Shown: positions 1 through 39,483 of the stretch, one piece after another
How positions within the stretch are numbered: the stretch's first letter is position 1
How the letters are laid out: each line of letters begins with the position of its first letter
IMG/VR virus record: IMGVR_UViG_3300042922_000500
Span: 1 to 39,483 of that record
Source: a virus
Direction: 5' to 3' (one strand)
DNA: 39,483 bases
The notes under the pieces: model-generated
Told to the model about the DNA's origin: nothing
Database searches by the model: none
What the model saw: only the letters and a program-made list of their open reading frames with translations
Program-made: the position numbers and the translations under genes

Positions 1-220
1 ACATATAATAACAAATGGCATAAGTATTTTCGTTTTAATACTATAATTTTTAAAATCTAATAATTTATTGAATAATTTCAATATCAGCACATCCTTTATA
101 TAATAATAATTATCTATATATTTTTTTTATAATACATGTATTTTTATTAATATATAAAGTTTACCATTTGTTAATAAATTATGTCAATATTAAATATTGT
201 ATATGGGTTATTTATTAATC

Positions 221-640
221 CTATTCTTTACTATCACCTTTATCCTTATCATTTTCTTTATTATCTGTATTCTTTTCTATACCACTTGCAACCTCTTGCT
301 CTGCATTTTGATTCTGAATATATTGCATAAATAATAATTGTATATTGTTTAAATCTACAGAATGTAAATCTCCTAATTTACGAGAAAATTCATTTTTAGA
401 TAAATACATAGTCTTAGATATTCGTGCAGTCGATTTAAAACGTAATTTTGCATCTTCCCAATATAAAATTGGTGTATCATACTCATCATTTTCTCTTGGT
501 TCTGTTTTAGTAACTTTCACCGATAATACTTCTAAAGTTTGTACATCTAATACTATAACTGGTCTTGATTTTTTTATATTTTTATTTTCTTCATATGGAA
601 ATTTTGCAAACCATACTTCACCATATCTTATATTCTTCAT
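221..640 (-). CDS. PemK/MazF-family toxin (probable mRNA endoribonuclease)
   Basis: The 139-residue product opens with YGEVWFAKFPY, continues with KSRPVIVL, and has later strands around VLSVKVTKTEPR and STARISKTMYL. This is the layout of the PemK/MazF fold, whose members cleave mRNA in the cytoplasm. The last 30 residues are a charged, low-complexity Lys/Asp/Glu tail outside the fold. The gene starts one base after the stop of the upstream antitoxin-like gene (TAA-T-ATG), with a GAGGAG inside that gene as ribosome binding site, so the two are translationally coupled in the usual antitoxin-first order. On a phage it may act in plasmid maintenance, superinfection exclusion or host shut-off; which one is inference. 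The family call is from motif recognition only. Confidence 0.8.
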   Translation of the reverse strand: MKNIRYGEVWFAKFPYEENKNIKKSRPVIVLDVQTLEVLSVKVTKTEPRENDEYDTPILYWEDAKLRFKSTARISKTMYLSKNEFSRKLGDLHSVDLNNIQLLFMQYIQNQNAEQEVASGIEKNTDNKENDKDKGDSKE

Positions 641-641
641 A

Positions 642-896
642 TTACTTTTTTATCTCCTCATATATATCATCCCATTCATTTTCTTTTCTCCACTCATCAT
701 CTTTTGTAATAACTGTTGGATTCTTACTAATAATACTTCTTATTGTATTACTATTTTGTGCTAAAAACATTTGAAAATCATTCATTTTTCTTCTCCTCCT
801 TTTAACGGGCACAACTACATAAGTTACTTTCCCATATCTCTTTATATTTTTCAATCCTTGAATTCTTTTATTTTTGATTGGTTTTTTAGTTAACAT
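642..896 (-). CDS. Antitoxin partner of the PemK-like toxin, with a second internal start
   Basis: The C-terminal half carries KNPTVITKDDEWRKENEWD, a sequence type I associate with short proteins encoded just before PemK toxins, so it is called the antitoxin. ATG at 896 is 6 nt after GAGGTG (a GTG at 905 is also in frame) and gives 84 residues with a very basic N-terminus (KPIKNKR, PVKRRRRK) that could bind DNA or RNA. A second in-frame ATG at 785 follows an even better AAAGGAGGAG with about 9 nt spacing and would give a 47-residue form holding only the acidic, toxin-facing part. Both forms may be made. No classical AbrB or ribbon-helix-helix motif is obvious. Confidence 0.65.
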   Translation of the reverse strand: MLTKKPIKNKRIQGLKNIKRYGKVTYVVVPVKRRRRKMNDFQMFLAQNSNTIRSIISKNPTVITKDDEWRKENEWDDIYEEIKK

Positions 897-1060
897 ATTA
901 ATCACCTCTAGCTATAGTATATCATACTCATATTAAAAATATCTTGCAATTACACAAGAATTAAACTATAATAAAATTGTTCAGATTTAATTATAAAAAT
1001 TCCTATGTAATATACAATATACTTACTTAAAAATATTCTTAGTTTAATATTGTAATTTAT

Positions 1061-1318
1061 TTATGTATTTTCAAATTCACCTAAAGCGTCAAGACTATCA
1101 AATATCATTCTACTTTTATAATAATTATTTAAGGTGTCATTACCATTGCAACTATAATATAAATAACACTGATTTAGTAACTTTACAGCCCACTGATATT
1201 TCTGTATATAAATAGCATTTAATTCCTCATCTGTGAAGTCTCTATATTGCCGTTTTTTACTTATCCTCATATTAAAACCAAATATATTGAAAATCTTATT
1301 GATTACTTTTCCTATCAT
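1061..1318 (-). CDS. Hypothetical protein, 85 aa
   Basis: I do not recognise this protein. It begins after a clear AGGTG ribosome binding site, has a basic N-terminal stretch (MRISKKRQYRDF) followed by an amphipathic helical segment with several Tyr and Cys residues, and shows no signal peptide or membrane span. It starts 8 nt after the stop of the 113-residue gene upstream and is almost certainly co-transcribed with it. Both lie between the regulator gene and the toxin-antitoxin pair, where accessory or host-interaction genes are common, but no function is implied. Confidence 0.55.
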   Translation of the reverse strand: MIGKVINKIFNIFGFNMRISKKRQYRDFTDEELNAIYIQKYQWAVKLLNQCYLYYSCNGNDTLNNYYKSRMIFDSLDALGEFENT

Positions 1319-1326
1319 AATATCAC

Positions 1327-1668
1327 CTACTCTTCCACTATAAATCTATACATGATATTATGTTTAAGGATAAGTATATATTGATCTGAGTAGAATCCCA
1401 ATCCCATAATTACTTTTGTTATATATTTCATATCAATAAAGATTCCGCATACCTGTTCAGTTAAATCCTCCAACAGTAATTGTCTTTTGTTATTTTTCCA
1501 TTTTAGTACTCCTGCATCGAACTGGTCGAAGTGTATCAATGTACTTATAGCCGATGAATGAATATCCACTGAGACACCTTCTTCTCTAACCTCGTCCACA
1601 TAATCCATAAAATCACTAAATGATACTTCTTCACCGAATTCCTCTAAATTACCATCTTTTAAAAACAT
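1327..1668 (-). CDS. Hypothetical protein, 113 aa
   Basis: I do not recognise this acidic protein (N-terminus MFLKDGNLEEFGEEVSF). The start is well supported by AAGGTGG about 8 nt upstream of ATG. The C-terminal half looks like alternating beta strands (QYILILKHNIMYRFIVEE). It shares an operon with the 85-residue gene that follows. A 10-bp palindrome (CCATGCATGG, 1708-1717) lies 40 nt upstream of the start and could be an operator. Confidence 0.55.
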   Translation of the reverse strand: MFLKDGNLEEFGEEVSFSDFMDYVDEVREEGVSVDIHSSAISTLIHFDQFDAGVLKWKNNKRQLLLEDLTEQVCGIFIDMKYITKVIMGLGFYSDQYILILKHNIMYRFIVEE

Positions 1669-1810
1669 ATTATTACCACCTTGTACTTAATTTTAAGGTT
1701 TAGTTTCCCATGCATGGTTTATTTAACCTATGAATTAAGTATAAGACTAATTCGTATCAATGTCAACACACTTGTGTAATAAATTTTGCTAATGTTTATT
1801 ATTGATAACA

Positions 1811-2596
1811 TTACTTGTTTGTATAATCAAATATTTCTTCAATTGATACTCCAAAAATTTTACTTACTCTATATGCTGTTTCCAAACTAATATTTCCACC
1901 ATTAATAATAGAATTTAATGTATTTCTATTAACTCCTAAAGCAGAACTTAATTCTGTTTTAGTGATATTATATTTGAATCTAAGTTCATCCAATCTATTT
2001 TTTAAATTATATTTACTAAAATCTATCTTTAAATTACTACGAATCATGTTTTTATTAGATGTCTTTATATTTCCTAATCCAACTGGAGTAGGAGACTGCA
2101 AAGAATTATTAGAAGTAATAAAACTTATTTCATCATGTAAATTCTCATACTTCTCTTCCATTTCTTTTACGTAATTATCTTTAAATTTTGTAATATAATT
2201 ATTATAATTTATAGCCAATTCTTTTTTCAACTCTTTAAACTTACTATCAAATTCTATTCTTAACTCGTTTTTAACAGATGCTTTTACTTCAGTAATTATA
2301 CTATCTTTCATTATTTCTTGTTTTAATTGTGCCATATTTTCAATAAATTGAGGATCTTTTGATAAATCTTCATCATCATTTATATCATCATCTATCAATT
2401 CAGATTTAATATTTTGATTTTTAATAAGATATCTATTTAAATGCTTAATATCTTTTACTGATTTATCTGGAACATTAGTAAAATCCAGATGTATTTTTTT
2501 AGTTTTATTAATTGCACGTTCTTTTAATGGTTGATATTGTACATCATCTATATTGACTTGATTAGGATTAGTTCTTTTATTCTTGTTATTAGCCAT
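1811..2596 (-). CDS. XRE-family helix-turn-helix regulator with long N-terminal coiled coil
   Basis: The last ~62 residues form a lambda-repressor-like helix-turn-helix domain: LDELRFKYNITKTELSSALG, then NRNTLNSIINGG and AYRVSKIFGVSIEEIFDY. Residues about 1-190 are charged, with a probable coiled coil near 85-150 (KNELRIEFDSKFKELKKELA) and a low-complexity linker. Having the DNA-binding domain at the C-terminus is unusual for phage repressors, where it is normally N-terminal. The ATG follows AAGGAG. A perfect 12-3-12 palindrome lies 30-56 nt upstream of the start, as expected for an autoregulated operator, and the next gene upstream is a KilAC antirepressor. It is most likely a lysogeny or maintenance regulator; a role in plasmid partition cannot be excluded. 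Confidence 0.75.
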   Translation of the reverse strand: MANNKNKRTNPNQVNIDDVQYQPLKERAINKTKKIHLDFTNVPDKSVKDIKHLNRYLIKNQNIKSELIDDDINDDEDLSKDPQFIENMAQLKQEIMKDSIITEVKASVKNELRIEFDSKFKELKKELAINYNNYITKFKDNYVKEMEEKYENLHDEISFITSNNSLQSPTPVGLGNIKTSNKNMIRSNLKIDFSKYNLKNRLDELRFKYNITKTELSSALGVNRNTLNSIINGGNISLETAYRVSKIFGVSIEEIFDYTNK

Positions 2597-2625
2597 AAAA
2601 TAACTCCTTGCCTTATTATTAATAT

Positions 2626-2652
2626 TTACATATATAACTATTATATATGTAA
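2626..2652. promoter_or_regulatory. Palindromic operator candidate upstream of the XRE regulator
   Basis: TTACATATATAA and TTATATATGTAA are perfect inverted copies separated by CTA. The dyad lies 30-56 nt before the regulator start and matches the size of a dimeric HTH-repressor site. That it is bound by the adjacent regulator is inference. Confidence 0.6.
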
Positions 2653-2729
2653 TGGGATAATCTTGTAAAGAAATATTTGCTATAATTAACCATTTATTAA
2701 TATTAATTAGTATTTTAGTATAACATATT

Positions 2730-2799
2730 TATCTTTTTAAATACAATAGTTTTATCACATTTATATAATGTTATTATTCATATTGTATTTAAAAAGATA
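2730..2799. repeat. 19-bp perfect inverted repeat
   Basis: Arms 2730-2748 and 2781-2799 (beginning TATCTTTTTAAATACA) are exact reverse complements around a 32-nt spacer. The right arm overlaps the T-tract of the neighbouring terminator. It may act as a second RNA hairpin after the terminator or as a DNA operator between the antirepressor and regulator genes. Confidence 0.6.
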
Positions 2800-2819
2800 G
2801 CAACTATTATAAGTTGCTA
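2791..2819 (-). terminator. Rho-independent terminator after the KilAC antirepressor gene
   Basis: On the minus strand TAGCAACT, a 6-nt loop and AGTTGCTA form an 8-bp stem followed by TCTTTTT. It lies about 140 nt past the antirepressor stop and would separate that transcript from the regulator gene. Confidence 0.7.
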
Positions 2820-2836
2820 AGTATATTTAATTATGT

Positions 2837-2848
2837 ATTTAATTTATT
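2837..2848 (-). promoter_or_regulatory. Phage motif AATAAATTAAAT, copy 1
   Basis: Lies between the antirepressor stop and its terminator, so a transcript started here would end at 2791. No gene is served directly. Confidence 0.45.
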
Positions 2849-2939
2849 TCTTTTTCAATTATGTATATTATGCATATCCGGAAGTGTTTGCATTTTAGAA
2901 ACACCCTTACTCATCGTGTATCAATCATTATCAAAGTTA

Positions 2940-2951
2940 TTTTAATTTATT
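2940..2951 (-). promoter_or_regulatory. Phage motif AATAAATTAAAA, copy 2
   Basis: Sits 9 nt past the stop of the antirepressor gene. It is followed on the minus strand by a small hairpin (GTGTTT/AAACAC, 2886-2905), before copy 1 and the terminator. Confidence 0.45.
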
Positions 2952-2959
2952 TCTATATA

Positions 2960-3940
2960 TTAAGATGCTTTCTTATTATTATTGACTTGTTCTAATTCTG
3001 ATACTATTTCATCAATTGATTTTGTAATCACTTTACCATCTTCAACTAGTTTTTTTATTATGTATTTTACACCATTCGCTCTAATCATTGTTTTATAATC
3101 AATTCTATGTGTATATTTATTCTCTATTGGTAAAACTTTAAAGTAATCTATATATCTTTGATATGGTTGATTATTACTCATTAAAATCTCTTTATATCTC
3201 ATCCATGAGAATAAATTATTTCTTCCCAAATTTTTTACTTTAATTATTTTTGAAAATGTACCAATGTCAAAGTAGCCCTTATTATCAGTAAATACCTTAG
3301 CAACATCTAAATCACTTTTAAGTTTTTTAATAATTTCTTCTTCCTTCATAGATTTCTCTATTTCAGTCATTCTTTTATTTAATTTTTCATTTTCATTAAA
3401 TAATTCCATCTTTTTAGTACTATCCGATTCCATAAACATTTTACCTAATGCATTGGCTCTTAATTCTTTAAGATATTCCAATTCTTCTTCTAAAGTTTTC
3501 TTCATTACAATATTCTCAGCTTTAGTTTTAAAATAATCTTCAAGGAAATCATTATAAATACTCCATGATTCTTTTGAGGTAGCAATTTTAACAAGTTTCA
3601 TCATACCAGAATAACTAAAAATCAACCATTGTTTCGTAGCATTTAATTTATTTTGTGAATAACCAACATCCTTTAGAAACCTAGTAATATCAACGATTTT
3701 TTCGCTATCGTTTTTATCGAGAGCGGATTTTAAATCCTTAAAATCAATTCCATTTTCAAAATTATTAATATTATTATCATAATTTTCTTTGATTGCCTTT
3801 GTACTTAATCCCAATAGTTCTCCAGATTGCCAAATAGTAAACATTGGTTTGCTATCACCAAATCCTCCTAATAATCTTGTAAATTTTCGTTCATCTTTTG
3901 TTGTTATTGTTTCTCCTTTTGTTAATTCATTTTCTTTCAT
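2960..3940 (-). CDS. Phage antirepressor with KilAC (ANT) C-terminal domain
   Basis: The 326-residue product has the composition of phage antirepressors: an N-terminal DNA- or target-binding region, a helical coiled-coil middle (about 150-210, EEELEYLKELRANALGKM), and a C-terminal KilAC-type domain (GYFDIGTFSKIIKVKNLG, then NNLFSWMRYKEILMSNNQPY). Antirepressors of this class bind or titrate lysogeny repressors on induction. The N-terminal residues 35-130 resemble ORF6N/Rha-like domains only loosely. The start follows AGGAGG. It lies upstream of the XRE regulator, in the same direction but separated by a terminator, which fits a regulator/antiregulator pair. Confidence 0.75.
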   Translation of the reverse strand: MKENELTKGETITTKDERKFTRLLGGFGDSKPMFTIWQSGELLGLSTKAIKENYDNNINNFENGIDFKDLKSALDKNDSEKIVDITRFLKDVGYSQNKLNATKQWLIFSYSGMMKLVKIATSKESWSIYNDFLEDYFKTKAENIVMKKTLEEELEYLKELRANALGKMFMESDSTKKMELFNENEKLNKRMTEIEKSMKEEEIIKKLKSDLDVAKVFTDNKGYFDIGTFSKIIKVKNLGRNNLFSWMRYKEILMSNNQPYQRYIDYFKVLPIENKYTHRIDYKTMIRANGVKYIIKKLVEDGKVITKSIDEIVSELEQVNNNKKAS

Positions 3941-3959
3941 AATACTTAATCCTCCTAAA

Positions 3960-3971
3960 TTTTAATTTATT
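3960..3971 (-). promoter_or_regulatory. Phage motif copy 3, heading the KilAC gene
   Basis: Motif ends 20 nt before the ATG; the AGGAGG of the gene follows it after 5 nt. Confidence 0.55.
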
Positions 3972-4062
3972 TTTATTATATTTTTGATTCAAGCCTTTTC
4001 TCTGGCTTAATTCTTATTATAATTAATGGTAATTTAAAAGTCAAGTTATTATTATAAAATAT

Positions 4063-4074
4063 TTTTAATTTATT
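4063..4074 (-). promoter_or_regulatory. Phage motif copy 4
   Basis: A second copy 123 nt upstream of the KilAC start, at the end of the long non-coding stretch. A hairpin (AAGCC/GGCTT, about 3990-4010) lies between it and copy 3. Confidence 0.45.
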
Positions 4075-4244
4075 TCTTTATTTACTTATTAGATAAACTT
4101 TTCTTTCATAATTATTCTTATATATTATGCAACTCCAAATATAAATCTTGCAAAATAAATTCTCTTCTTATAAATATTACCGAGAAAATACATCTCCCAT
4201 ATCTAAAATATGCAACATATAAATCTTAAACTCGCATGACAATG

Positions 4245-4298
4245 CTATAAAATTATGATTCTTATAGTCATTTTCGTATTTAAAAATGCTATAAAATT
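4245..4298 (-). repeat. 54-bp exact repeat, copy 1 (possible RNA switch element)
   Basis: Identical over 54 bp to 26204-26257. Read on the minus strand it folds as TTATAGCATTTT against AAAATG-A-CTATAA (one bulged A, 8-nt loop). The central CTATAA can pair instead with a second TTATAG at the 3' end, so two mutually exclusive hairpins are possible. Confidence 0.7.
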
Positions 4299-4340
4299 CC
4301 AATTTTATCTAGTTTAAAGTAAAAAAATATATAAGTCATA

Positions 4341-4422
4341 ATTCTTTTAGCAGATTACAAAATTAAAACAGGATACTTGAAATCACCTGTTTGTATATAT
4401 ACTTATAATCTCTTAAAAGAAT
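4341..4422 (-). ncRNA. Structured non-coding element between the holin and KilAC genes
   Basis: Within the gene-free stretch 3941-4481, arms 4341-4360 and 4403-4422 pair over about 20 positions with one 2x2 internal loop and one G-U. They enclose a second hairpin (AAACAGG/CCTGTTT, 4366-4372 and 4386-4392) followed by a short T-rich run, so it may also act as a terminator for the holin operon. I found no reading frame in the stretch. What the RNA does is unknown. Confidence 0.45.
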
Positions 4423-4481
4423 AGAATCACATATTTCTATGCAATTCTAAACTCATATATGTTAATATTAAAATGTGGGGG

Positions 4482-4808
4482 CTATTTAATTGTATTAGTA
4501 TTTTCTAATCCTTTGTTATCTAATACTTGTATAAATTCTTTAACTGCTGCTTCAACTAATGCGTCAGCTATTTTAACAGGAACTTTTAATGAAATTAAAA
4601 AATCAACAGCATATTTCTTTTTATCTATGCCTGTACCTGCTCCAAAACTTTCTTCTGCTGCTTGAACTGCTAACTTTGCAAAGTTGTAAAATTTTTTAAT
4701 TTTTATGTCTCCTGCTTTATGATACGCATAATTTATTAAAGCAGATAATCCTCCTAAAATTAATGCCTGTATTAAATTTGTTAAAATATTAGTAATAAAT
4801 ATTTCCAT
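4482..4808 (-). CDS. Holin, LL-H type
   Basis: The 108-residue protein has one N-terminal membrane span (ILTNLIQALILGGLSALINYAY) followed by a soluble helical tail with AVQAAEESFG, KKKYAVDFLI and ADALVEAAVKEF. This is the pattern of the phage LL-H holin family, which forms the inner-membrane lesion that releases endolysin. Length and position, just after the endolysin gene and one small membrane-protein gene, agree. The start follows AAGGAGA. Part of the lysis cassette. Confidence 0.8.
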   Translation of the reverse strand: MEIFITNILTNLIQALILGGLSALINYAYHKAGDIKIKKFYNFAKLAVQAAEESFGAGTGIDKKKYAVDFLISLKVPVKIADALVEAAVKEFIQVLDNKGLENTNTIK

Positions 4809-4855
4809 AATAATTCACTTCTCCTTTTAAAATTTATTTTAATTAATCATTATCT

Positions 4856-5113
4856 TTATTTTTGTTTCTTTTCTACTAAATCACCGAATACTTTTTTTAA
4901 TCTTATACACTTATCTTTCCATAAATAAGCTTCAATAGTTTTTTCTTTGAAAGATTCTTGTAGTTCCATTAATTCATGTTTTAGTTCATTTTTTTCTTCA
5001 TCAATTGTTTTTTTATTTTTTAATTTTTTATTTGCTTTTATTAATTCTATTATTGCATAAATAAATATTACATTTAAACATAATAATATCGAGGTTACTA
5101 TTTTTACTAGCAT
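4856..5113 (-). CDS. Small membrane-anchored coiled-coil protein of the lysis cassette
   Basis: One N-terminal hydrophobic segment (VTSILLCLNVIFIYAIIELI) is followed by a strongly charged predicted coiled coil (KNELKHELMELQESFKEKT) for the rest of its 85 residues. It lies between the endolysin and holin genes, so a lysis role such as holin modulator is plausible; Gram-positive phages do not normally need a spanin. No conserved family was recognised. The start follows GAGGTG. Confidence 0.6.
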   Translation of the reverse strand: MLVKIVTSILLCLNVIFIYAIIELIKANKKLKNKKTIDEEKNELKHELMELQESFKEKTIEAYLWKDKCIRLKKVFGDLVEKKQK

Positions 5114-5140
5114 AACTTTTCACCTCACTTTCATTTTTAT

Positions 5141-5176
5141 TTACTTTATACTATCACCGTAATTCATTTCTTGCAT
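5141..5176 (-). CDS. Possible 11-codon leader peptide
   Basis: ATG at 5176 is 10 nt after AAAGGAG and opens a short frame encoding MQEMNYGDSIK, then TAA 27 nt before the start of the membrane-protein gene. The spacing and ribosome binding site are those of a real start. It may be translated and set the expression of the gene that follows, or may be the remnant of a longer gene. Confidence 0.35.
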   Translation of the reverse strand: MQEMNYGDSIK

Positions 5177-5204
5177 GTAATTTTGTCTCCTTTTATATTG
5201 TATA

Positions 5205-5216
5205 ATTTAATTTATT
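5205..5216 (-). promoter_or_regulatory. Phage motif copy 5
   Basis: Contains the stop codon of the endolysin gene (AAA TAA ATTAAAT). It ends 29 nt before the 11-codon leader and 92 nt before the membrane-protein start. Confidence 0.55.
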
Positions 5217-6114
5217 TTAATAACTCTAACAATGTGTTTATGCCAACTTCACCATCTGCACTCAATCCATGAGCCTTTTGTATTTCAATAACTTTACCTT
5301 CAACATATCTGTTATAGTAATAACCTTGTGGAGTTGGTATAGCTAATAATTGGCATATAACATCTGTTTCAGCATCATTGTGATAGTTGTTATATTTTGC
5401 TACTGGCAATTTCTTAAATGCTGATAAACTGGCACTACCTAATTTCCCATCAGTATCTATATGTGCTATACCTAAACCATTAACAAGATTTTGTACCTTT
5501 CTAACCTTATCCATATTATATCCACCCCAAGTATTACTTGAAGGTTGTGGAATTGGATTTGGTGTAGGTTGTACATTATTAGAAGGTTTATATTCTCCAC
5601 CTATAACATTTAATACACCTTTTGCTATAGCATTACCTAGCTTTTCAGCGTTATATATCTTACAATCAATAGGGCTATCACAGAAAAAAGGCTCGACTAA
5701 GAGAGCTGTCATATTAGTATGTCTTGTTACATATAAGCTAGGTCTATTAATTCCTCTTCTTGTAAATCCTAATACACATATTTCATTTAGCACTGATTCA
5801 GCATATTTTTGTCCTGAATCACTAGCAATTTCAATTTCTGAACCATGTCCACTTCCATCAAAAGCATTAACATGAAAACATAAATGTAATTGACTACCAC
5901 TAGCATTTGCATGATTAACTCTATATGCCAACGAATCGTTTAATGATATACCTGATTGTGTAGGTGTACAATTTATACACTTATGACCTGCTTGTTCTAA
6001 TACTTGTATTGCTATTGGAGCATATTTTCTTATTTCGGCATATTCATAAACTATACCATTTGCTGAAGTATCTCCTCCATTTGCTGTATGCCCAAAATCG
6101 TAACTTATTATCAT
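5212..6114 (-). CDS. Endolysin: N-acetylmuramoyl-L-alanine amidase (Amidase_3) with peptidoglycan-binding domain
   Basis: The enzyme cleaves the amide bond between MurNAc and L-alanine in the host wall. Residues 1-172 form an Amidase_3 domain: His9 in SYDFGH, Glu24 or Glu27 in VYEYAE and His81 in LCFHVNA are the expected zinc ligands, and Glu141 in LLVEPFF is the catalytic Glu. A Pro/Asn linker (about 178-192) leads to a C-terminal PG_binding_1-like region with two partial repeats (VQNLVNGLGIAHIDTDGKLG and IQKAHGLSADGEVGINTLLE). There is no signal peptide, so export depends on the holin encoded two genes on. The start is supported by AAGGGG. Confidence 0.9.
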   Translation of the reverse strand: MIISYDFGHTANGGDTSANGIVYEYAEIRKYAPIAIQVLEQAGHKCINCTPTQSGISLNDSLAYRVNHANASGSQLHLCFHVNAFDGSGHGSEIEIASDSGQKYAESVLNEICVLGFTRRGINRPSLYVTRHTNMTALLVEPFFCDSPIDCKIYNAEKLGNAIAKGVLNVIGGEYKPSNNVQPTPNPIPQPSSNTWGGYNMDKVRKVQNLVNGLGIAHIDTDGKLGSASLSAFKKLPVAKYNNYHNDAETDVICQLLAIPTPQGYYYNRYVEGKVIEIQKAHGLSADGEVGINTLLELLK

Positions 6115-6134
6115 TTACAACATCCCCTTATTAT

Positions 6135-6146
6135 TTTTAATTTATT
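6135..6146 (-). promoter_or_regulatory. Phage motif copy 6, heading the endolysin gene
   Basis: Ends 21 nt before the endolysin ATG, immediately ahead of the AAGGGG ribosome binding site. Confidence 0.55.
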
Positions 6147-6258
6147 GTTATATTAAAATTTTAACTTACTTATTACTAGTTTACATATTTTTTATTTACA
6201 TAATATTATATTATGTATAGTAATTTCTATAAAATATCTGTTGTATAGCATTATTTAA

Positions 6259-6555
6259 TTATTTTTCTATCCAACAGATAAAATCGGATTTACCATATGT
6301 TCCCGTATAATACACATCGATAATTTTTATACTACTATCAATTTTAATATCATTGTTTAATTTTATCATTATACCTTCATCATGGAATAAAACTGCTATT
6401 CCTTGATTATTTATATATAATACTAGACACTTCTCTATTTTTGGTTCTGTTTGTACCTTAATATTACTATCTTTTATTTTTAATTTTTCTTTTGTATTCT
6501 TTGTTCCTTTTTTTAATATTTTTTCATCTATATCTTTATTTACTTTTTCTTCCAC
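6259..6555 (-). CDS. Hypothetical protein, 98 aa
   Basis: GTG start 5 nt after GAGGTG. The N-terminal third is Lys-rich and disordered-looking (KNTKEKLKIKDSNIKVQ). The rest reads as a small beta-rich domain (KCLVLYINNQGIAVLFHDEG, then IIDVYYTGTYGKSDFICWI). I do not recognise it. It lies between the small Cys-rich protein and the endolysin in the late gene run. Confidence 0.5.
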   Translation of the reverse strand: MEEKVNKDIDEKILKKGTKNTKEKLKIKDSNIKVQTEPKIEKCLVLYINNQGIAVLFHDEGIMIKLNNDIKIDSSIKIIDVYYTGTYGKSDFICWIEK

Positions 6556-6656
6556 AATATCACCTCGTTATAATTTATTTTATATATAATAAAGTTTATC
6601 ATCTTTTTATTTCCAAATTTAAAAGGAGTAAAATTATATCTACTCCAATAATATTT

Positions 6657-6851
6657 TTATTTATTTTTTAATGGACATTGTAAGCTACTGTATAACATTT
6701 TATATCTTTCTTCAGTTCTACAATATCTACAATGTCCACATGGATATATTTGTTTCTCTAATGTACATAAAAATGCTCTTGTCATTCCATTCTGATATAA
6801 CTTACCATATGGACACATTTCTTTATCATTAAAAGTTTGATTTTCACTCAT
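6657..6851 (-). CDS. Small Cys-rich protein, probable zinc binder
   Basis: The 64 residues contain CPYG, C at LCTLE, CGHCRYC and CPL, seven cysteines and a His well placed for one or two zinc sites. The ATG overlaps the TGA of the glycosyltransferase gene (ATGA), so it is translationally coupled to it. Function is unknown; coupling suggests it is made with, and may assist, the glycosyltransferase. Confidence 0.6.
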   Translation of the reverse strand: MSENQTFNDKEMCPYGKLYQNGMTRAFLCTLEKQIYPCGHCRYCRTEERYKMLYSSLQCPLKNK

Positions 6852-7789
6852 TTAAAATCATCTTCTTTATTAATATTATAATTTAATTTATCATTTATAT
6901 TTTTTATTGCTTCTACGTATTTATAACTACATTTATTTTTATTAATAAACGACAAATCATCATCAAAAGGATTTTTATCCACATATTTTCCTTTAAAGAA
7001 CAAATCTCCTTTATCATCTACAACTCCTGCATTATGATAAATTTTTGTTTCATCCCATCTATGAATATCATCAGTAGCCCAAGAAAAATCTAATTCATGT
7101 GAAATAGTAACATCTTTATTGAAATATAATATATTCCATAAATCAGCCCACATTTGACTTGTCCATTTTTGAATTGGAACATAATCTTTATTATTTTTAT
7201 CTATATATTCTTTTTCAACTGATCCAAAAAAAGTATATAACTTATTACAATCCTTATATGCTTTTTCCCAATAATCAATTGTAGGTTTAGTTATAATCCA
7301 TTGTGCACCAGCAGATCTACCATCTAATTTAGCTACTTTATCATAATCAACTCCAATAATATCAGCCATTCTTTTAAGTAAATCTTCACCTTTAGAATTA
7401 ATATATTTTGGTGATAAATAAGAATCGGTATCGCTACCGACCCATAGATTTTCATTATATTTAATTTTGCTAAAATCTGGTATTTCTCTAAATATTACAT
7501 CTGAATCCATATAAAAATATGTTTCATTTTGCATATTAGGATTTTCTTTTAAAAATTGCCACCATAAATACGGTTTTATGCTTGGAATATAACTTTTGTC
7601 ATCACGATTATCAGAATACACATAACACTCTATATTATATTTTTTAGATAATCTTTTAGGAATTTCATCATCATATTGTGAAAAAAGCAAAATAATATTT
7701 TTAACTCCTAATGATTTTAAATTTGTTAAACAAACTTCTAATTCCCATTCAAATCTTTTAATTGCTGGCTGAGCCATTATATAAATCAT
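6848..7789 (-). CDS. GT-A-fold glycosyltransferase-like protein
   Basis: The 313-residue product has the plan of a nucleotide-sugar-dependent glycosyltransferase: a Rossmann-like start (LKSLGVKNIILLFSQY), a metal-binding DxD in YFYMDSDVIFRE (Asp95 and Asp97), then LWVGSDTDSYLS and an acceptor-side SAGAQWIITKPT segment. Trp and Tyr are frequent, as in sugar-binding proteins. It lies directly after the gene for a protein with a 34-Thr tail and is coupled to a small Cys-rich protein. Modification of virion proteins, perhaps that tail, is my inference; action on host wall polymers is the alternative. Start after GGGTG; no membrane span. Confidence 0.75.
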   Translation of the reverse strand: MIYIMAQPAIKRFEWELEVCLTNLKSLGVKNIILLFSQYDDEIPKRLSKKYNIECYVYSDNRDDKSYIPSIKPYLWWQFLKENPNMQNETYFYMDSDVIFREIPDFSKIKYNENLWVGSDTDSYLSPKYINSKGEDLLKRMADIIGVDYDKVAKLDGRSAGAQWIITKPTIDYWEKAYKDCNKLYTFFGSVEKEYIDKNNKDYVPIQKWTSQMWADLWNILYFNKDVTISHELDFSWATDDIHRWDETKIYHNAGVVDDKGDLFFKGKYVDKNPFDDDLSFINKNKCSYKYVEAIKNINDKLNYNINKEDDFK

Positions 7790-7805
7790 AACTATTCACC
7801 CAAAA

Positions 7806-8393
7806 TTAACCTACTGTAGTTGTAGTAGTAGTTGCTACAGTTGTAGTGGTTGTAGTTGTAGGTGCAACTGTGGTTGTAGTAGTTGTTGTAGGAGCTACAG
7901 TTGTAGTAGTAGTCGTAGTCGGAGTAGCTGTTGTAGTGGTTGTTGTTGGTGCTGTAACTGTTACAGAGCAAGTAGCTTTCTTACTAGAATCAGCTTGTGA
8001 TGTAAATGTTACAGTTGCACTACCAGCAGATATAAAGTTTATCCTCCATGCACTTGCTTCGTTATCCCATGCTACAGTAGCTATACCTGTACTACTTGAA
8101 GAAGCAGTTACTCCAGGTTGTGCTGTAGATGGCTGAATAACAGCAATTACTGTATCAGAACTTCCTACAAGACCACTAGTTGATGTTTTACTTAATTGTA
8201 CACTTGATACGGGACTATATGAAGTAGTTACATTTATAGAATCACTTAAAGTACTTTCTCCCATTTCATTTTCAGCACTTACTTGATATGTATATTGTGT
8301 ATGAGGTGTAAGTCCTGTATCTGTATATGTTGTATCTATTAATCCACTTTGTATTTTTGTTCCATTTTTATATACATTATATGTTGTAGCCAT
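7806..8393 (-). CDS. Virion-type protein: N-truncated FN3 domain, BIG2 domain and poly-Thr tail
   Basis: Residues 1-57 (TTYNVYKNGTKI, then DTGLTPHTQYTYQVSAENE) match a fibronectin type III domain from strand C onward; strands A and B are absent. Residues 58-148 look like a bacterial Ig-like BIG2 domain (ATVAWDNEASAWRI, then SAGSATVTFTSQAD). The last 46 residues hold 34 Thr with Val-Ala-Pro spacers, a mucin-like tail. ATG follows GGGAG. Peptides resembling the missing strands A-B are encoded in the +1 frame at the ends of the two preceding genes. Probably a tail or head surface adhesin; the tail may be O-glycosylated by the neighbouring enzyme. Confidence 0.75.
   Translation of the reverse strand: MATTYNVYKNGTKIQSGLIDTTYTDTGLTPHTQYTYQVSAENEMGESTLSDSINVTTSYSPVSSVQLSKTSTSGLVGSSDTVIAVIQPSTAQPGVTASSSSTGIATVAWDNEASAWRINFISAGSATVTFTSQADSSKKATCSVTVTAPTTTTTTATPTTTTTTTVAPTTTTTTTVAPTTTTTTTVATTTTTTVG
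7809..7950 (-). repeat. Imperfect 30-bp tandem repeats encoding the Thr-rich tail
   Basis: Three to four units encode seven Thr plus Val-Ala-Pro, with silent variation between ACA, ACT and occasional ACC or ACG codons. They belong to the gene above and are not a CRISPR array. Confidence 0.85.
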
Positions 8394-8444
8394 ATTTTAT
8401 TTTATCTCCCTTCTATAAAATATAATTATTAATACTTTATTAAG

Positions 8445-8516
8445 CCCCTGTAGAGACTAATTCCATGACAATACTATACTTGTATCTGTTGTAGAATTAG
8501 TCTCTAGTCCTTGGGG
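8445..8516 (-). promoter_or_regulatory. Conserved hairpin B, overlapping the +1 extension of the 57-codon gene
   Basis: On the minus strand CCCC/GGGG (8513-8516 with 8445-8448) encloses a perfect 12-bp stem (8494-8505 with 8452-8463). The structure starts about 4 nt after the CCC-TAG. The same fold recurs at 8741-8812 with compensating base changes. Confidence 0.75.
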
Positions 8517-8523
8517 AATACTA
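8457..8523 (-). other. +1 frameshift extension of the 57-codon gene (FN3 strands A-B)
   Basis: At CCC-TAG a one-base forward slip onto CCU continues as SIPQGLETNS followed by TTDTSIVLSWN and a TAG. This reads like the first two strands of an FN3 domain. CCC-stop is the known +1 slip site of SPP1 and Listeria phage PSA structural genes. Not proven to be used here. Confidence 0.6.
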
Positions 8524-8694
8524 GGGAGTAGTTAAAAATGGTATTTTCTTTACAGCTCCATTTACTGCAAAATAAATATTATTTTCATCATATCCTAGAA
8601 ATCCATCTTTTTCTGCATTTGTTGGTTCTTCTGATAATTGTTTTAATTGTAATAAATTTACGAATAATTCTGGTATTTGATTATATGATTCCAT
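8521..8694 (-). CDS. Small virion-type protein, 57 aa, ending at a CCC-TAG slip site
   Basis: ATG at 8694 is 10 nt after AGGAGG. The product runs MESYNQIPELFVNLLQLKQL, then GFLGYDENNIYFAVNGAVKK, and ends FLTTP. It has no recognised family, but the beta-rich end resembles short phage decoration or tail-associated proteins. It lies between the tail tube gene and the FN3/BIG2/poly-Thr gene. Like the tail tube it ends with Pro-stop at CCC-TAG, and the +1 frame adds 22 FN3-like residues, giving a 79-residue minor form. Confidence 0.7.
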   Translation of the reverse strand: MESYNQIPELFVNLLQLKQLSEEPTNAEKDGFLGYDENNIYFAVNGAVKKIPFLTTP

Positions 8695-8716
8695 TATTTA
8701 AATTCCTCCTAAATAT

Positions 8717-8728
8717 ATTTAATTTATT
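8717..8728 (-). promoter_or_regulatory. Phage motif copy 7, heading the 57-codon gene
   Basis: Ends 23 nt before ATG 8694, with AGGAGG 6 nt downstream of the motif. Confidence 0.55.
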
Positions 8729-8740
8729 TTATTGTAGAAT

Positions 8741-8812
8741 CCCCTGTAACGTTTAATTCCAAGCTAGATTTACACTAGTATCGGTTATAGAACTAGACAT
8801 CAGTCCTTGGGG
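8741..8812 (-). promoter_or_regulatory. Conserved hairpin A, overlapping the +1 extension of the tail tube gene
   Basis: CCCC/GGGG (8809-8812 with 8741-8744) and a 12-bp stem (8790-8801 with 8748-8759) with one mismatch and three G-U pairs. Compared with hairpin B, three stem positions show changes on both sides that keep pairing. Confidence 0.75.
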
Positions 8813-8819
8813 TGTATTA
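8753..8819 (-). other. +1 frameshift extension of the tail tube gene (FN3 strands A-B)
   Basis: At CCC-TAA a +1 slip continues as NTPQGLMSSS followed by ITDTSVNLAWN and TAA. It shares PQGL, TDTS and L-x-W-N with the extension at 8457-8523, showing that the +1 frame has been kept as protein. Confidence 0.65.
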
Positions 8820-9869
8820 GGGAGCTACTATAGTTACTTCAGCTGTTGCTGTTATACTTGGTTTATCAGTAATAGATACTGTTATTGTTGATTTATCACC
8901 ATTAGTCGAAGAAACCTTTGTGATTGTTCCATCTGCTGAAACTGTACAGGTTGCAGGAGTATCAGATACAAAGGTTAAATCTTCATATGGTGGCTTAAAC
9001 GCATTTCCTGCTGTTGGTACAGCAATAACATCTAATACTTCTGTTGTATCACTGGCACTTAGAGTAATTGTATCATCCACAATTCCTAAAACATATACTG
9101 AGTCGTACCAATTAGAATTATTCATTATTTCAGTTATTATTGCATAAACACCATCTCCATCACATGATGCTGATTGTGTAGCTAATGCACTCCCGTTAAA
9201 TGGAGTTTTGCTCACACCTGTAGATGTCATCGCTATATCAACTCCACCGTCAAGTAAAAATCTAGGTACTTCAATTTGACAAATTCCGACTTTTGTTGCA
9301 CTGTTTAAATCGTCAGAACTACCAGCAAATAATTGTGCTTCCATCACTAATCTAATAGTTGAAGGAACGATATTAGAACTTACTGTTAATTGTCTAGCTC
9401 CTGTATTATTATTTCTATACATAATACATACTGAATCACCAACAGTACCTACTGGAGAAGTAAATGTACTACCAGTAAAAGTTACCTTTTGCCATTCATT
9501 CTTTCCAGGTAATGACACCCATCCTATTTTACCATATGTAGCAAAATCAGCAGGAGCACTTGCAACTGTACCTACATTACTAGTTGCCAAAGTAACAGTT
9601 TCAGAAGCAAGAACATCTCCTCCTATATTAATATTTGCACCTATATTAGCTGCTATATACTCTAATCTGAACATAGCATCTTCAATTTTTAAGTCAAATT
9701 TTGATGTATGGAAGAATTTTCCAAATAAAACATCTCCTTGACCACCCCTGACATCTGTTCCTGTAACACTTACTGTAATTGATGATGTTAAAAGTGTTCT
9801 AGCTGTAGCAAAAACTTGGTCTCCCGCAAACATTTTTACTCTAGCTACGCCACCTATAAAATAATCCAT
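8817..9869 (-). CDS. Major tail tube protein with C-terminal BIG2 domain and +1 frameshift site
   Basis: The 350-residue protein starts MDYFIGGVARVKMFAGDQVF and has the all-beta composition of a tail tube subunit (GQGDVLFGKFFHTSKFDLKI, then DAMFRLEYIAANIG). Residues ~285-350 form a BIG2-type Ig-like domain (FVSDTPATCTVSADGTI) ending VAP. The stop context CCC-TAA and the FN3-like +1 extension parallel SPP1 gp17.1, whose tube protein also gains an FN3 domain by +1 frameshifting. The strong AAGGAGG start, an upstream terminator and its own motif copy suggest independent, high expression. A head decoration role is less likely. No tape measure gene is seen in the window. Confidence 0.75.
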   Translation of the reverse strand: MDYFIGGVARVKMFAGDQVFATARTLLTSSITVSVTGTDVRGGQGDVLFGKFFHTSKFDLKIEDAMFRLEYIAANIGANINIGGDVLASETVTLATSNVGTVASAPADFATYGKIGWVSLPGKNEWQKVTFTGSTFTSPVGTVGDSVCIMYRNNNTGARQLTVSSNIVPSTIRLVMEAQLFAGSSDDLNSATKVGICQIEVPRFLLDGGVDIAMTSTGVSKTPFNGSALATQSASCDGDGVYAIITEIMNNSNWYDSVYVLGIVDDTITLSASDTTEVLDVIAVPTAGNAFKPPYEDLTFVSDTPATCTVSADGTITKVSSTNGDKSTITVSITDKPSITATAEVTIVAP

Positions 9870-9897
9870 TATATTTCCTCCTTTATTATATTTATTT

Positions 9898-9909
9898 TTT
9901 TAATTTATT
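9898..9909 (-). promoter_or_regulatory. Phage motif copy 8, heading the tail tube gene
   Basis: Lies between the terminator at 9915-9953 and the tail tube start, ending 29 nt before the ATG. Confidence 0.6.
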
Positions 9910-9914
9910 TATAT

Positions 9915-9953
9915 ATATAAAATAAAAGCCAATAACTAATTAAGTTACTGACT
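9915..9953 (-). terminator. Rho-independent terminator before the tail tube gene
   Basis: AGTCAGTAACT (9943-9953) and AGTTATTGGCT (9927-9937) form an 11-bp stem with two G-U pairs and a 5-nt loop, followed by TTTTATTTTA. The stem includes the last codons and stop of the upstream gene. Confidence 0.8.
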
Positions 9954-10839
9954 TCATCTTATCTTTAAAGTTACTATATTTATCTAATTTACCTGCAAAT
10001 TTATCATCATCTTCACCATATATCCAATGTTTAATTTCTTTTCCAAAAATATGTTTACCTGATTGCAACATACCATTTATATCACCTAAAGTGTATATTT
10101 GATAATATAATTTTAAATCAGCTTGTTTTAAGGTAATTAAAAATTTACGAATACTCATTTTATAAAGTTCTTCATATTTATATGGGGAACTTACGACCAC
10201 TGCTGCCATTTGTTTATCTAATGAAGGTGATTTTCTATTTTTATTTTGCATTTCTTCAATTTCTTTTAACATTTTTTCTACATCTGGATCAATATAACTA
10301 TTATCATAATCCAAGATATTTTGACAACATATTATTTCTTTTATTAAATCAAAATCTTGCCATGTATATTCAATACCATTTAAATTTAAAACAATATGAC
10401 CTTTATCATCTTTATTGGGTATAATATTATTTTCATCAATTTGTAAACAAATTTTTAGCAATAATATTAACATAGTGAAATATTCATCTGTTGTAAATAA
10501 AAAATCTAAATATTTCATTTTAATTATTTTTATATCAGGTATTTCATTCTTTTTAATTTGCAAACATTGCAATAATCCAAATGAATAATAATCTGTCATT
10601 TTAAAAGGATATATTTGTAAAGTCATACCCTCTAATGATTGCTCCATATTATTAATTGTTTCTTGTTTTAATTTATTTTCTTCCACGTTAGTAGTAGATG
10701 TCATTTTCATTTGTTGAATTTGTTGCTTTACTTGTTCGTATATATCTATCATATTTTTAGCTACATATGGTATTGGCTCATCAAAGGTAATATATTTTTG
10801 ATATTGATTTAATATATCTTTACTACTTATTTGTTTCAT
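9940..10839 (-). CDS. Phage morphogenesis protein, possible tail assembly chaperone
   Basis: The 299-residue, mainly helical protein has a coiled-coil-like N-terminus (EQVKQQIQQMKMTSTTNVEE), a central domain with LQIYPFKMTDYYSFGLLQCL and IEYTWQDFDLIKEIICCQNI, and a C-terminal segment KMSIRKFLITLKQADLKLYY. The segment around YPFKMTDYYSF recalls tail assembly chaperone-like proteins of large Gram-positive phages, but I cannot assign a family firmly. It lies just upstream of the tail tube gene and ends in a terminator. Confidence 0.5.
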   Translation of the reverse strand: MKQISSKDILNQYQKYITFDEPIPYVAKNMIDIYEQVKQQIQQMKMTSTTNVEENKLKQETINNMEQSLEGMTLQIYPFKMTDYYSFGLLQCLQIKKNEIPDIKIIKMKYLDFLFTTDEYFTMLILLLKICLQIDENNIIPNKDDKGHIVLNLNGIEYTWQDFDLIKEIICCQNILDYDNSYIDPDVEKMLKEIEEMQNKNRKSPSLDKQMAAVVVSSPYKYEELYKMSIRKFLITLKQADLKLYYQIYTLGDINGMLQSGKHIFGKEIKHWIYGEDDDKFAGKLDKYSNFKDKMKSVT

Positions 10840-10856
10840 ATATAATCACCATCTTA

Positions 10857-11438
10857 CTATGTTGTTTTACAACTCATTACAAGTCTAAGTCCTGAATACC
10901 ATTTCTGAGCAAAAGGAGAAACTCTATTACCAATATTCTTTTTATTAAATTCAAAATTAGTAATACCACCCATATATGCACCATTTAATGTTTGTATTAA
11001 TTCTGCAATTATTACTTCACCTCTATTTTCCAAGGTATTTAATATTGCAAGTTGATTATTAACTATTACATCAAAGGCTATATCTACTTGTCCATAAATT
11101 GAAGTAGTTGGTTTTATTTCTAATACATGGATATATAATCGTGATTGTTGTACATCTGAGCCATCATTTATACCATCTTGTTGAAATATTTTATACGTAT
11201 TAAATTTACTTGCTTCATCAATAGATGAATGACCATCATATATAATACTACCTTTCTGACTTGATGTTAAAGCAGGTTTATACAATGCAGAATTTTCATT
11301 ATAATATAATAAATTCCATATAACATTATTATAATTAATTAAATAATTAATTATATTAGTAGTTAATTTTGTCATAGGATAATATGTAGATTCTTGATTA
11401 AACGTCTCAGGTTTATTAGGATTAATTACTCTAGGCAT
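10857..11438 (-). CDS. Head-tail connector or tail completion protein
   Basis: The chosen ATG overlaps the stop of the previous gene (TAATG) and is 9 nt after AGGAGG; an in-frame ATG two codons earlier lies too close to that site. The 193-residue product contains YIHVLEIKPTTSIYGQVDIA and RVSPFAQKWYSGLRLVMSC, beta-rich and without membrane spans. Its place between the connector genes and the tail tube gene suggests a neck or tail terminator role; sequence alone does not show which. Confidence 0.5.
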   Translation of the reverse strand: MPRVINPNKPETFNQESTYYPMTKLTTNIINYLINYNNVIWNLLYYNENSALYKPALTSSQKGSIIYDGHSSIDEASKFNTYKIFQQDGINDGSDVQQSRLYIHVLEIKPTTSIYGQVDIAFDVIVNNQLAILNTLENRGEVIIAELIQTLNGAYMGGITNFEFNKKNIGNRVSPFAQKWYSGLRLVMSCKTT

Positions 11439-12493
11439 TACCATGCACCTCCTAATTCTACGTTAAATTTTTGTACACTGCTATCTACATTATCAATACA
11501 AGTAATCACCAAATCATTGTCAAAATATTGTTCATTATTAGTTATACTAAAATGATTATCATCTATTATGTTCAATGTATAATTTGCATTAGGTACTTCA
11601 CTTGCAGTAATTGTAAATGTATCACTATTATTAGTTCCATTCACATTTTTATATACACTAAATTCTTTAGTAGTATTAATAAATATTTTATTTATAATAG
11701 GATCAATTACAATATTAGAAGTATTAGGTGTAACATTCAAACCATTTGCTATGTCATTATCCAAATCATCATCAGGAGCTATTTCATCTTTATAAGCATT
11801 AAAATATAACAATGGTGCAGAACCTTTTATCATGGTTTTTTCTCTAATAAAATTATTGATGCTTTGTAGCTTAAAAACCTGACCATCAAATATAAATCGT
11901 TGATTATTAAAAATTTTTTTAGTAATTTGATTATTTTGTACAACAACATGCAAATCACCATTTAGTAGATTAATATCATCAAAAGTAATTCTATCTCTTA
12001 ATAAATTATAATCTACTATACAAGGTTCTTGAATTAATATTATTTTCCCATTTTCATCAGTATTATACCAATTTAATGTATTATTACATCTACGTACTGC
12101 ACATGATGCTGTAGGATACTTATACTTATCACTAAAAATACAGAGCCAATAATTATCATCAAATTGGTACATATAACCTAATCCATATTGATGAGAAATG
12201 TTTTTAAATAGCAATCCACGTTCATCATCTCCTAAAATTGATGATGAACGTGATGAATTACTTGGATTATCAATCACATGCATTAACCTTACTTCAACAT
12301 CGGTAAATATTTTTTCTCCTCGAACCAATTCTTCTTGAATAGTATATTTATTAGTAGCATATGCCCACTCAGAATTAATTTTCTGTTGTAGCATATTAGT
12401 TCCATATTGTTGATAATTATTCGCAGTAGGACTTAAAGAAGGATTTAATATAGTATTTATTTGTTGTAATCTATTATCAATTAATTTACCCAT
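11438..12493 (-). CDS. Virion structural protein with C-terminal Ig-like domain
   Basis: ATG at 12493 (MGKLIDNRLQQINTIL) is preferred over an ATG six codons upstream because GGGG precedes it and it follows the preceding stop directly (TAATATG). The first ~230 residues look like a head-closure or neck protein (KIFTDVEVRLMHVIDNPSN and GLLFKNISHQYGLGYMYQFD). Residues ~260-345 read as an Ig-like beta sandwich (KEFSVYKNVNGTNNSDTFTI, then NEQYFDNDLVITCIDN). Exact virion position is unknown. Confidence 0.55.
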   Translation of the reverse strand: MGKLIDNRLQQINTILNPSLSPTANNYQQYGTNMLQQKINSEWAYATNKYTIQEELVRGEKIFTDVEVRLMHVIDNPSNSSRSSSILGDDERGLLFKNISHQYGLGYMYQFDDNYWLCIFSDKYKYPTASCAVRRCNNTLNWYNTDENGKIILIQEPCIVDYNLLRDRITFDDINLLNGDLHVVVQNNQITKKIFNNQRFIFDGQVFKLQSINNFIREKTMIKGSAPLLYFNAYKDEIAPDDDLDNDIANGLNVTPNTSNIVIDPIINKIFINTTKEFSVYKNVNGTNNSDTFTITASEVPNANYTLNIIDDNHFSITNNEQYFDNDLVITCIDNVDSSVQKFNVELGGAW

Positions 12494-12494
12494 A

Positions 12495-12806
12495 TTAAAC
12501 CCCACTTTCATTTATTTTATTTTTTATTTTTGGAATTTCTTCATTAATGCATTCAAAAACTATTTTTCTTAATTCTTTATGATTTAGTTTATTTGTTATA
12601 ATTATATTTAATTTAATTATTAAATTTATTAATTCTCCATCAAATAATTCATTTGCACTATTAATATTCATTATCAAGCCATTTAAATAAATAATTGGAA
12701 TTATATTATCATTATCTTCAAACAATCCAAGAATTTTAAAAATCTTGTTAATTAGTTCATCTATATAAATTAATTTTGATTTTTTACTGCAATTTAAATT
12801 AAACAT
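12495..12806 (-). CDS. Hypothetical morphogenesis protein, 103 aa
   Basis: ATG at 12806 (MFNLNCSKKSKLIYIDELI) overlaps the end of the preceding gene; a GTG at 12818 is also in frame, and neither has a good ribosome binding site, so translation is probably coupled. The product is Ile/Asn-rich and helical. No family recognised. It sits between two connector-type genes and may be a neck protein or chaperone. Confidence 0.45.
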   Translation of the reverse strand: MFNLNCSKKSKLIYIDELINKIFKILGLFEDNDNIIPIIYLNGLIMNINSANELFDGELINLIIKLNIIITNKLNHKELRKIVFECINEEIPKIKNKINESGV

Positions 12807-13461
12807 TCCAGTAATCACTCACTTTTGATTGTTTTTGATATTGTAAATTCCAAGCATATTTATTTATTTGTTTATTTGTTTCGGCTCTCATTGTTTCATA
12901 CCAGCCTGATTTAGCTCTCATGCTATTTGCCTCATTTCCCATGTGAAAATCAGTATCATTCAATAATCTTCTTATGTCTAAAAGAAAGTTCTTTTCACGT
13001 TCTGCCCATACTAATACTAATAGTCGTGCTAAAATATTTATAGCTGTATCATCAAACACATTTAAAAACTCTCCTGGGAAATACCACTGACAAGTACCTT
13101 TTTCTCCTGATGGAATAATCTGTGCAAATGTAACTTTATTAGTTGTTTGGTCATATGTACCATCAATAATAATACCATTTATTATATATTCAAAAAATGA
13201 ATTAGCAACAGGAGTTGTACTTAATGTATATATTGCCGTTCCATCACCATCAAATACCTCAGTTTGTCCTACTGGCATATTTTTATTTGCTAAAATCCCT
13301 TGCATTTTCATTGGATTATTAAAACGTGGTATTGCATTTTCTAAATATGCATACATAATTTGAAAAAAGCTAATAGGTGAAGTTGAATATGCATTACTTA
13401 TCGATGGGTCATTAAATAAACCAATTGCTTGATTATATACATCTGTAAACTCAATTGCCAT
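12799..13461 (-). CDS. Head-tail adaptor-like protein
   Basis: The 220-residue product begins MAIEFTDVYNQAIGLFNDPS and has a helical N- and C-terminal part flanking a beta insert (GDGTAIYTLSTTPVANSFFE, GTCQWYFPGEFLNVFDDTAI). The helices around INILARLLVLVWAEREKNFL and the Trp/Tyr-rich end (SGWYETMRAETNKQ) fit phage head-tail adaptor proteins that plug onto the portal, and so does the position two genes after the capsid gene. Start after AAAGGGG. Not assigned to a named family. Confidence 0.55.
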   Translation of the reverse strand: MAIEFTDVYNQAIGLFNDPSISNAYSTSPISFFQIMYAYLENAIPRFNNPMKMQGILANKNMPVGQTEVFDGDGTAIYTLSTTPVANSFFEYIINGIIIDGTYDQTTNKVTFAQIIPSGEKGTCQWYFPGEFLNVFDDTAINILARLLVLVWAEREKNFLLDIRRLLNDTDFHMGNEANSMRAKSGWYETMRAETNKQINKYAWNLQYQKQSKVSDYWNV

Positions 13462-13479
13462 TCAATTTTCCCCTTTCTA

Positions 13480-13491
13480 TTTTAATTTATT
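13480..13491 (-). promoter_or_regulatory. Phage motif copy 9, heading the adaptor gene
   Basis: Ends 19 nt before the ATG at 13461, just ahead of AAAGGGG. Confidence 0.55.
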
Positions 13492-13495
13492 TTTA

Positions 13496-14296
13496 TTAAT
13501 CATCATTTTCATCACTAGAAATAATTTCATTTAATAAATCATCAGCAATACCTTTTTTAAATACTTGTTTCTCATTTAATATGTAAGCTTTTGTTTTATC
13601 ATCATTAATTTGATTTATTAAACTTTTTAGTTTTTTTTCACTTGTTTTTGTATAATTATTCAAGATTCTAATTTTATCAATATTGTTATATCCTGGTTTT
13701 TTATCTAAATATCTACGAATCCATGTTTGTGATAAATTTACTCTTTGTACTTCATTTAATTCTTTTACTATTTTTTCAAATTCAGTAATATTTAATGTTT
13801 CTATTTTCTTGTATAAAGCAACTGGAATTTTATTTGGTAATGCTGTTACACCTTCAAATAATTCATCACAATCATCTCCAAGTGCAAAAATTCCTCTTTC
13901 AAACCAACTTTCTTGTGGTGTTCTATTATATGTAGATAAAATATTTTGCATTTCACTAAATCTAAAAGTATGCGTTTCTCCAAATCTAGAAAAACTATAT
14001 ACAACATTATTTACTTTTATTGTATTTGGTAATCCTTGAGGACAATCTGTTAAATGAATTAATGTACAAGGTTGATCCATTTTCATTACTGGATTAATAA
14101 CTTGAACTGGTTGATTATTATTATTATTATTCATAAAAGCTGTCATCATACCTGTTAATTTTGCTAATTCTAATTCTAATGCTTTGATTTTTTCATCTTT
14201 TACACTTTCTTCATTTGATACTGCTGTTGCTTTTTTTGTTGCTATTTCCTCAATATTTTCTTCTATTTTTTTATTTGTATTTCTTGTTGTTGCCAT
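13496..14296 (-). CDS. Virion-region protein with disordered N-terminus, 266 aa
   Basis: ATG at 14296 (MATTRNTNKK) follows AAGGAGAG; an open frame extends 32 codons further but without a ribosome binding site. Residues 1-70 are charged and low complexity with a short coiled coil (KIKALELELAKLTGMMTAFM) and a poly-Asn run. The middle (IKVNNVVYSFSRFGETHTFR) is a compact domain and the C-terminal third is helical. I do not recognise it. Genes of this size directly after the capsid gene often encode minor head proteins. Confidence 0.55.
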   Translation of the reverse strand: MATTRNTNKKIEENIEEIATKKATAVSNEESVKDEKIKALELELAKLTGMMTAFMNNNNNNQPVQVINPVMKMDQPCTLIHLTDCPQGLPNTIKVNNVVYSFSRFGETHTFRFSEMQNILSTYNRTPQESWFERGIFALGDDCDELFEGVTALPNKIPVALYKKIETLNITEFEKIVKELNEVQRVNLSQTWIRRYLDKKPGYNNIDKIRILNNYTKTSEKKLKSLINQINDDKTKAYILNEKQVFKKGIADDLLNEIISSDENDD

Positions 14297-14361
14297 AATT
14301 AATATCTCTCCTTTTAAATTCCTTTTATTCTTATTTTTATAATATATTTCATTAATATTAA

Positions 14362-14395
14362 TATGTGTACAGATAAATAAATACCTGCACACATA
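14362..14395 (-). promoter_or_regulatory. Leader hairpin between the capsid gene and the 266-aa gene
   Basis: TATGTGTGCAG and CTGTACACATA pair over 11 bp with one G-U and can extend by three more pairs. It starts 3 nt after motif copy 10. No T-tract follows, so it is a leader or mRNA-end structure rather than a terminator. Confidence 0.6.
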
Positions 14396-14398
14396 TAT

Positions 14399-14410
14399 AT
14401 TTAATTTATT
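14399..14410 (-). promoter_or_regulatory. Phage motif copy 10
   Basis: Just after the major capsid stop and 103 nt before ATG 14296, followed by the leader hairpin. Confidence 0.5.
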
Positions 14411-14414
14411 TTTA

Positions 14415-15617
14415 TTAAGATAATGATACTCCAGTTATAGCACCATATTTAGATGCTGCAACAAATCCCTGTCCTATCTTCATTTTAACTTCTATACCCA
14501 TTTCCATATCTGCTGATTCCATTGGGTCATAATCTTTTGTTATAGCCTGTCCTTCGAACAATAACTTAACTGGTTTATAACCACCTTCAGCAAATAACCA
14601 AACAGTATCGTTTGGAACACCAAATAATGCATTTGTATTTACAGTATTAGGAAGTAATACTTCTGGAACTCTGATTAAGTTTGTATCCATATATGTATAT
14701 AAGTAACCAACTTTTGACCATTGTTCTCCTAAACCATATTGTAAACCTATTTGATTTGGTATAATTGCACTTAATGCAGAAAGAGTACCAAATGCATTTA
14801 TTTTAGCACCCCCATTAGCAGCAGATAATCTATCTACTAAAGAAGTGAATTTCTGAGTAGTAAATCCATTTGTAAAGTATGGAGAAGAAGCAGATATATT
14901 AGTTGCAATATCACTAGTTATAGCTTGTACAACCATTGTACTTATATATGCAGCATATGACTGTCCAACTCTATCTATGAAATCACCGAAATCAAATAAT
15001 CCTGATGCAACCTGATACCAGTTAACTGTAGTTTTAATGCTATAATCAGTAGCACTTACAGTTAATTCTTTGTTGTAAAGTCTTTGAGTAGAACCCATTA
15101 ATACACCCTCAGCAGCATGAGTTACATAGAATGTATCATTAGACCTTACTAGAAATCTACTATTATCACCAAATCCTACATTAGCAACGTCTGCCATTTC
15201 TATGAAAGCAGCAGATACTAATGCTGGTATAATTGGAGTCATAACCTGTGCGATTACTGCATTAAATGTTTCTTTGAATATTGCTTTATTAGTAAGCATA
15301 GGATTTTTTACAGCTTCTAATGTAAAATTAGAAACATCATATCCAGCTTTTTGAGCAGCATATTTTGTTAATGCTAATAAAAATTTCTTATTCTCTTCAT
15401 CATAAGATTTATCAGCTTCTACGCCACCAAGCATTTCTTTAAACTCTCTTCTTTTCTTTTCATCTACAATACTATTAGCTTTTTGAGCTTCGTATTTTTT
15501 TACTATTTCATGTCCACAACTCACCAATCCTTTTTCTTGCTGTGATAACAGAGAGAATTCTCTTCTATCTTCTTTAAGTCCAAAATATTTTCTTACTTTT
15601 GATATATTTTCGTTCAT
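14415..15617 (-). CDS. Major capsid protein (HK97 fold)
   Basis: The 400-residue protein has a charged helical N-terminus (KVRKYFGLKEDRREFSLLSQ, about 1-100) that may be a delta domain or scaffold contact. The HK97-like shell region includes IEMADVANVGFGDNSRFLVR, a spine-helix candidate around WYQVASGLFDFGDFIDRVGQ, and the C-terminal strand set VWLFAEGGYKPVKLLFEG and MEMGIEVKMKIGQGFVAASK. Position after protease/scaffold and decoration-type genes and before connector genes is standard for a capsid gene. The start follows GAGGT. Good codon variety and a large single gene suit an abundant product. HK97 fold is inferred from pattern, not aligned. Confidence 0.8.
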   Translation of the reverse strand: MNENISKVRKYFGLKEDRREFSLLSQQEKGLVSCGHEIVKKYEAQKANSIVDEKKRREFKEMLGGVEADKSYDEENKKFLLALTKYAAQKAGYDVSNFTLEAVKNPMLTNKAIFKETFNAVIAQVMTPIIPALVSAAFIEMADVANVGFGDNSRFLVRSNDTFYVTHAAEGVLMGSTQRLYNKELTVSATDYSIKTTVNWYQVASGLFDFGDFIDRVGQSYAAYISTMVVQAITSDIATNISASSPYFTNGFTTQKFTSLVDRLSAANGGAKINAFGTLSALSAIIPNQIGLQYGLGEQWSKVGYLYTYMDTNLIRVPEVLLPNTVNTNALFGVPNDTVWLFAEGGYKPVKLLFEGQAITKDYDPMESADMEMGIEVKMKIGQGFVAASKYGAITGVSLS

Positions 15618-15652
15618 AATTTATAATTACCTCACTTTCTTTTAATTAATTA

Positions 15653-16225
15653 TTACTGTAATTGTTCTATTTTCATAAAGTATTGAGTTACATCAGCACT
15701 TACACCTCTAGAAACTGCACTTGTACTAATAACTTTTGCTACTAGTCCAGTTGCTGGTTTTGTTGCAGAAGGTGACCATTTACCAGTAACATCAACAATT
15801 GCATACTGACCAACAGTTAAAGTAGCAGTAGTATTGTCAGAACCTGTAAAGAAAGTATCATCTAATGTGAACTTTCTAAATCTTACTGGTTTACCTGCTT
15901 CTACAGATAATCCAATAGTCTCTATACCGATTTTATAACTAGTATTATCTAATCCATTTGCTATACCTACAGTTGAAAGACTAATTACTCCTACACCAGC
16001 TGCTGTTGCAGAAGCAGGTAAAGTAGCAAGTCTTGTATTTATATCATATTTAGTTGAGCCAAATGCTGCTGAATATACAGGATCTGCATAGAAATCCCCT
16101 AATACAGCTAAAGTACCATCGAATACTTCTGCGTTATTTCCACCCTCCTGATAAACTACTGAAATAACTTTTGTTTTTACACATTGACTTTCCATTCTTG
16201 ATTCTTGAAAAAACTGATTTGCCAT
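15653..16225 (-). CDS. Head decoration-type protein
   Basis: The 190-residue product is Ala/Gly/Thr/Ser-rich and predicted all-beta (GTLAVLGDFYADPVYSAAFG, TTATLTVGQYAIVDVTGKWS), without membrane segments. It sits between the protease/scaffold and major capsid genes, the usual place of head decoration proteins that stabilise the shell. ATG follows AAGGAGG. The assignment rests on position and composition. Confidence 0.6.
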   Translation of the reverse strand: MANQFFQESRMESQCVKTKVISVVYQEGGNNAEVFDGTLAVLGDFYADPVYSAAFGSTKYDINTRLATLPASATAAGVGVISLSTVGIANGLDNTSYKIGIETIGLSVEAGKPVRFRKFTLDDTFFTGSDNTTATLTVGQYAIVDVTGKWSPSATKPATGLVAKVISTSAVSRGVSADVTQYFMKIEQLQ

Positions 16226-16254
16226 TATAATATTCCTCCTTAATTTTTAATTAA

Positions 16255-17892
16255 TTATTTTATTTCATTGATTATTTTATCTAAAGTATCTATCATATTT
16301 GATTTAGATTCTTTATTATTTAATTTAATATTGGTATTTAATCCAAAAGATAAAGAATTACTTTCTTCTTTTAACTTTTCTTTTCTTTCAAACTGTCTAT
16401 AGCCAATTTCTTTCTTTAAATCTTTTATAGCTTCAAATTTAAACTCTTTTACCATAGTAGCAATTTCATCCATGTCTTTTTCATCTAATCCCAAATTATC
16501 ATTGAGAATAACATTTGCTTCTGCTGTAAATTTATCATGTTTCATTTCTGTACATTTCTTTTCAGCTTCAGCACATTTAGTAATTGCAGATTCTTTTTCA
16601 ATTACTTCAGCTTCACATTTTTTACTTAAATCATCATATTTGTTTTTAAGTTCAGAATATTTAGCTTCTAATGCTTCACATTTCTTTTTATAATCCTCAT
16701 CAGCATCATTACATTCTTTCGATTCTTTAACTTTATCTTTTTCTACATCTGATTTATCTTCAGCTTTGTAATCTTCATTAACATCACCTGTCTCAGTAAA
16801 TTCTTCGCCATCTTCACATTTTTTACTATTACATTCCTTTTCATCATCTGCTGACAATACATTTTTAGGGGTTTCAATATCCTCCTTCTCTGCTCTAGCT
16901 TCTGTTTCTTTATCTTTGCAATCTGTTTTTACATCCTCTTTGTCTTCTTTGCTATTACATTCTTTTTCTTCTGGTTTAGTATCTTCTGTCATTTTTAAAT
17001 CTTTTTCTTTGTCTTTTGATTCAAAATTTTCATCTTTGTTTATTTTTTTTGCCATAATATCCTCCTTTTCTTTCTCAGTATTATCTGAAAATAAATATGT
17101 ATATTCTTCATTGGATGATTCAACTTTTGCTAAATTATCCATATTAAGACCTAACTCTTTGTTGTTATTAATTTGATTATTCCTATTTGATTCATTTAAT
17201 TTATTCTTATCTTCTGCTGATTTATAAGCAAATGATAATGATTGTTTAAATCTTGCAAACTTAGGTGACTCTGAATATGTCTTTAATTGCAAATTAGCAC
17301 CAGGGATTCCTTCAGCTACATCATTTCCAAGAATTGTAACTCCATCGCCAGTCCATAAATTCAATATTTCTATATTATTTTCTATATTACAATTTAATAC
17401 TTCAACTTCAACAGATACTCTCTTTGAATTATTAGCTATGTCATCTGGCTTATTATCAGAATTAAGAATATCTTTAATTAATTCATAATTATATTTTTTA
17501 AATATAATTCCTTCTAAAACTATCCAATTTTCACCATTAATATTCTCTATGGTTATTTGTTGATTGGGGTTAATAAAGCCGACACAACGTTCACTATCTG
17601 CATCAAGGTAACTATAATAATATGTATCAGTATCTTTGTCATATTTCAGACCATCGTCATTATGCTCGTCACCCATCTTATAAGAATTATTAATATAATC
17701 CTTTGGAAAAGCACACATAAGAGGTTTCCCTAAAAATGAATCCTTACATTGCTGCATTCCTTCTAATGTAAAAATACTATTATTTAAATTTAATCCTTCT
17801 TTTATAGCCATGATTTTCACCACTGTAAAATCAGGATTATCTGTAGTTTTTACATCATAAGTCCTAACAGGAATTTGTAACGTTTTATTCAT
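16255..17892 (-). CDS. Prohead protease-scaffold fusion (putative)
   Basis: Residues ~1-215 look like a folded domain resembling phage prohead protease modules (KIMAIKEGLNLNNSIFTLEG, GKPLMCAFPKD, KRVSVEVEVLNCNIE). Residues ~240-545 are highly acidic, Lys/Glu/Asp-rich and Cys-containing, with a long coiled coil (DYKKKCEALEAKYSELKNKY), as expected of an internal scaffold removed during maturation. Fusion of protease and scaffold upstream of the capsid gene is common in tailed phages. Catalytic residues were not identified with certainty, so protease activity is inference. The start follows AAGGAGG. Confidence 0.6.
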   Translation of the reverse strand: MNKTLQIPVRTYDVKTTDNPDFTVVKIMAIKEGLNLNNSIFTLEGMQQCKDSFLGKPLMCAFPKDYINNSYKMGDEHNDDGLKYDKDTDTYYYSYLDADSERCVGFINPNQQITIENINGENWIVLEGIIFKKYNYELIKDILNSDNKPDDIANNSKRVSVEVEVLNCNIENNIEILNLWTGDGVTILGNDVAEGIPGANLQLKTYSESPKFARFKQSLSFAYKSAEDKNKLNESNRNNQINNNKELGLNMDNLAKVESSNEEYTYLFSDNTEKEKEDIMAKKINKDENFESKDKEKDLKMTEDTKPEEKECNSKEDKEDVKTDCKDKETEARAEKEDIETPKNVLSADDEKECNSKKCEDGEEFTETGDVNEDYKAEDKSDVEKDKVKESKECNDADEDYKKKCEALEAKYSELKNKYDDLSKKCEAEVIEKESAITKCAEAEKKCTEMKHDKFTAEANVILNDNLGLDEKDMDEIATMVKEFKFEAIKDLKKEIGYRQFERKEKLKEESNSLSFGLNTNIKLNNKESKSNMIDTLDKIINEIK

Positions 17893-17928
17893 TAAATTAA
17901 TCTCCTCCTTTCATTTTAATTTTTTATA

Positions 17929-17961
17929 AAATAAAAAAGAGATAATTAAATTAATCTCTTT
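17929..17961 (-). terminator. Rho-independent terminator upstream of the protease-scaffold gene
   Basis: AAAGAGAT (17954-17961) and ATCTCTTT (17936-17943) pair over 8 bp around a 10-nt A/T loop, with six consecutive T then ATTTTA. It overlaps motif copy 11 and would end transcripts from the genes upstream. Confidence 0.7.
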
Positions 17962-17969
17962 AATTTATT
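17958..17969 (-). promoter_or_regulatory. Phage motif copy 11, overlapping a terminator
   Basis: AATAAATTAAAG runs straight into the terminator stem, 66 nt before ATG 17892. A weaker variant (AAAAAATTAAAATG) follows the T-tract. Confidence 0.45.
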
Positions 17970-17975
17970 ATTTAT

Positions 17976-18518
17976 TTAATTGTATTTAACTAATTCTTCT
18001 GGAAGAATTATATACTTCTCAAAGCCATCATTAAATAATGGAAGTATTCCACTCTCCCCATACTTTTTTGCTCCATCTAACAACACTATTGATTGTTTAA
18101 TAAATAAACTTGCAGTTTTCACATTAAAATCCCTGAGAAAATCTTCAATTGCCTTATCGTTATTATCTACTGCAATATCTATAGATAATTCTATTTGTTT
18201 TTGAATATTAGAGAATACTTCTACAATATCTTCTAAACATTCTATTATATTATTATATATTTTATTATGTTCAGTGATTGCTCCTCTATAAACACGACTT
18301 CCTCTTAGTAATAAAAAATCTGTTATATTATCAGCAAATATTGTTGGAAGTGCATGACTTAATGTGTAATGACAAAAATTGTATAAATTAGGTGTATTTA
18401 ATGGTAAAACATCCATAGAATAAACTATATTATCTAATATTCCATTTCCATCAAAACATAAATCAACTAATTTTTGACATTCTACAACTGCGTTATCACT
18501 AATTAATCCTTGCTGCAC
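17976..18518 (-). CDS. Helical protein, possibly ferritin-like
   Basis: GTG at 18518, 8 nt after AAGG, is preferred to a GTG three codons upstream. The 180-residue product is almost entirely helical. The run HYTLSHALPTIFADNITDFL, a Glu/His pair in YRGAITEHNKIYN and Glu-rich later helices (IECLEDIVEVFSNIQKQIEL) resemble ferritin-like four-helix bundles seen in some clostridial phages. That is a weak resemblance; I could not trace a full set of iron ligands. It sits inside the head gene run, after the small zinc-ribbon gene. Confidence 0.4.
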   Translation of the reverse strand: MQQGLISDNAVVECQKLVDLCFDGNGILDNIVYSMDVLPLNTPNLYNFCHYTLSHALPTIFADNITDFLLLRGSRVYRGAITEHNKIYNNIIECLEDIVEVFSNIQKQIELSIDIAVDNNDKAIEDFLRDFNVKTASLFIKQSIVLLDGAKKYGESGILPLFNDGFEKYIILPEELVKYN

Positions 18519-18535
18519 AAATATCACCTTCTTTC

Positions 18536-18688
18536 TTATATTTCTTTTAATTTTCCGTTATCTTTTATATATGTAAAAGTCTGTTTGCACTCTCTACATA
18601 TACCCTTTATTTTCTGTGGATATACACCACACCACTTCTTACTTAATATAATAGTAGTGTTTTTGTCATTTATATCATGATTACACAT
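18536..18688 (-). CDS. Small zinc-ribbon protein, 50 aa
   Basis: ATG 18688 follows AGGTG by 7 nt and opens a frame with CNHD, WCGVYP and CRECKQTF, an apparent four-Cys (or three Cys plus His) zinc site. It lies between the CYTH-type remnant and the helical gene and is likely co-transcribed with the head genes. Function unknown. Confidence 0.65.
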   Translation of the reverse strand: MCNHDINDKNTTIILSKKWCGVYPQKIKGICRECKQTFTYIKDNGKLKEI

Positions 18689-18709
18689 ATACAATCACCT
18701 ATCTTTATT

Positions 18710-19224
18710 TTAATTTATATCTGTTATAATTTTATTTAATTCATATAATAAATTAGATTTCTTATTATTATTAATAAATTTAAATACTTTGACACTATAA
18801 GAAGTTTTACCTTTAATTTCTTTTCCAAACCAAGCAGGAACTGTAAAATTATTCATCTGTTCTTTATCTTTAAATTCTACCTCAACAACATATTCATTTG
18901 TATCCAAAAATTCATCTATTTCTGCTACTAATCCGTCACCTAAGTTAATCAAACTTCTATTTTTGCTTACTGGATTTTTATCAATATAATTAAATATCCT
19001 AGTGTATTGTTCCTCAGTAATATCTTGTTCAATTTCTTCCCTTTCATTAGAAGATATAAAATATTTTGTTGTATGAGTATACTGTACATTCTCATCATCT
19101 TCTTGTTTCTAATTCGCACATCAGGATTGAAATTAGAATAAACTTGTTGTATATGCAATGTCTTAGTTATATTATTTATAGGAATATTATTTTTATCTAA
19201 TTCCCATCGTCTTTCTAATTCCAT
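18710..19224 (-). pseudogene. CYTH-domain triphosphatase-like gene broken by a frameshift
   Basis: The first part (MELERRWELD, then HIQQVYSNFNPDVRIR) and the last part (NRSLINLGDGLVAEIDEF, YVVEVEFKDKEQMNNF, PAWFGKEI) together make one CYTH domain, a tunnel-fold family of triphosphate-processing enzymes. The frame breaks near 19105-19112 in an A-rich run (AGAAAC). Reading one base back restores about 50 residues that fit the family (QEDDENVQYT, then FISSNEREEIEQDITEEQYT). A lost A, a sequencing error or programmed shifting would all explain it; no classic slippery heptamer is seen. The ATG abuts the portal stop. The usual ExExK start is altered to ELERR. Confidence 0.65.
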
Positions 19225-21141
19225 TTACTCTTCCTCCAACAATTTTTCTTTAAATTCTTCAAAGCATTCATCAGAACAAAATCCATTATAATCATTATTT
19301 ACCCATACTTTTTTACTACAATTTGGACATATACTATATTCTTTTAAATTAGAAAAACTTCTATTCTCTGCAACGTTTTGACCATTATCTAGACTTGCAG
19401 CCGTACCGTCAGAAGTTATATTATTCTCATCTGCTTCTGGTCTACCGTTTTTTTTAGCTACATCTGCATTACCATTTGATTTCTGGATATCTTTATTACT
19501 TGCAGTAAAACTATTAACTAGAACTTCAAATTTCTTATAAATACCTGTACTATCTACATAATTACTTATATCAACTGCATCAGATAATGTTTGATTATGT
19601 AATGCAAGTAATTCAGGTAAGAATTGTTTTTGACCTAGCGTTAATGATTGTAACAAATTCTTTTCTCTATCATCGTCTGAAAATATATCTCCAAATAAAT
19701 TTATTCTCCATTCATATTTTAAATCTCCATTTTCATACATTTTACGAAGAGTAATATTACATGCTTGCATAAATTGTGCATATAACTGATCAATAAATCT
19801 AGTTTCAACTTTCTTTGATATATTAACTTGTGCAACACTAGGTTTATCAGTTACACTTTCAATTCCTGTTAATCCTGCTGTTGCTATAACTTGATGTAAG
19901 CCATTTAAATAAATTTTATCTGCATTTGGTAATTCACTAAATTGAAACATCTGATTATTAGTACTAGGTGTCATTACATATGATGTTCCAGGTGGCATAT
20001 TTCCTGCTACCTTACCTTCAAATATAGTAGTTGCATCTGGACTAAGTTTATATGCATCATAATCCGTAGTATTCTTCTCATCAAACATAGGAATCTCACC
20101 TAATAATATTGAATATAATGGAACACTTAATAGTTGTTGTTGTAATAAAGAGTACGAACTTAAATCTTGTGATGGTAATAATAATGATATAAATGGTGAA
20201 TATTGACCAGCATGAGATTCATCAAAACTAAAAATAAAAGCTTCGTCACTAGGTAATTCTTTCCAATAAAACCACTGCATTGTTGAATTATTATATCCTA
20301 CAACTACATCCTTTGGTGTTTTAGCTTTGTCAATTCCTTGTATTACTCCATTCCCATCCATAATAGTAGCTGACATTAATTCATTATAATACTCAGCAAA
20401 TATTGGTGGAAATTGCCCTAATGAATTTCCTGCTTGCCAAAAATATGCAAAATTCATCGCAACTACGAAATGGGAATTTGTACTCTTTTTAACTATCTTT
20501 ATCCAATCAGACGGTAACTCTTGAAAATGTACAAAATCACAACGTTCATTTTTTGTTGAAGTATTATAACTTTGTCTAACATAATATGCACGTTTTCCTT
20601 CAGTTAGTATCTCAGATACCATTCTTCTAAATTGTTTTTCAGGTGCTAACTTTTTGTACCATCTATCCATAAATGTAGCATCTGATTGAAATCTAGGAGT
20701 GTTCATATCTTCTTCAGGTACATACTTTGGATATACATATCCTCTATAACTAAGAACTCCTTCATATAATTTTTTCATTTTATATAATGGATATGTTAAA
20801 TTAAACATACTAATAGTAGCTTGTCTTAATGTTAATTCATTAAAATCTGGTTCAAGTAATGCTTGTTCAATTATTTCTCTATCTAAAAAGGTAGGTAAAG
20901 TTTTTAATTGTTTTACTCTTTGATTTAATAAATATGGGTCATTGACAAACATTGCACCTGAATTTAAAAAATATCCTTGTGTTAAAGCTCCAGCAATGCC
21001 ACTTGTATCAAATCCACCTACTCCAGAAGATGCAAATAATTTTTTCCATTTATTTTCAACTTGATTAATAGTTACTTTTTTACTTTGTCTCGACTGTCTT
21101 TTCTTTGGTTCTTGATTGTTCTCGTTCTCTACTGTCAACAT
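19225..21141 (-). CDS. Portal protein with C-terminal zinc ribbon
   Basis: The 638-residue protein has the length and mixed helical layout of tailed-phage portals: FVNDPYLLNQRVKQLKTLPT near the N-terminus, a central stem region (SLLLPSQDLSSYSLLQQQLL) and a helical C-terminal part (ETRFIDQLYAQFMQACNITL). The last 40 residues add CPNCSKKVW and GFCSDEC, a four-Cys zinc ribbon not typical of portals. ATG 21141 follows GGAGG closely; a GTG two codons earlier is the alternative. The start overlaps the preceding gene by 62 nt. Its place directly after the large terminase and before the head genes supports the call. Confidence 0.85.
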   Translation of the reverse strand: MLTVENENNQEPKKRQSRQSKKVTINQVENKWKKLFASSGVGGFDTSGIAGALTQGYFLNSGAMFVNDPYLLNQRVKQLKTLPTFLDREIIEQALLEPDFNELTLRQATISMFNLTYPLYKMKKLYEGVLSYRGYVYPKYVPEEDMNTPRFQSDATFMDRWYKKLAPEKQFRRMVSEILTEGKRAYYVRQSYNTSTKNERCDFVHFQELPSDWIKIVKKSTNSHFVVAMNFAYFWQAGNSLGQFPPIFAEYYNELMSATIMDGNGVIQGIDKAKTPKDVVVGYNNSTMQWFYWKELPSDEAFIFSFDESHAGQYSPFISLLLPSQDLSSYSLLQQQLLSVPLYSILLGEIPMFDEKNTTDYDAYKLSPDATTIFEGKVAGNMPPGTSYVMTPSTNNQMFQFSELPNADKIYLNGLHQVIATAGLTGIESVTDKPSVAQVNISKKVETRFIDQLYAQFMQACNITLRKMYENGDLKYEWRINLFGDIFSDDDREKNLLQSLTLGQKQFLPELLALHNQTLSDAVDISNYVDSTGIYKKFEVLVNSFTASNKDIQKSNGNADVAKKNGRPEADENNITSDGTAASLDNGQNVAENRSFSNLKEYSICPNCSKKVWVNNDYNGFCSDECFEEFKEKLLEEE

Positions 21142-21577
21142 TTTCACCTCCGTCCTGTGCTATATTTTTGTCTTTATTATTATTTAATTTATCATCACTT
21201 TTACCATATATAGTTTTTAAATATTCTTCTAATTTACCTTGTTTTTGCAATTCAATTAAATAATCCAATTGTCCATTAATTTTATTTAATTGTTCTTGAT
21301 TGTTTCTTTCGTAACTTATTAATTCTACTTTTAATAAATTATCATAACACCATTTTTGAGCAAAATTATTAGATATATTATTATAATTATTTTTATTTAT
21401 TTCTAACATCTTAATAATATTATTATCAAATGATTTTTTAATTTTATTAATTGTACAATTAGTGGATAAATAGATATAATCATTATATATAATAAAATCA
21501 TTATCAAACGTCTTTAAAATAGTGACAATATCAACATAATTTATTTTATCATTTATTTCAATTTCATAAATTTTCAT
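21080..21577 (-). CDS. Hypothetical protein between terminase and portal, 165 aa
   Basis: Start after AGGAGAG. The N-terminal ~90 residues are a small mixed domain rich in Asn/Ile (YEIEINDKINYVDIVTILKT) and the rest is a charged, probably disordered tail with a short helix (NGQLDYLIELQKQGKLEEYL). The tail overlaps the portal start by 62 nt, which couples the two genes and constrains both sequences. No family recognised; a packaging or portal-associated role is suggested only by position. Confidence 0.5.
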   Translation of the reverse strand: MKIYEIEINDKINYVDIVTILKTFDNDFIIYNDYIYLSTNCTINKIKKSFDNNIIKMLEINKNNYNNISNNFAQKWCYDNLLKVELISYERNNQEQLNKINGQLDYLIELQKQGKLEEYLKTIYGKSDDKLNNNKDKNIAQDGGENVDSREREQSRTKEKTVETK

Positions 21578-21612
21578 ATATCTCTCCTGCTATTCCTTTT
21601 ATTCTTTTACTC

Positions 21613-21624
21613 ATTTAATTTATT
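21613..21624 (-). promoter_or_regulatory. Phage motif copy 12
   Basis: Just past the terminase stop, 36 nt before ATG 21577. Confidence 0.5.
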
Positions 21625-21627
21625 TTT

Positions 21628-23553
21628 TCATTTTCTCCATCCAAAGTTATTTTTTTGTAATCTATTTAGATTATTACCAAACGGATTATTAACATTTGAA
21701 TTCGTTGAAGACGACTGATTAGTACTACTATTTCCGTACGCAGTTACATTTGTTTTTTTACCTTTTTTTAATAATTGTCTTTCCAATTCATTAGCAAAAA
21801 AATTCCCATATGCAAAACTCGTATATCTATCTTTACGTTGACCACTTTGCTCTTTTAATTTTACTTGACCATTCATTTCATTTGTTTCAGCTTCTAGTAA
21901 TACCATTTCATTTATTAAAGCATCTATTTGATAATATGGTATTTGTAATCTTGAAGCTATTTCAGCTTTTTGTAATGCAAAATCACTAAATTTACTTAAA
22001 TATTCATATGATTCATTTTTATCTACTAATAATTTAATTTTTCCTTTTATAATATCATTTTTTAATAAATAAGCTATTCGAGAATTAAATTCTGCATCTG
22101 CTGACACTGTATAAATTTTCTTTTCAGCATTTGATACCAAACATCGTTCTTGCATTTTTTCTTCATTTATACTATTAAATGCTTCGTATTCAATATCTCT
22201 TTCTTTATCATATAAATTTCTACATAAATTATCATATACACCTATACCATTACCTTGTCTATCTAAACAGATATAGTCACAATCCAAATCATCAAATAAT
22301 TGTCTTATTCTAATAGCTTGTAGCTCTGTATGTACACCAACCATTGACTCTGTATATGCTACTATTCTTTGATATCCTTTAAATTTATTATTTTCTTTTG
22401 AATATATAGGTATTAACTGTATTAAATTGAATATACTTGCATCATTAGCCTTTCCACCAATCGCAGCAATATCACAACTTAAAATTCTTATTTCTTTATT
22501 TTCTTTTTTAATATATTTAAATTTTTTATCTTTTAATAAATCATAAAATGGTTTTGGATAAATAGCTTTATATATTTTCCTAATTTTATTTAATTCTTCT
22601 GTTTTAAAAAATGCTTTATCACTTTCTCCAAAAAACATTGTATTCATTTCCATTTCCCAACCAATTGCATCAATATCATCTTCTGAAGCCTCATCTAATA
22701 ATTGTTGTTTATTTGTTAGATTTTCTTTGATTGCAATTTGATAAGGGAATCCGCATACAAAATATTTTTTACCTCTTAGCATGGCTTTTATAAAAACTTT
22801 ATATCTTTCATAAGACCAATTAAATTTATACCAACATGAAGTTAAGAATATTTCTTGATTTCTTTCTAGATACTCTTGCTTATTACTATATTCTGGTTTT
22901 GATAAATATCCTGGTTGTCTTGAAGCAGCCAAAAATCTCCTTAAAACATTTTTATATATAGACGGTTCAATAAGTCTAAATTCATCTAAAATAAGTAAAT
23001 TTGCTCTAGCACTTCTTGCACCTTGAGTTGCTGCAACAACTTTTATCCATGAACCATTTAAAAATTCTAAGTTTGGATCATCAGTATTCATATTTGTACG
23101 AATACTTCCCTTTATCTCTCTTTTTAACATTCCAGTCTTAGACATTCCTATTAATTCTGGAACTTTTTCTGTTACAACCTTCATGGCTTGAGATTTTTGT
23201 CCGCTAGCAATTATGATTTTAGTGCCAGGGTAAAGAATACATTTTATAACGCAATATAATGCTGTTAAAAAAGTCTTTCCTAGTCCTCTTGAAGCCAGTA
23301 GCATGGTATAATTATAATGAATCATACAATATAACAATATCTTTTGAAATGGTTTTAAATATATTCCTAAGTATTCTTCTGCAAATTTATCTGGACGATT
23401 TCTATAATATGCTGCCCAAGCTGCAATACCATCCATTAATTTTGCAGATTTTGTTATACTATTCTCTTTTTTATAATTTCTTTTTTTATCAAATACACCT
23501 ATTGTATTCTTCTTTTTATTTCTATCAACTTGATAGTTTTTTATACCACTCAT
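21628..23553 (-). CDS. terL: Terminase large subunit (ATPase and nuclease)
   Basis: The DNA-packaging motor subunit. Walker A is SRGLGKT (88-94), Walker B LLILDE (186-191), and the C-terminal RNase H-like nuclease has its first Asp in LSCDIAA (D361), a second in CLDRQGNG (D431) and a third candidate in QIDALINE. At 641 residues it is a full-length terminase with an extra Asn/Ser-rich tail. The order small subunit, large subunit, portal is standard. The start is 2 nt after the stop of the preceding gene. Confidence 0.95.
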   Translation of the reverse strand: MSGIKNYQVDRNKKKNTIGVFDKKRNYKKENSITKSAKLMDGIAAWAAYYRNRPDKFAEEYLGIYLKPFQKILLYCMIHYNYTMLLASRGLGKTFLTALYCVIKCILYPGTKIIIASGQKSQAMKVVTEKVPELIGMSKTGMLKREIKGSIRTNMNTDDPNLEFLNGSWIKVVAATQGARSARANLLILDEFRLIEPSIYKNVLRRFLAASRQPGYLSKPEYSNKQEYLERNQEIFLTSCWYKFNWSYERYKVFIKAMLRGKKYFVCGFPYQIAIKENLTNKQQLLDEASEDDIDAIGWEMEMNTMFFGESDKAFFKTEELNKIRKIYKAIYPKPFYDLLKDKKFKYIKKENKEIRILSCDIAAIGGKANDASIFNLIQLIPIYSKENNKFKGYQRIVAYTESMVGVHTELQAIRIRQLFDDLDCDYICLDRQGNGIGVYDNLCRNLYDKERDIEYEAFNSINEEKMQERCLVSNAEKKIYTVSADAEFNSRIAYLLKNDIIKGKIKLLVDKNESYEYLSKFSDFALQKAEIASRLQIPYYQIDALINEMVLLEAETNEMNGQVKLKEQSGQRKDRYTSFAYGNFFANELERQLLKKGKKTNVTAYGNSSTNQSSSTNSNVNNPFGNNLNRLQKNNFGWRK

Positions 23554-23556
23554 ATT

Positions 23557-24450
23557 TTATTCATCTTCTTCATCAAATTCATGTATTGTATTAAAGTCAA
23601 TAGTAAATTCTTCTAAAGCCTCATTATATTTATCAACCATTTCATTGTTTAAACCTTCCATTTTTGCTAAATGACCAACCATAAATGTATCAATATATTT
23701 TTTCATTTCATCTTCAATTTCTTCTTCTACAGGTCTGGTATCTTCATATTTTTTTAATAATGTTCCAAATGTGATTTGGTCATTTGCTTCTGCTCCTGTA
23801 GCTTGTACTGGTTTTACATTTGAATCTCCTAAGATAGATGATAAAGTTTTCATTAATTGATTATATTCATTTATCTTTCCATTCGCCAATGCCTTATCAG
23901 CTTGAAACTGTGTTTTGGCAGCATTTTTGAAATTTAATCTCTGTGCTGGTGAATCTGATTCATATTCAGCGACAAATTCATCATAAAAATTTTGAAGACT
24001 TTCATATTCATTAACTTCATATCCTTGTCCCCATATTTTTTTCAATTCTTTTATTTTATCTTCATCATTTTCTTCATTATAAATAATATCCTCATTATTA
24101 TTTATAATTGTATTATTACTTCTATTAAATATTGAATCTTTCCAAGTTAATTCACGATTTTGCTTTAGGCTTAAATTTTTAAAAAAGATCCCAAATGTAT
24201 CTCCTTTGGATTCTATAGATTTCTCCCAGTAATCAACTAAAAATGGTCTATCTATTTTTTTTAACATTGCTTTTAATTTTACAATGTCTATATCTCCATT
24301 TTTATTTATACTCATATCTCTAAGACAATCTTTACAATATGGAATTATCCCTAATGTATTAGTCTTATCATAACTTTTATAATAATCTTTTTTTATTAGC
24401 TTATCGTGTCCACACCCTATACATTTAAAGATTTCGTCCTGTCGTTCCAT
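23557..24450 (-). CDS. Probable terminase small subunit or packaging protein with N-terminal zinc finger
   Basis: Residues 1-45 contain CIGCGH and YCKDC, a CxxC...CxxC zinc site. The remainder is helical and acidic (YESLQNFYDEFVAEYESDSP, AKTQFQADKALANGKINEYN). Large-terminase-adjacent genes of this size with a zinc finger are common in Gram-positive phages and are usually DNA-recognition subunits, but the zinc finger is not diagnostic. Start after AAGGTG; the stop almost abuts the terminase start. Confidence 0.6.
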   Translation of the reverse strand: MERQDEIFKCIGCGHDKLIKKDYYKSYDKTNTLGIIPYCKDCLRDMSINKNGDIDIVKLKAMLKKIDRPFLVDYWEKSIESKGDTFGIFFKNLSLKQNRELTWKDSIFNRSNNTIINNNEDIIYNEENDEDKIKELKKIWGQGYEVNEYESLQNFYDEFVAEYESDSPAQRLNFKNAAKTQFQADKALANGKINEYNQLMKTLSSILGDSNVKPVQATGAEANDQITFGTLLKKYEDTRPVEEEIEDEMKKYIDTFMVGHLAKMEGLNNEMVDKYNEALEEFTIDFNTIHEFDEEDE

Positions 24451-24533
24451 TTTATCACCTTCTTATTTATATCAATCTATACAAATAAAACAGAATATAA
24501 GGCTTACACTCTTACATATCATAAAATATTTGT

Positions 24534-24545
24534 ATTTAATTTATT
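24534..24545 (-). promoter_or_regulatory. Phage motif copy 13
   Basis: Ends 84 nt before ATG 24450. A weak hairpin around 24490-24515 (GTAAG/CTTA) lies between. Confidence 0.5.
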
Positions 24546-24555
24546 TCTATATAAT

Positions 24556-24699
24556 TTAATCTCTAACTATTTTAACATCTATAACATTATCATTCCGTAG
24601 CATTCTTTCCTTATATATAGCGTATTCAGCTAAATCCATCTTATCAATTGTAATTCTACCATTCTCAAATTTAGTCTGTACCTTAACGATTTTATTCAT
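24556..24699 (-). CDS. Hypothetical protein, 47 aa
   Basis: ATG 24699 follows AGAGGT. The product (MNKIVKVQTKFENGRITIDK, then MLRNDNVIDVKIVRD) is a compact charged peptide. It is one of several very small genes between the nuclease-like gene and the terminase genes; not recognised. Confidence 0.55.
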   Translation of the reverse strand: MNKIVKVQTKFENGRITIDKMDLAEYAIYKERMLRNDNVIDVKIVRD

Positions 24700-24760
24700 T
24701 ACTATTACCTCTTTCTTTTATATCTCGTGTAGCATATGCTACATAGACTTATTTTACTTA

Positions 24761-24772
24761 TTTTAATTTATT
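24761..24772 (-). promoter_or_regulatory. Phage motif copy 14, with a palindromic leader
   Basis: Ends 62 nt before ATG 24699. A 16-bp palindrome (TGTAGCATATGCTACA) lies between it and the ribosome binding site and would form a leader hairpin. Confidence 0.5.
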
Positions 24773-24773
24773 T

Positions 24774-25079
24774 TTATTTAATTAATCCTAATTCTCTTTG
24801 TGCTTGTTTCTCTAATTTATCTCTTCGAATCCAATCTTTCACAAATTGTAGATCATACCACTCGTTACGAATATTATAATCATTACCATTCTTACCGAAA
24901 TATCTATGTAACGATTGCTCAACTTCTCTAGTTGAATTTTCCAATATGTATATCACTTCTAATTTATCCGAACTTGCCGTTTGTAACTGTTTTAATCTTT
25001 TCGATACACCTTGTGTAGTAAATCCAATTTTTACTGCATGTCCATTTGATATCATATAAACAGTTCCTAGTTTTTTCAT
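24774..25079 (-). CDS. T5orf172 / GIY-YIG-related nuclease-like protein
   Basis: The 101-residue protein begins LGTVYMISNGHAVKIGFTTQ, continues SKRLKQLQTASSDKLEVIYI, and ends with EQSLHRYFGKN and NEWYDLQFVKDWIR. This is the T5orf172/MUG113-type domain, a minimal relative of GIY-YIG nucleases found in phages. The GIY-YIG pair is replaced by VYM...VKIG, and Arg, His and Glu positions are retained. Next to the terminase genes it might help genome processing, or be a small mobile nuclease. ATG after AGGTG. Confidence 0.75.
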   Translation of the reverse strand: MKKLGTVYMISNGHAVKIGFTTQGVSKRLKQLQTASSDKLEVIYILENSTREVEQSLHRYFGKNGNDYNIRNEWYDLQFVKDWIRRDKLEKQAQRELGLIK

Positions 25080-25092
25080 AAAATTTCACCTA

Positions 25093-25154
25093 CTTTTTAT
25101 TGACATACTTGACAATAATATTATTGGAATTATTATAAGTTTTTCAATAAAAAG
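25093..25154 (-). promoter_or_regulatory. Long leader hairpin before the nuclease-like gene
   Basis: CTTTTTATTGA (25144-25154) and TCAATAAAAAG (25093-25103) pair perfectly over 11 bp, and the loop holds a second palindrome (CAATAATATTATTG). The stem ends next to the AGGTG of the gene. Confidence 0.65.
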
Positions 25155-25173
25155 CATATTTTATAACAATTAT

Positions 25174-25185
25174 ATTTAATTTATT
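25174..25185 (-). promoter_or_regulatory. Phage motif copy 15
   Basis: Overlaps the stop of the 130-codon gene and is followed by the long hairpin, 95 nt before ATG 25079. Confidence 0.5.
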
Positions 25186-25576
25186 ACTTGTCTAAAGTCT
25201 CTAATAATGCTTTAACTTTCATTTTATTCTGCAATCCACTTACACATTCAATTATATTATCTTTATCAATATTTGATAAATCACTCATTCTAAGATAGGA
25301 GCAAAAAGCTGCCGCATTGTCCATTGGATTAAAAATATTAAAATCCTTTTTACTATCCCATACGTGGCTTATATCTGATAATACATCACTTAAAGTAACC
25401 TTACTTTCATCTTTATAGATAACTTGGTATAAATCAGTTATCATTTTTAATATATTTTGTCTAGTCATTACATTATTTTTCTCTGGTTTTATAGCCATAT
25501 ATTCTGATAATAAATCCTGTAATATAGGCAACAATGAATCTTTAATATCTTCTTTTCTATTTAAATTTTCTTTCAT
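25184..25576 (-). CDS. Hypothetical protein, 130 aa
   Basis: ATG 25576 (MKENLNRKED) is 10 nt after GGGAG; an open frame runs 7 codons further without a better site. The product is helical (SLLPILQDLLSEYMAIKPEK, NPMDNAAAFCSYLRMSDLSN) with no recognised family. Its leader contains one of the three TTTTGA-hairpin-AATGAGAAT elements. Confidence 0.5.
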   Translation of the reverse strand: MKENLNRKEDIKDSLLPILQDLLSEYMAIKPEKNNVMTRQNILKMITDLYQVIYKDESKVTLSDVLSDISHVWDSKKDFNIFNPMDNAAAFCSYLRMSDLSNIDKDNIIECVSGLQNKMKVKALLETLDK

Positions 25577-25599
25577 AATACACACTCTCCCACACAATT

Positions 25600-25677
25600 A
25601 TTATTTAAGAATTATATAATTCTCATTGATGCTTACCTATACAAAACATACAGATAAGCACTATCAAAATTATATTT
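25600..25677 (-). repeat. Element TTTTGA-hairpin-AATGAGAAT, copy C
   Basis: After motif copy 16, TTTTGATA is followed by a 12-bp stem with three G-U pairs (25648-25659 with 25631-25642), then AATGAGAAT and a palindrome (AGAATTATATAATTCT). G-U pairs indicate that the structure acts as RNA. Confidence 0.6.
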
Positions 25678-25685
25678 AATTTATT
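25674..25685 (-). promoter_or_regulatory. Phage motif copy 16
   Basis: Contains the stop of the frame-shifted tail of the upstream gene (AAA TAA ATTAAAT); 98 nt before ATG 25576. Confidence 0.5.
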
Positions 25686-25784
25686 TATGTATACTAACAT
25701 ATTGTTCAAATTGCTTTACAAAATCATCAGTTTGATTCTTTAACTTTTTATCAATTATTTTTTCTACATCTTTTTCACTTACAA
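25681..25784 (-). pseudogene. Out-of-frame continuation of the upstream 104-aa gene
   Basis: In the frame one base back from the end of the preceding gene, an open run encodes WFVSEKDVEKIID and then FVKQFEQYVSIHK before TAA at 25681. It has no start codon of its own and reads like a natural helical C-terminus, so the gene was probably about 35 residues longer and was broken near 25788-25792, or a sequencing error is present. Confidence 0.5.
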
Positions 25785-26093
25785 ACCATGTTCATTATCA
25801 ACATTCACAGTAGTGTTATCATATTTTTCATATTCTAATTTATATATATCATCACATTTATTCCTTAACATATCATACATTGCATATCCAATCCCTCGAA
25901 TATCAACATATATTTTAATTACATCATCTCTTGTACACATAGTATAAGCTCTTAATTTAAAAATCTCATCTACATATGCATCTAATGATTTATTTCTTAT
26001 TAGATAACATTTTCCTTGATATAATACATTACAACTAATTTTTCCTGACTTCTCCTTAAAGGTGTCCACATACATTTCAATTTCTCTTTTCAT
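25779..26093 (-). CDS. Hypothetical protein, 104 aa, probably frameshifted at its end
   Basis: ATG follows GGAG. Two beta-rich segments (CNVLYQGKCYLIRNKSLDAY, VIKIYVDIRGIGYAMYDML) and an acidic end. Not recognised. It stops early compared with an adjacent open frame that continues for about 33 codons (see the entry at 25681-25784). The upstream leader holds a 54-bp repeat shared with 4245-4298. Confidence 0.5.
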   Translation of the reverse strand: MKREIEMYVDTFKEKSGKISCNVLYQGKCYLIRNKSLDAYVDEIFKLRAYTMCTRDDVIKIYVDIRGIGYAMYDMLRNKCDDIYKLEYEKYDNTTVNVDNEHGL

Positions 26094-26133
26094 ATTATCA
26101 CTTCTCCATTATCATTTAATTTAAGAATATTTA

Positions 26134-26187
26134 ATTATATTCTCATTAATATCCACCTATTAAGATGGATATAGTCAAAATACAATT
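26134..26187 (-). repeat. Element TTTTGA-hairpin-AATGAGAAT, copy B
   Basis: TTTTGACTAT, a 9-bp stem with one G-U (26164-26172 with 26149-26157), then AATGAGAAT. It shares its flanks but not its stem sequence with copies C (25600-25677) and A (30767-30820). Confidence 0.6.
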
Positions 26188-26203
26188 CTAATTTAATTAT
26201 TCT

Positions 26204-26257
26204 CTATAAAATTATGATTCTTATAGTCATTTTCGTATTTAAAAATGCTATAAAATT
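26204..26257 (-). repeat. 54-bp exact repeat, copy 2
   Basis: Identical to 4245-4298. Here it lies between motif copy 17 and the element at 26134-26187, in the leader of the 104-aa gene. Confidence 0.75.
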
Positions 26258-26270
26258 AAACTTTCATATC

Positions 26271-26282
26271 ATTTAATTTATT
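26271..26282 (-). promoter_or_regulatory. Phage motif copy 17
   Basis: At the stop of the 210-codon gene and 178 nt before ATG 26093, the longest structured leader in this section. Confidence 0.5.
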
Positions 26283-26910
26283 CTTCTTCTAAGGCATTAT
26301 CTATTGCATCTTTTATAGATAATAATCCACTATCTACACCATTGTTATATCCTAATAAATATATTTTTGCTATGAACTCTAAATCCAATTCATCTGCAAG
26401 ACCAGTTTCTCTAATTATGAATTCTTTCTCTACATCATTTAGAGCGTCAAAATATGAATCTTTTGCTTCACTTTCATCATAATAACAATTACAACAGTCT
26501 CCACAGCATGTACATTCATTATCATGTTCTGGTTTAAAATCTAGGTCATTATATATACTTTCTACACCATATATCTCAATATCTTTTGTTTCTATATAAT
26601 CTAATATTTCATTATCATAGACTTCATCTAATATAATTACCTTTGCAGATTCATCAGGCTTGTATTCTCCTTTGTATTTAGCTTCTATTATACTAAAATG
26701 TATATCCTCTATTTTAGTTATATAATAAAGGTTGGTGTCATTGGCAATAGATATCGCATAATAATCAAACTCTTCCTCATCATCATATTCATCTAAGAAT
26801 ATTTGTATTGTTTCATAATCAACTACCAAAGTTATATCATTACTATTCTCAAAAGTTTCTAACAAATTATCTATTAACTCATTCTTACCTGTAAATTTTA
26901 TTGTCTTCAT
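26278..26910 (-). CDS. Acidic protein with a Cys cluster, 210 aa
   Basis: Strongly acidic, with ECTCCGDCCNCYYDE near residues 130-145, a six-Cys patch that could bind a metal. The N-terminal half alternates strands and helices (KTIKFTGKNELIDNLLETFE, YYAISIANDTNLYYITKIED). Start after GGGGGA. Not recognised. It precedes the frame-broken small gene and follows a 116-aa acidic gene. Confidence 0.5.
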   Translation of the reverse strand: MKTIKFTGKNELIDNLLETFENSNDITLVVDYETIQIFLDEYDDEEEFDYYAISIANDTNLYYITKIEDIHFSIIEAKYKGEYKPDESAKVIILDEVYDNEILDYIETKDIEIYGVESIYNDLDFKPEHDNECTCCGDCCNCYYDESEAKDSYFDALNDVEKEFIIRETGLADELDLEFIAKIYLLGYNNGVDSGLLSIKDAIDNALEEE

Positions 26911-26932
26911 AAATTAAATCCCCCATTTATAA

Positions 26933-27283
26933 TTATAATTGATTCTTTTCTACATTGAAATTTTGTGCTTTTATTTTCTTTACATCCCATTCAGCCATTT
27001 TAAGATTATACTCTAGTGTCTGTTGATTTAATAACAATTGTAATATTTCTTCATTACCTAATCCTGCTGATTTACACATATTAGTAAAAGCAAATATATA
27101 ACTACCTTCTTTTACACCTTTCTTCATAGATCTTTCATCTAATTCTAAAGTATTAACATCTACTGTTGGATAAGTCTTATATAACTCTGCTTGTATTAAA
27201 TCATCATTTAAAGATTCTATTTCTTCGTCATTATAGCTATCTTCCATTTTTTCTATATTTTCATCTTTTAATTCTTCACTCAT
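26933..27283 (-). CDS. Acidic helical protein, 116 aa
   Basis: Start after GAGGGG. N-terminal third very acidic (EELKDENIEKMEDSYNDEEI), then a helical part (SYIFAFTNMCKSAGLGNEEI, LQLLLNQQTLEYNLKMAEWD). Not recognised. It lies directly after the ClpP-like gene; it might be a substrate or adaptor but nothing in the sequence shows this. Confidence 0.5.
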   Translation of the reverse strand: MSEELKDENIEKMEDSYNDEEIESLNDDLIQAELYKTYPTVDVNTLELDERSMKKGVKEGSYIFAFTNMCKSAGLGNEEILQLLLNQQTLEYNLKMAEWDVKKIKAQNFNVEKNQL

Positions 27284-27320
27284 GATTTTTACCCCTCAAT
27301 CATAATTATTTATTTCATTA

Positions 27321-27902
27321 TTATAAAATTTTATCAATAACACCTAATTCTAAAGCCTGTTCTGGAGTCATTATCCAATCAGTTTTACTCTTCTTTATTT
27401 CTTCTAATTGTTCATCTGTTATTTTAGTATTTTTTATTATTATAGACTTCATTAATTTCCATAGTCTATTAGTCTCGTCTACATCATCTTGCAACTGTTG
27501 TAAAGTCCCCCACGAACCACTAGATGGCTGGTGGCAAAGCAGAGTTGAATATCTATAAACTTGCCTTTCTGACGCAACTAACATTAGCATGAATCCCATT
27601 GACATTGCCACTCCACTAACTGTGGTGATAATTTTATATCCTTCATCCTTAAATTCTTCAATTAAACTCAATAAACTATTTCCGTCATATATACTGCCAC
27701 CATATGAGTTTATTATTAATTCAATATTTTCTTTAGTTCCATTTTTTCTATCCAAATCTCTTAGCCTATTCATAAAATACATGACTTCAAAAATTATTTC
27801 TCTATCTACTTCATCTGACAAGAAAATTCTACGGTCACGTAAAGCTGAATTAACTTTCATTTCCGATAGCAACATATTTTGTGGTCTTATTTGATATTCC
27901 AT
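27321..27902 (-). CDS. ClpP-like serine protease
   Basis: A 193-residue ClpP-family protein with an apparently complete triad: Ser101 in GVAMSMGFML, His124 in LLCHQPSSG and Asp175 in KTDWIMTPEQALELGVIDK. The oxyanion-side NSYGGSIYDG motif is also present. Phage ClpP relatives usually act as prohead proteases or, with host ClpX/ClpC, in proteolysis. This gene lies away from the capsid genes, and another protease candidate lies beside the capsid gene, so a regulatory or takeover role is possible. Start after AAAGG. Confidence 0.85.
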   Translation of the reverse strand: MEYQIRPQNMLLSEMKVNSALRDRRIFLSDEVDREIIFEVMYFMNRLRDLDRKNGTKENIELIINSYGGSIYDGNSLLSLIEEFKDEGYKIITTVSGVAMSMGFMLMLVASERQVYRYSTLLCHQPSSGSWGTLQQLQDDVDETNRLWKLMKSIIIKNTKITDEQLEEIKKSKTDWIMTPEQALELGVIDKIL

Positions 27903-27935
27903 AATAACTACCTTTTTAAACCTTTCAATTTTATT

Positions 27936-28040
27936 TTACTTTATTATTTTAATGTAAATTATGATAATAAATAACAATATTAATACTAATGGTAATAACT
28001 GAAATATTATTTCTAATTTAGTTCTTGGTTTACTAATCAA
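27936..28040 (-). CDS. Possible 34-aa membrane peptide
   Basis: A TTG at 28040 opens a frame encoding SKPRTKLEIIFQ followed by one strongly hydrophobic span (LLPLVLILLFIIIIYIKII). A GAGTGG lies about 9 nt upstream. The hydrophobic composition is partly expected from A/T-rich DNA, so coding is uncertain. An 8-codon ATG frame (MKEWLHLD) overlaps its start. Confidence 0.3.
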   Translation of the reverse strand: MISKPRTKLEIIFQLLPLVLILLFIIIIYIKIIK

Positions 28041-28060
28041 GATGAAGCCACTCTTTCATA

Positions 28061-29284
28061 TTAATTTAATATTATTTTAAAACTTGCTTTTCTACAAACA
28101 TCTTCTTCATATACGTCAAATTTTGCACTGGCTTTTGCTCCGCCAAAATAATTATCGTCACAATATTCATCACTACCCATGATTGAAGGTATATAAATTA
28201 CTTCACAATCATTATTTTTAGCCTCATTTGTTGTAATTGTCATTTCATGATGGATGTGTCCAAAATAAGCAATATCATAAAATTTTCTATGTTGTTGACT
28301 AGCATCAGCTATCACATTTTTAGGATTTTTAACCTTTTGTCCATGTTGTGCATAAATATTATAATTAAATATCTTAAAATCTAAATATTTACCATTGTAT
28401 TCTGGAACTGTAATTCTAGGATTATTTTCTAATACATCATGAATATAACTAATAATTATTCTTTCCATGTTCTCATATGTAAATGTTTTATCATTAAAAG
28501 CTCTAATTTCTGAATGATTACCTGATAATACATGATGATATGTAATAGTAATATGCTCACTTAACTTATTTAAAAATTTAGCCATAAATCTTGCTAATTT
28601 AATTACTTGGTCTGTCATACCATGTTGTAAACTAGCTAATTGAGATATTCTCAATGTCATACCTTCAATATCATCACCGCAATTTAAAACATGTAAATGA
28701 GATATATTCTGTTCTTTACATAACTCGATTGTTTCAGATATTAATTTATTCATTCTTTCAATAAATATATCTTCTGAATATTTATTATTTATAGAAGTAA
28801 ATAATTTTCCAAAATGTATATCTGAGATTCCTAATAGACCTATTTTTCCTTTTTTATCTTTATCAATAAATATCGGTTTAAAATCAGGTACTTCAATTGT
28901 TTTTATGGATTTTTTCATTTCATCAAAGAATAATTCTAGTCTAGCATCTTGTCTCATCCATTTATTGTATTCTGTTTTTAAAGATGATAATTTTATTTTT
29001 TCCTTTTGAATTTCAATCTTTTTTATTTCTAATTCATCTAAGATTTCTTCATCAGTAATGTTATTATTTAGTTTTTCTTTAAGATACTTATAAATATCAT
29101 AACCACCAAATTTACCTTGAACTGATTTTCTTAAAGTATCTCTATGTACTTGTAAATTAAGTGATTCAATCATGTCTTCCCACTCTAAATCATCAGGCTT
29201 TTCAGACATTTTTATTTCTATTAATCTTAATCCATATTCATACTCTGATTCATCTTCCCTTCGTAAATATCTTTTATTATCCAC
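28061..29284 (-). CDS. Calcineurin-like metallophosphoesterase
   Basis: GTG at 29284, 8 nt after GGGGGAA, is preferred to ATG 29299, which has no ribosome binding site and itself contains the GGGGG. The C-terminal ~260 residues hold the full metallophosphoesterase set: SDIHFG, NCGDDIEG, LSGNHSE, AQHGQ and FGHIHH. The N-terminal ~140 residues are helical with a coiled coil (IQKEKIKLSSLKTEYNKWMR) and a possible DNA-binding helix pair. Relatives in Gram-positive phages are called SbcD-like nucleases or phosphoesterases; the substrate is not evident. Confidence 0.85.
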   Translation of the reverse strand: MDNKRYLRREDESEYEYGLRLIEIKMSEKPDDLEWEDMIESLNLQVHRDTLRKSVQGKFGGYDIYKYLKEKLNNNITDEEILDELEIKKIEIQKEKIKLSSLKTEYNKWMRQDARLELFFDEMKKSIKTIEVPDFKPIFIDKDKKGKIGLLGISDIHFGKLFTSINNKYSEDIFIERMNKLISETIELCKEQNISHLHVLNCGDDIEGMTLRISQLASLQHGMTDQVIKLARFMAKFLNKLSEHITITYHHVLSGNHSEIRAFNDKTFTYENMERIIISYIHDVLENNPRITVPEYNGKYLDFKIFNYNIYAQHGQKVKNPKNVIADASQQHRKFYDIAYFGHIHHEMTITTNEAKNNDCEVIYIPSIMGSDEYCDDNYFGGAKASAKFDVYEEDVCRKASFKIILN

Positions 29285-29337
29285 GATAGTTTCCCCCATT
29301 TAATTAATTTCTTATAATTTTAATATTATATTTTTAC

Positions 29338-29493
29338 TTAAGATGGCAATATAACTTGTGCACCGCATTCACACCAGTACACTCTTACATCTCCTTTACA
29401 TTCTTCGATATTTTCTTGTTCATCCTTCTCTTCATAAAATATCTTTTTACCGCATTCTGAACAAATTATAAAATTTCCTGTATGTTTTTGCAT
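29338..29493 (-). CDS. Small zinc-ribbon protein, 51 aa
   Basis: ATG 29493 opens MQKHTGNFIICSECGKKIF and ends VYWCECGAQVILPS. CSEC and CEC, plus a Cys in EECK, make a likely zinc ribbon. The ribbon is the commonest recognisable fold among the small genes of this phage. The ribosome binding site is weak (AGAGTGA). Precedes the metallophosphoesterase gene. Confidence 0.6.
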   Translation of the reverse strand: MQKHTGNFIICSECGKKIFYEEKDEQENIEECKGDVRVYWCECGAQVILPS

Positions 29494-29527
29494 GATTTAA
29501 TTCACTCTTTCATTATGTATTTATATA

Positions 29528-29566
29528 GAGAAGAAAATACTCTTATGATAAAAGTAATTTCTTCTC
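29528..29566 (-). promoter_or_regulatory. Leader hairpin before the 51-aa zinc-ribbon gene
   Basis: GAGAAGAAA-TTACTTTT pairs with AAGAGTA-TTTTCTTCTC over about 16 positions with one mismatch and one G-U. It lies 35 nt before ATG 29493; a terminator role for the antirepressor transcript is possible but no strong T-tract follows. Confidence 0.55.
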
Positions 29567-29609
29567 TTAGATGGGCTATGTAATTTAATTTTTATTTACA
29601 TATGTATTA

Positions 29610-30467
29610 TTAACTTACTTTAATTATTTCTTCTTTATCCATTCTTAATTCACTATATTTGTTGTTACAAATATTTTCAACTATTTTAGACCTTTCTTCA
29701 AAATCCACTCCTGCAATAATTAAACCTGTAATCATTGATTGTAAATAATCAATTGCCTTGTTTTGCTCTATAATTAGATGTTCTCTTGTTTGTTCATCAA
29801 GATATCCTAACTTACTCTTTATTTCAGAAGCCGTATATCCTATTAATTCCTTATTTATCATATTGCTTTCTCTAATTCTTAAATATTTCTTATCAAATCC
29901 AGTTACATTAGAATGTTTATTTGCATAATTTTTAATTAATTCTTCAACCATTTTATTATAGTTTTCTTTTTCAGGTTCTCTTACATTTGTATGCTCTGAT
30001 AATCCTTTAATCGCTTTTTCTATTAGTATAAAATATTTTCTTGCCAATTTACTATTTGCTTTTAATTTATCGTTAGTTCTTCCACCTTTTGTACCTGATA
30101 TCATAGCAATTTCTTTAGCAATATCTACTGTTATAAAATATTCTTTTTTATAACCCATACCTGTTAAGTCTGTAACCCTAGTGTTATCAAGGTCGCCTTC
30201 AAAGATTACCCCTTTATCATTAATCCAATTAACAATATAATCACTATTTTCCATAGCGTCAACAATTTCTAAATTGTTTTTAATCCAGTTGGAAAAATCT
30301 TTGCCAACTTCTAATTCTTTATATATAGTTCTAGCATTTACACAACAACCTTGCCCATCATTAGTTAATATTGATGGAAATTTCTTTTGTGCCTCCATTG
30401 TTAATTTAATTTCATCTTCGTTAAATTGTAATACTTCTTGTAAAAATTCTTTTTTAAATTTCTTCAT
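29610..30467 (-). CDS. AntA/AntB-type phage antirepressor
   Basis: Residues ~40-155 match the AntA/AntB antirepressor domain: VNARTIYKELEVGKDFSNWI, then KKEYFITVDIAKEIAMISGT and KLARKYFILIEKAI. Such proteins inactivate lysogeny repressors by binding. The C-terminal ~110 residues are a separate helical region (NVTGFDKKYLRIRESNMINK, LDEQTREHLIIEQNKAIDYL). The ATG is 10 nt after AGGAGG, but that site is paired in a long upstream RNA structure (30478-30582), so translation is likely to be controlled. Second antirepressor in the window. Confidence 0.8.
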   Translation of the reverse strand: MKKFKKEFLQEVLQFNEDEIKLTMEAQKKFPSILTNDGQGCCVNARTIYKELEVGKDFSNWIKNNLEIVDAMENSDYIVNWINDKGVIFEGDLDNTRVTDLTGMGYKKEYFITVDIAKEIAMISGTKGGRTNDKLKANSKLARKYFILIEKAIKGLSEHTNVREPEKENYNKMVEELIKNYANKHSNVTGFDKKYLRIRESNMINKELIGYTASEIKSKLGYLDEQTREHLIIEQNKAIDYLQSMITGLIIAGVDFEERSKIVENICNNKYSELRMDKEEIIKVS

Positions 30468-30477
30468 TACTATCTTG

Positions 30478-30582
30478 CCTCCTACAGCATAAAATTTAGT
30501 AACTTAAATAAAGCTACTTTAAAGGGAAGACTAATTGACGTTCTAATCTTCCCCTGTTACTAAATCACTGTAGGAGGTGATT
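30478..30582 (-). promoter_or_regulatory. RNA structure sequestering the antirepressor ribosome binding site
   Basis: Three nested stems: CCTCCTACAG/CTGTAGGAGG (30568-30577 with 30478-30487, containing the Shine-Dalgarno), TTTAGTAAC/GTTACTAAA (30556-30564 with 30495-30503), and GGGAAGATTAG against TTAGTCTTCCC (30543-30553 with 30524-30534, two G-U). The anti-Shine-Dalgarno can alternatively sit in the loop of a local hairpin AATCAC/GTGATT (30563-30582). Two exclusive states are thus drawn in the sequence; the trigger is unknown. Confidence 0.75.
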
Positions 30583-30621
30583 AGAATAGATATAATCTAC
30601 TCTTTAAAATAGCTTTTATAT

Positions 30622-30633
30622 ATTTAATTTATT
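30622..30633 (-). promoter_or_regulatory. Phage motif copy 18, heading the antirepressor leader
   Basis: 155 nt before ATG 30467; a transcript started here would carry the complete ribosome-binding-site switch. Confidence 0.55.
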
Positions 30634-30650
30634 TTTTATAAATTTTATAA

Positions 30651-30695
30651 GAGATTGACGGATGCATAAGTATTTTATATCATACATCTCATCTC
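30651..30695 (-). promoter_or_regulatory. Hairpin upstream of motif copy 18
   Basis: GAGAT/ATCTC and GATGTAT/ATGCATC (one G-U) stack around a small internal loop. It lies between motif copies 18 and 19. Confidence 0.5.
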
Positions 30696-30750
30696 AAGGT
30701 TAATTCCGTTCAATTTAATAATTACCATCATCAGTAATACATTGAGTAAT

Positions 30751-30762
30751 ATTTAATTTATT
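30751..30762 (-). promoter_or_regulatory. Phage motif copy 19
   Basis: Just after the tRNA terminator region, 284 nt before the antirepressor start. Confidence 0.5.
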
Positions 30763-30766
30763 ATTA

Positions 30767-30820
30767 ATATATTCTCATTTAAAAAGACTAAATTTAATTA
30801 ATCTTCTTAGTCAAAATATA
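30767..30820 (-). repeat. Element TTTTGA-hairpin-AATGAGAAT, copy A
   Basis: TTTTGACTAA, a stem that doubles as the tRNA terminator, then AATGAGAATA. Flanks match copies at 26134-26187 and 25600-25677. Confidence 0.55.
30781..30812 (-). terminator. Rho-independent terminator after the tRNA
   Basis: GACTAA/TTAGTC stem (30807-30812 with 30786-30791) followed by TTTTT, 16 nt past the tRNA 3' end. Confidence 0.6.
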
Positions 30821-30827
30821 TTTTGTT

Positions 30828-30902
30828 TGGTGCTAGATTGAGGTTACGATCCCCACTCTATAGATTACAAAGCTATTGTTTTACCAAATAAACTAATCCA
30901 GC
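30828..30902 (-). tRNA. tRNA-Thr (anticodon UGU), CCA encoded
   Basis: 75 nt including CCA. Acceptor GCTGGAT/ATCTAGC (one G-U), D arm GTTT/AAAC with GG in the loop, anticodon stem ATAGC/TCTAT with a C-U mismatch at the loop end, loop TTTGTAA giving anticodon UGU, 4-nt variable loop, and T stem TGGGG/CCTCA with one G-U. The T loop is ATCGTAA: positions 54 and 58 are A and U instead of T and A, an exchange of the normally fixed pair. It reads ACA, the common Thr codon of this A/T-rich phage. Probably processed from a transcript that starts upstream of the structured RNA region. Confidence 0.85.
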
Positions 30903-31400
30903 ATATTAAAGAGTTTTAATGCGTGTACTTTGCATTAAGGAAAAACTCACAAACCCTCTTGACTGACACAGTTAGCATAATAGTATAAATTATCGTAAAT
31001 AATATCATAGGCTCTGTCCGGAAAGTGGCTTTTATTGGATTAATCACTCAGAACCTTTTAACGATGTCTACTTTCACTTATCATCAATTTTCTCTGTAAA
31101 AGCTAGAATGATTCTTTTCGTACGGTTCAAAACTCAATACTAAAGTATATTTCTAGTGTATTCATTTGATTTTTCCCAGTTTTCTCTGTAATGGGTATGA
31201 GTTTTAGGTCTTCATCCCGACTTACGTAATATTAGAAAATAATCCCTCCATTACACCGCACTTCCTATGAGTGGTTGGGTTAGAATAATTCTCATATAAA
31301 GAGTCATCACAACTCATTCAACACTTTGTAAAAAGGATTCCTCCTTAATTCTTTCATGTTCATCTGAACCCTAATTTCGTTAAAATGATTGTTTTATATT
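30903..31400 (-). ncRNA. Large structured non-coding RNA candidate adjoining the tRNA (ROOL/GOLLD-like?)
   Basis: About 500 nt without a credible gene, about one third G+C by my count, richer than its surroundings. Many paired arms are visible: TTAATGC/GCATTAA with GAGTT/AACTC near the 3' end (30911-30949); GTAA, GGG and ATGA opposite TTAC, CCC and TCAT (31188-31225); TATGAG/CTCATA (31267-31296); AAGGA/TCCTT (31333-31347). TTACAGAGAAAA occurs twice (about 31088-31099 and 31180-31191). A motif copy stands just upstream and a tRNA just downstream. Very large phage RNAs of the GOLLD and ROOL classes are known to lie beside tRNA genes; membership is a guess from position, size and structure. Confidence 0.55.
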
Positions 31401-31403
31401 ATT

Positions 31404-31415
31404 GTTTAATTTATT
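31404..31415 (-). promoter_or_regulatory. Phage motif copy 20, heading the structured RNA and tRNA
   Basis: AATAAATTAAAC, containing the stop of the 39-codon gene, directly upstream of the non-coding region. Confidence 0.55.
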
Positions 31416-31530
31416 TTTTACATGCAAGTATTGAATTAATCTTATCTATGAATTCATTCATTAGACAAAATACATACAATACTTGTGGTGTTAAATTTTC
31501 ATCTGTAATATCTAATTTTTTAATTCTCAT
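31411..31530 (-). CDS. Hypothetical protein, 39 aa
   Basis: ATG 31530, 9 nt after the stop of the 65-codon gene, encodes MRIKKLDITDENLTPQVLYV and then a helix FCLMNEFIDKINSILACKK. The ribosome binding site is weak (TAGGT). It is probably co-translated with the gene before it. Unrecognised. Confidence 0.5.
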   Translation of the reverse strand: MRIKKLDITDENLTPQVLYVFCLMNEFIDKINSILACKK

Positions 31531-31539
31531 AATATTTAC

Positions 31540-31737
31540 CTATTCTTCTATAGGTTTTAAATCAGAATCTTTATTCACTGATAATGATATACCTTCTACA
31601 TCAACCAATCCATCTAATATGTCAGATAAATCATATGATATACTATCATCTTTGGTAACCTCTGTAATTATGTATTTATCTCCGTCCTTAGTTATAGTTG
31701 CCTTTGTAAAACTAGTTTTAAATGAATTCTTTGCCAT
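31540..31737 (-). CDS. Hypothetical protein, 65 aa
   Basis: ATG after AGGGGGAA. A small beta-strand protein (KATITKDGDKYIITEVTKDD, DGLVDVEGISLSVNKDSDL) with acidic end. It resembles no family I know with certainty. It starts the short unit that leads into the structured RNA. Confidence 0.5.
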   Translation of the reverse strand: MAKNSFKTSFTKATITKDGDKYIITEVTKDDSISYDLSDILDGLVDVEGISLSVNKDSDLKPIEE

Positions 31738-31765
31738 TTAAAATTCCCCCTAAAATTTTATTAAT

Positions 31766-31777
31766 ATTTAATTTATT
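31766..31777 (-). promoter_or_regulatory. Phage motif copy 21
   Basis: Just after the ribonuclease stop, 29 nt before ATG 31737. Confidence 0.55.
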
Positions 31778-31778
31778 T

Positions 31779-33233
31779 TTATAAAATTATTTCCATATTT
31801 TTTGTACTACCAATTATTTTCGTTGATTTACCTATTTTATTTAATTCTTCTCTTGCATCCTCAATTAATTCTTTTTTCGCTTCTTTTGAAGAATGGTGAA
31901 TTATTATCTTATCCGTATTTACCATCTTAATATAATTAATTAATTCAGAATGTTGTGCATGACTACTATAAGTTTTATAGGACTTTCTTAAACAAGATTT
32001 ATTATATGTACTTATTCCTATTTTTACCGTTTTAGTTAATGGATTAAGAATACGTCCACCAACACTAGAATCTGGACAATACCCTACGAATAGGATTGCG
32101 TCTTTATTATTAGGTAAAAATGATTTTGCATATAACTGGCTTCTTCCTGCATCTAAGAATCCTTGACTACTTAAAATTACGCAAGGTTCATCTTTAGCAA
32201 GAATTAATTTTGTACCTTTAATATCTTTATTCATTTTAACATTACTCCAAGAAGTAGCGTTCTTTAATAATTCTTTATCTTCCCCTTTAAGAATCTTATG
32301 ATAGCAAGATGTTATATCTACACTTAATTTTGAATCAATAATTACTGGAGTATATCCGAATTCTTTATCATCTTTAAACATATTATATAAATCAACTAAT
32401 ACCTCTTGTGTTCTTGAAAATGAAAACGTTGGTAATAATACTTTACCGCCATTCATAATTACTTCTTTTATAGTTTTTTTTATATCATATCTTTCTTCTT
32501 TTACATCTTTTGTAGTATAACTACGACTGTTTAATCCATAAGTCCCCTCCTGAATGTGCAGGTTACTTTTAGTTGCATATTCCATTTCTGTTACAAAAGG
32601 TTTATCTTTTCTGATATTACTTCCAATATCAGATGTATATACTATTTTCACTACTTTATTACTTGGTTTTCTTATAAATAATTCTAATTGTGATGCTCCC
32701 AAACAATGTGAATTTTTAATAAGCCTAAAAGATATGTTTTCATTAATCTCATAAGTTTCATCTAAATCACATGCTTCCATATATTCATATGTTTTATAGA
32801 CATCTATATCTCTGTATAAAGGGTCTATTTTACATTTCTTTTCTTTACTTAATATTTCTGATTCTTTCAATAAGATATGTGCTGAATCTAACAACAATAA
32901 TCTTCCAATTTCTTTTGTTTCATATGTACAATATATTTTTCCATGAAAATCTTTCTTTTTTATAATCCCTGGTAAATTTGATATGTGATCACAATGTGTG
33001 TGTAATAACCATACACATTCAAGATTACTAACATTAATTTCATTTATTAATTGTGAGTTTAATGTATATGATTTATCTAATCCATAACCTTGAGCACTTC
33101 CACATTCAATCAAATATGTTTTTCCTAAAAATGTTATCCTTAAACAACTCTGAGTAACATCAACTGCTGAATTACCTAAAAATTCTACTTTTACATCTTC
33201 ATTGTTTTTCTTCTTACTTCCCACATATACCAT
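31779..33233 (-). CDS. Beta-CASP metallo-beta-lactamase ribonuclease
   Basis: 484 residues with the metallo-beta-lactamase motifs HTHCDH (78-83), His176 in SHCLGA and Asp202 in YTSDIG, followed by beta-CASP features: Glu229 in IQEGTYG, the SSQGFLDAGRSQLYAK segment and His425 in YSSHAQHSEL, with His446/447 near the end. This is the architecture of RNA-processing nucleases of the CPSF73 / bacterial RNase type. In a phage it could mature or degrade transcripts, including those starting at the recurrent intergenic motif. The annotated ATG lies very close to its AAAGGA; GTG at 33224 is an alternative start. Confidence 0.85.
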   Translation of the reverse strand: MVYVGSKKKNNEDVKVEFLGNSAVDVTQSCLRITFLGKTYLIECGSAQGYGLDKSYTLNSQLINEINVSNLECVWLLHTHCDHISNLPGIIKKKDFHGKIYCTYETKEIGRLLLLDSAHILLKESEILSKEKKCKIDPLYRDIDVYKTYEYMEACDLDETYEINENISFRLIKNSHCLGASQLELFIRKPSNKVVKIVYTSDIGSNIRKDKPFVTEMEYATKSNLHIQEGTYGLNSRSYTTKDVKEERYDIKKTIKEVIMNGGKVLLPTFSFSRTQEVLVDLYNMFKDDKEFGYTPVIIDSKLSVDITSCYHKILKGEDKELLKNATSWSNVKMNKDIKGTKLILAKDEPCVILSSQGFLDAGRSQLYAKSFLPNNKDAILFVGYCPDSSVGGRILNPLTKTVKIGISTYNKSCLRKSYKTYSSHAQHSELINYIKMVNTDKIIIHHSSKEAKKELIEDAREELNKIGKSTKIIGSTKNMEIIL

Positions 33234-33306
33234 TTCCTTTCATTACTGTTGAAATGGTGGGAGAGTAAGAAATATGATTTATATTATAACTCCCACCTAA
33301 ATTTCT

Positions 33307-33318
33307 TTTTAATTTATT
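33307..33318 (-). promoter_or_regulatory. Phage motif copy 22
   Basis: After the HU stop, 74 nt before the ribonuclease start. The interval contains a short run TGGGAGTTATAATATAAATC and CTCCCACC complement around 33250-33300 that could form a leader stem. Confidence 0.5.
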
Positions 33319-33589
33319 ACTTTATTGCTTCTTTTAATGCTGTAGTTGCTTTTACAACTGGAACTGTCTTTTCTTCTACTTCAACAGCCTCACCTGTCCT
33401 AGGGTTTCTAGCTTGATGTGCTTCCTTAACTTTACTATCAATAGTAACTACGTCCTTAATTATCACTTTTTCTCCTGCACTTACCTTTTCATGTACTTTC
33501 TTTGCTAAAGCTTTTATAAATTCATCTACTTCCTTCTTTGTTTTACCTAATTCCTCTGAAATTTCTTTTACTAAATCTGCATGTGTCAT
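33317..33589 (-). CDS. HU-family DNA-binding protein
   Basis: A 90-residue HU protein: MTHADLVKEISEELGKTKKE forms the helical base, VIIKDVVTIDSKVKEAHQAR the beta arms, and RNPRTGEAVEVEEKT the minor-groove-binding tip with the conserved Asn-Pro. HU bends and compacts DNA in the cytoplasm. A phage HU next to its own RNA polymerase recalls YonN/YonO of SPbeta. Start after AGGGGGAA. Confidence 0.9.
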   Translation of the reverse strand: MTHADLVKEISEELGKTKKEVDEFIKALAKKVHEKVSAGEKVIIKDVVTIDSKVKEAHQARNPRTGEAVEVEEKTVPVVKATTALKEAIK

Positions 33590-33619
33590 TTAATTTTCCC
33601 CCTAAATTTTCTTTTTATT

Positions 33620-33631
33620 TTTTAATTTATT
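33620..33631 (-). promoter_or_regulatory. Phage motif copy 23, heading the HU gene
   Basis: Ends 31 nt before ATG 33589. Confidence 0.55.
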
Positions 33632-33672
33632 TTATGTATAAAAATTCATAATGAATAAATATACAAATTTAC

Positions 33673-33684
33673 ATTTAATTTATT
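33673..33684 (-). promoter_or_regulatory. Phage motif copy 24
   Basis: Abuts the stop of the 138-codon gene; a tandem second copy upstream of the HU gene. Confidence 0.5.
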
Positions 33685-33685
33685 A

Positions 33686-34102
33686 TTATGCAAAATATAA
33701 TTTTGTTCTAATTAATTCTTTATATTTATTATTACAAAGTTCATCTTCTTCTAAATATCCATTTACTATAAGAATTTCTTTTTTATCAAGATTATCAAGG
33801 CAATATACTTCTATACTTTCGCCATTTAAATCTAAAATTCCACAATAAGGAGTTGCCTTATTTTCTTCAAATCCTTGCATGCTACGTATTTTACTCATTG
33901 CATATTTGCCACATATAAAAGTAAATTGGTCATCATTTAAATCGCAAATAGTTTGATATAGTACCCATTTTACATCTCCCAAATAATGTTTTCTTTCACT
34001 TTCAATTTGCTCTAATATTTTTATTTCTCTATTTAATTCTTCTTTTGCTTTTGCAAGTGACTCTTCACTTACTTTAATATTAATACCTTTTATTTCTTTC
34101 AT
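33686..34102 (-). CDS. Hypothetical protein, 138 aa
   Basis: ATG 34102 (MKEIKGINIK) is preceded by AAGGAG; eight codons upstream are open but lack a site. Helical N-terminus (EESLAKAKEELNREIKILEQ) and a mixed C-terminal domain (NKATPYCGILDLNGESIEVY). Not recognised. Its leader carries a hairpin, TGTGAT(T)AC/GTATCACA (about 34127-34164). Confidence 0.5.
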   Translation of the reverse strand: MKEIKGINIKVSEESLAKAKEELNREIKILEQIESERKHYLGDVKWVLYQTICDLNDDQFTFICGKYAMSKIRSMQGFEENKATPYCGILDLNGESIEVYCLDNLDKKEILIVNGYLEEDELCNNKYKELIRTKLYFA

Positions 34103-34503
34103 AATTATTCTCCTTCGGCTCACCATTGTGATACCATATAATATATTTTAAACCTGTAATCACAGTGTTTAATCATTTAATTTATTATTAAATCAATATT
34201 CCAGTTGCAACGCTCTTATTTTATATTATCATTTAATCGTTGGTGGCATATTGAATTAATTACTTTTAAAGCTCCCACTTATTATTGGTAGGGTACTCCA
34301 TTTTTACTTATCTTTGAAATCACGATTTTATATTGATATATTTTATATGTAAATTTTACGAAGCCACTCTCAACTTCTTTTATTTTTTATTTTAAATCTA
34401 TATTATGTCGGTAGCTTAGTAAAATTTAAATCGTTTATTTTTTATTTTCTCTATCATATTAGGAATCGGGATACAAGTCTACAAACCGTTGATATCAGTG
34501 GGA
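34103..34503 (-). other. 400-nt gene-free structured stretch
   Basis: No reading frame of note. On the minus strand TAAATTTTAC, one mismatch and AAGCTAC (34411-34428) pair with GTGGCTT, mismatch and GTAAAATTTA (34350-34367), a 17-bp stem with one G-U. Flanking ACGATTT/AAATCGT (about 34428-34434 with 34322-34328) could close a larger domain. CCCTAC/GTGGG near 34270-34295 is another hairpin. It resembles an untranslated RNA or long leader; it follows the zinc-ribbon gene and precedes the 138-codon gene. Confidence 0.5.
34175..34186 (-). promoter_or_regulatory. Phage motif copy 25
   Basis: At the downstream end of the gene-free stretch, 73 nt before ATG 34102, followed by the leader hairpin. 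Confidence 0.5.
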
Positions 34504-35295
34504 TTAAAGGCATTTTCTATTTTCTCGCCTTTTCTTTTCTTTGTATTTTTTATCAGCAATCCTATCTTGCTTTGATTTGATTTCCTTAGCACATTCTTTA
34601 CAATTCTTAACTTTATTATTAGTTATCTTAATTGGTTTACCACAATTTTCACAATACCCTATATCATCTCCTTTCCATTTCAGATACTCTAATACAAAAT
34701 CTCTAAAGTCATTTATGGTTATTCTAATATCTGAATTCTCATCAAGATACATAACCTTAAAACTTATCTTATCTACTTTTTTAGAATATTCTATATATTC
34801 TAATTCTTTTAATTTATTGATTAATAGTTTTCTTTCTTTCCCAGTATCTTTTAATAATGTATCAGGAAATATTACATTAGTACTTTTATTTACCCAATTA
34901 TTATTTTTTTCATTAATTTTATTTAATACTTTAGCATATACTAACAACACAAAAGCTATTTTTTCTAATTTTAAATTATCCAACTCCTTTATTTTATTTA
35001 ATTCATTGATTGTAATATTTACATTATCAATATCAATTAATTTACTATTATTATCGTTTTTAGTATATGTTCTTATCATTCTATCTAAAGTATTTTGCCA
35101 GTTAGAAGAATTAAACTCATCATAATTCTTCTTCATAAAATCTTCTATTTGGCTTCTTATTTGTTCTTTTATCATACCTTTACTATGATAATATTTAATT
35201 AATAGTCTTATTGTATTTGTTGGTTTTTTATTATCTATATATCCTGTATCAATTGATTTTAATGCTATTTCCGTCTCATTTAATATTATATTCAT
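34504..35295 (-). CDS. Zinc-ribbon protein coupled to the phage RNA polymerase
   Basis: The ATG overlaps the polymerase stop (TAATG), so the two are made together. The 263-residue product has an N-terminal helical region like replication or initiator modules (NTIRLLIKYYHSKGMIKEQI, NWQNTLDRMIRTYTKN), a possible winged-helix segment near 150-185 (RKLLINKLKELEYIEYSKKV), and a C-terminal ribbon with CENCGK and CKEC followed by a basic tail. A specificity or accessory factor for the polymerase is an attractive inference; there is no family match to prove it. Confidence 0.6.
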   Translation of the reverse strand: MNIILNETEIALKSIDTGYIDNKKPTNTIRLLIKYYHSKGMIKEQIRSQIEDFMKKNYDEFNSSNWQNTLDRMIRTYTKNDNNSKLIDIDNVNITINELNKIKELDNLKLEKIAFVLLVYAKVLNKINEKNNNWVNKSTNVIFPDTLLKDTGKERKLLINKLKELEYIEYSKKVDKISFKVMYLDENSDIRITINDFRDFVLEYLKWKGDDIGYCENCGKPIKITNNKVKNCKECAKEIKSKQDRIADKKYKEKKRRENRKCL

Positions 35296-38069
35296 TAATT
35301 ATTTTCCTCGCTTTCAACTATTTTCTCTCTCATAGAAAATTTATATCCACCAAAATTAATATCTCCACTTCCATCTAAAACAGGATAATTTATTTTATAA
35401 TTATTTCTTTTTAATAAATTTGTAACTATTACATCTCCAACTATATCCCAAACAAATTGTTTAGATGAATTATTTTTGTAACATAAATCAATTACAATAT
35501 TACTCAATTCATATTTGTTATTACATATTTCATACGCCTTTGTTATAAACTCTTCTTTAAACATATTTCTTTTTGATTTTTTATCGTCTTTATCAATTCT
35601 TTGAGTCTTTGAAATTTGTGCATAGTCATTTATTTCTTTATTATATTGTTTATATAAATCTTTTATCTTATTAAAGTCCTTTTGAGAATATTCTAAATAA
35701 TCTTTACTTTTTAAAATAGTATAATCAAAATCTTCATAATATATTTTATTTAAAAACCCATCAAATTCACCTTCTATTCTCCAACATATTTTATTCAAAA
35801 CGCAAGGATTCATTCCAACAGGCATCATTATATTATAATATTTCAAAAATTCTATTTCTTTCTCCGTCTTATCTTCTTTTTGTTCAAGTTCATTCACATT
35901 CATGCAAAATTCCAATAAACATTTTTCATTCGTATTTCTTATGTACCTTTTATATTTGTTCATTTCATTAGGATATATGTAATTAAAAAAATAAGGTTTT
36001 TTATTAGCTAATATTCTTAAATTAAATTCTTTTTCTTTTTTTACTTCTTCAGTATCATTTGCGTTTATTTTATTTACCTTATAATCATACCATTCTTTAG
36101 GCATAGGATTTGACATGATTCCTTTTGCCTTATCTATGGCACATTGTTGATAATGTTGTCCACATCTTATTCTATACATTAATTCATCATGTTCTACGCT
36201 AATTTTTTCAACACCAGCTAACACCTCAAACATACCAGTAATCCTATTAGTTGTTGAGCCTATATCATCTCCGAAACCGTCCTTGTTAGACTTTATTAAA
36301 TGTTTTTCTTCCACTATAACTTTTTGTGCTGATTTTTGCATACATACTAATGCATCTAATTTTTTAGTGTTTCTTAATAAAACTGGATTATTAGTTTCAA
36401 TTATAGCATCAGCATCTTCATCCATTCCATTCATAGCATGAGTTGTAGTATCCCAACCATTAATAACTGTACAAGTTGTCATGTATTTAAACCAATAATT
36501 AGCACAATTTTTATTTACAAAATGCATAGGTTTTATATTGTTAGCACAAGTCATTGGTGCTCTGAAAGCTACAATATCATTAACCCCTCTATCAAGCCAT
36601 GTTCTTGAATAATATTCATTCGCTTTTAATAAACCAGTTATTTTCAAACCAAACATTGATTGACATAAAGCATATACATCTCCTGCTACTATAGAGTAAT
36701 CTCCTCTAACTTTTATAACTCCGATTTTTGAATCATTAATTCTTTTTTCTATCGCATTATGTATTCTTTGTTTTACAAAAGGGTCTTTCATCATTTCAGG
36801 CTCTACTAATAAAGCTTTTATAAAATCCAAGTCATTTTTACTATCAAAGGCATTTTTATCCGTCATATGTACACCTTTTAAAAACAATAATGCTTTTCTA
36901 TAATCTCCTTCTAGAACGTCATGAATTTCATCTACAGTAGGTTTTATTAATTCGTCTATATCTTCATCTGAAAAATCATAACTCTGTAAGAATTGATAGT
37001 TCATATTTCTTTCATTCTCTAATTCTTTAGGACAATACTTAGTTACTCCAAAGGTATATCCATTTTCTTCACAACAAGATAAATAATGTTCTACGCTATT
37101 ATAACAGTTCCAGAGCTTTAACATATTTGTAGTTAATACAATTTCGACATTTCTAACATCTACATCATTACCCCATACGTCTTTTACAATATAATTTTTA
37201 GCAATTTTTTCAGCAAAATCAATAAAATCAAATGTAAAAACCATACCTTTGCACCATGATTGTCTTATACAAAATCCACTTATATATTCATCTTCTTTTA
37301 ACTCTTCTCCTAATTCTTTAGCCCAACGTTTCGACAAAGAAGGAAGTAACATGGCACACCCATCACAAAAATCTAAATCAATAGGATAATCTTCAATCCT
37401 TTCCATATTTGGTCGTTCACCATTACTATCATCAATTTTTATTACATTAGCTTTAAAATGAGTTGTACCATCTTTTATTACCAATACACCTTTAGGCTTA
37501 CTAACTGGAATACTACTACTACAAGTAAGTGATTTATATGCTTCTAATTTGGCAGGAACTAATGGAATTTCTTTATTTCTACCATTATCCACTCTTTTAT
37601 TTAATTCATCAAATACTTCTTCATTTACATATACAATTGTTTCCTTTTTTATACCTCCTGTTGTACCAACCATTCTTTTGTATTTTATACCATTAATAAA
37701 AAATCCCTTCTTGCGATTACACTTATCAAAATCAGTATTTTTATCCATTATTATACACACATAATCTTGTGTATATAATAAATTATCTTTTTTATTCTGT
37801 AATTCTTTTATTTTTTTTCTATTTTCTATGGATGATGTTTCTTTTTTTATTCTATCTATTTCTTTTTTTATATGTAATATTTCATTTTCATCAATTTCGT
37901 AATCTTTTATATTTCTTATAAATCTTAACATTTCAGAGTCCGCCAATGATATAATATCTTTATTTTTTTTGGCTTCTTCAAATGGTATATTTAAACTCCA
38001 TTTGCTTCTTCTTAAAATTGATGAATGAATTTTTAATATGTGCTTTTGGCTAGATTGTTGTTTTGTCAA
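35295..38069 (-). CDS. Single-subunit two-barrel (YonO-type) DNA-dependent RNA polymerase
   Basis: The 924-residue protein carries MNGMDEDADAIIE, with DEDAD at 550-554 matching the DxDxD metal-binding signature of double-psi-beta-barrel polymerases (usually DxDGD; here Gly is Ala). Upstream are VAFRAPMTCANNIKPMHFV and NYWFKYMTTCTVINGWD, downstream KKLDALVCMQKSAQKVIVEE and GFGDDIGSTTNRITGM, as in the active-site neighbourhood of this superfamily. SPbeta YonO, a single-chain phage polymerase for late genes, has about the same length. The start is TTG, about 9 nt after AAGGAGG. The N-terminal ~100 residues are a Lys-rich coiled coil. Confidence 0.8.
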   Translation of the reverse strand: MTKQQSSQKHILKIHSSILRRSKWSLNIPFEEAKKNKDIISLADSEMLRFIRNIKDYEIDENEILHIKKEIDRIKKETSSIENRKKIKELQNKKDNLLYTQDYVCIIMDKNTDFDKCNRKKGFFINGIKYKRMVGTTGGIKKETIVYVNEEVFDELNKRVDNGRNKEIPLVPAKLEAYKSLTCSSSIPVSKPKGVLVIKDGTTHFKANVIKIDDSNGERPNMERIEDYPIDLDFCDGCAMLLPSLSKRWAKELGEELKEDEYISGFCIRQSWCKGMVFTFDFIDFAEKIAKNYIVKDVWGNDVDVRNVEIVLTTNMLKLWNCYNSVEHYLSCCEENGYTFGVTKYCPKELENERNMNYQFLQSYDFSDEDIDELIKPTVDEIHDVLEGDYRKALLFLKGVHMTDKNAFDSKNDLDFIKALLVEPEMMKDPFVKQRIHNAIEKRINDSKIGVIKVRGDYSIVAGDVYALCQSMFGLKITGLLKANEYYSRTWLDRGVNDIVAFRAPMTCANNIKPMHFVNKNCANYWFKYMTTCTVINGWDTTTHAMNGMDEDADAIIETNNPVLLRNTKKLDALVCMQKSAQKVIVEEKHLIKSNKDGFGDDIGSTTNRITGMFEVLAGVEKISVEHDELMYRIRCGQHYQQCAIDKAKGIMSNPMPKEWYDYKVNKINANDTEEVKKEKEFNLRILANKKPYFFNYIYPNEMNKYKRYIRNTNEKCLLEFCMNVNELEQKEDKTEKEIEFLKYYNIMMPVGMNPCVLNKICWRIEGEFDGFLNKIYYEDFDYTILKSKDYLEYSQKDFNKIKDLYKQYNKEINDYAQISKTQRIDKDDKKSKRNMFKEEFITKAYEICNNKYELSNIVIDLCYKNNSSKQFVWDIVGDVIVTNLLKRNNYKINYPVLDGSGDINFGGYKFSMREKIVESEENN

Positions 38070-38089
38070 AGTTGTTGTCCTCCTTATGC

Positions 38090-38101
38090 ATTTAATTTAT
38101 T
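38090..38101 (-). promoter_or_regulatory. Phage motif copy 26, heading the polymerase gene
   Basis: Ends 21 nt before the TTG start; AAGGAGG follows after 6 nt. If the polymerase uses this motif, its own gene would be in positive feedback. Confidence 0.6.
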
Positions 38102-38111
38102 TCTATTAATC

Positions 38112-38288
38112 TTAATATGTATAATTATCAGCCACAAAATCACCGTAGTCTAAACAATCATTTCCAAACTCCCTATCACCTTCAATATTCATTTCATTCA
38201 ATCTCTGTAATCTTTTTAAAAAACTCCTACTAAACTCGTCCCTATCCTTATATGTATTATATTTACTATATCCTTGATTACTACGCAT
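38112..38288 (-). CDS. Hypothetical protein, 58 aa
   Basis: ATG 38288 overlaps the stop of the upstream gene (TAATG). The product (MRSNQGYSKYNTYKDRDEFS, then LKRLQRLNEMNIEGDREFG) is polar and helical with a Tyr/Asp-rich end. It directly precedes the polymerase gene. Not recognised. Confidence 0.6.
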   Translation of the reverse strand: MRSNQGYSKYNTYKDRDEFSRSFLKRLQRLNEMNIEGDREFGNDCLDYGDFVADNYTY

Positions 38289-38659
38289 TAGAATATATCC
38301 ACCTCACTTTGTTTATTATTTAATTTATTTCTATCCTTTTTATTTACCTTATTCATAACATCTTTCATATACATCATTACAAATTGCTCTTTGCTTAACT
38401 TGTCCCTTTTATATCTTTGTTTATCATTATTATAATTTTGCATTATTTTCTTGATATTACTCTTTCTATATGCCCTATAATTCCTATATTCTTTTGTACT
38501 AACAGTAGGACTTGCACTCTCTTTAATATATATATTCTCATTTACTTTATCAATTTCTTCTTCGTTCATTTTATATGTAATACATTCTTTATTATATTTT
38601 AATTGCTTAAGATTACATTCTATTTTGGTCATATTTAATTGTTTACTTAAACCCTTCAT
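38288..38659 (-). CDS. Basic hypothetical protein, 123 aa
   Basis: Lys/Asn-rich, with two basic helices (EYRNYRAYRKSNIKKIMQNY, DKQRYKRDKLSKEQFVMMYM), so nucleic-acid binding is plausible. The start follows AAAGGT. Coupled to the 58-codon gene. A motif copy lies inside its last codons. Not recognised. Confidence 0.5.
   Translation of the reverse strand: MKGLSKQLNMTKIECNLKQLKYNKECITYKMNEEEIDKVNENIYIKESASPTVSTKEYRNYRAYRKSNIKKIMQNYNNDKQRYKRDKLSKEQFVMMYMKDVMNKVNKKDRNKLNNKQSEVDIF
38318..38329 (-). promoter_or_regulatory. Phage motif copy 27, inside the end of a gene
   Basis: Encodes part of NKLNNK near the C-terminus of the 123-aa protein, and lies 30 nt before the next start at 38288, the usual spacing. 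Confidence 0.45.
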
Positions 38660-38990
38660 TTTTATTTACCTTTTACCTTTCTATATTTTTAATTTATCTT
38701 TATATGTATAGTTACTATTATCTTAGAATCAATTCTATGCTCCAAAGTCTCTATTCTTTATTGAAAATTATATTACATACCTGTTCGGTAATATAATTTG
38801 TCTACCAATATTTTTATTTATAAATTTCTAATAAATTATTGTAAAATTTAATTACAATTTTAATTTATTACTATATGGTAATTATTTAATAAATCTGTTA
38901 GAAATTCACTAACTAAATTTCAGGTAATGTAATTACACCATTCTACCCATATGTATAATAATTTTCAATAAGCATTCGAGAAGTTTTACT
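38660..38990 (-). other. 330-nt gene-free stretch with inverted repeats
   Basis: No reading frame of note. Visible pairs are ATATTAC/GTAATAT around a loop containing GAACAGG (about 38769-38793), AATTTCTAA/TTAGAAATT (about 38823-38831 with 38898-38906) and the palindrome TGTAATTACA near 38928. It holds motif copy 28. Confidence 0.45.
38858..38869 (-). promoter_or_regulatory. Phage motif copy 28
   Basis: 199 nt before ATG 38659, with inverted repeats on both sides. Confidence 0.45.
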
Positions 38991-39269
38991 CTATTTTTGA
39001 TTCTGTCTTACTTGTTCCATATGTAATCTTCTTTTCTCTTTTTGTTCTTCTGATAATATAATATCCTTTCTGAAGCTTACTTGCTTATAATTAAGCTTAT
39101 ACCATGCGGATTCTATCCTGTTATTTTCATCTCTTTCAACTTTATATGGCACTGCACCAATATTCTTTAGTTTTGTCATTATTTTGCCTTGTCGAGTGTA
39201 CACATCCCACATATTATCTTCATCTGAAATATTAATAATCGTTTCTCTTTCTATACTTGTAAAACTCAT
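38991..39269 (-). CDS. Hypothetical phage protein, 92 aa
   Basis: ATG after GGAGGAA. The sequence (SFTSIERETIINISDEDNMW, TKLKNIGAVPYKVERDENNR, AWYKLNYKQVSFRK) is of a type I associate with small conserved phage proteins of unknown function in Gram-positive hosts: a beta-rich core and a basic helical end (EEQKEKRRLHMEQVRQ). It follows the methyltransferase gene. Confidence 0.6.
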   Translation of the reverse strand: MSFTSIERETIINISDEDNMWDVYTRQGKIMTKLKNIGAVPYKVERDENNRIESAWYKLNYKQVSFRKDIILSEEQKEKRRLHMEQVRQNQK

Positions 39270-39291
39270 TTAATTTGTTCCTCCTTTATTA

Positions 39292-39303
39292 TTTTAATTT
39301 ATT
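39292..39303 (-). promoter_or_regulatory. Phage motif copy 29
   Basis: Overlaps the methyltransferase stop and ends 23 nt before ATG 39269, with AAGGAGG directly after. Confidence 0.55.
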
Positions 39304-39483
39304 GTTTATTTAATCTTTTAACAGCAATATCATAATATTGTTTATCTATTTCATAGCCTATGTATTTTCTATTTAATTCTTTACTAGCTAATAATGTACT
39401 ACCACTTCCTGCAAATGGGTCTAATACTATATCACCTTCATTACTACTATTGCTTATGTATAATTTTAATAAATCAATTGGTT
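39299..39483 (-). CDS. Site-specific DNA methyltransferase, C-terminal part only
   Basis: The frame enters from the right edge of the window and ends KRLNKQ-stop at 39299. It contains PIDLLKLYIS, then DIVLDPFAGSGSTLLASKEL and RKYIGYEIDKQYYDIA. DPFAGSGST is the S-adenosylmethionine-binding motif I of the N6-adenine/N4-cytosine class, with motif I at the C-terminal end as in beta-type enzymes. It probably protects phage DNA from restriction. Target sequence and full length cannot be judged. Confidence 0.85.
   Translation of the reverse strand, partial: PIDLLKLYISNSSNEGDIVLDPFAGSGSTLLASKELNRKYIGYEIDKQYYDIAVKRLNKQ

Follow-up and report, generated by a model that had tools for sequence, protein, structure and literature searches.

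Strands A-B and C-G of an FN3 domain are encoded apart in phages of Gram-positive bacteria and may form a two-piece dock

The stretch of DNA analyzed in this study, referred to as the window, is the IMG/VR virus record IMGVR_UViG_3300042922_000500, which comprises 39,483 bases. All genes of relevance are encoded on its minus strand, and their features are compiled in Table 1. The tail tube protein, which shares 39-41% identity with the "major tail protein" of the PMBT24 type, is followed by a 57-aa protein and by a 195-aa protein, termed here the catcher, that consists of FN3 strands C-G, a Big2 domain, and a Thr-rich stalk. According to the earlier note on this DNA, the tail tube gene ends in CCC-TAA and the 57-codon gene in CCC-TAG, and the sequence agrees, since the 3' ends are GCT CCC TAA and ACT CCC TAG, respectively. 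A search for relatives of the 57-aa protein detected none, and proof that it is a virion or structural protein is lacking. The gene that follows the catcher (positions 6848 to 7789, minus strand) codes for a 313-aa protein of phrog_4417, a group of unknown function. It had no matches in Pfam or PDB but has, by eye (..YFYMDSDVIF..), the look of a GT-A type glycosyltransferase, and it might glycosylate the Thr-rich stalk. Other genes noticed by eye in the window encode an HU-like DNA-binding protein (33317 to 33589, minus strand) and a protein with metallo-beta-lactamase fold (31779 to 33233, minus strand).

Table 1. Features of the split FN3 locus in the window
Feature	Position	Strand	Basis or remark
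Tail tube/major tail protein gene	8817..9869	(-)	350 aa; 0 frame end ..IVAP-stop (CCC TAA)
Putative shift site 1, CCC TAA	8817..8822	(-)	sequence
Tag 1, FN3 strands A-B, +1 frame NTPQGLMSSSITDTSVNLAWN-stop	8753..8818	(-)	profile and sequence; read from 8818, closes with TAA
RNA hairpin 1 (CCCC...GGGG, 18 pairs, many G-U), around tag 1	8741..8812	(-)	pairing
Ribosome-binding site AGGAGGA, for 57-aa gene	8704..8710	(-)	sequence
57-aa gene, function unknown	8521..8694	(-)	end ..PFLTTP-stop (CCC TAG)
Putative shift site 2, CCC TAG	8521..8526	(-)	sequence
Tag 2, FN3 strands A-B, +1 frame SIPQGLETNSTTDTSIVLSWN-stop	8457..8522	(-)	profile and sequence; read from 8522, closes with TAG
RNA hairpin 2 (CCCC...GGGG, 18 pairs), around tag 2	8445..8516	(-)	z -4.2 to -5.5
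Ribosome-binding site AGAAGGGAG, for catcher gene	8406..8414	(-)	sequence
Catcher gene, 195 aa	7806..8393	(-)	Pfam fn3, PHROG match
Catcher FN3 strands C-G	about 8223-8393	(-)	
Catcher Big2	about 7968-8210	(-)	
Catcher Thr-rich stalk	about 7809-7949	(-)	

A CCC codon immediately 5' of the stop, as present in both upstream genes, is the shift type of tsh in the Listeria phages PSA, A118, and A500 (PMC5009743), and a further mark of PSA-type +1 shifting, an open reading frame past the slip site, is conserved across the related loci. Both +1 frames of the window comprise 21 codons, stop immediately after Trp-Asn, and lie within a direct DNA repeat of ~85 nt. That they encode related FN3 A-B peptides, as proposed previously, is upheld by translation, by the repeat, and by a tag profile whose training set excluded the window and for which the two tags were the only good matches (E values of 6e-9 and 7e-4) among 1782 six-frame segments, the next-best match having an E value of 1.8. 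When the profile was built leaving out one phage at a time, the held-out tags were the top six-frame hits in six of seven loci with E values of 7e-4 or better, and only the Latilactobacillus tag was missed. Tags within one phage resembled each other more than tags from different phages (mean score of 65 versus 26; permutation P of about 3e-5), a likeness driven by differences between the major types (within the W type, only 7/120). The changes between tags 1 and 2 of the window are spread over the codon positions (6, 6, and 7) without an excess at the third, and those between the two tags of locus L012 (3, 3, and 11) fall mainly on the third. The direct repeat, the held-out profile, and the recurrence in unrelated phages described below confirm that the split arrangement in the window is beyond chance. 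The tail tube relatives found in Enterocloster phages do without the tag, so this lineage can dispense with it, and a six-frame scan of the IMG/VR relatives of the window tail tube gave no tag matches.

Each tag is surrounded by an RNA hairpin that had not been mentioned in the earlier note and whose 3' arm, GGGG, is located past the tag stop codon. Hairpin 2 greatly exceeds shuffled sequence in stability; hairpin 1, which is rich in G-U pairs, taken alone is no more stable than shuffled sequence. Alignment A3 comprises six copies of the element, drawn from four records, and each copy kept all 18 pairs. Changes on both sides were observed for 6 pairs, amounting to 12 cells versus 4.1 in shuffles; none of 500 shuffles gave an equally high value, and every slid register was much worse. 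There is thus a covarying RNA structure downstream of CCC-stop, as in PSA-type shifting, and since it begins ~8-9 nt downstream of CCC we read it as a stimulator of the shift, a role that is inferred.

The N terminus of the catcher is MATTYNVYKNGTKI, and an in-frame stop is found two codons upstream, with a single residue in between. Pfam fn3 (PF00041) matched the window catcher alone with 25.9 bits over profile positions 40-83 of 84, and placing tag 2 before the catcher raised this value to 36.8 bits over positions 2-83. A whole-domain match above the curated cut-off was obtained only when tag and catcher were joined. The start of the match at position 40 and the upstream stop bear out the previous claim that the third gene begins at strand C without A-B strands of its own; sequence and prediction indicate an acceptor fold lacking strands that another polypeptide carries. 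Residues 1-149 of the window catcher correspond to positions 1-150 of 154 of the phrog_341 profile (E value of 2e-19), and all catchers tested, i.e., this one and ten others, match PHROG 341 from profile position 1 or 2. The name of this family, "major tail protein," does not fit the catchers, which are not tail tube proteins, and no mention of a missing half-domain in PHROG 341 was found in the sources searched. The catcher genes are annotated inconsistently, namely, as major tail protein, chitinase, kappa-carrageenase precursor, adhesin, or hypothetical protein.

For structure prediction, tag 2 and the catcher were linked into one chain by reading the two stops between them as Gln (table 6), which makes the linker artificial, and a nine-row alignment served as input for AlphaFold2. 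The linked chain was predicted to pack into one FN3-like fold with a pLDDT of 87 and a pTM of 0.73; the tag strands reached 90-95, and most of the linker was below 50. This outcome agrees with the split domain suggested earlier. For the catcher without the tag, the corresponding values were 81 and 0.54, and the five models differed more. A fold search retrieved FN3 neighbors and added little to the prediction. Tag and catcher are thus compatible, as predicted, with a single FN3-like domain, which is not proof of binding; a caveat on the linked-chain result is that AlphaFold2 may complete FN3 folds readily.

A tag together with an FN3 gene that starts at strand C was identified in 17 further loci, one of which (L059) is incomplete. 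They come from uncultured phages and from phages of Enterococcus, Carnobacterium, Brochothrix, Latilactobacillus, and Staphylococcus. Scanning IMG/VR with a DNA pattern provided loci L012, L014, and L026, in which the tagged gene is the major capsid gene and is directly followed by the gene for the C-start FN3 protein; in L012, the tail tube gene is tagged as well. Matches to PHROG 341 led to isolated phages, namely, TV16, EC99P1, TwoStep, and AUEF3 of Enterococcus; phi12, 3A, SN8, SA3, K, and JDF86 of Staphylococcus; Carnobacterium cd4; Brochothrix BtpYZU02; Latilactobacillus TMW 1.1381 P1; and SP-QS1 (Streptococcus by record). A scan of the genome collection with the element pattern returned chance matches only, as judged by the translations.

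Several features emerge from the comparison of these loci. (i) Tags are carried by the capsid protein, the tail tube protein, a baseplate protein, or an Ig-like structural protein, and in L012, TV16, EC99P1, cd4, BtpYZU02, phi12, 3A, SN8, and TwoStep both the capsid and the nonhomologous tail tube protein are tagged. (ii) The earlier note had made conservation of the +1 frames in related phages a condition for its proposal, and the out-of-frame A-B peptides are indeed kept, in some phages in frame. The +1 shift as the route to the tag holds for many loci (CCC-stop, or CCC-AGC-stop in phi12) but not for all, since a -1 shift is used in others (e.g., at GGGAAAG in BtpYZU02 and TV16) and no shift is needed for the in-frame tags of the SN8 tail tube and the K-like phages. 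(iii) All complete tags stop where strand B does or within a few residues of that point, and all catchers start just before strand C. The in-frame residues upstream of the catcher start number between 0 and 17 (17 starts), and no catcher gene has space for A-B strands of its own. (iv) The catcher of TwoStep is the C-G half alone (66 aa), and 282 phage records match this half.

Some loci show additional peculiarities. In the AUEF3 record (L059, positions 3778 to 3877 and 3' end), an assembly gap and the contig end fall within the two tag repeats, which are nearly identical and apparently disrupted the assembly; the tags are incomplete, the record ending within the repeated tag. The catcher of Latilactobacillus phage TMW 1.1381 P1 (L052, 2495 to 2983) starts at strand C and ends with A-B strands of its own (..VTSLATSNVTSSAVTLTWV-stop), and it could polymerize head to tail. 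K-like Staphylococcus phages (L057, 4338 to 5746; L054, 1832 to 3260; L066, 2346 to 3755) possess three consecutive genes with in-frame split FN3 halves, in the order tagged protein, catcher with Big2 and its own tag, and catcher only, which would form a noncovalent chain. Chains of catchers are possible in these phages because the catcher itself ends in a tag. An attempt to connect the K-type tagged protein with gp164, the neck decoration protein of phage 812, did not establish a link.

Information on virions was available from a survey of intact phages by MALDI, which reported an "Ig-like domain" protein of 15,857 and an unshifted tail protein of 23,336 for phage 3A, as well as masses of 23,070, 17,718, and 7,819 for K1/420 (PMC5923470). 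When Met was left out of the calculation, the sequences of the 3A catcher and the 3A tail protein gave 15,855 and 23,335, respectively, and those of phage K gave 23,068 and 17,717; a third phage K value, 7,817, includes Met. Since the published masses fit the calculated ones, both the in-frame tagged proteins and the catchers beginning at strand C occur in virions as polypeptides of their own. The tail proteins in the survey (PMC5923470) were detected in their unshifted forms only, and a minor product would escape detection. In the PDB, chain 9rox spans residues 2-175 of the K-type tagged protein but lacks the tag.

Based on these data, we propose that a minority of ribosomes, aided by the downstream hairpin, would slip +1 at CCC-stop and append 21 residues, corresponding to FN3 strands A-B, to both the tail tube protein and the 57-aa protein. 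The product of the next gene, an FN3 half C-G fused to Big2 and the Thr-rich stalk, would be completed in trans by the A-B tag, by which the FN3-Big2-Thr protein would be fixed to the particle. A single catcher could decorate several different proteins, and the frameshift rate would set the dose of docked cargo. The anatomy of the locus, its recurrence, the covariation of the hairpin, the lack of strands A-B in all catchers, and the compatibility with one fold are documented here, whereas the shifting in the window, the binding of the halves, and the docking contact are all inferred. We assign a probability of roughly 0.8 to the two-piece FN3 serving as a dock; its weak points are that there are no binding data and that no shifted peptide has been reported for such phages. 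Tail docking by strand complementation, the central proposal of the earlier note, is supported by recurrence and fold, with binding still inferred, but its restriction to the tail was too narrow because the capsid protein is tagged in most relatives.

Alternative explanations have to be considered. The tags could be relics of an ancestral shift-appended FN3-Big2 that was cut by a stop, after which the distal part acquired its own start and the extension was left without a role. An unsplit form does exist on a homologous capsid protein: the +1 frames of the capsid genes of L007 and L013, whose proteins are 47% identical to that of L012, continue for 159 further residues through the whole FN3-Big2, whereas the window frames halt right after strand B. 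In several loci, moreover, only 8-24 nt separate the tag stop from the catcher start. We nevertheless judge this origin improbable, because tags recur on several genes and occur in frame: two nonhomologous genes per genome are tagged in phages of several host genera, with shift sites and stop position conserved; tags persist remote from any catcher (tail tube genes of the window, L012, and TwoStep, and capsid gene of phi12); and the lone C-G half, although it would be an incomplete FN3 fold, is kept and present in virions. A joining in cis, in which hopping, read-through, or reinitiation leads from the tag into the catcher and yields one covalent FN3, draws on the shared frame of tag and catcher in the window (tag 2, 66 nt apart) and in EC99P1 (21 nt apart). 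Numerous tags, however, are not followed by a catcher, and because, in addition, the gaps vary between 8 and 74 nt and all three frame relations occur, we give such a joining hardly any credence; virion masses also match catchers begun at their own start codon. Ribosomal bypassing, considered because of the shared frame of tag 2 and the catcher, was rejected in view of the variable gaps and frames and the tags far from catchers.

The strong covariation of the hairpin and the likeness of its copies at the DNA level are also what one would expect of a regulatory RNA element, controlling, e.g., translation of the next gene, with the peptide as a by-product of pairing. This purely RNA-based role can be almost disregarded, because some tags show no clear hairpin (EC99P1 tail tube, TMW, BtpYZU02, SA3, and JDF86). 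Furthermore, the peptide pattern is maintained when the codons differ, when the frame differs, and when no shift is needed; the peptide also corresponds to FN3 strands A-B and fills the missing part of the Pfam profile. Finally, the FN3 likeness might not reflect a contact between tag and catcher if the tag binds another partner or the catchers pair mutually, as the catchers ending in an A-B tag (TMW 1.1381 P1 and K-like phages) might suggest. We hold this to be very improbable: at most loci the capsid and tail tube proteins are tagged and the catcher is not, and each such phage contains exactly the two complementary halves.

A number of systems are related to this arrangement. Ig-like or FN3 domains appended by a shift to phage proteins have been described for SPP1 gp17.1*, Listeria PSA/A118/A500, Lactobacillus A2, and T3 (PMC5009743, PMC8718954). 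SPP1 gp17.1* and PSA-type systems likewise slip at the 3' end of a capsid or tail gene, often at CCC-stop with an RNA structure, and, similar to tag and catcher, SPP1/A118-type products carry or help to build an Ig-like domain. The shifted frame, however, encodes a whole domain (Big2) in A118 and A500 and a short unrelated tail in PSA tsh, whereas it encodes only strands A-B in the window, where no whole domain of the SPP1 gp17.1* kind is present in the shifted frame and strands C-G are contributed by a gene of their own. PSA, A118, and A500 were also checked as hidden split cases and found not to be split. Donor-strand complementation in chaperone-usher pili involves beta-strand exchange via a single N-terminal strand, and a small peptide reassembles with a truncated Ig-like domain in SpyTag/SpyCatcher-type pairs, as it does in engineered split FN3 fragments. 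Beta-sheet complementation has also been reported between tail sheath proteins (PMC12886913). As in pili and sheaths, a strand of one protein would here complete the fold of another. In contrast to the pilus strand, the tag is a two-strand hairpin at the C terminus and involves no chaperone; it also differs from these complementation systems in that the FN3 is split at the B/C loop and the tag would be a minor frameshift product. Unlike SpyTag/SpyCatcher-type pairs, tag and catcher are natural and common to many phages, and no isopeptide bond is proposed. Nothing on phages was found in the literature on such engineered pairs, nor did our search of open-access literature, which leaves most subscription papers and preprints uncovered, turn up an earlier account of a split FN3 domain in phages.

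It appears likely that tag and catcher represent a natural modular system common to phages of Gram-positive bacteria, in which various virion proteins carry strands A-B and all serve as docking points for a single C-G half, in some phages in chains. A split dock would account for the shortness of the extensions, only about 21 residues, that shifts add where capsid and tail genes end, and it would assign a role to a large protein family that bears the wrong name. It would separate dose, set by the frameshift rate, from cargo, set by the catcher gene, so that head and tail could share one decoration protein, exchangeable as a single gene. Testable predictions would follow for the well-studied phages phi12, 3A, K, and VD13, and, if binding is tight, the 21-residue tags and the catchers of about 60 residues would be natural parts for cargo display on phages.

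Follow-up and report, generated by a model that had tools for sequence, protein, structure and literature searches.

Phages P1 and P7 encode C4, an RNA that acts on the synthesis of the antirepressor (PMC8546580; PMC8198154) and that is cut from a longer transcript (PMC5320573). Its loop b' partly covers the ribosome-binding site, and its segment a' pairs upstream and sets specificity (PMC5320573). The C4 family (RF01695) is listed for Proteobacteria and phages in a table of PMC2864571. In the Rfam consensus, read through its match in locus L009, a closing stem of 17 bp is followed by two hairpins of 5 bp each, the second with a 12-nt loop, and by a single-stranded junction. In phage P22, the antisense RNA sar is described as blocking translation of the ant mRNA (PMC12197685).

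Here, we describe an RNA element that precedes an antirepressor gene in an SPbeta-like phage and that looks more like a C4-type antisense RNA than like a riboswitch. The window analysed is an entire virus record of 39,483 bases, which may be a fragment. From modelled folds and their conservation, we consider it probable that positions 30616-30510 of the minus strand are a C4-type antisense RNA that would repress translation of AntA.

Results

Genomic setting of the antirepressor gene

The proposed target of control is a gene for a protein of 285 amino acids (29610..30467, minus strand). Its matches to PF08346 (E 2.5e-16) and to the PHROG anti-repressor Ant (E 2.7e-21) agree with the initial annotation, which had named it an AntA/AntB antirepressor. 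Judged from its genes, the window phage is SPbeta-like and related to Bacillus phage SPbeta. It carries a YonO-like RNA polymerase (35295-38069) that resembles proteins of Bacillus and Enterocloster phages, and a YonJ-like exonuclease (28061-29299) downstream of AntA. AntA is located upstream of this exonuclease and downstream of a gene at the YonK position, whose match to YonK is sub-threshold (E 0.00046, below the Pfam cut-off). A tRNA-Thr (TGT; 30828..30902, minus strand), found by ARAGORN and by Rfam RF00005 (48.1 bits), lies upstream on the same strand and is a possible processing point of a common transcript. The element is flanked by this tRNA and AntA, and the gene with the YonK match lies upstream of it. 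AntA is missing at this place in other SPbeta-like relatives; in the SPbeta-like locus L051, the exonuclease comes almost immediately after the tRNA-Thr.

Upstream of the element, the phage encodes a beta-CASP/RMMBL protein of the ribonuclease type (31779-33233, minus strand), and distant homologues are found in L024 and L195, where they are flanked by YonO and the exonuclease. Towards the opposite end of the window record, there are a second antirepressor-type protein with a KilAC domain (PF03374; 2960-3940, minus strand) and a helix-turn-helix (HTH) protein (PF01381; 1811-2596, minus strand). About 480 nt between the YonK-position gene and the tRNA (30905-31380, minus strand) have no obvious gene. 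The initial annotation had suggested a neighbouring structured RNA as one signal that might free the ribosome-binding site, and this suggestion found no support, the region folding like its shuffles (z = 0.06). Compared with six related records, it gave short, weak matches (best E 0.0034), and a 17-base segment of it, TGAGTTRTGATGACTCT, is common to the matching gap of L195 (E 0.008). SPbeta likewise has a gap of 1.7 kb before yonK, near which an unannotated RNA has been reported (PMC5467207).

The Shine-Dalgarno sequence of AntA is buried

On the minus strand, the region before AntA forms three nested stems, interrupted by a 4-nt bulge and a 5-bp side hairpin. The outer stem (11 bp; 30577-30567 with 30488-30478) contains the AGGAGG of AntA, and it is followed by a middle stem (11 bp; 30566-30556 with 30503-30493) and an inner stem (13 bp; 30555-30543 with 30534-30522). 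These are the stems that the initial annotation had placed here with 10, 9 and 11 bp, and they are slightly longer than it gave. Two segments of the leader serve as targets of the pairing. Target 1, GCUGUAGGAGG (30478..30488, minus strand), holds the Shine-Dalgarno AGGAGG and forms 11 bp with 30577-30567 (9-11 bp in 3/3 members). Target 2, GUUACUAAAUU (30493..30503, minus strand), lies directly upstream of the Shine-Dalgarno sequence and forms 11 bp with 30566-30556, with compensated variation among the three members.

The minimum free energy (MFE) of 30440-30640 on the minus strand was -59.1 kcal/mol against -29.5 +/- 3.7 kcal/mol in shuffles (z = -8.0), and 0 of 200 shuffles were as good. 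The pairing is real and far beyond chance. The cost of opening the AntA AGGAGG, 12.9 kcal/mol, was the highest of 45 window genes; the other 44 had a mean of 2.3, a standard deviation of 1.8 and a maximum of 6.27 kcal/mol in this comparison, which was drawn from the list of open reading frames with the overlapping plus-strand frames left out. Fold and opening cost both bear out the burial of the ribosome-binding site that had been proposed.

An inverted repeat may also act as DNA, as an operator, a recombination site or the end of a mobile element, with no role for RNA. The sequence is indeed palindromic and folds on the plus strand too; however, the fold of the coding strand is far better (z of -8.0 against -4.6 for the weaker plus-strand fold), and G-U pairs and a direction-specific layout are found directly before the AntA Shine-Dalgarno sequence in three phages. 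We regard a DNA repeat as very improbable and prefer an antisense RNA.

A closed four-way domain precedes the target

The proposed antisense domain (30510..30616, minus strand; 107 nt) folds in isolation into a four-way cloverleaf and has homologues in two other phage loci, L056 and L091. Folded alone, 30506-30625 gave -39.1 kcal/mol (z -7.6), and the MFE structure was identical to the centroid. The 13-bp closing stem joins a 5' strand, AAAGCUAUUUUAA (30604..30616), to a 3' strand, UUAAAGUAGCUUU (30510..30522), all positions in this description being on the minus strand. Within it, hairpin A (30583..30603) has 9 bp and a 3-nt loop. Hairpin B (30563..30582) has 6 bp (30582-30577/30568-30563), and its 8-nt loop is antisite 1, the anti-Shine-Dalgarno segment CUCCUACA (30576-30569). 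The junction strand UAGUAAC that follows, UAGUAACA (30556..30562), is antisite 2 and is complementary to 30503-30497. Hairpin C (30523..30554) has 12 bp. Loop and junction are the two segments complementary to the Shine-Dalgarno sequence and to the bases just upstream of it. When the window domain is folded alone, each antisite is 0.99 unpaired; the mean for the domain as a whole is 0.28. A single transcript would carry the antisense domain that exposes the two antisites and then the target.

The initial annotation had described an alternative fold in which the anti-site lies in the loop of a 6-bp hairpin. That hairpin is present, as one arm of the larger cloverleaf. The OFF/ON design that was read from it stands in so far as an alternative fold exists; the ON form is, however, not an equilibrium partner, because in the window the target-paired form is 9.2 kcal/mol more stable than the unpaired one (4.5 and 4.3 kcal/mol in the two relatives). 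It is instead predicted to come first during transcription. In the window, the closed form is complete at a transcript length of 111, and the paired form becomes the MFE structure only at 140, when the Shine-Dalgarno sequence has emerged. In all three phages, the closed domain is complete before the target, and the predicted MFE structure changes to the paired form only when the Shine-Dalgarno sequence emerges.

Two mutually exclusive folds are also what a ligand riboswitch or a thermosensor controlling AntA would have. However, no Rfam riboswitch model matched, in line with the initial annotation, which had recognised no riboswitch family; the antisites apart, there is no conserved unpaired pocket; and the sequence outside the antisites changes with the pairing kept. 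Such a sensor is hardly to be expected here, and an antisense domain describes the element better.

The weight of the case is carried by the whole fold and its conservation, not by antisite 1. Taken singly, antisite 1 is unremarkable, since a 10-nt perfect complement occurs in 4.4% of shuffles, and in a similar single-antisite test 4 of 43 other window genes gave a smaller value than AntA. A gapped duplex test of the upstream DNA against the gene start gave z -2.8 for the window, with 4 of 300 shuffles as good.

The element is kept in two other phages

Two independent phages, L056 and L091, have the element before AntA and a yonJ-like exonuclease downstream. Their AntA proteins are 55% and 38% identical to that of the window, respectively. 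At the DNA level, 30460-31540 had no relatives in phage records, and most of the 21 AntA loci in viral contigs align over the AntA domain only.

L056 comes from genome G110, of the same family as Clostridium tagluense, and is also present in an identical 146-kb IMG/VR record. Its element lies downstream of a 70-aa gene at the YonK position, which has no Pfam match, and its closing stem begins 28 nt downstream of a tRNA-Trp; the exonuclease follows downstream and yonO is in the same record. This phage counts once because L071 (100% identical over 3,774 bases) and L092 (the same contig) are the same phage. In L091, in a 116-kb record, AntA is preceded by homologues of yonO, p263 and beta-CASP and followed by the exonuclease, and no tRNA was found within the 10 kb examined. 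A second AntA-type gene (L068) lies on the same G110 contig, about 13 kb from the first, and its surroundings gave no match to the covariance model of the element.

The L056 element scored 107.9 bits in cmsearch, but L056 is a row of the model; an independent blastn comparison gave E 6.7e-11. L091, which is outside the model, was picked up by a search pattern combining antisite 1 with target 1; the covariance model of the other two then matched it as well (31.2 bits, E 3.5e-5 over 745,768 bases). Because the search pattern required target-1 complementarity, the target-1 pairing in L091 is partly due to selection; no such selection applies there to target 2, the closing stem or hairpins A and C. 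The covariance model (R1) was built on an imperfect MAFFT alignment. When 206 genomes of the family were searched with the model, one was found, G110, holding L056, and in a class-wide search by pattern 3 of 391 genomes gave a match, which in two of them included one mismatch.

In the window, L056 and L091, respectively, the closing stem has 13, 14 and 13/14 pairs, hairpin A 9, 6 and 6, hairpin C 12, 11 and 13, target 1 11, 10 and 9, and target 2 11, 7 and 10. The initial annotation had tied its proposal to preservation of the pairing in related phages, and both the stems and the target pairing are kept with compensatory changes across the three. Between the window and L091, the closing stem and hairpin C have diverged widely in sequence and kept their pairing. 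In target 2, 3/9 positions, in a column reading by eye, are changed on both sides: U-A to A-U, A-U to U-A or U-G, and C-G to U-A (where L056 is unpaired). The compensatory changes come from hand-set segments checked by script and not from an alignment count, because MAFFT aligned hairpin B of the window and of L056 incorrectly.

What counts against the reading as a C4-type domain is that the isolated domains of L056 and L091 have a rod, not a cloverleaf, as their MFE structure, and the L056 cloverleaf is a suboptimal fold only. Exposure of the antisites in these isolated domains is 0.42 and 0.89 in L056 and 0.43 and 0.56 in L091. Hairpin B has 5 bp in L056; its form is not kept in L091, where the antisite is not in its loop.

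The closing stem and hairpin A have no role in the buried-site pairing, yet both are kept in all three phages, with a sequence of their own in L091. This bears on a further explanation, namely that the duplex hides the site until a cut by a double-strand nuclease frees it. Phage lambda N has an RNase III-type processing switch of this sort, and the duplex described here is long and nearly continuous. A conserved closed alternative fold would be superfluous in such a switch, which we hold to be improbable.

A purely cis-acting fold-back has to be weighed as well. Readthrough transcripts, e.g. those of a YonO late operon starting near yonK, would bury the AntA Shine-Dalgarno sequence, and AntA would be made from shorter transcripts without the 5' arm. 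Fold-back hairpins over the ribosome-binding sites of phage T4 gene e and the IS10 transposase act against readthrough in this way, and there too an upstream arm of the same transcript buries the Shine-Dalgarno sequence; they are not known to have a separately closed antisense domain. A cis-only element would account for the pairing too, and the target-paired form is the more stable in all three members. Moreover, opening the Shine-Dalgarno sequence costs 12-15 kcal/mol and only 1-3.5 kcal/mol when the 5' end of the transcript is at 30570 or further downstream. The position is also in keeping with it: YonO starts the SPbeta late operon upstream of yonK, as described in PMC5467207, and AntA lies downstream of the YonK-position gene. 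However, a fold-back leaves the conserved closing stem and hairpin A unexplained, it does not account for both antisites being exposed when the window domain is folded alone, and no promoter was detected inside the loop. We consider it unlikely, albeit with some claim to attention, and retain the antisense domain as the preferred reading.

Comparison with known RNA families

Like C4, the window element precedes an antirepressor gene in the same orientation, and so do the elements of L056 and L091. The order of parts in the window is also that of C4: closing stem, small hairpin, hairpin with antisense loop, and single-stranded junction. One antisite faces the ribosome-binding region and the other the bases just upstream, with 9-11 and 7-11 pairs in 3/3 members. 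The window element differs from C4 in its extra 12-bp hairpin C, which is absent from the Rfam C4 consensus, and in its length (107 nt versus 77). It targets AntA directly, whereas in P1 icd lies between c4 and ant (PMC8198154), and it belongs to SPbeta-like phages with relatives in Clostridium, in contrast to the Proteobacteria listed for C4 (PMC2864571). RF01695 gave no match at its gathering score of 45, at E<=5 (30400-31500) or at E<=10 (30470-30640). The closing stem does not start with the RNase P signal GGW described in PMC5320573; its 5' end reads AAAGC in the window and L056 and AUAAA in L091. The element is not filed as RF01695 because it has neither a model match nor the GG processing signal. 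Its mode of action is most likely that of C4. The relation between the two may be either distant descent or convergence.

The likeness to sar of P22 is that of an antisense RNA against an antirepressor mRNA, its action being predicted in our case. P22 sar comes from inside the ant region, on the opposite strand, whereas the domain described here shares the strand of AntA and lies upstream of it.

At gathering scores, only tRNA matched among the known RNA families in the window, and relaxed E-values added weak matches to snoRNA, microRNA and IRES families of eukaryotes, which fell short of the gathering scores of those families and were rejected. In another AntA locus, L016, an sRNA-Xcc1 (RF02221; 3810-3900, 57 bits) is located directly upstream of the AntA gene, as is the window element. 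It contains 7- and 10-nt segments complementary to the AntA leader; in the perfect-complement test, its 7 nt were matched in 38.6% of shuffles and are not beyond shuffles. Some sRNA-Xcc1 copies may be antirepressor control RNAs. No sRNA-Xcc1 match was found in the window, including the relaxed Rfam search of the locus.

Survey of AntA loci

A descriptor of the form 'closing stem + antisense loop + second antisite' was too loose in A/T-rich DNA and, for this reason, was not used as evidence of a general design. The window scored 26.8, a value that 0 of 1000 shuffles reached (maximum 22.6), but the 43 other window genes included two with scores of 24.6 and 23.2. Among 33 AntA loci, scores of at least 20.6 were obtained only for the window, L058, L056, L008 and L016, with the wrong loop used in L056. 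L058 has a long closing stem upstream of AntA, and no antisite was found there by eye.

The longest perfect complement to the gene start was also examined in 34 AntA loci, a set without L003 and L006 (near copies), L014 (lost at the start-codon step) and L072-L075. There were three clear cases (L010, L015 and L017; 0/500 shuffles as good), which are antisense to the start codon region and unlike the window's element in form. In the same test, 4.4% of shuffles were as good for the window, 3.2% for L056 and 9.2% for L091. In L010, L015 and L017, a segment of 16-17 nt at about -55 to -30 is a perfect antisense of the region around the AntA start codon. A hairpin located further upstream (within 160 nt) carries a near copy of that start region (10-14 identical bases). 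From its sequence, this hairpin looks like a decoy for an antisense RNA. In L002, a Type II hammerhead ribozyme (1222-1309; 55.9 bits) lies about 2.6 kb upstream of the AntA gene.

Discussion

If the element is an antisense RNA of the C4 type, its action can be pictured as follows. During transcription, the domain would fold first into the closed cloverleaf and present two antisense segments, the anti-Shine-Dalgarno loop and the junction strand that pairs just upstream. Once the AntA leader emerges in cis, both segments would pair with it and translation of the antirepressor would be blocked. Alternatively, the leader might be on another mRNA, e.g. that of an incoming related phage, and the same block would be exerted in trans. 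AntA would be released by a shortage of antisense RNA relative to its target mRNA, as in fresh infection, and antirepression would then shift the phage towards lysis. The computed cost of opening the Shine-Dalgarno sequence with and without the domain is 13.1 versus 3.0 kcal/mol in the window, 6.8 versus 1.3 kcal/mol in L056 and 8.2 versus 4.2 kcal/mol in L091.

In 30400-31800, 8 promoters were found against 10.3 expected, with no excess over shuffles, and there were 0 terminators and no U tract after the blocking hairpin. Neither a promoter excess nor a terminator marks the ends of the domain, which counts against the reading, and its release from the transcript as a separate RNA is an inference. 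In L056, the tRNA and the closing stem are only 28 nt apart, too close for a promoter to fit between them, so the domain probably arises by cutting of a longer transcript that includes the tRNA.

A wider role may be put forward tentatively. In a clade of SPbeta-like phages of Clostridium and its relatives, a four-way C4-type RNA, derived from a longer transcript (tRNA-containing in 2/3) at the head of the YonO late operon, might be an immunity determinant that silences incoming antirepressors in trans. If this is true, phages would fall into immunity groups according to their variable antisite 2, as P1 and P7 do by a', and RNA heteroimmunity would reach Gram-positive phages via a separate or very diverged RNA family. 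In the open-licence literature searched, no description was found of such an element in SPbeta-like or clostridial phages.

In conclusion, we found a closed RNA domain with two antisites to the leader of AntA, kept before the same gene in three phages. According to the review PMC8270828, control of lysogeny in SPbeta is unresolved, and neither proposed repressor gene seems essential. An antisense-controlled antirepressor near the head of the late operon would be a concrete, testable switch for this phage group, and it would extend the c4 principle beyond Proteobacteria. The two-site rule, a near-invariant anti-Shine-Dalgarno site together with a variable site, would predict immunity groups from sequence.

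What the first reader, a model, noticed from the sequence alone, without database searches (positions are those of the whole stretch)
30828..31415. About 500-nt structured RNA joined to a phage tRNA
Seen: a gene-free stretch of raised G+C full of pairable arms, headed by a phage motif and ending at a tRNA with terminator. Known: GOLLD and ROOL, very large RNAs of unknown role, are found in phages next to tRNAs, and members form multimeric RNA-only assemblies. Inference: this may be a member of ROOL or a new class.
Basis: partly seen in the sequence, partly recalled or inferred. Interest (0 to 1): 0.8.

Follow-up and report, generated by a model that had tools for sequence, protein, structure and literature searches.

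The report
Phage tRNA-linked RNA with pseudoknot module
A roughly 500-letter non-coding stretch that probably shares a transcript with a phage tRNA gene is not one of the known giant phage RNAs, but it carries a small conserved pseudoknot that other phages reuse, in three places as a stand-alone RNA just ahead of a predicted RNA-cutting toxin gene.

Summary
On the minus strand, about 490 nt without open frames (G+C 0.32, against 0.21 in other intergenic DNA) lie between a recurrent phage promoter-like motif and a tRNA-Thr followed by an AT-rich terminator-like hairpin. Folding energy is no better than shuffled sequence, so "full of pairable arms" is not supported. It is not ROOL or GOLLD. What is real is a 59-nt module at 31165-31223: an H-type pseudoknot plus a hairpin with an A-rich tail. 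It recurs in about 25 distinct phage or prophage loci, often in tandem, with compensatory changes in 6 of 7 counted pairs. It is a distant relative of Rfam GP20-b. A second short block (31018-30966) is shared with two other phages. In three relatives the same element has its own promoter and terminator and lies directly ahead of a PBECR4 nuclease gene, the layout of a type III toxin-antitoxin locus. PBECR4 genes in general follow promoter-RNA-terminator modules (13/28 against 0/62 control genes). My best guess, at modest confidence, is that the window RNA is an orphan array of such modules acting in trans as an antitoxin-like decoy. The remaining ~380 nt has no detected homologue. No function was tested.

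The parts
31405..31416 (-). Phage promoter-like motif AAATAAATTAAA (putative site of the phage's own YonO-like RNA polymerase)
   Evidence: 51 matches with up to 1 mismatch, all minus strand, 12.9 expected; 18 of 21 exact copies lie outside long ORFs, many 19-50 nt before gene starts
30903..31400 (-). Non-coding RNA body, about 490 nt, start site inferred
   Evidence: No ORF; raised G+C; no Rfam family at gathering threshold other than the adjacent tRNA
31165..31223 (-). Module A: GP20-b-like H-type pseudoknot (stem 1 GUC/GAC; stem 2 GAUGA with UCAU-A-C) followed by hairpin CAG-AGAAAA-CUG and tail AAAAAUC
   Evidence: Conserved in many phage loci; compensatory changes; Rfam GP20-b 17.3 bits in window, E 1e-5 to 1e-6 in relatives; R1 model 78.2 bits, but the window is in the model
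30966..31018 (-). Module B: GACAGAGCC ... AUGCUAACUGUGU, a second block shared with phage loci L188 and L141
   Evidence: Pattern found only in window and L188 (L188 fetched twice), 0 in reversed control; alignment with L141
30828..30902 (-). tRNA-Thr (UGU), encoded CCA, atypical T loop
   Evidence: ARAGORN and Rfam tRNA, 48.1 bits
30781..30812 (-). AT-rich terminator-like hairpin plus T5
   Evidence: Sequence, 3' hairpin in the fold; below the GC-pair threshold of the scan

Best explanation
The stretch is a phage-encoded non-coding RNA, probably transcribed from the phage-specific promoter motif together with tRNA-Thr, and built from small, reusable structured modules rather than one large fold. 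Shown: module A is a conserved H-type pseudoknot plus hairpin, distantly related to Rfam GP20-b, spread through many phages, often in tandem and beside other small phage RNAs or tRNAs. Shown: in three other loci it forms promoter - tandem pseudoknots - terminator - PBECR4 nuclease gene. Inferred: those loci are type III-like toxin-antitoxin systems in which the pseudoknot RNA restrains the nuclease, and the toxin-less copy in this window acts in trans as an antitoxin-like decoy against such nucleases in hosts or rival prophages, as pseudo-ToxI of phage PhiTE does for ToxIN.
For: Module homology found from whole-RNA nhmmer (L149 E 6e-9, L147 7e-8). 30 pseudoknot units: 98% of cells paired, 6 of 7 pairs with compensatory changes, 0/500 shuffles, and slid controls fall to 29-40% paired. 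Rfam GP20-b hits the same coordinates in L167, L147 and L172 records at 9.5e-7 to 3.6e-5. New members not used for the model at 51-74 bits. PBECR4 directly downstream in L147, L167, L217; it is the only place PBECR4 occurs in the 25 records and genomes searched. PBECR4 genes generally: promoter and terminator at set spacing in 13/28 against 0/62 controls, A-rich-loop pseudoknot in 8/28 against 0/62. Same type III layout and phage mimicry are published (PMC5086642; PMC3475682).
Against: The window has no PBECR4 gene and only one pseudoknot unit. Canonical GP20-b lies 13-19 nt ahead of phage scaffolding genes, which suggests cis regulation. In most phage loci the motif has no nuclease neighbour. 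Only 3 of the PBECR4 loci carry this particular motif. PBECR4 toxicity and RNA binding are predictions. About 380 nt of the RNA has no detected homologue. Pattern-based retrieval fixes several columns, so conservation is partly by construction.
Confidence: 0.35

Rival explanations
1. Module A is a phage cis-acting RNA element (processing, stability or translation control), bound by a phage or host protein; the window copy protects or sets the end of the tRNA-bearing transcript.
For: Rfam files GP20-b as cis-regulatory; canonical copies precede scaffolding genes PF06810 by 13-19 nt. Many phage copies lie directly after a stop codon and before the next gene or at tRNA borders (L155, L172, L169). 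Two canonical GP20-b copies directly follow tRNAs (L228, L235). The phage encodes a beta-CASP nuclease next door.
Against: In the window no ORF follows within 690 nt of module A. In L147, L167, L217 and L268 the element has its own promoter and terminator and so ends before any gene. tRNA proximity is only weakly above chance (6 observed, 3.1 expected, p about 0.04).
Confidence: 0.35
2. The whole ~500-nt RNA is a new large ornate RNA, functionally like ROOL or GOLLD, of which modules A and B are only parts.
For: Size, place beside a phage tRNA, raised G+C; L188 has a similar long gene-free stretch with module A ahead of a tRNA; a real ROOL shares an island with module A in L172.
Against: No folding excess; flanking 188 and 263 nt find no homologue in 5.7 Mb searched, both strands; ROOL and GOLLD models do not match.
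Confidence: 0.15
3. Mostly unstructured or decayed spacer around one conserved module and a tRNA.
For: Average foldability and absence of homologues for most of the stretch.
Against: G+C well above other intergenic DNA; dedicated promoter motif; a second block shared with two phages.
Confidence: 0.15

Closest known systems
GP20-b RNA (Rfam RF03003)
   Same: Pseudoknot with a UAAAA-type loop followed by a hairpin and A-rich tail; same order and length; significant CM hits in three relatives
   Different: Window scores 17.3 bits against a 36.2 cut-off; different core sequence, tandem units, not ahead of a scaffolding gene
Type III toxin-antitoxin systems (ToxIN, CptIN, TenpIN)
   Same: In relatives: promoter, tandem short H-type pseudoknots, terminator, RNase gene; one-base first loop and A-rich loop as described for CptI (PMC5086642)
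   Different: Predicted nuclease is PBECR4, not a ToxN-family protein; window copy has no toxin gene; function untested
Pseudo-ToxI of phage PhiTE
   Same: Phage intergenic copy of antitoxin-like pseudoknot repeats (PMC3475682)
   Different: Different RNA and different presumed toxin; no infection data here
ROOL and GOLLD RNAs
   Same: Phage-encoded, near tRNAs, similar length
   Different: No CM match; no evidence for a large ornate fold
skipping-rope, drum, DUF3800-XI RNAs
   Same: Small phage RNAs that lie within 100 nt of module A in L169, L171, L191, L161
   Different: Separate families; none is found in the window

Membership tests
ROOL (RF03087) | Covariance-model score of at least 99.1 bits | tested here: not met
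   No match; positive control L172 255.8 bits
ROOL (RF03087) | Phage location near tRNA genes | tested here: met
GOLLD | Rfam covariance-model match | tested here: not met
   No match at gathering or at E<=10
GP20-b (RF03003) | Score at or above 36.2 bits | tested here: not met
   17.3 bits, E 0.13 over 151 nt; relatives 27.6-29.4 bits with E 1e-5 to 1e-6
GP20-b (RF03003) | Same structural layout: pseudoknot, hairpin, A-rich tail | tested here: met
   End-to-end alignment 1-62; pseudoknot supported by covariation
GP20-b (RF03003) | Directly upstream of a phage scaffolding gene | tested here: not met
   Next feature is tRNA-Thr, then an AntA-type gene
Type III toxin-antitoxin antitoxin | Tandem pseudoknot repeats | tested here: inconclusive
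   Met in L147, L167, L217, L268; a single clear unit in the window
Type III toxin-antitoxin antitoxin | Terminator then toxin gene directly downstream | tested here: not met
   Not in the window; met in L147, L167, L217 with PBECR4
Type III toxin-antitoxin antitoxin | RNA neutralises the toxin by direct binding | not testable with these tools
   Needs expression and binding assays
abiF RNA (RF03085) | Rfam covariance-model match | tested here: not met
   No match in the window; nothing above cut-off in 13 relatives

The most novel reading that the evidence does not exclude
PBECR4 nucleases are the toxins of an undescribed family of type III-like toxin-antitoxin systems with pseudoknot RNA antitoxins, and large Firmicutes phages carry arrays of toxin-less copies of these RNAs, this window among them, as broad RNA decoys against such defences.
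Probability: 0.3. Interest if true: 0.88.

Novelty: new variant of a known kind. Interest (0 to 1): 0.58.

Why it matters
Phage genomes are full of small structured RNAs of unknown role near tRNAs. If this one is the toxin-less twin of an RNA that normally guards a nuclease, it gives a concrete and quickly testable role for part of that dark matter (RNA counter-defence), and points to PBECR4 genes as a new toxin family under RNA control.

Tried and rejected
ROOL and GOLLD: no match. Group I intron and tmRNA: no match. Protein-coding: stops in all frames. Strong self-folding: z about 0. DNA-level homologues in GenBank phages and plasmids: only chance or tRNA matches. Relatives by the adjacent beta-CASP protein in viral contigs: none. 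YonO-type RNA polymerase relatives: the RNA was not found in them by nhmmer beyond the tRNA, although tRNAs and gene-free stretches recur. abiF antitoxin RNA: not matched. Lookup of the source paper for GP20-b: not held. tRNA adjacency as a defining trait of module A: only weak.

Full report
What is there. The window is a 39,483-base viral contig from a phage with a YonO-like RNA polymerase: its 924-aa protein at 35295-38069 matches SPbeta yonO at about 27% identity and other phage polymerases at 31-57%. Nearly all of its long genes run on the minus strand. On that strand, between a 65-aa ORF ending at 31540 and an AntA-type gene starting at 30467, lies a gene-free stretch. A 12-mer, AAATAAATTAAA, sits at 31405-31416; with one mismatch allowed it occurs 51 times in the window, all on the minus strand, against 12.9 expected, and 18 of the 21 exact copies lie outside long ORFs, many 19-50 nt before gene starts. 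It is most simply a phage promoter. The stretch ends at tRNA-Thr(UGU), 30828-30902, followed by an AT-rich hairpin and five T. G+C is 0.32 against 0.21 in other intergenic DNA.

Is it a highly structured RNA? By energy, no. The minus strand of 30903-31400 folds as well as its shuffles (z -0.29, 78 of 200), and local windows average z +0.2. The full 641-nt stretch with tRNA and terminator hairpin gave z -1.45 with 20 shuffles, which those two elements can explain. Rfam gives only the tRNA. ROOL and GOLLD are absent, and the same method finds a genuine ROOL in a related tRNA island at 255.8 bits (L172).

A conserved module. Blast against GenBank phages and plasmids found nothing. An exact 17-mer scan of viral contigs returned seven stretches, and nhmmer with the whole RNA showed similarity running well past the 17-mer (L149 E 5.7e-9, L147 7.3e-8). 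A degenerate pattern then gave 46 stretches, about 35 of them clearly the same element, the rest coding coincidences. The unit is an H-type pseudoknot: stem 1 GYC/GRC, a one-base loop, stem 2 GRAUGR with YCAU(N)YC, and an A-rich loop NUWAAAC. It often occurs twice, 33 nt apart, and is often followed by a hairpin (G)CAG-AGNNAA-CUG(C) with a tail AAAAAUC. In 30 aligned units without gaps, 98% of pair cells are standard pairs, 6 of 7 pairs show compensatory changes, no shuffle of 500 reaches this, and slid partners drop to 29-40%. Because the retrieval pattern fixes some columns, the best unbiased sign is the R-Y pair at columns 11/23, which the pattern let vary freely: G-C 15, A-U 12, G-U 2, A-C none. 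Units found by other routes add compensatory changes (L103 by a structural scan; second units of L172, L161 and L167; L217).

Relation to Rfam. GP20-b (RF03003) matches this element below its cut-off: 28.7 bits in L167 (E 9.5e-7 in its record), 29.4 in L147 (3.1e-5), 27.6 in L172 (3.6e-5), at the same coordinates as model R1 hits. In the window it scores 17.3 bits, E 0.13 over 151 nt, aligned end to end. So module A is a divergent relative of GP20-b, not a filed member. Canonical GP20-b copies in Clostridia lie 13-19 nt ahead of phage scaffolding genes PF06810.

Surroundings of relatives. The element lies in intergenic gaps, sometimes at tRNA borders (L155, L172, L169, L183), but tRNA proximity is only weakly above chance (6 against 3.1 expected, p about 0.04). 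It lies within 100 nt of skipping-rope (L169), drum (L171) and DUF3800-XI (L191, L161) RNAs. A second block in the window, 31018-30966, recurs in L188 and L141; L141 is the phage whose exonuclease is 63% identical to the window's, and L188 also carries module A ahead of a tRNA. These phage RNAs therefore look like arrays of small reusable modules.

A clue to function. In L147, L167 and L217 the element is a complete small-RNA gene: a sigma-70 promoter, two pseudoknots, the hairpin, a Rho-independent terminator, then a gene whose product matches PBECR4 (PF18813; E 1e-15 to 1e-16 for L167 and L217, 3.6e-15 for L147; upstream sequences). Among 25 records and genomes tested (24 of them carrying the motif, plus the window's own), PBECR4 occurs in three, each time directly downstream. 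L268 shows the same promoter-pseudoknots-terminator unit without a PBECR4 gene in the 3 kb fetched, beside ORFs that look by eye like HEPN/MNT and AbiEi-type genes (the ORF identities were not searched). Looking the other way, 28 of 391 Clostridia genomes have PBECR4. Of 28 intact loci (26 from that search plus the two phage loci L266 and L267), 13 have promoter and terminator at set spacing upstream, against 0 of 62 control genes (the strict terminator rule misses visible ones, such as those of L266 and L267), and 8 of 28 against 0 of 62 have an H-type pseudoknot with an A-rich loop, mostly of different sequence. PBECR domains were predicted to be RNases of phages and mobile elements (PMC5512222). 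Promoter, tandem pseudoknots, terminator, RNase is the layout that defines type III toxin-antitoxin loci (PMC5086642). Phage copies of such repeats can neutralise the toxin, as in PhiTE (PMC3475682), and a related RNA-guarded toxin, AbiF with RCd22, is known in C. difficile (PMC12373285). I found no paper in the held library that links PBECR4 to an RNA antitoxin, but that library is partial.

Mechanism. Shown: a conserved pseudoknot module in a non-coding stretch ahead of a phage tRNA, and the same module in toxin-antitoxin-like loci elsewhere. Inferred: the stretch is transcribed as one RNA; the PBECR4 proteins are toxins held by the RNA; the window copy acts in trans as a decoy. Probability about 0.35. 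The main rival, a cis-acting regulatory or processing element of phage transcripts, is as likely on present evidence. The remaining ~380 nt is unexplained.

Noticed in passing
window, 21 exact minus-strand copies of AAATAAATTAAA: A strictly one-stranded 12-mer, probably the promoter of the phage's YonO-like RNA polymerase, ahead of many genes.
   Followed up: partly
window:31779-33233: Phage-encoded beta-CASP/RMMBL nuclease (RNase J-like) next to the RNA; relatives only in human-gut phage contigs at 22-33% identity.
   Followed up: no
L236-L265 (upstream of PBECR4 genes): Several further, different families of promoter-RNA-terminator modules ahead of PBECR4, some with tandem GUUG-NNNN-CAAC-A-rich pseudoknots.
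   Followed up: partly
L172:75-721: A genuine ROOL RNA (255.8 bits) in a phage tRNA island that also carries module A.
   Followed up: no
L003:18434-19334: About 900-nt gene-free stretch directly ahead of tRNA-Asn and tRNA-Thr in a relative phage, with no Rfam match.
   Followed up: no
L005:15840-16400: By eye, a fragment resembling the end of a TnpB-like gene preceded by structured RNA-like sequence.
   Followed up: no
window:2701, 6601, 33241, 30481 (starts of 150-nt windows): Stretches with far stronger folding excess (z about -3 to -8 depending on strand) than the reported RNA, probably terminators or other RNAs.
   Followed up: no
L156:7809, L188:2515, L170:2660: Another recurrent short block, GAGGTTGYGAAGCCTACCAAAATC, in phage non-coding stretches with module A.
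   Followed up: no
window:30828-30902: tRNA-Thr has an unusual T loop and scores 48 bits against 53-69 in relatives; it may be diverged or specialised.
   Followed up: no
G015:5657-5692: Weak abiF-RNA-like match (24.4 bits, cut-off 37) in a phage that also carries module A and drum RNA.
   Followed up: no
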